A stretch of 39,671 nucleotides of DNA from Lachnospiraceae bacterium. GTDB taxonomy: Bacteria > Bacillota > Clostridia > Lachnospirales > Lachnospiraceae. Positions 1 to 39,671 of this stretch are shown here, one piece after another. Below the pieces are notes generated by a model. That model searched no databases and had not been told where the DNA came from. It saw only the letters and a list, made by a program, of their open reading frames with translations. The stretch spans positions 1-39,671 of the forward strand of contig JAAVAE010000022.1 of NCBI GenBank assembly GCA_014804245.1, read 5' to 3'. Position 1 is the first letter of the stretch, and the number at the start of each line of letters is the position of its first letter. The position numbers were made by a program, and so were the translations under genes.

Positions 1-86
1 CTATCGGTTGTCTCTTGAAGGTATCATGATTTTATGCTAAGTTAAAGTAAGAAAAAATCCCTTGTTTTGAGCGAAACAAAAGCTGA

Positions 87-139
87 CTTTGCATAACTAT
101 TAACTTTGCATAACACAAGTTATGGAAAGCTTTCCATAA
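87..139. repeat. Recombinase-like motif array at an insertion boundary
   Basis: The motif CTTTGCATAA occurs at 87-96 and 104-113 (17-bp period). It is followed by the perfect 20-bp palindrome TTATGGAAAGCTTTCCATAA at 120-139, whose halves differ from the motif by one base. On the minus strand the neighbouring coding sequence loses resemblance to its family exactly where this array begins (position 139/140). Arrays of short inverted and direct core sites at a gene-disruption point resemble the end of an element moved by a tyrosine recombinase or an IS. The rest of such an element would lie left of the window. That identity is inference; no recombinase is visible. Confidence 0.5.
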
Positions 140-1101
140 GCGATGTAAAACCGCATTTACAAGTGCTTCTTCTAACGCATTATACGGATAGTTGAAAAAT
201 CGGTCTGCTTCTGCCTTTCCATCAATCTTCACAACCTTTTCTTCAATCAAATTGGTTTTAATGTAGTCTAACGCATCCCTTACCTGTTTCCATATCGGAC
301 CGTAAAATGTCTTCTCTGTAAAATCAGATGCCTCCGCTTCCTTATCATGAAAACACACCAGCTCAATCTTGCTTCCTGCAATCAACTTATCCGGTCTTCC
401 CCAAACATAAGCAGTCCAATATTTTTAATTGCTATTCCCTCATCTTTTTTCTCCGCCACCTCCTCGAATACTAATAAGTCCTCTAAAGAGCGTGCATTCA
501 GTTCCTCTATCAGTGAACTATTACTTTCTCTGATAAAATCCTCAAGATATCCCCTGCGTATATGTTCCATAGATGCCCTATTATTTATGCGGTCAACAAA
601 TGGTAGGGAAGCAAATTTTTCAAAAAGTTCCGCTATCTCGCTTTGTTTCGCTTCTACTGTAAGAGACGCCGGACGAATCCAATATTTCATCGTGCGACCT
701 TGATCTTTTCCTGTTTCCTTTTTAGAATAAGCATCCACAGGTGCATGATATGGTCCCGCATCACCCGCTGCACATTTCAGATACACTAAGTTTACCCCTT
801 GATATTCCACAATCTCAATCTTGGGAATATAACGAGGCTCAATTTTGTTACCGTATTGAAATATTTTCAGTTGAATATCATCAAGCAGTTCGTCCGACAC
901 ACCTACCGGCGGCAAAATCGGCATCCCGTTTTCTGTTTTTACACCAATTACAAGATAACCGCCGTCCACCCCTGCAATATCATTCGCATAGCTGCATATT
1001 GTATGCACAATTTCTGATGGATTAAATCCTTCTTTGTATTCTATACGGTTTCGTTCTACTTTACGCCCTTCTAACAGGGTTTCTATTTTTATTGGAATCA
1101 T
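140..1101 (-). pseudogene. AlbA_2 / Schlafen-type ATP-binding protein, frameshifted and truncated
   Basis: Two reading frames together make one protein of the AlbA_2 (Schlafen AlbA-like DNA-binding) plus HATPase_c_4 family, often annotated as ATP-binding or RecG-like transcriptional regulators. The first part, from the ATG at 1101 (GGAG 8 bases upstream), contains the AlbA_2 core (RIEYKEGF, YANDIAGVDGGYLVIGV) and reaches KNIGLLMFGED. There a single missing base near 398 shifts the frame to a stop; restoring one C gives GEDPDKLIAGSKIELV. The second part runs from about 385 down to NALEEALVNAVLHR at 140, where family resemblance stops at a palindromic array. The usual C-terminal half, including the winged helix, is absent. 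Upstream is a small operon of hypothetical genes. The gene is almost certainly inactive. Confidence 0.8.
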
Positions 1102-1163
1102 ATTAATCATCTCCATTGCTGATATATATCCAATCGAATTAGGGAAACAACATTTCACACTCC

Positions 1164-1700
1164 CTAATCCCCATCCCAGATACAATCGGGTCTCATTTTA
1201 GCCAGTGCGATCAACTGATGCAATGGTCTTATAGCATTGGCGGCTGTATCCATCCAATAATCACTTGTGTCCCCTTCGCTTACTTCATATTCTACTTCCT
1301 CTTCTCTTACTGACTCATTTCTATTTATTAAAGCAACTATGCCATCTATCTCATTTCCATTCTCATCATAGTAGATTGTTTTATTTCTTTTCGTTCTAAT
1401 CCATTCTCCCTTTTTTTGATACTTCTCATTTAGAAAAGCAATCATCTTTTCCAACATCAAAATGCTATCAAAACCTGACACTCCATAAATCGCCCGAATT
1501 CCATCTTTCTCATATATTTCATAGTAATAGTGTCCATAATTATATGTAATATTCAGACTTGCCTCTGTATTTAATGCCGGCGTAAATGTTCTACTTTCTG
1601 GATGATAATCTGCCCGATATGTCCCACCCAGCATTAAATGTCCCGGAACCTCCGCCGCCTTTCCTGTAACAGGATCTTTTAAATAGATATCATAACTCAT
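1164..1700 (-). CDS. Hypothetical protein, 178 aa
   Basis: A soluble 178-residue protein with no signal peptide or membrane segment. It begins MSYDIYLKDPVTGKAAEVPG, is rich in Tyr, Asp and Glu, and has a run of aromatic residues (YGHYYYEIYEK, about 55-65) and an acidic stretch (VREEEVEYEVSEGD, about 131-144). Proteins with this MSYDI(Y/S) opening are known as uncharacterised proteins in clostridia, so no function is assigned. The start is fixed by GGGGGA just upstream and by an ATGA overlap with the preceding gene, which indicates translational coupling. The stop is followed after about 60 bp by the broken AlbA_2 gene, so these were probably one transcript. Confidence 0.6.
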   Translation of the reverse strand: MSYDIYLKDPVTGKAAEVPGHLMLGGTYRADYHPESRTFTPALNTEASLNITYNYGHYYYEIYEKDGIRAIYGVSGFDSILMLEKMIAFLNEKYQKKGEWIRTKRNKTIYYDENGNEIDGIVALINRNESVREEEVEYEVSEGDTSDYWMDTAANAIRPLHQLIALAKMRPDCIWDGD

Positions 1701-1993
1701 AAATCATCCCCCTGTTCTTCATACATCTCTTTATAAAACATAACATAATCTGTTATGATTTCCGGATAGTGATTATAAAACTTTCTGCAGACCCTTTTAA
1801 ATAAATTTAGCATTTCATCACTTATGCACACAGATACCAATCCATCTAAAACATTTTCAAGTTCTTTTTCCTCTACTGCTCTTCCGGAACAAATTTCATC
1901 CACAATAGGCTTATATACCAAAAACGCCTGCCTATTTAATTCTTTTATACTCTCTACAATAGAATCTATTTTTTCTTCTAAATTTTTTTGCAC
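1697..1993 (-). CDS. Hypothetical protein, 98 aa
   Basis: A small, probably helical acidic protein that I do not recognise. A GTG start at 1993 is chosen because a perfect AGGAGG lies 7 bases upstream (2001-2006); an ATG 24 bases further upstream has no ribosome site. The sequence starts VQKNLEEKIDSIVESIKEL, is mostly charged amphipathic helix, and ends EMYEEQGDDL. It overlaps the next gene by ATGA, so the two are likely co-translated and may act together. The context of regulators and broken Fic and AlbA_2 genes suggests accessory, possibly mobile-element DNA. Confidence 0.55.
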   Translation of the reverse strand: MQKNLEEKIDSIVESIKELNRQAFLVYKPIVDEICSGRAVEEKELENVLDGLVSVCISDEMLNLFKRVCRKFYNHYPEIITDYVMFYKEMYEEQGDDL

Positions 1994-2097
1994 AAAAAAT
2001 CCTCCTACTATCAGCATATAGTATCAAAACCACCTGCTTTTAATAAGAGGATAATATAAGATATTCACTTTGTCATTGGACGGATAGTCCAATCGCT

Positions 2098-2412
2098 TTA
2101 TGCAGCCTCCTGTAGACATTTCATGTATAGCAGAAGCCTTCTGTTTCTTGCATCGCCTGTCGCTTCAACAATGTTATCTTCTATAGATTGTCCTTTCAAA
2201 ACCACCAAGTCTTCCATGTGAACATTTAACAATCTGCTTAATGCGCATAAGTGTTCTACTGATGGTAAAATCTTACCTTTAAACCATCTATATATTGATT
2301 GAGGACATGACAAATGGAGATATTTCTGAATATCTCTTACTTCATAACCTGCTGTTCTTAACATCTCTTTTATTTTTGCACCAGTTTTAATTTGATCAAT
2401 TGATTGATACAT
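2098..2412 (-). CDS. XRE-family helix-turn-helix regulator, 104 aa
   Basis: A small DNA-binding protein with one Cro/C1-type helix-turn-helix. After an N-terminal helix (IKTGAKIKEMLRTAGYEV), the HTH reads VRDIQKYLHLSCPQSIYRWF (about residues 25-44), with a following helix containing LPSVEHLCALSRLLNV typical of the family. The C-terminal 30 residues are helical and basic. The ATG at 2412 is preceded by GGGAGG at 7 bases; an in-frame ATG six codons upstream lacks a site. It lies first in a minus-strand group with the two hypothetical genes, so it may regulate that group, but no operator could be identified. Confidence 0.75.
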   Translation of the reverse strand: MYQSIDQIKTGAKIKEMLRTAGYEVRDIQKYLHLSCPQSIYRWFKGKILPSVEHLCALSRLLNVHMEDLVVLKGQSIEDNIVEATGDARNRRLLLYMKCLQEAA

Positions 2413-2572
2413 CTGAATTCCTCCCTTCATTATTTACTATATACTTTTTCTATATTTTAATCAATTTCTATCATAAAATATTTGCTCAAAAGAAAATATA
2501 GGACATAGCAACCGCCACGCCCCACATTTCTTATCGTTCTAACAATTTTATTTTAATCATATTCTGGCAAAT

Positions 2573-2779
2573 TCAAAGAGATACGATTATATTGTTGGTG
2601 TTCCCCTCTGCCACTATATATCTTGTATCTGCAAGCATTTTAAAATACCTTCGCACTGTCGCAGCCGACTTTCCAGTAATCGTTTCAGTCTCTTTAGGCG
2701 TGATTTCTCCATGCTCTTCCATAAAGCTAACAATTGTACTTACTTTATTATAACCTTTTTTTGCTAAAACTCCGCTCAA
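2573..2779 (-). pseudogene. Winged-helix domain fragment, 68 aa
   Basis: The sequence is a lone winged helix: IVSFMEEHGEITPKETETI, then recognition helix KSAATVRRYFKMLADTRYI, then the wing. This matches the C-terminal winged-helix module that ends Fic-family and AlbA_2-family proteins, not a complete regulator. The frame begins with TTG at 2779, with GAGG a few bases upstream. An ATG at 2805 starts MSIFDLRNF and stops immediately; adding one base in the T run would join it to LSGVLAKKGYN and give a longer product. It could be a functional small regulator read from TTG, but a broken remnant in this region of broken genes is more likely. Confidence 0.5.
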
Positions 2780-2815
2780 AAATTCCTCAAATCAAATATG
2801 CTCATTTTAGAAACG

Positions 2816-3385
2816 CTAAAACAGTATTTCAGTAAGTCCGCCTACCGCCAATGCAACCACAAGACCTATCATCATTCCAAAAAAACCTTCAACAACACTT
2901 TTGCGGTTATTTGACCTATATTCCTTATCCATATATTCTGTTCCCGGCAATCTACATTTTTTCCAATTTGCAAGAATCAACATATCAAGAATAAATACAT
3001 CGAACCAATTTACAACAAACCAAATAATATAACAATTAATAAAACCGTGTATAAAGTCCCTTGCCCCGGAAATATAAACCATAAACAATAAAGCAACAAC
3101 AAACACTAAACACCCGGTAATTTTTTTCACAATAAGTCCTAATATACTTTCCTTTTTATCAGTTACTTTATATTCAGGATATAGACTAAGAAATTTTTCC
3201 TGCACAGCAGGCGCATATTCCTGTAACCAAAACATCTTATTTGCCAATACTGATCCAATAATTCCGATACCAAATATTGCACAAGCAATAATACATTCTA
3301 TAAATAATATCACCTGAAACCTCCAATTTGCTAGCTTTTGCACTGCTTTTTGAATATACCACCTGTAATCTAACTGCTTCCTCAA
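2816..3385 (-). CDS. Four-helix membrane protein, start uncertain
   Basis: A 189-residue integral membrane protein that I do not recognise. Hydrophobic segments are at about 23-48, 88-106, 113-138 and 168-188, with a soluble loop between the first two and a basic loop (RSNNRKS) before the last. The only start in this frame is TTG at 3385, without a good ribosome site. However, the fic pseudogene stop overlaps an ATG (CAATGAG) in the next frame; removing one G from GAGGAAG would give MSSFEKQLDYRWYIQ and join the ATG to this frame. A one-base insertion near the start is therefore likely, so the gene may be translated poorly or not at all. Confidence 0.5.
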   Translation of the reverse strand: MRKQLDYRWYIQKAVQKLANWRFQVILFIECIIACAIFGIGIIGSVLANKMFWLQEYAPAVQEKFLSLYPEYKVTDKKESILGLIVKKITGCLVFVVALLFMVYISGARDFIHGFINCYIIWFVVNWFDVFILDMLILANWKKCRLPGTEYMDKEYRSNNRKSVVEGFFGMMIGLVVALAVGGLTEILF

Positions 3386-3391
3386 AACTGC

Positions 3392-4014
3392 TCATTGTAC
3401 TTTCTTCGACTGTAATACTTCCCAATATCCGTTCTTACTCGCTCCATGACGGACTATTTTTTTCTGCTTTTAACTTTGACAAGATTCATTCCACCTGTCT
3501 GTCTGTCAATCCAAGCGTCGAAGCCAATGTTTTGGCGGTTAATTTGCTATCCTGCCTGAGAAGTGCCAGCACTTTTTCCTCGTTTGTTCCGACATTTACT
3601 CCGACATTTACTCCTACATCCTGTCGTTTAATTTCCGCTCCTAAAGCGCCCGGCCTCCTTAACCAAGCCCTCCATCAGGATCTTATGCGCCAACAACAGA
3701 TTTTTCACACTATACGGGTCAAGTGCTGATATTCTCTCGTATGCTTCATAAGCATTCTTTACTTCCCGGATATCCTGTGGCGGTTCGAGTACCGTTTTTC
3801 CGTTTACAACATCCGCCACCTGGTCCAAGGTCAAAGTATTTTGCTCTAGGGCAAGGGATGAATGAATGGACTTAATCCTGCTCTCGCGGCTTAATTTCGG
3901 ATTCGGCTGTAGTGCGTCATACGTTACAACCACACCAACCTGCTCACCAATTTCAATTACAAGGTTTGTAATCTCTTCCGTCATTGTAAAGGGAGGCGCA
4001 TATGTGTCGTTCAT
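3392..4014 (-). pseudogene. Fic-family protein remnant lacking its catalytic core
   Basis: Fic enzymes AMPylate or otherwise modify target proteins. The intact N-terminal 128 residues have the Fic_N-type region with an inhibitory-helix motif (SSLALEQNTLT, about 52-62; the usual EGN glycine is Gln) and continue to GLVKEAGRFRSGN. There the frame hits a stop near 3628. Directly behind it, in another frame, comes the C-terminal part: RQDVGVNVGVNVGTNEEKV and a winged helix (LTAKTLASTLGLTDRQVE). The whole HPFxxGNGR catalytic segment is therefore deleted. The C-terminal part also has a CGA-to-TGA stop (RQVE*) and an extra A in an A-run before VRHGASKNGYWEVL. It ends at TGA 3392-3394. Clearly non-functional. 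Confidence 0.85.
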
Positions 4015-4327
4015 GTTTCCCTCTCCTACTTTTTGCTATTAAAATTCCTCAAACAGCATCTGGGAAATTCAGTCTGCATATGTAAAAGTAATTTTGGATT
4101 TATATTGTTTCTAAAATCGGTTTTTTTAGAATCTAAAACTTTTAAAGCATGTCAAACTTTTTGCTTTTGACTTATATCCTAACCATCTTGGTTAAGATAA
4201 TCTTACTTATAACTTTAATACATTTATCGTATATTTCACTCTTAATATAACACATTTTATCATTTTTGAATATTTCAAATATAATGTTATGGCACCGCTT
4301 ACAACTTTTTCACTGTTGCACAATTTC
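4015..4327. other. AT-rich intergenic stretch between tuf and the fic remnant
   Basis: About 310 bases, strongly AT-rich, with no open frame of note. A small inverted repeat (AACCA with TGGTT around 4181-4193) is present. The region separates the ribosomal cluster from the accessory zone. I see no convincing promoter for fic apart from scattered TATAAT-like strings. Confidence 0.4.
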
Positions 4328-4358
4328 AAAAAGGGCTTCCCGATTTCTCGGAAAGCCC
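4328..4358 (-). terminator. Rho-independent terminator of the str operon / tuf
   Basis: Read on the minus strand, a GC-rich stem GGGCTTTCC / GGGAAGCCC (one mismatch) with an 8-base loop is followed directly by TTTTT. It begins about 25 bp after the tuf stop codon. Confidence 0.85.
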
Positions 4359-4381
4359 CATAAAATCTAGCTTTTTACTGA

Positions 4382-5569
4382 TTACTCAATAATTGTAGCA
4401 ACACGGCCTGATCCAACTGTTCTACCACCCTCACGGATAGCGAATGTAAGACCCTGCTCCATAGCGATAGGATGAATCAGTTCGATTGTCATCTCTACGT
4501 TATCACCAGGCATGCACATTTCTGTACCTGCAGGAAGGTTGCATACACCAGTTACGTCCGTTGTTCTGAAATAGAACTGAGGTCTGTAGTTGTTGAAGAA
4601 AGGAGTATGACGTCCACCTTCATCTTTTGTCAAAACGTAAACCTGAGCTGTGAATTTTGTGTGGCAGGTAACTGATCCGGGTTTGGAAAGAACCTGTCCT
4701 CTTTCGATTTCTGTTCTCTGAACACCACGAAGCAGTGCACCGATGTTATCACCAGCCTGTGCTTCGTCAAGCAGCTTACGGAACATTTCGATACCGGTTA
4801 CAACGGTCTTACGTGTCTCTTCCTTGATACCAACGATTTCAACTTCTTCATTGAGGTGAAGAGTACCACGCTCTACTCTACCAGTAGCAACTGTACCACG
4901 ACCTGTGATTGTGAATACGTCTTCTACAGGCATAAGGAAAGGCTTATCTGTCTCTCTCTGAGGATCAGGAATATAGGAATCAACGGTATCCATAAGTTCC
5001 ATGATCTTGTCGCCCCATTCGCTGCTGGGATCTTCCAGAGCCTTAAGAGCGGAACCCTTAATAATCGGGCAGCCTTCGAATTCATATTCTTCAAGCTGTT
5101 CTGTGATTTCCATTTCTACTAATTCAAGAAGTTCAGGGTCATCAACCATATCACACTTGTTCATGAATACTACGATATAAGGTACACCTACCTGACGGGA
5201 CAGAAGGATGTGCTCCTTTGTCTGAGCCATAACACCGTCAGTAGCAGCAACTACGAGGATAGCGCCGTCCATCTGAGCAGCACCTGTGATCATGTTCTTA
5301 ACGTAGTCAGCATGTCCCGGGCAGTCAACGTGTGCATAATGTCTCTTGTCTGTTGAATACTCAACGTGAGCTGTAGAGATAGTGATACCTCTTTCTCTTT
5401 CTTCGGGAGCCTTGTCGATGTTCTCGAAGTCAGTAGCTTCATTACCAGCAACTCTTTCTGCAAGTACCTTTGTGATAGCTGCTGTTAATGTTGTTTTACC
5501 ATGGTCAACGTGACCGATGGTACCAATATTACAATGGGTTTTGGTTCTGTCAAATTTAGCTTTAGCCAT
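4382..5569 (-). CDS. tuf: Elongation factor Tu
   Basis: EF-Tu (395 aa, normal length) delivers aminoacyl-tRNA to the ribosomal A site in a GTP-dependent cycle. GTPase motifs are intact: P-loop GHVDHGKT at 19-26, DCPGH near 81, NKCD near 136 and the GSALKAL segment near 173. Domain 2 ([14 protein letters not shown]) and domain 3 (ending [12 protein letters not shown]) are complete. The ATG has AAAGGAGGA about 8 bases upstream. It is last in rpsL-rpsG-fusA-tuf and also has its own promoter in the fusA-tuf gap, so it can be expressed above the level of the operon. A terminator follows. Confidence 0.98.
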
Positions 5570-5633
5570 TTCTAAAGTCCTCCTTTAATTGAGATAAACA
5601 TAATTTGTTTCGTAACATAATCGCCTAACACTG

Positions 5634-5662
5634 ATTATATTAAAAATTAGCAATATTTTCAA
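5634..5662 (-). promoter_or_regulatory. sigma-A promoter for tuf
   Basis: Minus strand: TTGAAA (5657-5662), 17-base spacer, TATAAT (5634-5639). Transcription would start about 60 bases upstream of the tuf ATG. Confidence 0.7.
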
Positions 5663-5679
5663 GCACTATTTGCTCTTAC

Positions 5680-5725
5680 TTATTTTGTCTTTGCTGCTGA
5701 TACACTTTATTTCGTCTTCGCTGCT
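5680..5725. repeat. Imperfect duplication of the fusA 3' end
   Basis: The 19 bases that hold the last fusA codons and stop (5707-5725) are repeated at 5680-5698 with two mismatches, 27 bp apart. The second copy lies just outside the gene. It looks like an old small tandem duplication. Confidence 0.5.
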
Positions 5726-7824
5726 AAGACTTTTTCTTGTACGTTCTTGGGCACCTGCTCATATTTCTCAAAGAACATAGAGTAGTTACCGCGTCCCTGT
5801 GTTCTGGAACGAAGGTCTGTAGAGTAACCGAACATTTCAGAAAGCGGTACAAAAGCTCTGACCATCTTTCCGCCGCCGATATCGTCCATACCTTCGATAC
5901 GTCCGCGTCTGGAGTTGATATCGCCGATAACGTCACCCATGTACTCTTCAGGCATTGTAACTTCAACCTTCATGATGGGCTCAAGTAAAACCGGGCTTGC
6001 CTTCTGCATAGCATCCTTGAAAGCCATGGAACCTGCAATATGGAATGCCATTTCAGAAGAGTCGACTTCATGGTAAGAACCATCATATACAGTCGCATGA
6101 ACACCAAGAACCGGGAATCCTCCAAGAATACCGCATTTAGCAGCTTCTTCGATACCTTCGCCGACAGCAGGGATGTATTCCTTGGGAATAGCACCGCCCA
6201 CAACAGTGGATTCGAACTTGAACAGTTCTTCTCCGTTGGCATCCATAGGCTCAAATTTAACTTTACAGTGTCCGTACTGACCACGTCCACCGGACTGCTT
6301 TGCATACTTGGAATCAACTTCAACCGTCTTTGTGAAGGTTTCCTTGTAGGCAACCTGAGGTGCACCTACGTTGGCTTCTACCTTAAATTCACGAAGAAGT
6401 CTGTCTACGATGATTTCCAGATGGAGCTCGCCCATACCGGCAATGATTGTCTGACCAGTCTCCTGATCTGTATGAGCACGGAAAGTAGGATCTTCTTCTG
6501 CAAGTTTTGCAAGAGCTTCACCCATCTTGCCCTGTCCAGCCTTTGTTTTAGGCTCGATTGCAAGCTCGATAACGGGCTCAGGGAATTCCATGGACTCTAA
6601 GATTACCGGATGCTGATCATCACAAATGGTATCACCTGTAGTAGTGAACTTAAATCCAACTGCTGCTGCGATATCACCGGAATAAACTTTATCCAGTTCT
6701 GCTCTCTTGTTAGCATGCATCTGAAGGATACGTCCTACACGTTCCTTTTTGTCTTTTGTCGCATTCAGTACATAAGAACCGGAGTTCATTGTACCGGAGT
6801 AAACTCTGAAGAATGCAAGCTTTCCTACGAAAGGATCAGCCATGATCTTGAATGCCAGAGCTGAGAACGGTTCATCATCAGATGAATGTCTTTCAACTTC
6901 ATTGCCCTCTAAGTCAGTACCCTTGATTGCAGGGATATCTGTAGGTGCCGGCATATATTCAAGAACTGCATCCAAAAGTTTCTGTACGCCTCTGTTTCTG
7001 TAAGCGGAACCGCAGCATACCGGAATAGCTGTACATTCACATGTAGCTTTCCTCAGAACTGCTTTCATCTGCTCTACAGTAGGTTCTTCACCTTCCAGAT
7101 ACATCATCATTAAATCATCATCTAATTCACAGATTTTTTCGATGAGTTCGGAACGGTATAATTCAGCTTCATCTGCCATATCTTCGGGTATTTCAGTGAT
7201 GGAAATATTTTCTCCCTTATCATCATTATAGATGTAAGCCTGCATCTCAAATAAATCAATAATTCCCTTAAAATCGTCTTCTTTGCCGATAGGCAGCTGG
7301 AGGACGATTGCATTTTTACCAAGTCTGGTTCTAATCTGGTCTACGGCTCCGTAGAAATTAGCACCTAAAATGTCCATCTTATTGATGAAAGCCATTCTTG
7401 GTACATTATAAGTGTCAGCCTGACGCCAAACATTTTCTGACTGAGGTTCAACACCACCTTTTGCACAGAACACACCTACAGCGCCGTCAAGTACACGCAG
7501 GGAACGTTCTACTTCAACTGTAAAGTCAACGTGTCCCGGTGTATCAATAATATTGATACGGTGCTCCAGTGCACCTGGCTTAGGCTTGCAGTTCTCTTCC
7601 AAAGTCCAGTGACATGTCGTAGCGGCTGATGTGATTGTGATACCTCTTTCCTGCTCCTGTTCCATCCAGTCCATGGTAGCAGTACCTTCATGAGTATCAC
7701 CAATCTTATAGTTAACACCGGTGTAGTATAAGATACGCTCTGTCAAAGTCGTCTTACCTGCATCGATATGAGCCATAATACCAATGTTTCTGGTTCTATC
7801 TAATGGATATTCTCTTCCAGCCAA
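5707..7824 (-). CDS. fusA: Elongation factor G
   Basis: EF-G (705 aa) drives translocation of tRNA and mRNA after peptide bond formation, and ribosome recycling with RRF. The G domain motifs are clear: AHIDAGKT at 18-25, RGITI in switch I, DTPGHVDF near 95 and NKMD near 148. Domains II to V follow, with the domain IV hallmark [11 protein letters not shown] and the C-terminal [26 protein letters not shown] precedes the ATG. It lies 56 bp downstream of rpsG in the str operon. This is a standard translational EF-G, not a TetM-type protection protein, given its operon place and full domain order. Confidence 0.98.
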
Positions 7825-7880
7825 AGGTTTTTCCTCCTTATATTAGTCTGGGCACAGCACCAAAGCTGCATATCGTCCGA

Positions 7881-8372
<492 letters not shown>

Positions 8373-8381
8373 TTACTAATC

Positions 8382-8404
8382 ACAAACCTGCTATACAGAT
8401 TTGT
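8382..8404 (-). promoter_or_regulatory. Hairpin in the rpsL-rpsG gap, upstream of the rpsG ribosome site
   Basis: As RNA (minus strand) ACAAAUCUG pairs with CAGGUUUGU around a 5-base loop: nine pairs, one of them U-G. It ends 15-20 bases before the rpsG Shine-Dalgarno, within a 218-bp gap (8352-8569) without genes. This could be part of an S7-binding translational operator as in other bacteria; the assignment is inference. Confidence 0.35.
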
Positions 8405-8569
8405 AATCCGCAGAGCGCTGTTTGCGTCCGCGCACATTAAATCATCGGTACTCACAGTGTTTCGTTCTAATTTACATTTTGTGTACGTGCGGTAAGTCTT
8501 ATTACAATATCGTAACAGAATTCCAACACTAAATTAGTTTACGTTTGTGGGTCCAATCTGTTCCAAACA

Positions 8570-8989
8570 CTATTTGCCTGCTTTAGGTCTCTTAGCGCCA
8601 TATTTGGAACGGGCCTGCTTTCTGTTAGCAACTCCCGCAGTATCAAGTGTACCTCTGATGATGTGGTATCTTGTACCTGGTAAGTCTTTAACTCTTCCGC
8701 CTCTTATAAGAACAACGCTGTGCTCCTGCAGATTATGACCTTCTCCCGGAATGTAGCTTGTTACTTCGATTCCGTTGGAAAGACGTACTCTGGCGATCTT
8801 TCTTAAGGCTGAGTTAGGCTTCTTAGGAGTAGCTGTCTTAACAGCAGTACAAACACCTCTCTTCTGAGGAGCAGAAGTATCGGTTGCTTTCTTGTGAAGG
8901 GAGTTCCATCCTTTCTGAAGAGCGGGAGCCGTTGACTTCTTTACTGATGTCTGACGTCCTTTTCTGACTAACTGGTTAAATGTTGGCAT
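8570..8989 (-). CDS. rpsL: 30S ribosomal protein S12
   Basis: S12 (139 aa) sits at the decoding centre and controls accuracy. The sequence [12 protein letters not shown], the [10 protein letters not shown] motif with the lysine that is mutated in streptomycin resistance (wild type here), [13 protein letters not shown] and the basic C-terminus ([14 protein letters not shown]) are all canonical. AGGAGGTGAAA lies before the ATG. It is the first gene of rpsL-rpsG-fusA-tuf and has a consensus promoter about 60 bp upstream. Confidence 0.98.
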
Positions 8990-9048
8990 TCTGTTTCACC
9001 TCCTGTTTATAAAATCCTATTAGCATGCATCGCTATGCACACTAAATC

Positions 9049-9077
9049 AGTATAATTCCTCACTTTTTTCTTGTCAA
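9049..9077 (-). promoter_or_regulatory. sigma-A promoter of the str operon
   Basis: Minus strand: TTGACA (9072-9077), 17 bases, TATACT (9049-9054): a near-consensus promoter located between the rpoC terminator and rpsL. Confidence 0.85.
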
Positions 9078-9101
9078 TATTTTTCTTTGTAAATTTTATG
9101 C

Positions 9102-9142
9102 AAAAATCTCCGTGCTACTATATATAGTATACACGGAGATTT
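9102..9142 (-). terminator. Terminator downstream of rpoC
   Basis: An 11-bp perfect stem AAATCTCCGTG / CACGGAGATTT (9104-9114 with 9132-9142) is closed by a loop that is itself palindromic (TACTATATATAGTA, 9116-9129). On the minus strand it is followed by TTTT. It lies about 65 bp past the rpoC stop and separates rpoBC from the str operon. Confidence 0.8.
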
Positions 9143-9206
9143 CATCTACTAATCAGCATTCATGCTTCCCTGCGCATCTGCTGTCAGTTCACTCTTTTTT
9201 TGATTC

Positions 9207-12200
9207 TTATTCTTCGCTGATTTCTTCCATCATTTCTTCTGCGTCATCTTCCAAGACATCTTCTGTGATTTCCTCCGGAATTTCTTCCATCACTTCATCG
9301 TCTGCACCGATTTCCTCGTCAAAAGAAATATCTGCGTCCTCTTCCATATCAAGGTCGATTGTACCCATCAGATCATTGTCTGTGGAAAGTCTTGTATTGC
9401 GGTAACGCTTCATTCCTGTTCCTGCCGGAATCAGCTTACCGATAATGACATTTTCCTTAAGACCGATCAGCGGATCGCTCTTACCCTTAATTGCAGCTTC
9501 TGTCAGTACTTTAGTGGTCTCCTGGAAGGATGCTGCAGATAAGAAGGAGTTGGTAGCAAGTGCTGCCTTAGTGATTCCAAGCATGACCTGCTTGCCATCT
9601 GCAGGTTCTTTGCCTTCTGCAATCAGTCTCTCATTGATATCTTCATATTCAAGCACATCCACCAGTGTTCCGGGAAGGAAATCTGTATCTCCGTTATTCT
9701 CGATCCTGATCTTCTTCAGCATCTGACGGACGATTACTTCAATATGCTTATCACTGATATCAACACCCTGCAGGCGGTACACTCTCTGTACTTCGCGGAG
9801 CATATAATCCTGAACGGCACGAATACCCTTAATCTTTAACAGATCGTGAGGATTTACACTACCTTCTGTCAGTTCATCACCGGCTTCAAGCACAGCACCG
9901 TCTACAATCTTAATTCTTGAACCGTAAGGAATCAAATATGCCTTTGACTCTCCGGTTTCATTGTTCGTAATGACGATCTCACGCTTCTTCTTCGTATCCT
10001 TGATCGTTGCCACACCGCCGAATTCAGCGATAATTGCAAGTCCCTTAGGCTTTCTTGCCTCAAACAATTCCTCTACACGGGGAAGACCCTGCGTAATGTC
10101 ATCACCGGCAACGCCGCCTGTATGGAAGGTACGCATGGTAAGCTGTGTACCCGGTTCACCGATAGACTGTGCTGCAATAATTCCGACAGCCTCACCTACC
10201 TGAACTGCTTCGCCAGTTGCCATGTTAGCACCGTAACATTTTGCACAGATACCGATGTGGGAGCGGCAGGTAAGAATCGTACGAATCTTCACTTTCTCAA
10301 TAGGCTCACCCTTTTCATCTACACCTACGCTTAAGATCTTTGCTGCACGGCTCGGCGTAATCATATGATTGTGTTTTACGATAAGGTTTCCATCTCTATC
10401 CTTAATATCCTCACAGGAATATCTTCCTGTAATCCTGTCTTTCAGACCTTCAATTGTCTCTTTTCCATCCATGAAAGCAGACACCCACATACCCGGGATT
10501 TCTTCCTTACCTTCCATACAGTCAACTTCGCGGATAATCAGTTCCTGTGATACGTCAACCATACGTCTTGTAAGATAACCGGAGTCAGCGGTACGAAGGG
10601 CCGTATCGGACAGACCCTTACGTGCACCGTGTGCGGACATGAAGTATTCCAGTACGTCCAGTCCTTCACGGAAGTTTGACTTGATGGGCAATTCAATGGT
10701 TCTACCGGTTGTATCCGCCATCAGTCCACGCATGCCAGCAAGCTGCTTAATCTGCTGGTTAGAACCACGGGCGCCGGAGTCAGCCATCATAAAGATGTTG
10801 TTATACTTATCCAGCCCTGCAAGCAGCACATCTGTCAGCTTCTTATCTGTTTCATTCCATGTTTCAACAACTGCACGGTATCTTTCTTCCTCTGTGATCA
10901 GACCACGCCTGAAGTTCTGGGAAATCTTATCTACCGTTGCCTGTGCCTCGTCTAACATTTCCTGCTTCTGTGCAGGCACCGTCATATCTGAAATGGAAAC
11001 GGTCATTGCCGCCCTTGTGGAATACTTATAGCCTGTAGACTTAATTAAATCCAGTACCTCTGCTGTTACAGAAGCCCCATGTGTATTGATGACTTTTTCA
11101 AGGATCTGCTTTAACTGCTTTTTGCCAACATGGAAATCCACTTCAGGCAAAAGTAGATTCTCCGGCTTACTTCTATCCACGTATCCTAAATCCTGAGGAA
11201 GGATTTCATTGAAAAGGAAACGTCCAAGAGTAGACTCTACAATGCCGGATACTTCGTTGCCTTCTGCGTTCTTCCTTGATACTCTGACTTTTATTCTGGA
11301 ATGAAGCGTACATGCGCCATTTTCATATGCAAGAATGGCTTCATTCACACTCTTGAAAAATCTGCCTTCACCTGTTGCCCCGGGTCTTTCTTGGGTCAGA
11401 TAGTAGATACCAAGCACCATATCCTGCGAAGGAACGGCAACCGGTCCGCCATCTGAAGGCTTTAACAGGTTATTGGGTGACAAAAGAAGGAATCGGCATT
11501 CTGCCTGTGCTTCCACGGAAAGGGGAAGATGCACCGCCATCTGGTCACCATCGAAGTCGGCATTGAACGCTGTACACACAAGGGGATGCAGCTTAATTGC
11601 CTTACCTTCTACCAAAATAGGTTCAAATGCCTGAATACCAAGTCTGTGCAGTGTAGGAGCACGGTTCAGCATAACAGGATGCTCTCTGATTACCTCTTCC
11701 AGCACATCCCAGACCTGTGTATCAAGTCTTTCTACCAATTTCTTTGCATTCTTTATATTTTGAGAAATTCCTCTTGCTACCAGTTCTTTCATAACAAAAG
11801 GCTTAAATAACTCAATTGCCATCTCTTTAGGAAGACCGCACTGATAAATCTTAAGTTCCGGTCCTACCACGATAACGGAACGTCCTGAATAGTCAACACG
11901 CTTACCCAACAGGTTCTGACGGAAACGTCCTGATTTACCTTTCAGCATATCGGACAGTGACTTAAGCGCCCTGTTGCCAGGTCCTGTTACCGGTCTGCCT
12001 CTTCTGCCGTTATCGATCAGCGCATCAACCGCTTCCTGAAGCATTCTCTTTTCATTGCGGACGATAATATCAGGCGCCCCCAACTCCAGAAGTCTCTTAA
12101 GACGGTTATTACGGTTAATGATTCTTCTATATAAATCATTGAGGTCTGAGGTTGCAAAACGACCTCCATCCAACTGTACCATAGGACGTAAATCAGGCGG

Positions 12201-12923
12201 AATGACCGGAATCGCATCCATGATCATCCATGACGGCTCATTCCCAGACTCCCGGAAAGCTTCTACTACTTCCAGTCTTTTAATGATCCTTGCTCTCTTC
12301 TGTCCAGTGGATTCCTTAAGACCTGTTTTAAGTTCCTCGCCTTCCGTTTCAAGGTCGATTGCCTGAAGCAATTCCTTAATTGCTTCTGCGCCCATGCCTA
12401 CACGGAATCTGCTTCCCCAGGCTTCTCTTGCATCCTGATATTCCTTTTCGGATAAAACCTGCTTGTATTCCAAATCAGTATCACCTTTATCCAGAACAAT
12501 ATATGATGCAAAATACAATACCTTTTCAAGCACTCTGGGTGATAAATCCAAAATCAGACCCATACGGCTGGGAATCCCTTTAAAATACCAGATATGAGAT
12601 ACAGGAGCAGCAAGCTCTATATGTCCCATTCGTTCTCTGCGGACACTTGCTTTCGTGACTTCTACACCACAACGGTCGCAGACAACACCTTTATATCTGA
12701 TTTTCTTATATTTACCACAATGACACTCCCAGTCCTTGCTGGGGCCGAAAATCTTTTCACAGAACAGGCCGTCCTTTTCCGGCTTCAATGTCCTGTAGTT
12801 GATGGTTTCAGGCTTTAGAACCTCGCCTCTTGACCATTCTCTGATTTTCTCAGGTGATGCTAAACCAATCCTGATGGCATCAAATGTCATCGGCTGATAT
12901 ACTTCTTGCTTTGTTTCTGACAT
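9207..12923 (-). CDS. rpoC: RNA polymerase subunit beta'
   Basis: Beta' (1238 aa) forms the clamp and much of the active centre of RNA polymerase. Visible landmarks are the N-terminal zinc-binding CHCGKYK...[10 protein letters not shown], the catalytic [12 protein letters not shown] with its three aspartates, the trigger-loop region ([16 protein letters not shown] and following) and [28 protein letters not shown]. The C-terminus is a long acidic tail (about 45 residues rich in Glu and Asp). The start [10 protein letters not shown] at 12923 is chosen: AAAGGAG is 13 bases upstream. The ATG four codons earlier sits only 1 base from that site, and a frame extension from TTG overlaps the rpoB end without a site. 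Co-transcribed with rpoB, gap 50 bp. Confidence 0.97.
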
Positions 12924-12973
12924 CGCTATATCCATGCTCCTTTCAACGTCTTGACACAACTTCCGGCTGTTTA

Positions 12974-15900
12974 TCAATCAAACGATTCAGAAGAGAGCAC
13001 TTCCTCGAACTCTTCCTCATCAAAACCTTCATCCAGATCTTCCTCTTCATCAGCACTCACAAGTTCACCGCTGTCCTCATCGAATTCCTGCTGCTGATAT
13101 CCCATGGAGCTGAGAGATTCCTTCTCGTAGTCATAATTCTTGTCATTTCCCTCAATCTCATAACGATAATCAGTATCACCATAATCAATGGTTTCCATGA
13201 TTTCAACTTCTGTGTTGTCATCACGCAGGACGCGCACATCAAGACCCAGAGACTGCAATTCTTTGAGCAATACCTTAAAGGACTCAGGAATACCCGGCTC
13301 AGGAATATTGTCGCCCTTGATGATTGCTTCATAGGTCTTTACACGTCCCACCACATCATCAGACTTCACAGTCAGAATTTCCTGAAGCGTATAGGATGCA
13401 CCATATGCCTCTAACGCCCATACTTCCATTTCTCCGAAACGCTGTCCGCCGAACTGGGCTTTACCACCTAAAGGCTGCTGGGTAACCAATGAGTAAGGAC
13501 CTGTGGAACGCGCATGGATCTTATCATCAACCAGATGATGGAGCTTTAAGTAATGCATGTGTCCTATGGTTACCGGGCTGTCAAAGTACTCACCCGTTCT
13601 GCCGTCGCGAAGTCTTACCTTACCGTCTCTGGAAATCGGAACGCCTTTCCAAAGTTCTCTGTGGTCGCGGTTTGTATATAAATATTCCATTACTTCCGGG
13701 AGAAGTTCTTCTTTATGCTTTGCTTCAAACTCTTCCCAGCTTAAGTTTACATAATCATTGGCAAGATCCAATGTATCCATGATATCATCTTCATTTGCGC
13801 CGTCGAAGACAGGAGTTGCCACGTTAAATCCAAGTGCTTTTGCTGCCAATGACAAGTGAATTTCCAATACCTGTCCAATGTTCATACGGGAAGGCACGCC
13901 CAGCGGATTCAAAACAATGTCAAGAGGGCGGCCATTCGGCAGATAAGGCATATCTTCTACCGGAAGAACACGGGAAACAACACCCTTGTTACCATGACGT
14001 CCAGCCATCTTGTCACCAACAGAAATCTTTCTCTTCTGCGCAATATAAATACGAACTGCCTGATTCACACCAGGAGAAAGTTCATCGCCATTTTCTCTCG
14101 TGAACACCTTTGCATCCACGATGATACCATACTCTCCGTGAGGTACTTTAAGGGAAGTGTCTCTTACTTCTCTTGCCTTTTCACCGAAGATTGCGCGAAG
14201 CAGTCTTTCCTCGGCGGTCAGTTCTGTTTCTCCCTTAGGAGTAACCTTACCAACCAGAATATCGCCGGCACGAACCTCAGCACCGATTCGGATAATACCT
14301 CTCTCATCCAGATCTTTTAATGCATCATCACCGACACCCGGAACATCTCTTGTAATTTCTTCCGGTCCCAACTTGGTATCTCTTGCTTCTGCCTCATATT
14401 CTTCAATGTGTACAGAAGTATATACATCCTCCTGTACCAGTCTTTCGCTCAAAAGAACTGCGTCCTCGTAATTATAACCTTCCCAGGTCATAAAACCAAT
14501 CAGCGGGTTCTTTCCTAAAGCCAGTTCTCCTTCGGAAGTGGAGGGACCGTCTGCAATCACCTGACCAGCTTCCACATGTTCACCCTTAAATACAATGGGT
14601 TTCTGATTGTAACAGTTAGACTGATTGCTTCGTGAAAATTTCGTCAGACGGAATTCCATCTTTTCACCATCATCACAACTCATCCTGATCAGCTTTGAGG
14701 AAACATAATCAATTGTACCTGCCTTTTTGGCAACCACGCAGACACCCGAATCCACAGCTGCCTTGGGTTCCATACCAGTTCCTACAACAGGTGCTTCCGT
14801 CGTAAGAAGCGGAACTGCCTGACGCTGCATGTTGGATCCCATCAGCGCACGGTTCGCATCATCATTCTCCAGGAAAGGAATGAGTGCCGTTGCCACTGAA
14901 AATACCATCTTAGGAGATACGTCCATATAATCGAACATTGCCTTAGGATATTCGGACGTCTCCTCTTTATAACGACCGGACACTGTATTTCTTACAAAAT
15001 GCCCTTGTTCATCCAGTGCCTCATTTGCCTGTGCCACATGATAGTTATCTTCTTCGTCTGCCGTCATGTAAACCACTTCATCTGTAACCTTGGGATTTAC
15101 CGGGTCAGTTTTATCTATTTTACGATAAGGTGCTTCTACAAAACCATATTCATTAATCCTTGCATAGGAAGCAAGTGAGTTGATCAGACCGATGTTGGGT
15201 CCTTCAGGCGTCTCAATAGGACACATTCTTCCATAGTGAGAGTAGTGAACGTCACGTACCTCAAATCCGGCACGGTCTCTGGAAAGACCACCGGGACCTA
15301 ATGCCGAAAGACGTCTCTTATGCGTCAATTCACCCAATGGATTGTTCTGATCCATAAACTGGGACAACTGGGAGGAACCGAAAAATTCCTTCACCGCAGC
15401 CTGTACCGGTTTAATATTGATGAGTACCTGCGGAGATATTTCTTCCGCGTCATGAGTGGTCATTCTCTCACGGACAACTCTTTCCAATCTGGAAAGACCT
15501 ATTCTATACTGGTTCTGCAGCAGCTCGCCTACCGCACGAATACGTCTGTTGCCCAAATGATCGATATCATCGTCATTGCCAATCCCATATTCAAGATGAA
15601 TATTGTAATTGATGGATGCCAGAATATCTTCCTTTGTGATATGTTTAGGAATCAATTCATGTACATTCTTTTTAATAGCATCTGCAAGCGCCTCCGGATC
15701 CTCGCTGAACTCTTCAAGAATCTGTGCAAGCACCGGATAATAAACATGTTCTGTGATGCCCAGTTCTCTGGGATTACACTCAACAAAGTTGGTGATGTCT
15801 ACCATCATATTAGAAATAATCTTTACATTTCTTTCTTCTGTCTGAATGTACACATATGGAATTGCTGCATTCTGAATCTGATCTGCCAGTTCAGCAGTCA

Positions 15901-16840
15901 CTTTGGTACCTGCTGCTGCCAGCACCTCACCCGTAAGTGTGTCTACCACATCCTCAGCCAGGACATGGTGTCTGATCCTGTTTCTGAATGCGAGCTTTTT
16001 ATTGAATTTATATCTGCCTACTTTCGCCAAATCATATCTTCTGGGGTCGAAGAACATTGCATTAATAAGGCTTTCTGCACTTTCAACGCTTAAAGGTTCA
16101 CCGGGGCGGATTTTTTTGTACAACTCTAAAAGACCTTCCTGATAATTCGTAGAAACGTCTTTGGAAAAGCTGGCTTCAATCTTAGGTTCATCTCCGAACA
16201 GTTCCCTGATCTCATCATTCGTGCCTACGCCAAGCGCTCTTATGAGAACAGTAATCGGAACCTTTCTGGTTCTGTCAACACGTACATAAAAAATATCATT
16301 GGAATCCGTTTCGTATTCAAGCCACGCGCCGCGGTTAGGAATAACCGTAGAGGAAAATAACCTCTTACCAATCTTATCATGACTGATTGCATAATAAATG
16401 CCTGGGGAACGAACCAACTGACTTACGATAACACGTTCAGCTCCATTAATAACAAATGTACCAGTCTCCGTCATCAGCGGAAGATCTCCCATGAAGATCT
16501 CATGTTCACTGATTTCTTCTTTCTCCTTATTATAGAGACGTACCTTGACCTTCAGGGGAGCTGCATAGGTTGCATCCCGCTCCTTACATTTTTCGATGGA
16601 ATATTTCACTTCGTCTTCACACAGTTCAAAATCCACGAACTCAAGACTTAAATGACCGCTGTAATCCGCAATCGGTGAAATATCATCAAATACTTCCTTA
16701 AGGCCTTCTTCCAGAAACCACTTGTAGGAATCCTTCTGAACCTCAATCAGGTTCGGCATCTCCAGAACCTCTTTCTGCCGTGAATAACTCATACGCATGT
16801 TCTTGCCTGCGGCAATGGAACGTATCCTGTTCTTTTCCAT
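12974..16840 (-). CDS. rpoB: RNA polymerase subunit beta
   Basis: Beta (1288 aa) forms the other jaw of the RNA polymerase catalytic core. The rifampicin region [25 protein letters not shown] is present in wild-type form, written here in two adjacent segments: [13 protein letters not shown] and [12 protein letters not shown]. The active-site segments [11 protein letters not shown] and [24 protein letters not shown] are intact. The protein ends with an acidic tail ([18 protein letters not shown]), as in its partner beta'. It is transcribed from its own promoter 83 bp upstream of the ATG, behind a terminator that closes the rplJL unit, so rpoBC is not forced to follow ribosomal protein transcription. 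Confidence 0.98.
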
Positions 16841-16922
16841 TAACTATTCACCCCGTTCTTTATGATTTGATGAAGCAACTATATTGCTAAAATGCATAAC
16901 ACACCACAATAGTGCACTATCC

Positions 16923-16951
16923 ATTCTACTACAAACGGGAAATTGCGTCAA
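16923..16951 (-). promoter_or_regulatory. sigma-A promoter of rpoBC
   Basis: Minus strand: TTGACG (16946-16951), 17 bases, TAGAAT (16923-16928). It lies downstream of the two structured repeats and gives an untranslated leader of about 75 bases. Confidence 0.8.
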
Positions 16952-17018
16952 GAAACATTTTTCCGTTTTGGAAAATTTTTGAAAAAAGAGTTACTTTTTA
17001 CACTATGACCAGCGTGAC

Positions 17019-17156
17019 GCTCTGAGAGGATAAATAATCCAACGTCGCCGCGCTCCCGCTCCGCAAAAAGCGTAGCAGACGCTAGACTCGAAAAAACCTC
17101 GTCAAGCGCTGACGCTTTTTGAGGGGCTCCTTATGGATTATTTATCCTCTCAGAGC
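17019..17156 (+). repeat. Structured 138-bp repeat, copy 1
   Basis: The element has two perfect 22-bp inverted arms (17019-17040 and 17135-17156) around a 94-bp interior. Inside, CAAAAAGCGT (17064-17073) pairs with ACGCTTTTTG (17112-17121), and smaller stems nest within. The interior is very similar to that of copy 2 in the opposite orientation. Arms differ from copy 2 at 8 of 22 positions, with both strands of the stem changed together. No reading frame fits. It may be a miniature mobile element, or a structured RNA or cruciform element. The 639-bp gap between rpoB and rplL holds only these repeats, a promoter and a terminator. Confidence 0.85.
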
Positions 17157-17228
17157 TGTGTTTCGGCTGCCTGGTGAATAATAGTGAACATTATGTTACA
17201 CTTACTTTGCAGGCTAGCCGATAACGTA

Positions 17229-17366
17229 GCACAGGACAGGTAAATATTCCATAAGGAGTCCCTGTAAAAACGTCAGCGCTTGGCGAGGTTCCTCACGAGC
17301 CTAGCGTCTGCTACGTTTTTACGGAGCGGGAGCGCGACGACGTTGGAATATTTACCTGTCCTGTGC
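17229..17366 (-). repeat. Structured 138-bp repeat, copy 2 (inverted)
   Basis: Same design as copy 1 on the other strand: perfect 22-bp arms (17229-17250 and 17345-17366), a 94-bp interior and inner stem GTAAAAACGT / ACGTTTTTAC (17264-17273 with 17313-17322). The arm sequence differs from copy 1, sharing mainly the TAAATAnTCC end. A 72-bp spacer separates the copies. Because they are inverted, the pair could also fold onto each other. Confidence 0.85.
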
Positions 17367-17393
17367 GGACTCCTTGACTCCCCCATGAAAAGT

Positions 17394-17435
17394 AAAAAAC
17401 AGACTATGCACTGCTTAATGCAAATGCACAGCCTG
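17394..17435 (-). terminator. Terminator downstream of rplL
   Basis: Minus strand: CAGGCTGTGCA pairs with TGCATAGTCTG (11 pairs, two G-U in RNA), then TTTTTT. It begins about 45 bp after the rplL stop. Confidence 0.8.
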
Positions 17436-17479
17436 TCTATATGATTTTAAGTAAGATCGTTCCGATTACTCCGAAGCAA

Positions 17480-17857
17480 TTACTTCAATGTAACCTTAGC
17501 GCCTTCTGCTTCCAGTTTAGCCTTGATATCATCAGCTTCTTCCTTGGATGCGCCTTCCTTTAATGTCTTAGGAGCTGCATCTACAAGATCCTTAGCTTCC
17601 TTCAGGCCAAGACCTGTAGCTTCACGAACAACTTTGATAACTTTAACCTTGTTAGGACCAACTTCTGTCAGTTCTACGTCAAACTCTGTCTTCTCTTCTG
17701 CTGCTGCACCTGCATCACCAGCTGCTGCTGCAACTACAACGCCTGCTGCTGCAGATACGCCGAATTCTTCTTCACAAGCTTTTACAAGATCATTTAATTC
17801 TAATACTGTTAACTCTTTGATAGCGTCGATAAATTCCTGTGTGGATAACTTTGCCAT
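17480..17857 (-). CDS. rplL: 50S ribosomal protein L7/L12
   Basis: L7/L12 (125 aa) forms the flexible stalk that recruits translational GTPases. An N-terminal dimerisation helix ([30 protein letters not shown]) here splits as [13 protein letters not shown] and [17 protein letters not shown], followed by an Ala-rich hinge (about 35-52) and the C-terminal domain with [20 protein letters not shown]. The start at 17857 has GGAGG 8 bases upstream; an upstream in-frame extension starting MGNNETL is rejected. It follows rplJ by 78 bp, and a terminator closes the unit. Confidence 0.97.
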
Positions 17858-17935
17858 TTTCATTTCCTCCATTTTATTATTGTTTGATTCAAATTTTAAT
17901 GTTTCATTGTTTCCCATCCTGCATCGGATAGGAGA

Positions 17936-18487
17936 TTACTCTGCTGCGGGCGCCTCCTCTGCAGGTGCTTCTTCAGCTGCTGCCGGTGCTTCGCATTCGC
18001 TTGCTCCGCCTTTTTCTGCCAGCTGGTTCAGGACACGAGCGAAGTTTGTAATAGGAGACTGGATGCTTCCAAGTAACTTGGAGAGCAATTCTTCCCTTGA
18101 AGGAACCTTTGCGATTTCTGCAATTCCTGCTGCATCATATGCTGCGCCTTCAACAATACCGCCCTTGACTTCCAGCTTGGGTGCCTCCTTTGCAAATTTG
18201 CAGAGGACTCTTGCGGGAGCTGTTGCATCTGTTGTAGAGATTGCAATTGCGCTGGGACCTTCCAGATAAGGTGTAAGGCTTTCGCAATCAGTTCCCTTAA
18301 ATGCGAAATTCATCATTGTATTCTTGTAAACCTTGTAAGTAATGCCTGCTTCACGAAGCTGCTTACGAAGATTGGTATCCTGTTCTACTGTAAGTCCACG
18401 ATAATCAACAAGAACAACAGACTGCGCATCTTTGATGCTGGCGGAAATCTCTTCAACGATAGGTTGTTTCAATTCAACTTTTGCCAC
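17936..18487 (-). CDS. rplJ: 50S ribosomal protein L10
   Basis: L10 (183 aa) anchors the L7/L12 dimers at the base of the stalk. It begins with GTG preceded by AGGAGG at 8 bases, then VELKQPIVEEISASIKDAQS and the family motif VVLVDYRGLTVEQDTNLRKQ. The C-terminal L12-binding helix is followed by an Ala/Glu-rich tail (EAPAAAEEAPAEEAPAAE) that makes it slightly longer than common L10. Expression is under an L10 leader with an attenuator, the classical autoregulation by the L10-L12 complex. Confidence 0.97.
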   Translation of the reverse strand: MAKVELKQPIVEEISASIKDAQSVVLVDYRGLTVEQDTNLRKQLREAGITYKVYKNTMMNFAFKGTDCESLTPYLEGPSAIAISTTDATAPARVLCKFAKEAPKLEVKGGIVEGAAYDAAGIAEIAKVPSREELLSKLLGSIQSPITNFARVLNQLAEKGGASECEAPAAAEEAPAEEAPAAE

Positions 18488-18661
18488 TTTCTTTACCTCC
18501 TGTTAGATTTTGGTGCCGATAGGAGTTAAAAATGCCCTTCCAAAGACGGAAGGGCAGAATCTGTCATGCATAAACTCTTCTCCTCGGTAGGCGGTACGCT
18601 TACGCCCTCATATGTACAAGACATTTCGGGCACCTACTGTCTTCGGCATGGTCAAATGACC
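18488..18661 (-). ncRNA. Ribosomal protein L10 leader
   Basis: The 5' leader of rplJL. On the minus strand it shows the conserved strings of the firmicute L10 leader: CCGAAGACAGTAGGTG near the 5' end and CCTACCGAGG later, which pair to form the kink-turn region bound by L10(L12)4. An attenuator hairpin follows, then the rplJ ribosome site. Confidence 0.85.
18528..18555 (-). terminator. Attenuator in the L10 leader
   Basis: Perfect stem GCCCTTCC / GGAAGGGC (18548-18555 with 18534-18541), 6-base loop, followed on the minus strand by ATTTTT. It lies between the L10 leader core and rplJ, so it can stop transcription before the gene. Confidence 0.85.
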
Positions 18662-18667
18662 TTTTCT

Positions 18668-18696
18668 AAAATACCACATGATATGGCTCATGTCAA
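18668..18696 (-). promoter_or_regulatory. sigma-A promoter of rplJL
   Basis: Minus strand: TTGACA (18691-18696), 17 bases, TATTTT (18668-18673), just before the L10 leader. The -35 begins only 11 bp before the end of the capA-like gene. Confidence 0.75.
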
Positions 18697-18706
18697 TAAA
18701 ATCTTT

Positions 18707-19999
18707 TTAATTTTTGTTCACAAATCCTTCTTCATCAATACGCACATCTGGCGACAGTTCCCGCATATAGGCAAGTATTCTTTCTTTATCTGTCCCATAT
18801 GCCAAATCTGTTCTGCAGTCTGACTGGATCGCAGGAAGAAACTGAAATGATTCAAGACCTTGCTGTCCTATCGTCACCTTTACCATCCCTGTATCCAATG
18901 TCTTTGAATTAAACCAGAAATTTCCCATGCTGTAGATTACCGGGGTATCTCCAAAATAAGCGATGCCCTGCAGGCAGTGGGGATGATCTCCTATGATCAA
19001 ATCCGCCCCTGCTTCGGCAATCTTCGGCGCCTGCTCAAGCTGTGCCCAATCCTGCTCCGCCTGGTTTTCCGTTCCCCAGTGAATGTAAACGATAACAAAA
19101 TCGCTTTTTTCTTTTGCATCAGCAACAATCTGATACAATTTGTCGGGGTTCCAGCACCGAAATACCCCCGCACTGTTCTCCGTGGCGCCTTTCGTATCCG
19201 GATTATCCAGCCTTTCTATCTGTGTAGCCGCCACCACCGCAATCTTCATATCGTTCACAATGAAATAAAGCGGCGCTGATGCTTCCTCAAGATTCCTGCC
19301 CGCTCCCACCTGTGGTATTCCAGCATTCATCAGTGTATCCAAAGTGTCCAGAAGTCCCACTTCTCCAAAGTCATAAATATGATTATTGGCAAGCACCGCC
19401 ACATCCACTCCCATATCCTCAAGATAGGATACTGTATTCGTGTCTGCGCGGAAGGTAAAAGTCTTGTCTTCGGTAGGAGTCCCTCTATCCGTAAACGGGA
19501 ACTCATTATTTGCCACCAGAATATCCACATCCCTCATCTGTGCAAGCATTGCTTCTGATATTCCGTTTTCTATGGTCGCTCCCCGCCTTAACAGATTTGC
19601 CATGATTGCATACTCATCATCCAGCAGGAAATCTCCCACGAATCCAAAAGTCACTGTATCCTGCGCACTGCTCTCCCATGCAAGAATGTTGTTTGCCTTC
19701 CTATATTCTTCATCCGAAAGTTCTGCTGCATAGCGGGAGATTGATTCGGCAATTTCCTCTTCCGGCTCCTGCGGTACCTCTTCCGGAGCAGCCCAGAAAT
19801 TCACCTGCCCCATAATGCCGGGTCCATTTTCATCCCTCGTCCCCGATATAAGAATTCTCGCGATCATCATTCCCGCAATGCCAACCGACAGCACTACACA
19901 CAATGTAAGCAAAAAAGCAGCAGCCGGTCTGACCGTGTGCCTTGCTCCGCCATTCCTTCTATTCACTTTTGAAATCTGCTTCTTTGATTTTCTTTTCAT
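18707..19999 (-). CDS. CapA-family metallophosphoesterase-like membrane-anchored protein
   Basis: CapA/PgsA-type proteins resemble metallophosphoesterases and take part in poly-gamma-glutamate or capsule anchoring and export, though many members are uncharacterised. Starting at ATG 19999 (MKRKSKK), a basic N-terminus is followed by one hydrophobic anchor (about residues 26-48), then an acidic linker (EEVPQEPEEEIAE). The CapA domain follows, with GFVGDFLLDD, NNEFPFT, LANNHIYDFGE, YIHWGTE, IIGDHPHCLQG and YSMGNFWF. It is therefore predicted outside the membrane. No good Shine-Dalgarno is seen; ATGs at 20017 and 20026 are alternatives. It interrupts the usual rplA-rplJ junction and is bordered by a terminator upstream. 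Confidence 0.85.
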   Translation of the reverse strand: MKRKSKKQISKVNRRNGGARHTVRPAAAFLLTLCVVLSVGIAGMMIARILISGTRDENGPGIMGQVNFWAAPEEVPQEPEEEIAESISRYAAELSDEEYRKANNILAWESSAQDTVTFGFVGDFLLDDEYAIMANLLRRGATIENGISEAMLAQMRDVDILVANNEFPFTDRGTPTEDKTFTFRADTNTVSYLEDMGVDVAVLANNHIYDFGEVGLLDTLDTLMNAGIPQVGAGRNLEEASAPLYFIVNDMKIAVVAATQIERLDNPDTKGATENSAGVFRCWNPDKLYQIVADAKEKSDFVIVYIHWGTENQAEQDWAQLEQAPKIAEAGADLIIGDHPHCLQGIAYFGDTPVIYSMGNFWFNSKTLDTGMVKVTIGQQGLESFQFLPAIQSDCRTDLAYGTDKERILAYMRELSPDVRIDEEGFVNKN

Positions 20000-20035
20000 A
20001 TTGACAGAATAACACATTCTGCCCATTATGCAAAT

Positions 20036-20065
20036 AGAACCGTTCCTCAAAAGAGAAACGGTTCT
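20036..20065 (-). terminator. Hairpin terminator downstream of rplA
   Basis: Inverted repeat AGAACCGTT / AACGGTTCT with an A-rich inner part (CCTCAAAAGAG). It lies about 20 bp past the rplA stop. The U-tract on the minus strand is weak (ATTTG), so termination may be partial. Confidence 0.6.
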
Positions 20066-20084
20066 TATTTTTATCCAGTTCAGA

Positions 20085-20774
20085 TTAGAATTTTGCAACA
20101 CTGACTTTCACGCCAGGTCCCATTGTAGAAGTAACTGTGATGCTTCTCAGATACTGTCCTTTCAGTGCTGAAGGTTTTGCTTTCACGATCGCTTCCATCA
20201 GTGCACTAAAGTTCTCCTGAAGCTTTGCCTCTTCGAAAGATGCTTTTCCAATCGGCACATGAATGATATTGGATTTATCAAGTCTGTACTCAATCTTACC
20301 AGCTTTGATATCATTGATTGCCTTTGTCACATCCATTGTAACTGTACCGGCCTTAGGGTTAGGCATTAAACCTTTAGGACCTAAAACCTTACCCAGACGT
20401 CCAACAACGCCCATCATGTCCGGTGTAGCAACAACAACGTCAAAGTCAAGCCATCCGTCATTCTGGATCTTTGGAATCAGCTCATCTCCGCCAACGTAAT
20501 CAGCTCCGGCAGCCTCAGCCTCATTCACCTTATCGCCCTTTGCAAATACCAGCACCTTAACTGTCTTACCTGTACCGTTAGGAAGTACTACGGCACCGCG
20601 GACCTGCTGTTCTGCATGACGTCCGTCACAGCCTGTTCTGATATGCACTTCAATTGTTTCATCAAATTTTGCAACTGCTGTCTTTTTAACCAGTGTAATT
20701 GCCTCTGCAGGTTCATATGCCACTGCGCGGTCAATCTGTTTTGCAGCCTCTACATATTTCTTTCCACGTTTCAT
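20085..20774 (-). CDS. rplA: 50S ribosomal protein L1
   Basis: L1 (229 aa) forms the mobile stalk near the E site and is the translational repressor of the L11-L1 operon. The sequence [16 protein letters not shown], the central [15 protein letters not shown] and the C-terminal [21 protein letters not shown] are canonical. AGGAGGATTAATA precedes the ATG. It lies 82 bp after rplK. A candidate L1-binding RNA copy sits in front of rplK. Confidence 0.98.
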
Positions 20775-20856
20775 TATTAATCCTCCTATGGTTCAATCGG
20801 CGTGGGCATTCCCAATCGCCTCCCACTCTACTATTTTATTGGTTCAAGCGACCTTG

Positions 20857-21282
20857 TTAGTCCTCTACTGTAATTCCCATACTTCTTGCTGTACCAGCAA
20901 TCATGCTCATTGCAGCTTCTAAGCTTGCGGCATTTAAGTCAGGCATCTTCATCTCTGCGATCTCCTGAATCTTAGCCTTGGAAATGGTTGCAACCTTTGT
21001 CTTGTTAGGCACTGCAGAACCAGATTTCAAGTTGCACGCTTTCTTAAGAAGTACTGCAGCAGGGGGAGTCTTCGTAACAAAACTGAAACTTCTGTCTGCA
21101 TATACTGTGATGACAACAGGAATGATCAAATCACCCTTATCTGCTGTTCTTGCGTTGAACTGCTTTGTAAATTCAACGATGTTAACCCCATGCTGTCCAA
21201 GTGCAGGACCAACTGGGGGTGCTGGTGTAGCTTTACCAGCAGGGATCTGTAACTTAATGTATCCTTCTACTTTCTTTGCCAT
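20857..21282 (-). CDS. rplK: 50S ribosomal protein L11
   Basis: L11 (141 aa) is part of the GTPase-associated centre and binds 23S helix 43/44; it is also needed for the stringent response. The N-terminal domain has [23 protein letters not shown], written in two parts as [12 protein letters not shown] and [14 protein letters not shown]. The RNA-binding domain ends in [29 protein letters not shown] precedes the ATG. It is translated from the same unit as nusG upstream and rplA downstream. Confidence 0.98.
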
Positions 21283-21320
21283 TGTGGCACCTCCTATTAT
21301 AATGCAAATACCCTTGCATC

Positions 21321-21352
21321 GTGGTATGGCGCAGAGTCATCTCTGCTCCCAC
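21321..21352 (-). promoter_or_regulatory. L1-binding leader of rplK-rplA (23S mimic)
   Basis: As RNA: GUGG, then GAG, a hairpin CAGAG-AUGA-CUCUG, then CGCCAUA and CCAC. The outer GUGGGAG...AUACCAC arrangement copies the L1 site of 23S rRNA helix 76-77, where GGGAG faces AUACCAC. Its place just before rplK fits feedback control by L1. The identification is by pattern only. Confidence 0.65.
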
Positions 21353-21392
21353 AGCCTGCATTTTTACATGCAGACTAATTGTAAAGTTGTTC

Positions 21393-21525
21393 GTAACTGT
21401 TCAGTACCTTCACAGTTACAATGCAAAATCCATCTTAAATTGCCTACGGCAATGGGATTTTGCATGCCTGAATCATATTCTTACGGTCTCAGCAGTAAAT
21501 GCTTCGACCTGTACTGAATAGTTAC
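21393..21525. repeat. Nested palindromic element between nusG and rplK
   Basis: Outer arms GTAACTGTTCAGTAC (21393-21407) and GTACTGAATAGTTAC (21511-21525) are inverted with one mismatch. Inside, ATGCAAAATCCAT (21421-21433) pairs with ATGGGATTTTGCAT (21452-21465), and within that is ATTGCC-TAC-GGCAAT (21439-21453). A further CAGTTAC at 21413-21419 can pair with GTAACTG of the left arm. No gene fits. The 316-bp nusG-rplK gap holds this element, the L1 leader and one short hairpin. Confidence 0.75.
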
Positions 21526-21541
21526 AGTTGCTCTATATTTA

Positions 21542-21559
21542 TGCAGACCCGCGTCTGCA
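21542..21559. repeat. Perfect short hairpin downstream of nusG
   Basis: TGCAGAC / GTCTGCA with a 4-base loop, about 40 bp past the nusG stop. There is no U-tract, so a processing or stabilising hairpin is as likely as a terminator. Confidence 0.5.
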
Positions 21560-21598
21560 ATAAATATCCTGCTATCCATGTCAAATGCGTTTGCCCAT

Positions 21599-22117
21599 TT
21601 ATGACATTTTTCTTACTTCTGCAAAACTGATTTCCACAGGCGTTTCTCTGCCGAACAGTTCCACATTGATAGTCGCCGTCTGCTTGCCAAAGTCCATCCT
21701 CTGTACCACGCCGACGGTATCCTTCCACACACCGGCAACAACAGCAATGGTATCTCCTTCTGCAAAATCCACGGAAATATTTTCTGTTTTAATTCCAAGA
21801 GGCTTCATCTCCGCTTCCGTCAACGGAACCGGCTTGCTTCCGGGTCCTACAAATCCCGTCACGCCTCTGGTATTTCTGACAACATACCATGTGTCATCAT
21901 TCATAACCATATTGATCAAAACATATCCCGGGAACATTTTCTTCTGGACTGTCTTCCTTGCGCCGTTCTTTAATTCTACTACATCCTGTAAGGGCACACG
22001 AACCTCCAGAATCTCATCTTCCAGATGTCTGTTCTCGATTGTTTTTTCTATATTGGCTTTTACCTTATTTTCATACCCGGAATAGGTATGGACTACATAC
22101 CAGTTCGCCTCTGCCAT
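21599..22117 (-). CDS. nusG: Transcription termination/antitermination protein NusG
   Basis: NusG (172 aa) binds RNA polymerase through its NGN domain and links it to Rho or the ribosome through its KOW domain. The start MAEANWYVVHTYSGYENKV and the segment KMFPGYVLINMVMNDDTWYVVRNT are typical of NGN. The KOW motif VDFAEGDTIAVVAGVWKDTVG is near 117-137 (shown here in part). It ends EISFAEVRKMS. It lies 15 bp after secE, in the standard secE-nusG order. Confidence 0.97.
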   Translation of the reverse strand: MAEANWYVVHTYSGYENKVKANIEKTIENRHLEDEILEVRVPLQDVVELKNGARKTVQKKMFPGYVLINMVMNDDTWYVVRNTRGVTGFVGPGSKPVPLTEAEMKPLGIKTENISVDFAEGDTIAVVAGVWKDTVGVVQRMDFGKQTATINVELFGRETPVEISFAEVRKMS

Positions 22118-22132
22118 ACAATCACCCTCACT

Positions 22133-22366
22133 CTACAGACTTGTCAGGAAATTCACACCAAACCGCATCAAGAAATCCAATAGCGCGATCACAATTCCCA
22201 TTACAACCGAAATACAACCAACCGCAACGGACTGTTTCAGAAGTGATTCTTTGTCAGGCCATGAAATCTTCTTAAACTCAGCCTTAACTCCTTTGAAAAA
22301 GCCTGTCCCTTTGGACGTCTTATTCGCCGTTTTATCTGCCTTTCCATTTTTAGCGGAATCTGCCAT
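22133..22366 (-). CDS. secE: Preprotein translocase subunit SecE
   Basis: SecE (77 aa) clamps SecY in the protein-conducting channel of the cytoplasmic membrane. It is the short one-helix form usual in Gram-positives: a polar lysine-rich N-terminus, the amphipathic helix GVKAEFKKISWPDKESLLKQ with the conserved WP, then a single transmembrane segment (about 50-72). Downstream of rpmG by 27 bp and upstream of nusG by 15 bp, in one operon. Confidence 0.95.
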   Translation of the reverse strand: MADSAKNGKADKTANKTSKGTGFFKGVKAEFKKISWPDKESLLKQSVAVGCISVVMGIVIALLDFLMRFGVNFLTSL

Positions 22367-22393
22367 CTTTAACTCCTTTCAGATTTCTGCAAA

Positions 22394-22543
22394 CTATTTT
22401 GTTTCTTTGTGCAATGTATGCGTCTTGCAGAATCTACAATACTTCTTGGTCTCCATCCTGTCCGGATGTGTCTTCTTATCTTTAGTGGTATTGTAGTTAC
22501 GCTGCTTGCATTCTGTACATGCCAATGTAATTCTCGTACGCAT
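22394..22543 (-). CDS. rpmG: 50S ribosomal protein L33
   Basis: L33 (49 aa), the zinc-ribbon type. The protein starts [17 protein letters not shown] and ends in [12 protein letters not shown]. Cysteines are arranged as CTEC and CRFC, so this is the zinc-binding (C+) form, unlike zinc-independent copies induced in zinc starvation. GGAGG lies 7 bases before the ATG at 22543. First gene of rpmG-secE-nusG-rplK-rplA with a consensus promoter upstream. A longer overlapping frame on the same strand is spurious. Confidence 0.95.
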
Positions 22544-22612
22544 GATAGTTCCTCCAATCTTTTACCGGATTTTTTGCATAAAAAAAAGACCTAAATCTAA
22601 TCTCGTTTGATT

Positions 22613-22641
22613 ACTATAACATATCCTTCCCTTTCAGTCAA
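22613..22641 (-). promoter_or_regulatory. sigma-A promoter of rpmG-secE-nusG-rplKA
   Basis: Minus strand: TTGACT (22636-22641), 17 bases, TATAGT (22613-22618). About 70 bases of leader precede the rpmG ATG. Confidence 0.8.
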
Positions 22642-22661
22642 CTGCAATTTGCTACTTTTTC

Positions 22662-22690
22662 TTGAAAACTGCTATTGTATTCCATACTTT
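22662..22690 (+). promoter_or_regulatory. Possible promoter for the FliD-like gene
   Basis: Plus strand: TTGAAA (22662-22667), 17 bases, TACTTT (22685-22690). The -10 is weak. No convincing sigma-28 flagellar promoter was found in this gap. Confidence 0.3.
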
Positions 22691-22738
22691 CTCATGGTAA
22701 AATTATTTTATAAAAGTAGGTTTTTATGCCCTAATGCA

Positions 22739-22789
22739 GAAAGCTTCTTATGCGCACCGCATATATTATTATAGATAATAGAAGCTTTC
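22739..22789. repeat. Inverted repeat in the leader of the FliD-like gene
   Basis: GAAAGCTTCT (22739-22748) and AGAAGCTTTC (22780-22789) are perfect inverted arms around an AT-rich 31-base loop. It lies 52 bp before the start codon and may form an mRNA leader hairpin. Confidence 0.5.
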
Positions 22790-22841
22790 CCGTCAAATGG
22801 TGTTGACGGTTTTAATTCACGGAAGAAAGGAGGGGCAGTCT

Positions 22842-24149
22842 ATGACATACAACACATCGCTGCATGCGGTTTATAATCATTATCTGACTACTTATGCGCC
22901 CAAAACGACTACTCAGTATGATACCCACAAAAAGAGTGAACTGCGCAACATCTATCATTCCATAGTAAAACTTAACAAAGAATCCCCCCTTTACATCCTT
23001 GATTCCAGCAATGAGTCACGCGCATTTGCAGTAGGTTTAAAAGAAAACGCCAGGGCGCTCCGCAATACAATTGCATCCCTCGGCGGATTGGATGAAACAG
23101 AAATGCTGGGTAAAAAGGCTGCATATTCCAGCAACCCAGATATCGCCACCGCATCCTACATAGGAGAAAGCAGCGCAGGCAGTGCAGCTCCATCCTTTAA
23201 TATAGAAGTTACAGCCTTAGCCTCCAGCCAGCTCAACTTGGGTGCCTTTCTCCCCGCCAGTGAAAAGGCTGATCTTGCGCCAGGCACTTATTCATTTGAC
23301 CTCAACATCAATGACCTTAGTTACGAGTTTCAATATAATATACGCGGAGGAGAAAGCAACCGTGACCTGCAGGAACGCCTTGCCCGGCTGATTTCCAATG
23401 CGGAAATAGGCGTAAATGCCGATGTTTTTGAAGATGATAAAGGTCGCTCATCCCTTCGTCTTACTTCCACAGCCAGCGGACTGAAAGAGGGCAAAGATTA
23501 TATATTCCGTGTATCTGACGAAAACACCAGCAAGCTTTCTGGTACAGTAGATTATCTTGGTCTTGACTTTATATCGAGACAGCCTTCCAATGCCAGATTC
23601 CTTCTGGACGGAGAACCGCGCACTGCTTCTTCTAACCGCTTTACAATTGATAAAGCATTTGACGTCACATTAAACGGCATCAGCAGCGCGGAAGGTGAAA
23701 CAGCAGAAATCGGTTTAAAGACAGACTTAGATTCCCTTACAGAAAATGTCAGCAATTTGGTGTATGGCTATAATTCCTTTGTAAGAGCTGCAGCAGAATA
23801 CCTTGATTCACACCCGCGAAGCGGGAAACTCATAAATGAAATGTCCCATATATCCCGGCATTATCAGGCAGACCTCGAAGAAATCGGCTTTTCCTTCGAG
23901 AATAATGGGCAGCTTGCAGTAAATGGCGATGCATTTAAGAATTCTATCTTAAATGATGAGAGCAGAACCCGTTTTTCTACCATCCGGGATTTCACCAATT
24001 CCATCTTAAGGAAAACCAACCAGGTTTCCTTGAACCCCATGGAATACGTGGATAAAAGACTGGTTGCATACAAAAATCCCGGTCACAATTTTGCCACCCC
24101 ATATATGACCAGTAATTACAGTGGTATGCTCTTTAATAGTTATTGCTAA
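22842..24149 (+). CDS. FliD-like flagellar filament-associated protein
   Basis: A 435-residue protein that resembles flagellar hook-associated protein 2 (FliD, filament cap) in its middle part: FNIEVTALASSQLNLG (about 123-138), RLTSTASGL and AEIGLKTDLDSLTENVSNLV (about 287-306), with the YNSFV that normally follows. It lacks the usual FliD N-terminus (GLDT type) and the C-terminal coiled coil. Instead it starts MTYNTSLHAVYNHYL and ends in a distinct tail NYSGMLFNSYC with a terminal Cys. The ATG at 22842 has GGAGG 8 bases upstream. Divergent from the ribosomal operon and facing glf. A minor filament or cap protein is possible; a true FliD role is uncertain. Confidence 0.7.
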   Translation: MTYNTSLHAVYNHYLTTYAPKTTTQYDTHKKSELRNIYHSIVKLNKESPLYILDSSNESRAFAVGLKENARALRNTIASLGGLDETEMLGKKAAYSSNPDIATASYIGESSAGSAAPSFNIEVTALASSQLNLGAFLPASEKADLAPGTYSFDLNINDLSYEFQYNIRGGESNRDLQERLARLISNAEIGVNADVFEDDKGRSSLRLTSTASGLKEGKDYIFRVSDENTSKLSGTVDYLGLDFISRQPSNARFLLDGEPRTASSNRFTIDKAFDVTLNGISSAEGETAEIGLKTDLDSLTENVSNLVYGYNSFVRAAAEYLDSHPRSGKLINEMSHISRHYQADLEEIGFSFENNGQLAVNGDAFKNSILNDESRTRFSTIRDFTNSILRKTNQVSLNPMEYVDKRLVAYKNPGHNFATPYMTSNYSGMLFNSYC

Positions 24150-24167
24150 TCAGCTTATCGGAGTTTA

Positions 24168-24202
24168 AAAGGAGTGATTCATTTCAAATGAATCACTCCT
24201 TT
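24168..24202. terminator. Bidirectional terminator between the FliD-like gene and glf
   Basis: A perfect 17-bp stem with a 1-base nominal loop: AAAGGAGTGATTCATTT / AAATGAATCACTCCTTT. It serves both converging genes; the glf stop codon (24193-24195) lies inside the stem. Confidence 0.85.
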
Positions 24203-25335
24203 ATCAATTCTTCCTTTACCATCTCAAGCGCCGCTTCGATTACTTTGTCCATATCATAATAGCGATATTGTCCCAATCTTCCTCCGAACAATACATTCTC
24301 TTCCTTCTGCGCCATCTTCTGATATTCCGCAAAAAGTCCATTATTCCGCTCATCATTCACCGGATAATAAGGTTCATCTCCCGGCGTCCATTCCGCTGGA
24401 TATTCTCTTGTAATGACAGTCCCTTCTCCCTTGCCAAACTCGAAATGCTTGTGCTCAATAATTCTTGTATAAGGGATCTCTCTTTCCGTATAATTGATCA
24501 CTGCATTGCCCTGATAGTTTTCGACATCAGGCATATCTTCCTTTTCAAACCGCAAGGAACGATACTCCAGATTGCCCAAACAAAAGTCAAAATATTCATC
24601 TATCATGCCCGTGTACAGCACCTTATCATAAGAAATAAAGCTTTCTCCCCGCGCAGAAGCTTCTTTCTGGCATCTGTCAAAATCGCGATAATCCGTATTC
24701 AGCCTGACTTCTGTTCCATCAAGCAGCTTTTCAATGATTGCCGTATACCCGCCCACAGGTATTCCCTGATATCTGTCCGTAAAATAATTGTTATCATAGG
24801 TAAAGCGAAGCGGGACTCTCTTAATAATAAATGCCGGGAGTTCTCTGCATTCCCGTCCCCACTGCTTTTCTGTATATCCCTTGATCAGCTTTTCATATAC
24901 ATCACATCCGGCTAAAGACAGCGCCTGTTCTTCCAAATTCTGGGGTTCATCTATCGATAACTGCTCAATCTGCTTTCTGATAATCGCTTTCGCTTCCTCC
25001 GGCGTTTTAATTCCCCAGAGCCTGCTGAATGTGTTCATATTAAAGGGCAGATTGTAAATTTCATCTTTATATACAGCCATAGGGGAATTTACAAAATGAT
25101 TGAACTTAGCCAGTTCATTCATATAGTCCCATATCTCACGATTTGAGGTATGAAAAATATGCGCCCCATATTCATGAATATGAATTCCGCGTTTTAAGCT
25201 GGTATAAATATTTCCTGCAATATGATTTCTCTTGTCAATCACAATGCAGGACTTTCCGTTCTTTTTCATTTCATGTGAAAAAACCGAGCCAAAAAGCCCG
25301 GCCCCCACAACCAGATAATCAAAATGCCTATTCAT
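24193..25335 (-). CDS. glf: UDP-galactopyranose mutase
   Basis: Glf (380 aa) is an FAD enzyme that converts UDP-galactopyranose to UDP-galactofuranose, the donor for Galf in surface glycans. The FAD-binding VVGAGLFGSVF is at 9-19, followed by CIVIDKRNHIAGNIY, the family signature EYGAHIFHTSNREIWDYM near 55, and GYTEKQWGRE near 155. Length is normal. It is only 5 bp downstream of an XRE regulator gene and so is probably co-transcribed with it. Its presence suggests that a glycan made by the neighbouring transferases contains galactofuranose. Confidence 0.95.
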   Translation of the reverse strand: MNRHFDYLVVGAGLFGSVFSHEMKKNGKSCIVIDKRNHIAGNIYTSLKRGIHIHEYGAHIFHTSNREIWDYMNELAKFNHFVNSPMAVYKDEIYNLPFNMNTFSRLWGIKTPEEAKAIIRKQIEQLSIDEPQNLEEQALSLAGCDVYEKLIKGYTEKQWGRECRELPAFIIKRVPLRFTYDNNYFTDRYQGIPVGGYTAIIEKLLDGTEVRLNTDYRDFDRCQKEASARGESFISYDKVLYTGMIDEYFDFCLGNLEYRSLRFEKEDMPDVENYQGNAVINYTEREIPYTRIIEHKHFEFGKGEGTVITREYPAEWTPGDEPYYPVNDERNNGLFAEYQKMAQKEENVLFGGRLGQYRYYDMDKVIEAALEMVKEELIKE

Positions 25336-25340
25336 GCAGA

Positions 25341-25676
25341 TTACTGCTCCCTATATTTCTCAAGCTGAACATAATCTTCCATCATCTCAAGAATTCTCTT
25401 ACGGCCTTTCTTGTTCAGCTGAATGTAATACTGCATAACTCTGTTTTCCAAAATCTTTTCGCCAAGCACTTCTCCTTTTTCGAGAGACGAAAAATCCACA
25501 GGGTTCAGACTTAATCTATCGCACATACGAATCACTGTACCGTATGCCATTCCTTCAATCCCCCTGTCCAGCGCTGTTACCAGCGTGCTATAGGGAATTT
25601 CCATATCAATAGCAAACTGTCTCACACTTTTATACTGTTTAAGTATCTCCTGTTTCAAAATTTCTGCTTTTGTCAT
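25341..25676 (-). CDS. XRE-type regulator co-transcribed with glf
   Basis: A 111-residue DNA-binding protein. The N-terminal HTH is ILKQYKSVRQFAIDMEIPYS with TLVTALDRGIEGMAYGTVIR (about 11-50), followed by a helical region with a basic stretch (NKKGRKRILEMMEDYV). AAGGAGG precedes the ATG by 7 bases. It lies 5 bp before glf. A promoter with an extended -10 is just upstream, and a direct repeat TTAGTAC lies above it (near 25790-25803), which could be an operator. Autoregulation and control of glf are inference. Confidence 0.75.
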   Translation of the reverse strand: MTKAEILKQEILKQYKSVRQFAIDMEIPYSTLVTALDRGIEGMAYGTVIRMCDRLSLNPVDFSSLEKGEVLGEKILENRVMQYYIQLNKKGRKRILEMMEDYVQLEKYREQ

Positions 25677-25727
25677 TGCAAAACCTCCTTACCACGGCAT
25701 CTTGCGCCACTATATTCATATACGGTA

Positions 25728-25756
25728 AGTATAGCACACCCTTAAAATCTAGTCAC
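25728..25756 (-). promoter_or_regulatory. Promoter of the XRE-glf unit
   Basis: Minus strand: GTGACT (25751-25756), 17 bases, TATACT (25728-25733) with a TG one base upstream of the -10 (extended -10). Confidence 0.6.
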
Positions 25757-25826
25757 TTAAAAAAATATAAACTTTGTATTAACATGTACTAAAGTACTAA
25801 TTTTCATATATCACATATATACCATT

Positions 25827-26069
25827 TTACATGTCCAAATGCCCTATGCCGTCAAATTCCGGCGCATCAAAGAAATCCCTCAAACTGATACCAAATCCTT
25901 CACATAACTTTCCTATCGTCAGCACTCCCGGATTTACCGTAGACTTGTCCACGATATGCATCAATGTTGTCATCGGCACAGCAGACGCATACGATAACGC
26001 GTAATACGTCATCCTCTTTTCCTTGCATAAATTGTTAATTCTTTCCACTAACATGTCTTGTGCTTTCAT
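25827..26069 (-). CDS. Small XRE-family regulator, 80 aa
   Basis: A compact Cro/C1-type repressor-like protein. The whole chain is one HTH domain: MLVERINNLCKEKRMTYYALSYASAVPMTTL with the recognition helix near 28-40, here given as MLVERINNLCKEKRM and TYYALSYASAVPMTTL. The segment TIGKLCEGFGISLRDFFDAPEF is the standard C-terminal helix pair. The ATG at 26069 has GGGAGG 7 bases upstream. It is oriented like glf, but 150 bp and a separate promoter lie between it and the next gene. Likely a local regulator of the island. Confidence 0.8.
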   Translation of the reverse strand: MKAQDMLVERINNLCKEKRMTYYALSYASAVPMTTLMHIVDKSTVNPGVLTIGKLCEGFGISLRDFFDAPEFDGIGHLDM

Positions 26070-26122
26070 CTTTTGTCCTCCCAAATATGGTAATATTATA
26101 CCTTATTATACATCCCTATTGG

Positions 26123-26136
26123 TTCCATATATGGAA
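26123..26136. promoter_or_regulatory. Palindrome upstream of the small XRE gene
   Basis: TTCCATATATGGAA is a perfect 14-bp palindrome, located where the -35 of a minus-strand TATAAT (26105-26110) would be. It is a candidate operator for the XRE protein. Confidence 0.35.
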
Positions 26137-26171
26137 GTACCGTAAAAAAATAAAAAAAAACGGGGATTTTT

Positions 26172-27365
26172 TCAGTTGCAGGATTCCATCACTACTTCCC
26201 ACATTTGCGCAACCCTCTTTTTCAGGTCAAACCCCTCCCTGACCTTCCTGTTGCCATTTTCAGCAATCGCAATCCTCTCTTCCTCATGGCCCAAATAATA
26301 TTCTGCTTTCGCTGCCAGATCTGCCATTCCTGAATACATCACCAGATCAACACCATCCTCAAAATATTCCGCTATCTCCGGTTGATAATTTGTCAGGCAA
26401 AACCCACCGCAGGCAAGAATATCCAGTACCCGTTTGGGTATTCCTGACTGGATTGTCCTCGATGTAATATTAAGGTTGATTTTACTATTATAAAAAATAT
26501 GCGGCATCTCACTCTCATAATCCGCATAACCCTTTTCTTGTAAATACTGACCTCGAACCGCTTCTTCTACAGCGTAACTGCTGTACAAAGTCAAGGGATG
26601 CCTGTCACTGAGCACCTTGATTATCTGCTCCCTTTCCCTTGCGGTCACCTCGATTCCAATAGCATCAGCTGCCATCTGCATAGGATTGCTGATATAATTA
26701 TCCCCCAGCTTCAACTCACATTTGTCAACAATTTCTTCTACGATCTGCGGCTGAAGCGAATCAGCAAGTAAATTATAACCAAAAATAAGCATCTGCGACT
26801 TAATCAGACCTTCCACATATCCATGTGTATATTCTGTAAGTTCCGCTCTCCGCAGACGATTCTTTTCTCCATTATACATGTTTCCCACAAAGGAAATAGA
26901 ACAATTATATTTTTCAGCAAGCTCCGGCTTTTCGCTTTCTATCTTTCTAAGCATTTCCAGAGTATTTTCTTCTATCGCTAACGGGAAATGATAAATGTGC
27001 TTCGCACCCAGCTCCCGCAATCTTTCCGTATACCATGCATCAAAGCAGAAAATGTAGTTACATTCATTTCCAAGTGTTCCCGACATCAGGGTGTTCATCG
27101 GGCAATCATAAATCCATGATACATAGGGAATATGATTCATATCACAAAGCATGGAAATGAGCGGAAAATAGTCATAACTAAAAACGGCTTCCACGCGTTT
27201 TTCATGAATGAGCGACAACATTTCCTTTGCATACTCACCATCCGCATGATAGTCTTCCATCTTTCTCGAGAACAGGATGCACTCCATTCCTATACTGCGC
27301 ATACTCTCTACAAAGGCATTATCGCCCAGCGCACCCCAATGGTAAATCAAAACTCGCTTTATCAT
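26172..27365 (-). CDS. CgeB-type glycosyltransferase (minus-strand copy)
   Basis: A 397-residue cytoplasmic protein of the CgeB / DUF3880 plus Glyco_trans_1_2 type. The N-terminal half carries RVLIYHWGALGDNAF and YVSWIYDCPMNTLMSGTLGN (about 90-110). The C-terminal half has YNSKINLNITSRTIQSGIPK and RVLDILACGGFCLTNYQPEI near 309-347, the nucleotide-sugar-binding part of GT-B enzymes. GGAAGG lies 4 bases from the ATG. A clear paralog is encoded on the other strand at the far end of the island (WIYDSPF, KINLNMSLRSIKSGMP). Members of this family often occur in flagellin or surface glycosylation loci. The sugar is unknown. Confidence 0.8.
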   Translation of the reverse strand: MIKRVLIYHWGALGDNAFVESMRSIGMECILFSRKMEDYHADGEYAKEMLSLIHEKRVEAVFSYDYFPLISMLCDMNHIPYVSWIYDCPMNTLMSGTLGNECNYIFCFDAWYTERLRELGAKHIYHFPLAIEENTLEMLRKIESEKPELAEKYNCSISFVGNMYNGEKNRLRRAELTEYTHGYVEGLIKSQMLIFGYNLLADSLQPQIVEEIVDKCELKLGDNYISNPMQMAADAIGIEVTAREREQIIKVLSDRHPLTLYSSYAVEEAVRGQYLQEKGYADYESEMPHIFYNSKINLNITSRTIQSGIPKRVLDILACGGFCLTNYQPEIAEYFEDGVDLVMYSGMADLAAKAEYYLGHEEERIAIAENGNRKVREGFDLKKRVAQMWEVVMESCN

Positions 27366-27484
27366 GCTTCCTTCCTCTCTGACACATTATGAACTTCCCA
27401 TTGCACACACTAAAGTATAGCATGTTAATGCATCTTTGTCATGCAAAATCTTTTTTAAAAGCAGATTTGTGAATTCTAAACTTC

Positions 27485-27513
27485 TTTTAATCCCCTCCTT
27501 GACATGCTATAAT
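27485..27513 (+). promoter_or_regulatory. Island promoter block, copy 1
   Basis: TTTTAA (27485-27490), 17 bases, TATAAT (27508-27513) with an extended -10 (TGC-TATAAT). The sequence from CTTCTTTTAA through the spacer (CCCCTCCTTGACATGC) recurs before two other transcription units in this window. Confidence 0.75.
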
Positions 27514-27554
27514 ATTTATTAAATCAAACTAGCTATTGACAGAAAGGATACTCT

Positions 27555-28589
27555 ATGGCACATATCAGCGTTATTATCCCCTGCTACAATGTAGCTCCCT
27601 ACATCGACCGGTGCCTAACCACCATCACTTCCCAGACAATCGGAGTAGATGCCTTGGAAATTATCTGTGTGGATGATGCTTCCACTGATGAGACATGGGA
27701 ACACCTGCAAGTCTGGGAACAACGTTATCCCGATAACATCATGCTGATACGCTGTGATGAAAACGGCAGACAAGGTACTGCAAGAAATATCGGACTATCT
27801 TATGCTTCTGCAGACTGGATTGCCTTTATCGATTCTGATGACTGGGTGGAGCTTGATTATTTTGAAAAATTATATTCCATTGCTATTCAATGTCAGTGCG
27901 ATATCGTATCCTGCGACCACTTCAGAGATTCTTCTTTAACATTAACATATTTATCCAACCGGGAAAACGGTCGTAATAGTGGGTTGGTCCTAATTGACAC
28001 TGTTTTGCAGCGCAAAAAATTTATTGTAAGTGAAAGTATTGGGCTTTCGGCTCCCGGCAAATTAATCCGTGCGAGTCTTCTCATTGATCATCATCTGACT
28101 TTCCCTGAAAACATTGCTTATGAAGATATTCTGTGGGGTAGTCTGCTATATTTTTATGCAGACAGCGTTTATATTTTAGAGGAATATCTATATCATTATT
28201 TCCTCAATCCCTCCTCTACCGTCCTTACCAGAAACGCAGATTACCACATCGACATATTAACCATCAGCCTCATGGCATGGAATGAATGGCAAAATCGTTG
28301 CCTGTTTCATGAATATAATAATGAATTAGAATTTCTTTTTCTGGATTCCTGTTATTTTATTTTTATGAAAATGTTATCTATGCGCCAGGATACGCCCTCT
28401 TTCTCTTTGTTTCAACTATCCAGAAAATTGGTTCTTGAACACATTCCTGATTTTCGGTCTAATCCTTATGCGGATAAGTTGACAGATTTTCATAAAATAC
28501 TGCTCGATTTGCTCTGGCAGCCGCTTAACCGTTCAGACTTTCTTAAACTGACTGAAACCGCGAAGGAATACTGGAAATACAACCGCTAA
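27555..28589 (+). CDS. GT2 glycosyltransferase, paralog A
   Basis: A 344-residue GT-A fold transferase of family 2. The N-terminal domain has SVIIPCYNVAPYIDRCL (5-21), the nucleotide-binding VDDASTDETW (39-48), GRQGTARNIG and the metal-binding DSDDW (93-97). The C-terminal half carries AYEDILWGSLLYFYADSVY and YHYFLNPSSTVL, shared by all four paralogs of the island, and ends in KEYWKYNR. AAAGGA precedes the ATG. Its first 110 residues are almost the same as those of paralog B although the DNA differs at many third positions. First gene of a two-gene unit. Sugar and acceptor unknown. Confidence 0.88.
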   Translation: MAHISVIIPCYNVAPYIDRCLTTITSQTIGVDALEIICVDDASTDETWEHLQVWEQRYPDNIMLIRCDENGRQGTARNIGLSYASADWIAFIDSDDWVELDYFEKLYSIAIQCQCDIVSCDHFRDSSLTLTYLSNRENGRNSGLVLIDTVLQRKKFIVSESIGLSAPGKLIRASLLIDHHLTFPENIAYEDILWGSLLYFYADSVYILEEYLYHYFLNPSSTVLTRNADYHIDILTISLMAWNEWQNRCLFHEYNNELEFLFLDSCYFIFMKMLSMRQDTPSFSLFQLSRKLVLEHIPDFRSNPYADKLTDFHKILLDLLWQPLNRSDFLKLTETAKEYWKYNR

Positions 28590-28631
28590 TCATTATTTTT
28601 CTCCACCTCTAATTATAGAAAGGATATCATT

Positions 28632-30389
28632 ATGGACACTATAAGATGCGCTATTGAACAACAGGATTACATAAAAGCCTTTGATTTGCTCAAAGAACAT
28701 ATTGCCTCTAACCCTACTTACACAGACACAATTGCTATTTTGGAATCTTCTATCTACATGGGTCTTGGGGACTTCCACGCTGCACTGCCATGTATTCAGG
28801 ATGGGTTGAAATTCAATCCAATCAACCATGAGCTTTATTTCCTGTTGGGAATGGTATACGAATCCTTTTCTGAATATGACAAAGCATACTTGTGTTATGA
28901 AAATGCCTTATTTCACTGCAAAGATAACAAAGACGACTACACTGCCATCGAGGAACATTTTCTTAGTTTCATCAATGAAACCGGCGCAGTAGTTCCAAAA
29001 GTTTCCATCATTCTTCTCAACTTTAACCAGTTGACCTATACAAAGAACTGTATTACCTCTATCCGGGATTATTGCCCGGCTTCTTCTTATGAGATAATCT
29101 GTGTGGACAACGGCTCCCTGGAGAGCCCGGAAGAATGGTTAAAGGCGCAGCCTGATATCAAATACCAAATTAGCCCTGAGAATCTCGGATTCGCTGGAGG
29201 ATGCAATGTCGGAATCCGTATGGCAACTCCCGGCAATGATATCTTTCTTCTAAATAATGATACCCTTTTAACAGAAAATGCTTTGTTCTGGCTTCGTATG
29301 GGGCTTTATGAAAAAGAGGAAATCGGTGCTTCCGGCGCTGTCAGCAACTATGCCGGGAACAGACAGACTGTCTCTGTGAGCTTCAACAGCCTTTCAGAAT
29401 GTTTGGAATACGGCTTTACACACAATGTCCCCATGGACCAGCCTTTTGCCTACCGCGCTATGCTGATAGGCTTTGCTCTGCTCATTAAACATACCGCTTT
29501 TGAAAAAACAGGGCTGCTTGATGAACGTTTTTTTCCGGGAAACTATGAAGATAATGACTATTGTACACGGTTAATATTTAATGATTATAAGCTGGTTCTC
29601 TGCAAAAACAGTTTCATTTATCACATTGGCAACGCAGGATTTTCTACACTGGAAGAACAAAATCAGGATAGCCGCTATTCTAATCTCATGGAAATAAATT
29701 GTCATCGTTATATGGAAAAATGGAATATCAGACCAACTTATTCCTTCTATTGCCACACTGAGTTAATCGATCTGATGGAGCCGGAAGACAAGGCAAATGC
29801 CATCAACTGCCTTGACATTGGCTGTGCCTGCGGCGCTACCTTGCTCGAAATCCAAAACCGTTATCCCAATGCAAACCTTTACGGCATTGAACTTGATCCC
29901 CACAGTGCAGCTTTTGCTTCTCACATTGCTACTGTGGTTCAAGGAAATATAGAAACCATGGATTTCCCTTTCGATGTTTCTTTCGATTACATTATTCTGG
30001 GAGATGTTCTGGAACATTTAGTAGAACCGGGACAATTATTAAAAAGGCTGAAATCGCATTTATCAGACCGAGGCGTAATCATCACAAGCATACCTAATAT
30101 CTTACATTTTTCTGCCATAGGTCAAATCCTGATGGGCAGCTTCGCCTACGCAGATTCCGGTGTGCTCGACAGAACGCATTTGCGATTTTTTACTCTATAT
30201 GATAGTGCCAATCTGTTACAGAGTTCGGGTTATGAAATCACGAGCCTTCAAAAGCTTGTTGAAAGACCTAGTAATGATTTTACAACTATGAACAATTTAC
30301 TTGACTGCCTCGCTTCCATCCCCAATGTGGTGGATAAAGAACAGTTTTATGTTACGCAATATATTTATAAAGCTAAACCAATTCCCTAA
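28632..30389 (+). CDS. TPR - GT2 glycosyltransferase - methyltransferase fusion
   Basis: A 585-residue three-part protein. Residues 1-110 are TPR-like helices (AFDLLKEHIASNPTY, LGDFHAALPCIQDGL, YDKAYLCYENAL). Residues 123-335 form a GT2 domain of the rhamnosyl-/WcaE-like kind: VSIILLNFNQLTYTKNCI, VDNGS, NLGFAGGCNVGI and the metal site LLNNDT near 206-211. Residues 390 onward are a SAM-dependent class I methyltransferase with CLDIGCACGATLLEIQ (393-408), LYGIELDP and YIILGDVLEHL. So one chain may add a sugar and methylate a glycan. It lies 42 bp after paralog A, with AAAGGATATC before the ATG. Confidence 0.88.
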   Translation: MDTIRCAIEQQDYIKAFDLLKEHIASNPTYTDTIAILESSIYMGLGDFHAALPCIQDGLKFNPINHELYFLLGMVYESFSEYDKAYLCYENALFHCKDNKDDYTAIEEHFLSFINETGAVVPKVSIILLNFNQLTYTKNCITSIRDYCPASSYEIICVDNGSLESPEEWLKAQPDIKYQISPENLGFAGGCNVGIRMATPGNDIFLLNNDTLLTENALFWLRMGLYEKEEIGASGAVSNYAGNRQTVSVSFNSLSECLEYGFTHNVPMDQPFAYRAMLIGFALLIKHTAFEKTGLLDERFFPGNYEDNDYCTRLIFNDYKLVLCKNSFIYHIGNAGFSTLEEQNQDSRYSNLMEINCHRYMEKWNIRPTYSFYCHTELIDLMEPEDKANAINCLDIGCACGATLLEIQNRYPNANLYGIELDPHSAAFASHIATVVQGNIETMDFPFDVSFDYIILGDVLEHLVEPGQLLKRLKSHLSDRGVIITSIPNILHFSAIGQILMGSFAYADSGVLDRTHLRFFTLYDSANLLQSSGYEITSLQKLVERPSNDFTTMNNLLDCLASIPNVVDKEQFYVTQYIYKAKPIP

Positions 30390-30433
30390 AAAGCCTTACT
30401 ATCATACAGAGCAATTATAGAAGCCAAAACTTC

Positions 30434-30462
30434 TTTCAATCCCTTTTTTTACATGTTATAAT
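30434..30462 (+). promoter_or_regulatory. Island promoter block, copy 2
   Basis: TTTCAA (30434-30439), 17 bases, TATAAT (30457-30462); the spacer TCCC(T)7ACATGT matches the other two copies. Confidence 0.7.
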
Positions 30463-30478
30463 TCTTACTATACAGCGG

Positions 30479-30544
30479 CAGGGGATACACGTGTTAGACC
30501 AGATGCAAATCATCCCCTGTATAAAAACGAATAGATGGGGGACC
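30479..30544 (+). promoter_or_regulatory. Leader hairpin upstream of the fucosyltransferase-fold gene
   Basis: CAGGGGAT (30479-30486) is inverted to ATCCCCTG (30512-30519), close to the expected transcription start. The CCCC of the right arm could pair instead with the GGGGG ribosome site (30537-30541). Two exclusive pairings would give on/off control of translation. No known riboswitch class is recognised. Confidence 0.35.
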
Positions 30545-30551
30545 TAAAAAC

Positions 30552-31739
30552 ATGACTCAACAAGAAATTGCAGATGAATTGTTTCATACAGGAAAAGAAG
30601 TTAAGAAGAGTATTCTTGATATGGCAGAGGCATCACAAATTGACAAATCAGTTGATGGTTCCGTTTATTTTCAGTATGTGCAGATATTAAAGAATCTGAA
30701 TTTATTGTACCAGTCTATGAATACAGGGCTGGAAAATTTCGACCAGACGATTGAAGAACTGTCAAATGCTGTTCCCAATTTGGATGATAAGAATGCGTTT
30801 GTTTCTAAATTTATATCAGTGCTGAACAGTATGCTTATGAATACGATAAAATTTCGTCAGAAATACTGTCTGATTCGGCGAAATGATCCGGTTCCGGGTC
30901 TTGCTTCCCATATTATAACGAATCTTGGGCAAATTGTTGTAAGTCTCAATAACGGATATATTCCTGTGATTGATACGATAAACGTAGATAATATATTTAC
31001 AGAATTAAGCAGACGCCACGCTGCAAATGCATGGGAGTTTTATTTTGGTCAGCCTTTATTTCCCCTTTCCGAAGCGATTGTGGGAGATAAAGAAGTAAGA
31101 ATATTGGACGGCATTCCTGATTTTATGCCCAATTACAATATGGATTGTCTGATGAATCCAGAACTGATGGCATTTTGGAAAGGCATTATGAAAAAATATA
31201 TGCCTATATCTAACATATTAAATGGCAAGATTCAAGAATGCCTTAACAGACTGCCATTTGATAATGGCGAAAAAGTTCTCGGTGTTTTATGCCGAGGCAC
31301 AGACTACACGAGTATCCACCCATACAATCATCCCGCTCATCCGTCTCTGGAAGCTGTTTTTGCAAAGACTGATGAATTTATGCATAATTATCAGTGCGAT
31401 TACTGCTATCTTGCCACGGAGGATCAAGAAATACTAAATGCTTTTCGAAATAAATACCAGAATCGATTGCTGACAACACAGGAAATCTATTATGAATCAA
31501 CTTTAAAAGATACCATCAATGAAACGAACAACAAACGGTGTATTAATATTCATCAAAAAAATATGGAATACCTGACAGCGCTGATTCTATTATCCAAGTG
31601 CCGTTATTTTATTGGCGGACGCACCAGCGGAACAGTCGTCTCAATGCTTCTTTCCAATGGATTTGATGCAGAATACATATGGGATTGCGGACAATATGGC
31701 ATTGATGATGCTTTAACATTAAAATCATATATCACCTAA
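30552..31739 (+). CDS. Fucosyltransferase-fold glycosyltransferase (O-FucT / FUT8 / NodZ-like)
   Basis: A 395-residue cytoplasmic protein. The N-terminal 100 residues are helical. Then come GLASHIITNLGQIVVSLNNG (116-135) and YIPVIDT, the central VLGVLCRGTDYTS (242-254), corresponding to the HxRRxD(Y) motif I of alpha-1,2/1,6- and O-fucosyltransferases, then CYLATEDQEIL and YFIGGRTSGTVVSMLLSNG (352-370). Two glycines and a Thr-Asp stand where the usual arginines and aspartate are found (RGTD), so the donor need not be GDP-fucose. GGGGG lies before the ATG. It is a single-gene unit with its own promoter block and a leader hairpin. Confidence 0.65.
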   Translation: MTQQEIADELFHTGKEVKKSILDMAEASQIDKSVDGSVYFQYVQILKNLNLLYQSMNTGLENFDQTIEELSNAVPNLDDKNAFVSKFISVLNSMLMNTIKFRQKYCLIRRNDPVPGLASHIITNLGQIVVSLNNGYIPVIDTINVDNIFTELSRRHAANAWEFYFGQPLFPLSEAIVGDKEVRILDGIPDFMPNYNMDCLMNPELMAFWKGIMKKYMPISNILNGKIQECLNRLPFDNGEKVLGVLCRGTDYTSIHPYNHPAHPSLEAVFAKTDEFMHNYQCDYCYLATEDQEILNAFRNKYQNRLLTTQEIYYESTLKDTINETNNKRCINIHQKNMEYLTALILLSKCRYFIGGRTSGTVVSMLLSNGFDAEYIWDCGQYGIDDALTLKSYIT

Positions 31740-31773
31740 AGCCAGTGAAATAGCCTGGGAACATTAAAAGTTC

Positions 31774-31802
31774 TTTTAATACCCTCTTTTACATGCTATA
31801 AT
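31774..31802 (+). promoter_or_regulatory. Island promoter block, copy 3
   Basis: TTTTAA (31774-31779), 17 bases, TATAAT (31797-31802), extended -10 TGC-TATAAT. It should drive the seven-gene run that ends at 39320. Confidence 0.75.
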
Positions 31803-31840
31803 GTACATGAAATAATCATCATTTGCAGAAAGGATTTCTT

Positions 31841-32893
31841 ATGGCAGACATCAGCGTTATTATTCCTTGTTACAATGTAGCTCCCTATATTGACCGTTGC
31901 CTGACTACCATCACTTCTCAGACAATTGGAATAGATGCTTTGGAGATTATCTGCATTGACGACGCTTCTACCGACGAAACGTGGCAGCATTTACAGGCAT
32001 GGGAGCAAAATTACCCTGATAATATCATTCTGGTGCGCTGCGACAAAAACGGCAGACAAGGTACTGCAAGAAACATCGGTCTTCAATATGCCTCCGCAGA
32101 TTGGATTGCTTTTATTGATTCTGATGACTGGGTGGAACTTGATTATTTTGAGAAGCTCTATCAAGTAACCTTGCTGGGAGACTGTGAGGTAGTCTCCTGC
32201 CAGAACGAACGTGATTTTTCCACTTCCATGACCTTTTTCGAAAATCGGAAAACCGATAAGGAAAATCGTTTTATGCTGATTGATACAATGGAAAAAAGAA
32301 AACTTTTTTTTAATCTTCAAAGCGCCGGTTTTGCTGCATGGGGCAAGATAATCCGAAAAAGTCTGCTGATCGATCATGAAATATATTTTCCTGAAAATCT
32401 GGCTTATGAAGACAGCTACTGGGGACCCCTGCTTCATTTTTACATCCAACGAGTCTATTTGGTTGAAGAAAAATTATATCACTATTTTGTCAACACCAAA
32501 TCTACAGTCTTACAGAAGGATGCCGATTATCATACTGACTGGCTGACTGTACAATCCATGAAATGGGATGCATGGGAGAGGCGCGGTTTCCTAGATGATT
32601 ATAGGGAAGAGCTTGAGTATGATTTTCTCTGTACCTGTTATCTTGGATTTTTGAAGATTCTTTTTTTACGGTATACGGCCCCTTCTTATTCCTTGTATAA
32701 ACTGGTAAAGGAAATTACCATCGAACGGGTTCCCGATTATCGCCCAAACAGCTATATCAGTCAAGGCTTGAATGAATTTTACCATACTTTATTGGAATCC
32801 TTATTACTTCCGCTTAATCGGGAACAATTTCAGCAGCTTGCCAACTATGCCCAAGCCTATTGGAACAAGAATTTTACCTCAAAACCAGAATAA
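31841..32893 (+). CDS. GT2 glycosyltransferase, paralog B
   Basis: A 350-residue GT2 enzyme. The first 110 residues closely follow paralog A: SVIIPCYNVAPYIDRC, IDDASTDETWQ, GRQGTARNIG, DSDDW and ELDYFEKLY. The rest is clearly related but diverged: AYEDSYWGPLLHFY, YHYFVNTKSTVLQ, DYHTDWLT and a C-terminus AYWNKNFTSKPE. Start at ATG 31841 (AAAGGATTTCTT before it) instead of an ATG six codons earlier. First gene of the long third unit; it lies 18 bp before a GT2-TPR gene. Confidence 0.88.
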   Translation: MADISVIIPCYNVAPYIDRCLTTITSQTIGIDALEIICIDDASTDETWQHLQAWEQNYPDNIILVRCDKNGRQGTARNIGLQYASADWIAFIDSDDWVELDYFEKLYQVTLLGDCEVVSCQNERDFSTSMTFFENRKTDKENRFMLIDTMEKRKLFFNLQSAGFAAWGKIIRKSLLIDHEIYFPENLAYEDSYWGPLLHFYIQRVYLVEEKLYHYFVNTKSTVLQKDADYHTDWLTVQSMKWDAWERRGFLDDYREELEYDFLCTCYLGFLKILFLRYTAPSYSLYKLVKEITIERVPDYRPNSYISQGLNEFYHTLLESLLLPLNREQFQQLANYAQAYWNKNFTSKPE

Positions 32894-32911
32894 AACGGAG
32901 AAACGTCTTAT

Positions 32912-33982
32912 ATGATCCCCATATCTGTCTGTATGATATCCAAAAATGAAGAAGCAAATATTCACAAGTGTCTTACTCCTTTAAAAAAACTGGGCTTTGA
33001 ACTTATAATTGCAGACACCGGCTCCACTGACCGTACAAAATCTTTGGCTGCTCAATATACAGAACATCTCTATGAATATAAGTGGGACAATGATTTTAGT
33101 GCTGCCAGAAATTTTTCAATTTCAAAAGCTTCCAACGATTGGATTCTTATTGTTGATTTTGACGAATATCTAAAAGAGACTGATATCAGAAATTTGATTT
33201 CTTATATCAATTCCCATACCAGGGAAATCGGAACGGTTACACGCCATAGTCCTTGTAATCTGCTGTCCGGACAATCGTCTGTCATGACAGAGCAAGTAGC
33301 ACGCCTCTTTAACAGAAAATATACGCGCTATCAAGGAATCATCCACGAACAGGCGCTTCCCATTGACGGTTCGTTACCGTTTTACCTGCCTGTGGCGATT
33401 TCTTTTTTTCATCACGGCTATGAGGAGGCTGAAAATCTCACTTTAAAAGCTGGTCGGAATCTTGAGCTTCTGTTTACGGCGCTTGACGCATCTCCCAATG
33501 ACCCTTATCTGTTGTATCAGACAGGAAAATGTTATCAGATCCTGAAAGATTACCCTGCTGCCTGTAAATATTTTGATGCAGGTCTTTCTTGTAACATTAA
33601 CCCTTCTCATGCTTATGTTCAGGATATGATAGAAGCCTATGGCTATTGTTTGCTTGAGATGAAAGAATATGAAACTGCTTTAGGTCTTTCAAATGTATAT
33701 GACTTATTTGCATCCTGCACAGACTTTATCTTTCTTATGGGACTGATTTATATGAATAACGCTCTTTTTGAACAGGCAATTGTTGAATTTCAAAAGGCGG
33801 CATCCATGAATCCGGGAAAAACAGAAGGCATCAATAGCTATATGCCTAATTACAATATAGGTGTCATTTATGAATGTACAGGGCACATTTCAGAAGCAAT
33901 CCGCTATTATCGGAAATGCCAAAGTTATTCCCCTGCCTTGAATCGCCTGACAACTCTTAGCAAACACTCGGACATGCAATAA
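32912..33982 (+). CDS. GT2-TPR glycosyltransferase, paralog 1
   Basis: A 356-residue enzyme with a GT2 domain (about 1-210) and TPR-like repeats behind it. Motifs are SVCMISKNEEANIHKCL (5-21), ADTGSTDRTK (34-43), NDFSAARNFSIS and the metal-binding DFDE near 82-85; then ARLFNRKYTRYQGIIHEQ. TPR helices include NDPYLLYQTGKCYQIL and FIFLMGLIYMNNALFEQAIV. Proteins of this type (compare SunS-like S-glycosyltransferases and clostridial flagellin transferases) often glycosylate proteins and sit beside flagellin genes. GGAG lies 11 bases before the ATG. A near relative is the last gene of this unit. Confidence 0.85.
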   Translation: MIPISVCMISKNEEANIHKCLTPLKKLGFELIIADTGSTDRTKSLAAQYTEHLYEYKWDNDFSAARNFSISKASNDWILIVDFDEYLKETDIRNLISYINSHTREIGTVTRHSPCNLLSGQSSVMTEQVARLFNRKYTRYQGIIHEQALPIDGSLPFYLPVAISFFHHGYEEAENLTLKAGRNLELLFTALDASPNDPYLLYQTGKCYQILKDYPAACKYFDAGLSCNINPSHAYVQDMIEAYGYCLLEMKEYETALGLSNVYDLFASCTDFIFLMGLIYMNNALFEQAIVEFQKAASMNPGKTEGINSYMPNYNIGVIYECTGHISEAIRYYRKCQSYSPALNRLTTLSKHSDMQ

Positions 33983-34030
33983 CTACATTTAACTTTTTCA
34001 TAATAGCAAAATAAGGAAATGGAGATGACC

Positions 34031-34915
34031 ATGAAAATACAATATTTGAACGGCGGGCTTGCAAACCAGGTATTCCAATATATTTTTGTCAGATATGCCC
34101 AGCTTTCCTCTCCGCAACAAGATACATGGTTTTTTGATGATTCTTTCTTTTTTACCAACCAAGTGCATAATGGATATGAATTAGAGCATGTATTCAAATT
34201 AAAACCGAATTTGCTAAGTCAGTATTTTGATTCTGATATCTGGAATCAACTGATTGAGAATAAGAAAGCCGGTTGCAGTATCCCGCAGTCTTTTAAGGAA
34301 CTGGGCTTCGACATTATAATGATTGCTGAATTTGAAAACTATAGAGAGCATAACCCCTTTGATGGACAACTATACCGGATACCAGGCAATACTTTTGTTC
34401 CGGAAATCATAAAAGCAGATAATGAATTTGTTTATTATCACGGATATTGGCTCCATCCTAATTGGTTTAAAAGCTATCAAACTATTTTAAAAAAAGAACT
34501 TTCTTTTCCTCCTATTACGGACGAAAAAAACTGTTTTTACGCTAATCAGATTTTAAATTCCAAATCCGTCGCCGTACATATCCGACGCAGAGATTATGTA
34601 AAAATAGGGTGGGCCTCTGATTCTTCTTTTTATATGCAGAAAATAAAGGAAATCCTTGCCCATCATCCGGATGCTGCTTTTTATATTTTTTCAGATGACA
34701 TTTCCTGGTGTAAAAAAAATTCTGATTCACTTGGGCTTCGGCTGCCTCAAAGCGTAACTTATATCGAGGGAAATTCTCATGGAAAAAATTATGTTGACCT
34801 ACAGCTTATGAGCATGTGTCAGATTATGATCATCAACAGAAGTGCCTTTGGCTACCTCGCAATGCTTTTAAACGACAGACTCGACTATTTCTTTTTTGAT
34901 GAATCTGGGCGATAA
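34031..34915 (+). CDS. GT11 alpha-1,2-fucosyltransferase
   Basis: A 294-residue family GT11 enzyme, which uses GDP-fucose to put fucose on galactose in surface or secreted glycans. The N-terminal GGLANQVFQY (8-17) and the GDP-sugar motif HIRRRDYVK (183-191) are the hallmarks, followed by FYIFSDDISWCKKN near 221, YVDLQLMSMCQIMIINRSAFGY (in part) and a short C-terminus. ATG 34031 is chosen because GGAG lies 6 bases upstream; ATGs at 34019 and 34025 are possible. It lies 48 bp after the GT2-TPR gene. No GDP-fucose synthesis genes are visible in the window, so the donor must be made elsewhere. Confidence 0.88.
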   Translation: MKIQYLNGGLANQVFQYIFVRYAQLSSPQQDTWFFDDSFFFTNQVHNGYELEHVFKLKPNLLSQYFDSDIWNQLIENKKAGCSIPQSFKELGFDIIMIAEFENYREHNPFDGQLYRIPGNTFVPEIIKADNEFVYYHGYWLHPNWFKSYQTILKKELSFPPITDEKNCFYANQILNSKSVAVHIRRRDYVKIGWASDSSFYMQKIKEILAHHPDAAFYIFSDDISWCKKNSDSLGLRLPQSVTYIEGNSHGKNYVDLQLMSMCQIMIINRSAFGYLAMLLNDRLDYFFFDESGR

Positions 34916-34947
34916 ATATTCTAACGTAATTAGTAAAAAGGAGTTTT

Positions 34948-35967
34948 ATGTTTAAAATTAGTATAATTATTCCTTGTTATAATGCTTCGCAGTACATTGA
35001 CCGTTGCCTTACTTCTATCGTCAAACAGACTATAGGAGTAAACTCTTTACAGATTATCTGTGTTGATGATGCCTCTACAGATAACACATGGCACTGTCTA
35101 CAGCAATGGGAACAACGCTATCCAAATAATATTATTCTTGTTCATCTTGATGAAAACAGCCGTCAAGGAACTGCCCGGAATATTGCTATACAATACGTTG
35201 AAGCTTCTTGGATTACCTTTATTGATGCTGATGATTGGATTGAAATTGATTTCTGTGAAATCATGCATTCTTTTGCAACTGGATTGGAGTGCGACATTGT
35301 CCGTTGTAATATGAAACGTGACTCGTCAAAATCACTAACCTACTTTCAAAATCGCGAAACGGATATTCCTAACCAATATCTAATTATAGATTCAATTGAT
35401 AAACGAAAAAACTTTATGGTTAATCATATGCTTGGTCATACTGCCTGTGATAAGCTAGTCCGCACCTCTCTTTTGACTGACAATCAGATTTTATTTGCAG
35501 ACCATCTTGCCTATGAAGAAATTCCTTGGCATTCTTTGCTCCATGCCTATGCTTCTAAGGTTTTTATTTTAGGCAGTAGTTTATATCATTATTATACTAA
35601 TCCTAATTCGACCACATCAGTCCAAAATGCGGATTATCATGTAGATATTCTGACTTCAAGCCTGTTTGCATGGCAAACATGGAAAGACCACGACCTATTT
35701 TTAAATTATAAGAATGAACTGGAATACAACTTGATATTTTATGGATACCTGTTTTTCCTTAAAACGATATTTTCAAGTTCTAATCCTTCCTATTCTTTTT
35801 ACCTGATGGCTAGGGAAATAATACTTGATCATATTCCAGACTATAGTCTTAATCCCTACATACTTAGACCCATGTCCCAAGCTGACCAATTACTTATTAA
35901 CTTTTTAGACCAACGTATGGATTCCATGCAATTTGAGCAACTCTTTTACATGCCGGAAACACAATAA
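34948..35967 (+). CDS. GT2 glycosyltransferase, paralog C
   Basis: A 339-residue GT2 enzyme, third of four paralogs: SIIIPCYNASQYIDRCLTSI, VDDASTDNTWHCL, RQGTARNIAIQYV and the metal site DADDW. The C-terminal part has AYEEIPWHSLLHAYASKVF, YHYYTNPNSTTSV and DYHVDILTSSLFAW. It is shorter at the end than the others (stops after FYMPETQ) and lacks the YWK ending. AAAAAGGAG precedes the ATG. The base composition is more AT-rich than in paralogs A and B. It lies between GT11 and paralog D. Confidence 0.87.
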   Translation: MFKISIIIPCYNASQYIDRCLTSIVKQTIGVNSLQIICVDDASTDNTWHCLQQWEQRYPNNIILVHLDENSRQGTARNIAIQYVEASWITFIDADDWIEIDFCEIMHSFATGLECDIVRCNMKRDSSKSLTYFQNRETDIPNQYLIIDSIDKRKNFMVNHMLGHTACDKLVRTSLLTDNQILFADHLAYEEIPWHSLLHAYASKVFILGSSLYHYYTNPNSTTSVQNADYHVDILTSSLFAWQTWKDHDLFLNYKNELEYNLIFYGYLFFLKTIFSSSNPSYSFYLMAREIILDHIPDYSLNPYILRPMSQADQLLINFLDQRMDSMQFEQLFYMPETQ

Positions 35968-36008
35968 ATTATTAATTTTACACTACACATAATTAAGGAA
36001 GGAATTAT

Positions 36009-37055
36009 ATGGCACATATAAGTATCATCATTCCCTGCTATAACGCTTCTCCCTATATTGATCGTTGCCTTACCTCTATCACAACACAGACAATTGGTAT
36101 CGATTTTCTTAAAATCATCTGCATTGACGATGCTTCTACAGATGATACTTGGCAACGCCTTTCACAATGGGAACAACTTTACCCGGACAATATTCTATTA
36201 GTCCATTTTGATACAAGGGCAAAACAAGGTGCCGCTCGTAATGTTGGTATGCAATATGTCGATACCCCCTATGTATCTTACCTCGATGCTGATGACTGGA
36301 TTGAACCTGATTACTTTAGTATTATGTATACTTACGCCACAAAATTTAGTTGTGAAGTTGTTTGTTGTTCCTTCGAGCGCGACTTTTCTACTGAACTTAC
36401 ATACTTGACAAACAGAGGCACCGAGAGGAGCACTCGTTTTCTCGTAATTGATTCAGATGAAAAAAGAAAATTTTTTCTTCATGTAAGAAGCATGGGCTAT
36501 TCCGCATGGGGCAAATTGCTTCGCACTGATTTTTTAAATAGTCATGGAATTTATTTTCTCGAAAACATTGCCTATGAAGATAATTTCTGGAGTTCTCTGC
36601 TCCATTTGTATGCAGAACACGTCGTAATAGTAGAAGAAAAATTATACCATTACTTTGTAAATCCCAATTCTACTATTATGAAAGAAAATGCAGATTATCA
36701 TACTGATTACATAACCGTATATCTACTCTTATGGAGAGAATGGATTAAACGAGGTTTCTATCCACATTTTAAACATGAATTAGAATACGACTATCTTTAT
36801 TCTTTTTACTTTTGTTTTTTAAGGATCCTCATAGTACGCTATACGACCCCTTCATATTCCTTATTTTTATTATTGAAACAGCTTTTTTTAGAACGCGTAC
36901 CCGATTATTGCACAAATCCATATATTGACGAGCATTTTAGTGATTTTCACAAATTAATGCTTCAGCCTTTATCAACACCAATCTGCAAAAAGGATTTCCT
37001 AATATTTGCTGAGCATGCAAAAGTATATTGGAAGATTCAAGCCCAAGAACAGTAG
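36009..37055 (+). CDS. GT2 glycosyltransferase, paralog D
   Basis: A 348-residue GT2 enzyme, fourth paralog: SIIIPCYNASPYIDRCLTSI, IDDASTDDTWQ, KQGAARNVGMQYV and DADDW. The C-terminal region has AYEDNFWSSLLHLYAEHVV, YHYFVNPNSTIM, DYHTDYIT and ends VYWKIQAQEQ. AAGGAAGG precedes the ATG. Closest in the C-terminal half to paralog B (LRILIVRYTTPSYSL against LKILFLRYTAPSYSL). It is 20 bp before the CgeB-like gene and so in the same unit. Confidence 0.87.
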   Translation: MAHISIIIPCYNASPYIDRCLTSITTQTIGIDFLKIICIDDASTDDTWQRLSQWEQLYPDNILLVHFDTRAKQGAARNVGMQYVDTPYVSYLDADDWIEPDYFSIMYTYATKFSCEVVCCSFERDFSTELTYLTNRGTERSTRFLVIDSDEKRKFFLHVRSMGYSAWGKLLRTDFLNSHGIYFLENIAYEDNFWSSLLHLYAEHVVIVEEKLYHYFVNPNSTIMKENADYHTDYITVYLLLWREWIKRGFYPHFKHELEYDYLYSFYFCFLRILIVRYTTPSYSLFLLLKQLFLERVPDYCTNPYIDEHFSDFHKLMLQPLSTPICKKDFLIFAEHAKVYWKIQAQEQ

Positions 37056-37075
37056 AACAGAAAGGTAATATATCA

Positions 37076-38251
37076 ATGAAAGTATTATTTTTAGAATGGA
37101 ACGGATATGGAAACAAGGATATGCTTAATGCATATAAGCATCTTGGTCATCAAGTTGCGACTTTTCCCTATTCCACTTTGCTTTGCCGCAGTGACCCCGA
37201 TTATGAACGTTCCCTAACCAATGAAATCCACAAGCAGTCTCCTGATTATATTTTTACTTTTAATCACTATCCAGTAGTGGCAAAAGTATGTAATAACAAA
37301 GGCATTCCATATGTATCCTGGATTTATGATAGTCCATTTGTGCCGTTGTATTCCTACACGACTATTTTCCCATGTAACTTTATTTTTATTTTTGACAAAG
37401 ACTTTTGCTTCGAATTTCAAAAAAATGGGATCAATACCGTTCATTATCTTCCAATGGCCGCTAATACCGACCGTTTAGATGCCATGGCAAACTATTCGGA
37501 CTTTCAAAATTCTCCTTACGTCAACAAAACGGATATCTCTTTTGTAGGTTCTTTATATACAGAAGAAGCACGAAAGGGATTTTTTGACCGCTTTAAGAAT
37601 ATTACACCATATACCAGAGGTTATTTAGACGGCATTATGGCATCTCAAAAAAATGTATTTGGCTATAATTTTATTCAAGAGCTCTTAACACCTGATATTA
37701 TGGCGGACTTACAGCATTCCTGCCCCGTCGAAAAAAATTATGATGGTGTTGAATCAGAAGAATATATTTATGCCCAATATTTTATTAACCGGCAGATAAC
37801 TGCCACCGAACGCACTGAAATCATCCAGTATATCGCCCAATATTTTCCTATGGATTTATATACTTCCGCCAAAGGATTCCAACATCCTAATGTAATTCTT
37901 CATGAACCGATAGATTATTACAATATTGCGCCATATGTGTATAAGTCTTCCAAAATCAATTTGAATATGTCCTTGCGAAGCATCAAAAGCGGTATGCCCC
38001 TACGCGTATTTGATATTATGGGTGCCGGAGGTTTTTTACTGAGCAATTTCCAATCAGATTTTCTCGATTTTTTTACTCCTGGTGACGATTTTGCTTTTTA
38101 TGACAGTCAAAAAGATTTAGTTGATAAAATTAACTATTATCTGCATAATGAAGCGGAGCGCCAACAGATGGCAATCTCTGCTCACAAGAAAATCCAGGCG
38201 CAACACACATTTATACACCGAATCAAAGAAATGGAATCTTATCTTCCATAA
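37076..38251 (+). CDS. CgeB-type glycosyltransferase (plus-strand copy)
   Basis: A 391-residue paralog of the minus-strand CgeB protein at 26172. N-terminal KVLFLEWNGYGNKDMLNAY, YVSWIYDSPFVPLYSY (about 83-98) and CNFIFIFDKDF. The C-terminal GT-B half has YKSSKINLNMSLRSIKSGMP and RVFDIMGAGGFLLSNFQSDF near 299-340. ATG 37076 has AGAAAGG 10 bases upstream; an earlier in-frame ATG inside the previous gene is rejected. It is followed after 16 bp by a GT2-TPR gene. Acceptor unknown; may add a sugar to the flagellin glycan. Confidence 0.82.
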   Translation: MKVLFLEWNGYGNKDMLNAYKHLGHQVATFPYSTLLCRSDPDYERSLTNEIHKQSPDYIFTFNHYPVVAKVCNNKGIPYVSWIYDSPFVPLYSYTTIFPCNFIFIFDKDFCFEFQKNGINTVHYLPMAANTDRLDAMANYSDFQNSPYVNKTDISFVGSLYTEEARKGFFDRFKNITPYTRGYLDGIMASQKNVFGYNFIQELLTPDIMADLQHSCPVEKNYDGVESEEYIYAQYFINRQITATERTEIIQYIAQYFPMDLYTSAKGFQHPNVILHEPIDYYNIAPYVYKSSKINLNMSLRSIKSGMPLRVFDIMGAGGFLLSNFQSDFLDFFTPGDDFAFYDSQKDLVDKINYYLHNEAERQQMAISAHKKIQAQHTFIHRIKEMESYLP

Positions 38252-38267
38252 GAAAGGAGGCTATAAT

Positions 38268-39320
38268 ATGAAGCCTTTCTCAGTCTGCATGATTGCCAAA
38301 AATGAAGAAAAAAATATTGAACGCTGTCTGAAGAGTATTCAGGATTTTGATTGTGAAATTATTGTTGTTGACACCGGTTCTACAGATAAGACAAAGGAAA
38401 TCGCCCAGCAATATGCCACGAAAGTATTGGAATTTGATTGGATCAATGACTTTAGCGCCGCACGCAATTTTTCAATTTCCAATGCCTCTTATGACTGGAT
38501 TCTGATTTTGGACTGTGATGAGTGGGTCCAAGAAAGTAATTCGGAAGAATTTATGCAGCTTGCCCGCACTTACCCCACATACATTGGACGCCTGAAAAGA
38601 AAAAATCTCACTTACATGGATTCTGAAAAACAAGTTTATATTGATATGGTTGAGCGTTTTTTCAACAGACGCTACTATCATTATGAAGGTTCAATTCACG
38701 AACAAGTTACTCCTTCTTCCCCCCGGGACTTAATTGCATTTGATATCCCACTGACAATTCTCCACTCCGGCTATGTAGGGACAAAGGAGGAATTAGAAGA
38801 TAAAAGAATTCGCAATATGACCTTGCTCATGCAAGAACTTGAAAGGAATCCTGATGACCCATACCTATATTTTCAAATTGGACAGGAATATTACTGCATG
38901 GATGATTATGAAAATGCCGCTTCCTATTATGGAAAAGTTCTTACCTATGACCTTCCTCCTACTATGGAATATCTCCGCATGACTGTACAGGCTTATGGAA
39001 ACTGTCTGCTCCACCTTGACCGCATAGAAGAAGCACTGCAATACGAACAGATCTACGATACATTTGGTAATACACCTGATTTTATATTTCTCATGGGCCG
39101 TATTTACTATTTATCTGGTCAGCCTCTCAAGGCTTTAACAGAATTTATTAAAGCAACTTCCATGAACGACCCTCACGCAGAAGGTACAAACACATATCTC
39201 TCTTGGTACTACATTGCCCTTATTTATGAGCGAATGGGAGATGTGGAAACAGCTAAAAGTTTTTATCAAAAATGCGGTGACTTTGATGCTGCAAAAAAGC
39301 GACTGGCAAATCTTCTATAA
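38268..39320 (+). CDS. GT2-TPR glycosyltransferase, paralog 2
   Basis: A 350-residue enzyme like paralog 1: SVCMIAKNEEKNIERCLKSI (5-24), VDTGSTDKTKEIA, NDFSAARNFSIS, metal site DCDEW near 81-85, and the acceptor region FFNRRYYHYEGSIHEQVTPS. The C-terminal part is TPR-like (DPYLYFQIGQEYYCMDDYEN, FIFLMGRIYYLSGQPLKALT). AGAAAGGAGG lies before ATG 38268; a long in-frame extension upstream overlaps the previous gene and is not used. Last gene of the unit, tail-to-tail with flagellin. The position makes it the best candidate for the transferase that attaches the first sugar to flagellin, but that is inference. Confidence 0.85.
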   Translation: MKPFSVCMIAKNEEKNIERCLKSIQDFDCEIIVVDTGSTDKTKEIAQQYATKVLEFDWINDFSAARNFSISNASYDWILILDCDEWVQESNSEEFMQLARTYPTYIGRLKRKNLTYMDSEKQVYIDMVERFFNRRYYHYEGSIHEQVTPSSPRDLIAFDIPLTILHSGYVGTKEELEDKRIRNMTLLMQELERNPDDPYLYFQIGQEYYCMDDYENAASYYGKVLTYDLPPTMEYLRMTVQAYGNCLLHLDRIEEALQYEQIYDTFGNTPDFIFLMGRIYYLSGQPLKALTEFIKATSMNDPHAEGTNTYLSWYYIALIYERMGDVETAKSFYQKCGDFDAAKKRLANLL

Positions 39321-39338
39321 TATATTAAATGCATAGTT

Positions 39339-39368
39339 AAAAGGGAATGGATTTCTCCATTCCCTTTT
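39339..39368. terminator. Bidirectional terminator between the GT operon and flagellin
   Basis: A perfect 13-bp stem AAAAGGGAATGGA / TCCATTCCCTTTT with a 4-base loop, A-rich on one side and T-rich on the other. It serves both converging transcripts. Confidence 0.85.
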
Positions 39369-39401
39369 GGTAGTTTACTGCAATGTTTATACTCTCACTG
39401 A

Positions 39402-39671
39402 TTAGCCAAGTAAGGATAATACACCCTGGTTAGCCTGGTTAGCCTGTGCCAACATAGCCTGACCTGCCTGAGCAAGAATCTGGTTGTTGGAGTACTTAAC
39501 CATCTCTGTTGCCATATCTGTATCACGGATAGCAGATTCAGCAGATGTTGTGTTCTCTACAACGTTGTTCAAGTTGTTAACTGTGTGCTCAAGTCTGTTC
39601 TGAGTAGCACCAAGTCTTGAACGCTGTTCTGATACGCACTGAAGAGCAGATTTAATACTGGAAACAGTCTT
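39402..39671 (-). CDS. Flagellin, C-terminal part (cut by window edge)
   Basis: The final 89 residues of a flagellin, the filament subunit. The sequence has LGATQNRLEHTVNNLNNVVE, TTSAESAIRDTDMATEMVKY and the D0 helix QILAQAGQAMLAQANQANQG with the terminal VLSLLG. These are the conserved D1/D0 C-terminal segments that form the filament core. A Cys occurs in ALQCVSEQR, unusual for a flagellin. The rest of the gene continues beyond 39671. It faces the glycosyltransferase operon, and a shared terminator separates them. Confidence 0.97.
   Translation of the reverse strand, partial: KTVSSIKSALQCVSEQRSRLGATQNRLEHTVNNLNNVVENTTSAESAIRDTDMATEMVKYSNNQILAQAGQAMLAQANQANQGVLSLLG

Follow-up and report, generated by a model that had tools for sequence, protein, structure and literature searches.

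The twin element in the rplL–rpoB gap

The DNA analyzed here, termed the window, is a 39,671-nucleotide stretch (positions 1–39,671 of contig JAAVAE010000022.1, assembly GCA_014804245.1) of a Lachnospiraceae bacterium whose genome is referred to as G000. On its minus strand lie rplL (17480–17848) and rpoB (12974–16840, an open reading frame of 1288 amino acids). Both gene names are taken from a preliminary description of this DNA, and the start of rplL was chosen by us, the mechanical open reading frame extending to 17917. A hairpin with a T-run, terminator- or attenuator-like as judged by eye, lies directly after rplL (17400–17440, minus strand). The gap between the two genes contains two oppositely oriented structures of 138 bp, each composed of perfect 23-bp inverted arms separated by 92 nt: 17019–17041 and 17134–17156 in the first half, and 17229–17251 and 17344–17366 in the second. 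The preliminary description gave the same architecture as 22-bp arms around a 94-bp interior, and the twin structures are real. All four single strands fold with z scores of −9.0 to −11.0 relative to 200 dinucleotide shuffles.

The interiors of the two halves are 87% identical. Their arms differ at eight positions, each change being mirrored on the partner arm, as had been described and as inspection by eye confirms; the inner stem also differs in a compensated way (by eye). Half-element 1 (17019–17156) has type-1 arms (GCTCTGAGAGGATAAATAATCCA) flanking the conserved tip, the sense of which (AAGGAG ... GNRA loop) is on the minus strand, and a covariance model matches it at 17014–17162 of that strand with 159 bits. 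Half-element 2 (17229–17366) has type-2 arms (GCACAGGACAGGTAAATATTCCA and variants) and the conserved tip with its sense on the plus strand, where the model match spans 17223–17371 with 160 bits. Both arm types recur in other twins of G000; within this genome, type-1 arms are nearly invariant and type-2 arms have variants. The differing arms of the two halves are two recurring arm types, not the outcome of drift between the halves. The earlier proposal that the fold is kept while the sequence drifts holds between lineages, where compensated drift of the arms is visible, but not between the two halves of this twin.

The halves are separated by a 72-bp linker (17157–17228), which has similar spacing in other twins of this genome and is probably made up of the inner ends of both half-elements. 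The outer inverted ends, which are GTTACTTTTYAC-like, lie outside the 17019–17366 interval covered by the preliminary description. On the left (16990–17018, plus strand), the terminal inverted repeat (GTTACTTTTTACAC) is joined to a subterminal stretch, ...CAGCGTGAC; similar ends are found beside other copies in this genome and, with perfect 8-bp duplications, in the genome G033. On the right (17367–17395, minus strand), the inverted end consists of a terminal inverted repeat (ATGAAAAGTAA) with its subterminal stretch. The whole twin element spans 406 bp (16990–17395) and consists of two foldback MITEs arranged head to head. It is flanked by the left and right copies of a target-site duplication, AAAAAAGA (16982–16989) and AAAACAGA (17396–17403), an imperfect 8-bp direct repeat that is identical at seven of eight positions.

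By eye, the element is inserted into the T-run of the hairpin that follows rplL. At 86–100% identity, a 122-residue RplL query matches 30 of the 37 genus genomes, G000 included, and the first 47 codons of rpoB served as the tblastn query in the comparison of rplL–rpoB loci. Two of the 30 loci do not extend to rpoB, and among the 28 that hold both genes, many of which have a hairpin with a T-run after rplL (by eye), the core is present in the gap only in the window and absent from the other 27. The genome G010 has an empty site, in which the two flanks adjoin apart from three extra A residues in a run of A. The search for target duplications and empty sites that the preliminary description had proposed gives the 7/8 duplication and the empty site of G010. 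The T-run raised the possibility that terminators are preferred targets, a proposal that was rejected since the target duplications found elsewhere are, by eye, not rich in T. At the loci L200 and L193, the rplL–rpoB gap of G012 carries another kind of short element, bounded by TAACAGTTCAG ends, and that of G020 carries a possible relic, a GTTACTTTTCACGGG stretch, both observed by eye.

Copies, ends and possible movers

The preliminary description had staked its reading on further copies in related genomes with arms that stay complementary, and had suggested a covariance-model scan. Such a scan, with a model (R1) that was trained on 35 divergent copies, finds 63 matches in G000, a 2.93-Mb draft that is 59.7% complete, and matches in 25 of 37 genus genomes, including 27 in G010, 15 in G018, and 39 in G019. 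Under stricter filters, with which weak copies may be missed, matches occur in 96 of 299 genomes sampled across the family and in 8 of 391 sampled across the class, all eight of which belong to the same family. A blastn comparison with phages and plasmids gives no match at E 1e-3, and one 20-letter pattern has no exact match in IMG/VR. One exact 26-letter pattern occurs in a single record (L044) among the genome contigs.

Many copies in G000 adopt the twin arrangement, with a type-1 half beside a type-2 half. Among the 34 adjacent core pairs of the fetched loci, 32 share the head-to-head order and two do not; G000 and G010 supply 25 of the 34, and one or more G268 pairs are counted twice. Other species mostly carry the element as a single foldback, ~210–250 bp long where both ends are seen. 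As judged from crude longest-ORF calls, only 2 of 205 copies lie inside an open reading frame of at least 150 amino acids, placing the family between genes. The copies are short, numerous, and free of a transposase gene.

Several loci show further arrangements. Four model matches lie within ~10 kb in L144 (G312:C205:9500–23000), and two of them form a close head-to-head pair. L027, L029, and L082 are hybrid copies that combine portions of the two halves, as expected from recombination between twin halves. In G216, three short matches (C2:95898–95941, C3:307722–307765, and C6:192736–192779) cover only model positions 49–92, the inner hairpin without arms. Eight contigs of G000 (C4, C5, C7, C15, C24, C37, C40, and C58) carry an element within ~200 bases of their start, and the assembly of this genome seems to be interrupted by the family.

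The same tip occurs between four types of terminal inverted repeats, GTTACTTTTCAC, CACGGAAATCAATTTTCA, GTAACAGTTCAG, and CTAGGTAATTGCGAAAC, with flanking duplications; the fourth type is seen in one copy, L114 of G224. With boundaries guessed automatically (8 of 177 copies had none), perfect 8-bp duplications flank 8 of 169 copies, compared with a null rate of 0.0002. Single elements of G033 have the ends GTTACTTTTCACAGGC...GTGAAAAGTAAC and the perfect 8-bp duplications GGCTAAAC, GGGATTTA, GGTGAATT, and CAAAAGGC. In G303, the tip is found both between CACGGAAATCAATTTTCA ends (L175, duplication CTGATACC) and between GTAACAGTTCAG ends (L142, TAATAATC; L140, TTTTCCAT, the latter by eye). Among 13 twins of G000 and G010 with placeable ends, only that of the window reaches a 7/8 duplication, which suggests that most of the other 12 are old or have misplaced ends. 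Presence or absence at the orthologous rplL–rpoB site is a further MITE trait. By these tests the element is a MITE; unlike ordinary MITEs, it has a conserved centre and exchanged ends.

An autonomous partner was found only for the GTTACTTTTCAC ends of G033, and none for the other end types. This partner is a 10.9-kb transposon (L155:707–11608) with inverted ends of the first type and a 9-bp duplication, CTTCTTTAC, recognized by eye. It encodes an IS66-type transposase (PF03050, E 1.7e-15) in addition to MobA/MobL pieces in two frames, a primase-like zinc finger, and an acetyltransferase gene. IS66 elements, as described in the available text of PMC11946415, have 8-bp direct repeats and ends of 20–30 bp that start with GTAAGCG. 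The family resembles them in its 8–9 bp duplications and in the PF03050 transposase between matching ends in L155, but its ends start with GTTAC or GTAAC. At E 1e-8, IS66 matches occur in 20 of 37 genus genomes and are absent from the copy-rich G010, G018, and G019; with these three genomes lacking a match and the other end types having no known partner, IS66 is unsupported as a general mover across the genus. A 1.8-kb autonomous copy with G303 ends, suggested by match positions, was discarded because L168 contains two separate short foldbacks.

A conserved tip between covarying arms

An asymmetric tip of ~95 nt is conserved across the family, and the arms differ by lineage. The alignment used for most counts (A1) contains 35 of the 45 copies of a non-redundant set, from which copies with N, near-duplicates, L082, and L060 had been omitted; L045p, L048, L083, L071m, L020, L010, L014, L029, L031, and L028 were left out, and all 35 rows are found letter for letter in the loci. 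A further alignment (A2) was made from 89 loci, a subset. Between many lineages the arms are unrelated in sequence yet complementary, pairing in 93.5% of arm cells in A1. Both refutation tests named in the preliminary description, for further copies and for complementary arms, thus speak for a real and conserved fold. Over the entire structure, which was derived from the same alignment, 96.3% of cells are paired and 36 of 48 pairs have both-side changes. None of 500 shuffles scores as high, and slid versions of the structure pair at 37–45%.

The loop fits GNRA in 116 of 119 copies, and the tip contains a conserved CGAG/CGAG opposition that we take to resemble tandem G-A pairs. Many cores contain TAGCGT, a motif of rolling-circle single-strand origins; an origin of this type was rejected, as the motif is not invariant and sits in a covarying stem. 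Insertion of the core into ready-made palindromes was likewise set aside, since L160 and L173 appear, by eye, to be deletion derivatives rather than empty palindromes. Three 232-bp foldbacks of G303 (L168:1132–1363, L168:2736–2967, and L177:1840–2071; −175 to −201 kcal/mol) carry the tip in a divergent form, with arms of ~75–80 bp that are predicted to pair nearly throughout, and they perhaps represent a second subfamily.

Wobble pairs were counted in the element and, with the same pipeline, in RNase P from 30 genus genomes. The element has 53 G-U and 39 A-C cells (39 and 33 on the reverse strand), compared with 251 and 16 for RNase P. RNase P folded on the wrong strand still gives 168 and 63, showing that the folding method itself favors G-U. 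The arms alone have 11 G-U and 16 A-C cells in A1, and 23 and 37 in 119 copies, although neutral decay of dead copies would likewise give a ratio near 1. The core alone has 40 and 12 in A1, with half of the G-U cells coming from one doubtful pair; the ratio is 20:12 without this pair and 14:12 without two. For the core in 119 copies, the counts are 119 and 33, or 41 and 33 when two columns taken as misaligned or unpaired are dropped. One pair of the GNRA stem has 16 G-U against 2 A-C.

Pair-keeping changes also separate the element from RNase P, with 51 one-side and 338 both-side changes in the former and 219 and 94 in the latter, the element alignment being more diverged (mean identity 69% versus 87%). 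Among own-genome copies, compensated double changes exceed one-side changes when cells are counted (92 versus 58), whereas distinct states show the opposite (27 both-side versus 41 one-side), indicating that shared inheritance inflates the cell counts. Orientation relative to tandem genes, which again rests on crude longest-ORF calls, has no significant bias: 42 copies have the same orientation and 55 the opposite (p 0.22), and for singles outside G000 and G010 the counts are 21 and 35 (p 0.08). Rfam gives no family at the gathering score for the window stretch, with four sub-threshold matches, and only tRNA for seven loci. The best of these matches, MIR5380, a plant-type microRNA precursor (E 8.9e-06, 37.6 bits versus a cut-off of 150), was dismissed; it spans parts of both halves and reflects their inverted repeat.

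Because the arms have no G-U preference, unlike RNase P, it is well supported that their pairing is maintained at the level of DNA rather than RNA. For the tip, whose core leans to G-U, a role as RNA is the less probable reading. The preliminary description had left three options, a structured RNA, a cruciform, and a miniature element whose ends must pair. The miniature element is borne out by the inverted ends, the duplications, the empty site, and the dozens of copies; the structured RNA is unsupported for the arms (11:16 and 23:37, against 251:16 in RNase P); and a cruciform or other DNA-level pairing is favored for the arms, while the tip core leans to G-U with all columns kept (40:12).

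Interpretation and comparison with known elements

On the basis of the copies, the ends, the target duplications in relatives, the empty site, the conserved tip, and the pairing of the arms in the aligned lineages, the element is probably a twin MITE-type non-autonomous DNA transposon that recurs as a unit of ~400 bp, is moved in trans, and has arms that are kept complementary at the DNA level. The available text of PMC10969869 describes prokaryotic MITEs as short, geneless, intergenic elements with terminal inverted repeats and a transcript predicted to be stably folded, and gives direct repeats of 7–9 bp for the example QMITE2; all of these traits are common to the window element. The family differs from the MITEs of that account in two respects. 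The interior tip is conserved family-wide while the ends, of which there are four types, and the arms change, and compensated changes occur in paired arms that are 20 to about 80 bp long.

Transposases that recognize the ends of the element would move it in trans, and for the GTTACTTTTCAC ends of G033 the mover would be an IS66-type enzyme. How the arms stay complementary is less certain, although a DNA process explains their pairing best. The tip, with a GNRA loop that is stable as single-stranded DNA, could fold the strand back, and a polymerase could then copy one arm from the other by template switching, such that both arms would change together. The tip would escape this homogenization and stay conserved, so that the element probably requires it in order to move or replicate. 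Unlimited homogenization would erase the asymmetric bulges of the tip, which implies that the tip is either selected or shielded. In the available text of PMC8794818, template switching and hairpin priming write several compensatory changes at once while the loop is kept, and template switches are enriched at GNRA loops, which are stable in DNA too. The hairpins described there and the element are alike in their multi-base compensatory changes, retained loop, and GNRA preference; those hairpins are in RNA genes, whereas here a mobile-element family would be the substrate of a putative process. Template switching perhaps acts on the arms.

Three other explanations bear on the same observations. 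A transposase or host factor may have to bind a folded DNA hairpin or cruciform, with selection alone keeping the arms paired. We regard this as a genuine possibility, though not the probable one: the arm mismatches are symmetric between strands, the asymmetric tip could tell the two strands apart, and the excess of one-side over both-side distinct states (41 versus 27) is what stepwise mutation gives, but same-genome cells show the reverse (58 versus 92), and the ~75–80 bp arms of L168 and L177, predicted to pair almost throughout, exceed what a binding site should require. It is unlikely that the element is a mobile structured RNA, in which the tip would be transcribed and act as a regulator, antiterminator, or protein-binding RNA and transposition would only spread it. 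The strong covariation, the GNRA-fitting loop, the resemblance of the CGAG/CGAG opposition to tandem G-A pairs, the family-wide conservation of an asymmetric tip, and the G-U excess of the core with all columns (40:12) and of the GNRA-stem pair (16:2) would all suit an RNA. The arms, however, show no wobble preference, the whole element has only a slight one on the forward (53:39) and reverse (39:33) strands, orientation to genes is not significantly biased, the twins hold both orientations, and no Rfam family reaches the gathering score.

REP/BIME and REPIN elements are inverted pairs of imperfect hairpins between genes. Transposition by a Y1 (RAYT) enzyme, through single-stranded hairpins, is not expected to yield 8–9 bp target duplications or long terminal inverted repeats. 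Similar to those elements in the available accounts, the present family has imperfect hairpins, occurs as inverted pairs, and is spread between genes, and 32 of its 34 adjacent pairs, at least one G268 pair being counted twice, share one arrangement. The window element is longer, and it has both target duplications and long terminal inverted repeats, so spread of a REP/BIME-like element by a Y1 transposase is very improbable.

Among the papers listed in searches of the open-licence literature, none describes this family by title or abstract start, a result that leaves room for an existing description. In the available text of PMC8040213, 250 candidate RNAs from human microbiomes are given as palindromic, and the tip core may be among these candidates.

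The MITE-type transposon that we favor has consequences for the reading of covariation, which commonly counts as strong support for an RNA function. Here, covariation is overwhelming, yet the arms have no wobble preference, a pattern that points to DNA. Comparison of G-U with A-C counts, controlled by an RNA from those genomes, is suggested as a cheap check that would help to separate RNA from DNA pairing. In some genomes dozens of copies are present; the element seems to interrupt assemblies, and it is found within operons, rplL–rpoB among them. The family also raises the question of why a mobile element should conserve its centre and exchange its ends, where recognition usually takes place. 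One reading, which we put forward as speculative and rather doubtful, is that the centre is a portable DNA tip, the conserved, asymmetric folded apex of foldbacks with unrelated transposon ends, through which single-stranded DNA folds back and rewrites one arm from the other. If this were true, the tip would build and renew inverted repeats and thereby borrow different transposases, the centre rather than the ends would define the family as a class of mobile DNA, and it would provide a natural case of RNA-like covariation without an RNA function.

What the first reader, a model, noticed from the sequence alone, without database searches (positions are those of the whole stretch)
17019..17366. 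Twin 138-bp structured elements with covarying arms between rplL and rpoB
Two copies in opposite orientation, each with 22-bp perfect inverted arms and a 94-bp interior. The interiors are nearly the same, but the arms differ at 8 of 22 positions and each change is matched on the other arm. The inner stem also differs in a compensated way (CAAAAAGCGT/ACGCTTTTTG against GTAAAAACGT/ACGTTTTTAC). Compensated change means the fold is kept while the sequence drifts. That fits a structured RNA, a cruciform, or a miniature element whose ends must pair. Their position in the rplL-rpoB gap could affect read-through or mRNA processing. I do not recognise the family.
Basis: seen in the sequence. Interest (0 to 1): 0.72.

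Follow-up and report, generated by a model that had tools for sequence, protein, structure and literature searches.

The report
Mobile folded hairpin pair, gut bacteria
The twin hairpins are one 407-bp mobile DNA element that landed between a ribosomal-protein gene and an RNA-polymerase gene, and they belong to an unnamed group of mobile folded elements in gut Lachnospiraceae whose paired arms change together, so the fold survives while the sequence drifts.

Summary
The twin hairpins are two halves of one 407-bp non-autonomous transposon (window 16990-17396) inserted against an attenuator-like hairpin after rplL; relative G020 has the empty site. In all 20 twin sites among 40 sites fetched from this genome one A and one B hairpin are paired, so the arm difference is an old subtype difference, not local drift. 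Terminal repeats GTTACTNTTCAY and an 8-bp target duplication (37 sites, z 9.7) make it MITE-like. A covariance model finds relatives in 26 of 37 genomes of the genus and 99 of 299 of the family, with two marginal hits outside it; Rfam gave no match. 48 of 51 pairs show double-sided change. GNRA-type loops and a modest G-T over A-C excess point to one folding strand. Sister copies often differ by complete double substitutions (92 of 211 single-column differences), suggesting arm-to-arm copying plus selection for the fold. The tip hairpin also occurs alone and in arrays. At least two kinds of ends carry the core. No transposase partner was found and the core's function is unproven. New variant of a known kind.

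The parts
16982..16989 (.). left copy of the presumed 8-bp target duplication (AAAAAAGA)
   Evidence: 7 of 8 identical to 17396-17403 (right end read one base earlier), 4 of 8 with 17397-17404; poly-A makes this site ambiguous. Empty site in G020
16990..17002 (+). left terminal inverted repeat GTTACTTTTTACA
   Evidence: consensus of sister copies GTTACTTTTCACA
17019..17156 (-). hairpin A; conserved (S) strand is minus; arms 17019-17041 and 17134-17156, P4 GNRA-type mini hairpin and tip hairpin inside
   Evidence: R1 match, E 2.1e-31
17157..17228 (.). 72-bp spacer between the halves; 64-72 bp in 18 of the 20 twin sites fetched from this genome (others 22 and 134)
17229..17366 (+). hairpin B; conserved (S) strand is plus; arms 17229-17251 and 17344-17366
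   Evidence: R1 match, E 1.5e-32
17384..17396 (-). right terminal inverted repeat (reads TTTACTTTTCATG on minus; sister consensus GTTACTTTTCAY)
17396..17403 (.). right copy of the presumed target duplication (AAAACAGA)
   Evidence: overlaps the end of the attenuator-like U run
17397..17438 (-). attenuator-like hairpin with T run just after rplL; host DNA, not part of the element; the element abuts it
   Evidence: z -5.8; conserved in alignment with relatives; the simple terminator scan did not list it

Best explanation
The feature is one dimeric, non-autonomous DNA transposon (MITE-like). Shown: terminal repeats, 8-bp target duplications in sister copies, an empty site in a close relative, many copies per genome. 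Inferred: a DDE-type transposase acting in trans on GTTACTNTTCAY ends moves it. Inside each half sits a conserved folded core (variable outer stem P1, short P2, long inner stem P3 with a conserved tip, GNRA-type mini hairpin P4) that recurs across Lachnospiraceae. Shown: strong covariation, one strand favoured by loop type and G-T pairs. Inferred: the S strand folds as RNA or as single-stranded DNA and that fold is selected. Inferred: the arms are kept complementary largely by copying one arm from the other (template switching at the hairpin during replication), with selection keeping the fold and the non-paired core.
For: Terminal repeats and alignment of 27 twin copies; 8-bp duplication mean identity 0.514 vs 0.255 shuffled, z 9.7, 8 perfect of 37 sites, other lengths 4-12 at most z 3.9; clean examples by eye. 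Empty site in G020, gap 214 vs 639 bp; no copy in 29 relatives' loci. Copy numbers at E<=1e-5: G319 118, G103 44, G230 34, G163 32. Covariation score 0.819 vs 0.218 (sd 0.007) shuffled and 0.11-0.13 slid. P1 arms of 204 elements: 4197 of 4483 cells Watson-Crick. Copies of one genome that differ at one arm column: 92 of 211 pairs are complete double changes. Loop GC-GNNA-GC obeys GNRA in 198 of 199. G-T over A-C on the S strand: P1 40:18, all columns 18:7 p 0.04. Template switching as a source of compensatory change is proposed in PMC8794818 (passages seen).
Against: No autonomous partner found. Only 37 of 88 sites kept two recognisable ends; at the window itself the duplication is 7 of 8 at best. 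Single-sided differences are also common (114 of 211; in G163 51 single to 19 double, G020 131 to 99), so two-step compensation is not excluded, and copy pairs are not independent. The core is not seen inverted in neighbouring pairs (34 of 35 keep one orientation), which frequent template switching across the whole core would not predict. The P3 and P4 G-T excess came mostly from single columns; without them P3 is 14:8 and P4 4:1. No transcription data.
Confidence: 0.72

Rival explanations
1. The core is a structured RNA (trans-acting or a selfish RNA module) that rides in several unrelated transposons; the transposon is only the vehicle.
For: Cores lie in elements with different ends: GTTACTNTTCAY with 8-bp duplication, and in G319 ACGGAAATCAATTTTCAG with a 9-bp duplication (two examples by eye, one 9/9, one 8/9). 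Tip hairpin alone or in arrays: 41 outside against 51 inside full matches, 56 of 299 family genomes against 0 of 281 outside the family. GNRA loops. Tip-only hairpins lie sense to co-directional genes 16 to 4, p 0.01.
Against: Full elements show no strand preference (17:17); no promoter above chance in the element; no transcript data; array tips are not independent.
Confidence: 0.3
2. Pure compensatory selection on an RNA stem: mutations in one arm are followed by matching mutations in the other.
For: 48 of 51 pairs with double-sided changes; G-T modestly over A-C; arms at one orthologous site in G005 and G007 after an acetokinase-family gene largely replaced yet paired.
Against: G-T pairs are only 73 of 4483 arm cells; complete double changes are nearly as frequent as single ones even at one changed column; arms run as near-perfect Watson-Crick palindromes for about 60 bp in some G319 copies.
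Confidence: 0.3
3. A cis-acting element of the rplL-rpoB operon (attenuation, RNA processing).
For: It abuts an attenuator-like hairpin and forms a very stable fold.
Against: No copy in 29 relatives' loci; sister copies at unrelated sites; no strand preference.
Confidence: 0.04
4. A single-stranded-DNA hairpin element of the REP/REPIN or IS200/IS605 kind moved by an HUH (Y1) enzyme.
For: Head-to-head dimers of imperfect hairpins and a spacer, as described for REPs (PMC3733652, passages); conserved folding of one strand.
Against: 138-bp hairpins against 20-40 bp REPs; terminal inverted repeats with 8-bp duplication, which HUH systems do not make (general knowledge); no recurring neighbour gene in 97 loci.
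Confidence: 0.06

Closest known systems
Bacterial MITEs, e.g. MITEAba12 (PMC6382973, passages seen)
   Same: Short, non-coding, terminal inverted repeats, target duplications, many copies
   Different: MITEAba12 is 111-114 bp with weak predicted structure and a co-resident IS partner; here a conserved, covarying core of 138 bp per half, dimers, and no partner found
REP / REPIN elements (PMC3733652 passages; PMC3116915 search listing only)
   Same: Palindromic, intergenic, often head-to-head dimers with a spacer
   Different: REPs are 20-40 bp with GTAG or CGTC tags; these are far larger and have terminal repeats and 8-bp duplications
bcr1-bcr18 repeats of Bacillus cereus (PMC6542083 passages)
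   Same: 100-400 bp repeats confined to one bacterial group, up to 130 copies, mobile features
   Different: Proposed TTTAT site-specific mechanism; not compared by sequence here
Structured-RNA candidates of Clostridiales (Clostridiales-1, PMC2864571; human microbiome set PMC8040213; passages seen)
   Same: Covarying folds in the same host group
   Different: No Rfam model matched; supplements of PMC8040213 could not be searched, so an unnamed entry there may overlap
L10 leader (RF00557)
   Same: Structured RNA in the same operon
   Different: Separate feature at 18519-18664 minus

Membership tests
MITE (non-autonomous DDE transposon) | terminal inverted repeats | tested here: met
   Alignment of 27 twin copies; pattern enriched in G163 229 vs 21 backwards control; in G000 20 vs 10; in G020 29 vs 29, no enrichment
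MITE (non-autonomous DDE transposon) | target duplication of fixed length | tested here: met
   8 bp, z 9.7, 0 of 2000 shuffles, 37 of 88 sites usable
MITE (non-autonomous DDE transposon) | insertion polymorphism / empty site | tested here: met
   One locus: G020 lacks it
MITE (non-autonomous DDE transposon) | autonomous element with matching ends | tested here: inconclusive
   None in the loci held; whole genomes were not scanned for it
REP/REPIN | 20-40 bp palindrome with GTAG or CGTC tag | tested here: not met
   Units are 138 bp; tag position was not tested separately
REP/REPIN | linked RAYT gene | tested here: inconclusive
   No recurring neighbour in 97 loci by all-against-all BLAST; Y1 genes were not searched by model
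Rfam families | score above a curated model threshold | tested here: not met
   Window at gathering; 7 and 8 loci at E-value: matches over elements only below threshold
cis-acting mRNA element | fixed strand relative to the gene | tested here: not met
   Full elements 17 sense, 17 antisense; tip-only 16 to 4 differs

The most novel reading that the evidence does not exclude
A Lachnospiraceae-wide structured nucleic-acid module (folded S strand with GNRA mini hairpin and a conserved tip that also lives alone and in arrays) has been captured by at least two kinds of transposon ends and spread by them, while its arms are rewritten as matched pairs by template switching: a mobile RNA-like module whose helices evolve by copying rather than by slow two-step compensation.
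Probability: 0.3. Interest if true: 0.82.

Novelty: new variant of a known kind. Interest (0 to 1): 0.6.

Why it matters
If right, a third of the Lachnospiraceae genera sampled carry an unannotated mobile folded element, in some genomes in more than 100 copies. It gives a natural data set for an open question in RNA evolution, whether matched base-pair changes arise in one step, because many young sister copies with different but complementary arms sit in single genomes. It also marks sites where genome annotation and RNA-family surveys of gut bacteria may mistake mobile DNA for regulatory RNA.

Tried and rejected
Rfam: no family. Plasmid and phage collections: no match with the 402-bp query. 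Recurrent neighbour gene: none beyond common families such as ABC transporters and response regulators. Autonomous partner: pattern scan of G163 and G020 and inspection of 30 loci, and inverted end pairs 0.7-4 kb apart in all held loci (2 pairs, enclosing a response-regulator-like and a TatD-like reading frame as judged by eye, no transposase). The DDE transposase in L145 sits inside a B hairpin as a separate insertion, not as partner. First gene-context count used longest-ORF gene calls that mislabelled the window's own genes, so its context and strand counts were dropped and replaced; only its neighbour-pair orientation count is used. In one search the P3 and P4 ratios were driven by three column pairs; one search sets them aside. 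Paper searches for end or tip letters and for Lachnospiraceae repeats listed nothing on this element; no bioRxiv and most subscription papers are not held, so this is no proof that it is unpublished.

Rows dropped before counts: one search used 207 unique of 208 elements, then 204 with at least 16 of 22 arm pairs; these came from 62 of 84 rows, 66 of 66 rows, full-length BLAST hits in L091-L144 and 9 further genus loci. One search kept all 84 rows of A3 (75 distinct), including 8 weak opposite-strand matches; and one search left those 8 out (68 distinct rows). A3 was fitted to the model structure, so it leans towards it. One search used 53 of 72 rows (13 weak or opposite-strand, 6 cut or partial left out).

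Full report
Check of the observation. The two hairpins lie at 17019-17156 and 17229-17366 with 23/23 complementary arms. Each strand folds far better than shuffles (z -9.0 to -11.0). A and B arms differ at 8 of 22 positions with matched changes. The neighbours are confirmed by Pfam as RNA polymerase beta subunit (12974-16840 minus), ribosomal protein L7/L12 (17480-17917 minus) and L10 (17936-18487 minus), with an L10 leader at 18519-18664.

What it is. The own genome (G000, draft, 59 contigs) carries many relatives: 98 and 65 BLAST matches with the A and B queries, counting arm matches and both strands, and 64 covariance-model matches. Of 40 sites fetched, 20 are twins and 20 single (5 A, 15 B); every twin is one A and one B, 18 of 20 with a 64-72 bp spacer. 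Aligning 27 twin copies from G000 and the relative G020 shows conserved ends GTTACTTTTCACA and TGTGAAAAGTAAC, beyond which the flanks differ. In the window the element is 16990-17396.

Mobility. The rplL-rpoB gap is 639 bp in G000 and 214 bp in G020, whose rpoB 5' piece is 98.5% identical; the G020 gap reads straight across the insertion point. The model finds no copy in the loci of the 29 other relatives examined (gap length measured in 27 of them). Across 37 of 88 sites in four genomes where both ends could be placed, flanks match at 8 bp (0.514 vs 0.255, z 9.7; 8 perfect), with other lengths weak or flat. Clean examples include L332 TAATGATC and L350 CCAACCTG, L282 CCCTCTTA and L295 GCTTTCTC. 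At the window the duplication is 7 of 8 if the right end is read one base earlier, 4 of 8 otherwise, in a poly-A stretch. The insertion abuts an attenuator-like hairpin after rplL; the simple terminator scan did not list that hairpin.

Family. Model R1, built from 23 genus sequences, matches 26 of 37 genus genomes, 99 of 299 family genomes and 23 of 246 order genomes, of which 21 are in the same family and 2 (family f5) are marginal at E 5e-6 and 1e-5. Copy numbers reach 118 (G319). Rfam gave no match above threshold.

Anatomy of the folded strand. S is minus for A and plus for B. P1 is the variable outer stem; P2 is short and covaries (GCC/GGC, GTC/GAC, GAC/GTC among others); P3 is long with a conserved tip CTTARCGAGG...CGARYTTAG; P4 is a mini hairpin GC-GNRA-GC. 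Of 199 elements with GCGNNAGC there, 198 obey GNRA, with all four bases at the second position; 8 of 207 lack the pattern. On alignment A3 48 of 51 pairs have double-sided changes, 95.9% of cells pair, covariation 0.819 against 0.218 (sd 0.007) shuffled and 0.11-0.13 slid; A3 is fitted to the structure and its rows are related. The MAFFT alignment A2, not fitted, gives 39 of 51 pairs with double-sided change.

How arms stay paired. In 204 elements from 54 genomes, 4197 of 4483 arm cells are Watson-Crick, 73 G-T, 46 A-C, 167 other. Between copies of one genome that differ in exactly one arm column, 92 of 211 pairs are complete double changes, 114 single-sided, 5 double but unpaired. For 1-4 changed columns G103 shows 371 double to 79 single, G000 387 to 320, G020 99 to 131, G163 19 to 51, G319 17 to 4. 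These pairs are not independent. Slow two-step compensation would leave many more single-sided states at such small distances; copying one arm from the other explains the excess, as proposed for RNA genes in PMC8794818 (passages). In G319 some arms are near-perfect palindromes for about 60 bp. At an orthologous site after an acetokinase-family gene in G005 and G007 the core is conserved while the outer arms are largely different yet paired. Against frequent whole-core switching, 34 of 35 neighbouring pairs keep the same relative orientation.

RNA or DNA. G-T exceeds A-C on the S strand in P1 (40:18) and P2 (15:2); P3 (14:8) and P4 (4:1) are not significant once three dominating columns are set aside; over columns 18:7, p 0.04. 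GNRA loops fit RNA, but G-T pairs and GNNA loops are tolerated in single-stranded DNA too (general knowledge). Full elements show no strand preference against co-directional genes (17:17), while tip-only hairpins are sense 16 to 4 (p 0.01, arrays not independent); none of 53 full or 46 tip-only copies lies inside a called gene. No promoter above chance was found in the region.

Carriers. GTTACTNTTCAY ends occur in g1, g68 and g128. G319 has other ends: ACGGAAATCAATTTTCAG with a 9-bp duplication (L261 9/9, L264 8/9, by eye), and others whose duplications were not determined. The tip alone occurs in 56 of 299 family genomes (1 match for the backwards control) and in 6 of 291 class genomes, all six of the family, 0 of 281 outside. 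So the core is more widely spread than any one set of ends.

Verdict. A MITE-like dimeric transposon with a conserved folded core: new variant of a known kind, ordinary in how it moves, unusual in its core and in how its arms evolve. Partner transposase and core function remain open.

Noticed in passing
L145 (G020:C23) 1977-3326: A DDE_Tnp_1 transposase gene lies within a split B hairpin (fragments 1839-1895 and 3481-3571), apparently an IS inserted into the element with about 11 bp of overlap.
   Followed up: partly
L302 (G049) 2075-2541: The same rplL-rpoB gap in G049 (825 bp) holds a different set of nested inverted repeats; G046 also has a long gap (676 bp). The gap may be a recurrent landing site.
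   Followed up: partly
L398 1930-2090; L356 6106-6223; L395 1545-1663: Tandem arrays of tip-only hairpins, in L398 between what look like ribosomal-protein genes.
   Followed up: partly
L142 (G020:C27) 800-1520: Two deletion derivatives of the twin element lie on either side of what looks like a tRNA-Leu gene.
   Followed up: no
L332 (G163:C6) 1501-1744: An element whose core loop carries an extra nested hairpin, flanked by a perfect 8-bp duplication.
   Followed up: no
G163 genome: GTTACWKTTCAYRG occurs 229 times against 21 for the backwards control, many more than full hairpins (32), with short inverted pairs down to about 50 bp: a large MITE population.
   Followed up: partly
G000 genome: Completeness is given as 59.7% although the draft has 2.93 Mb; several contigs end inside these elements, as expected of repeats.
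   Followed up: no
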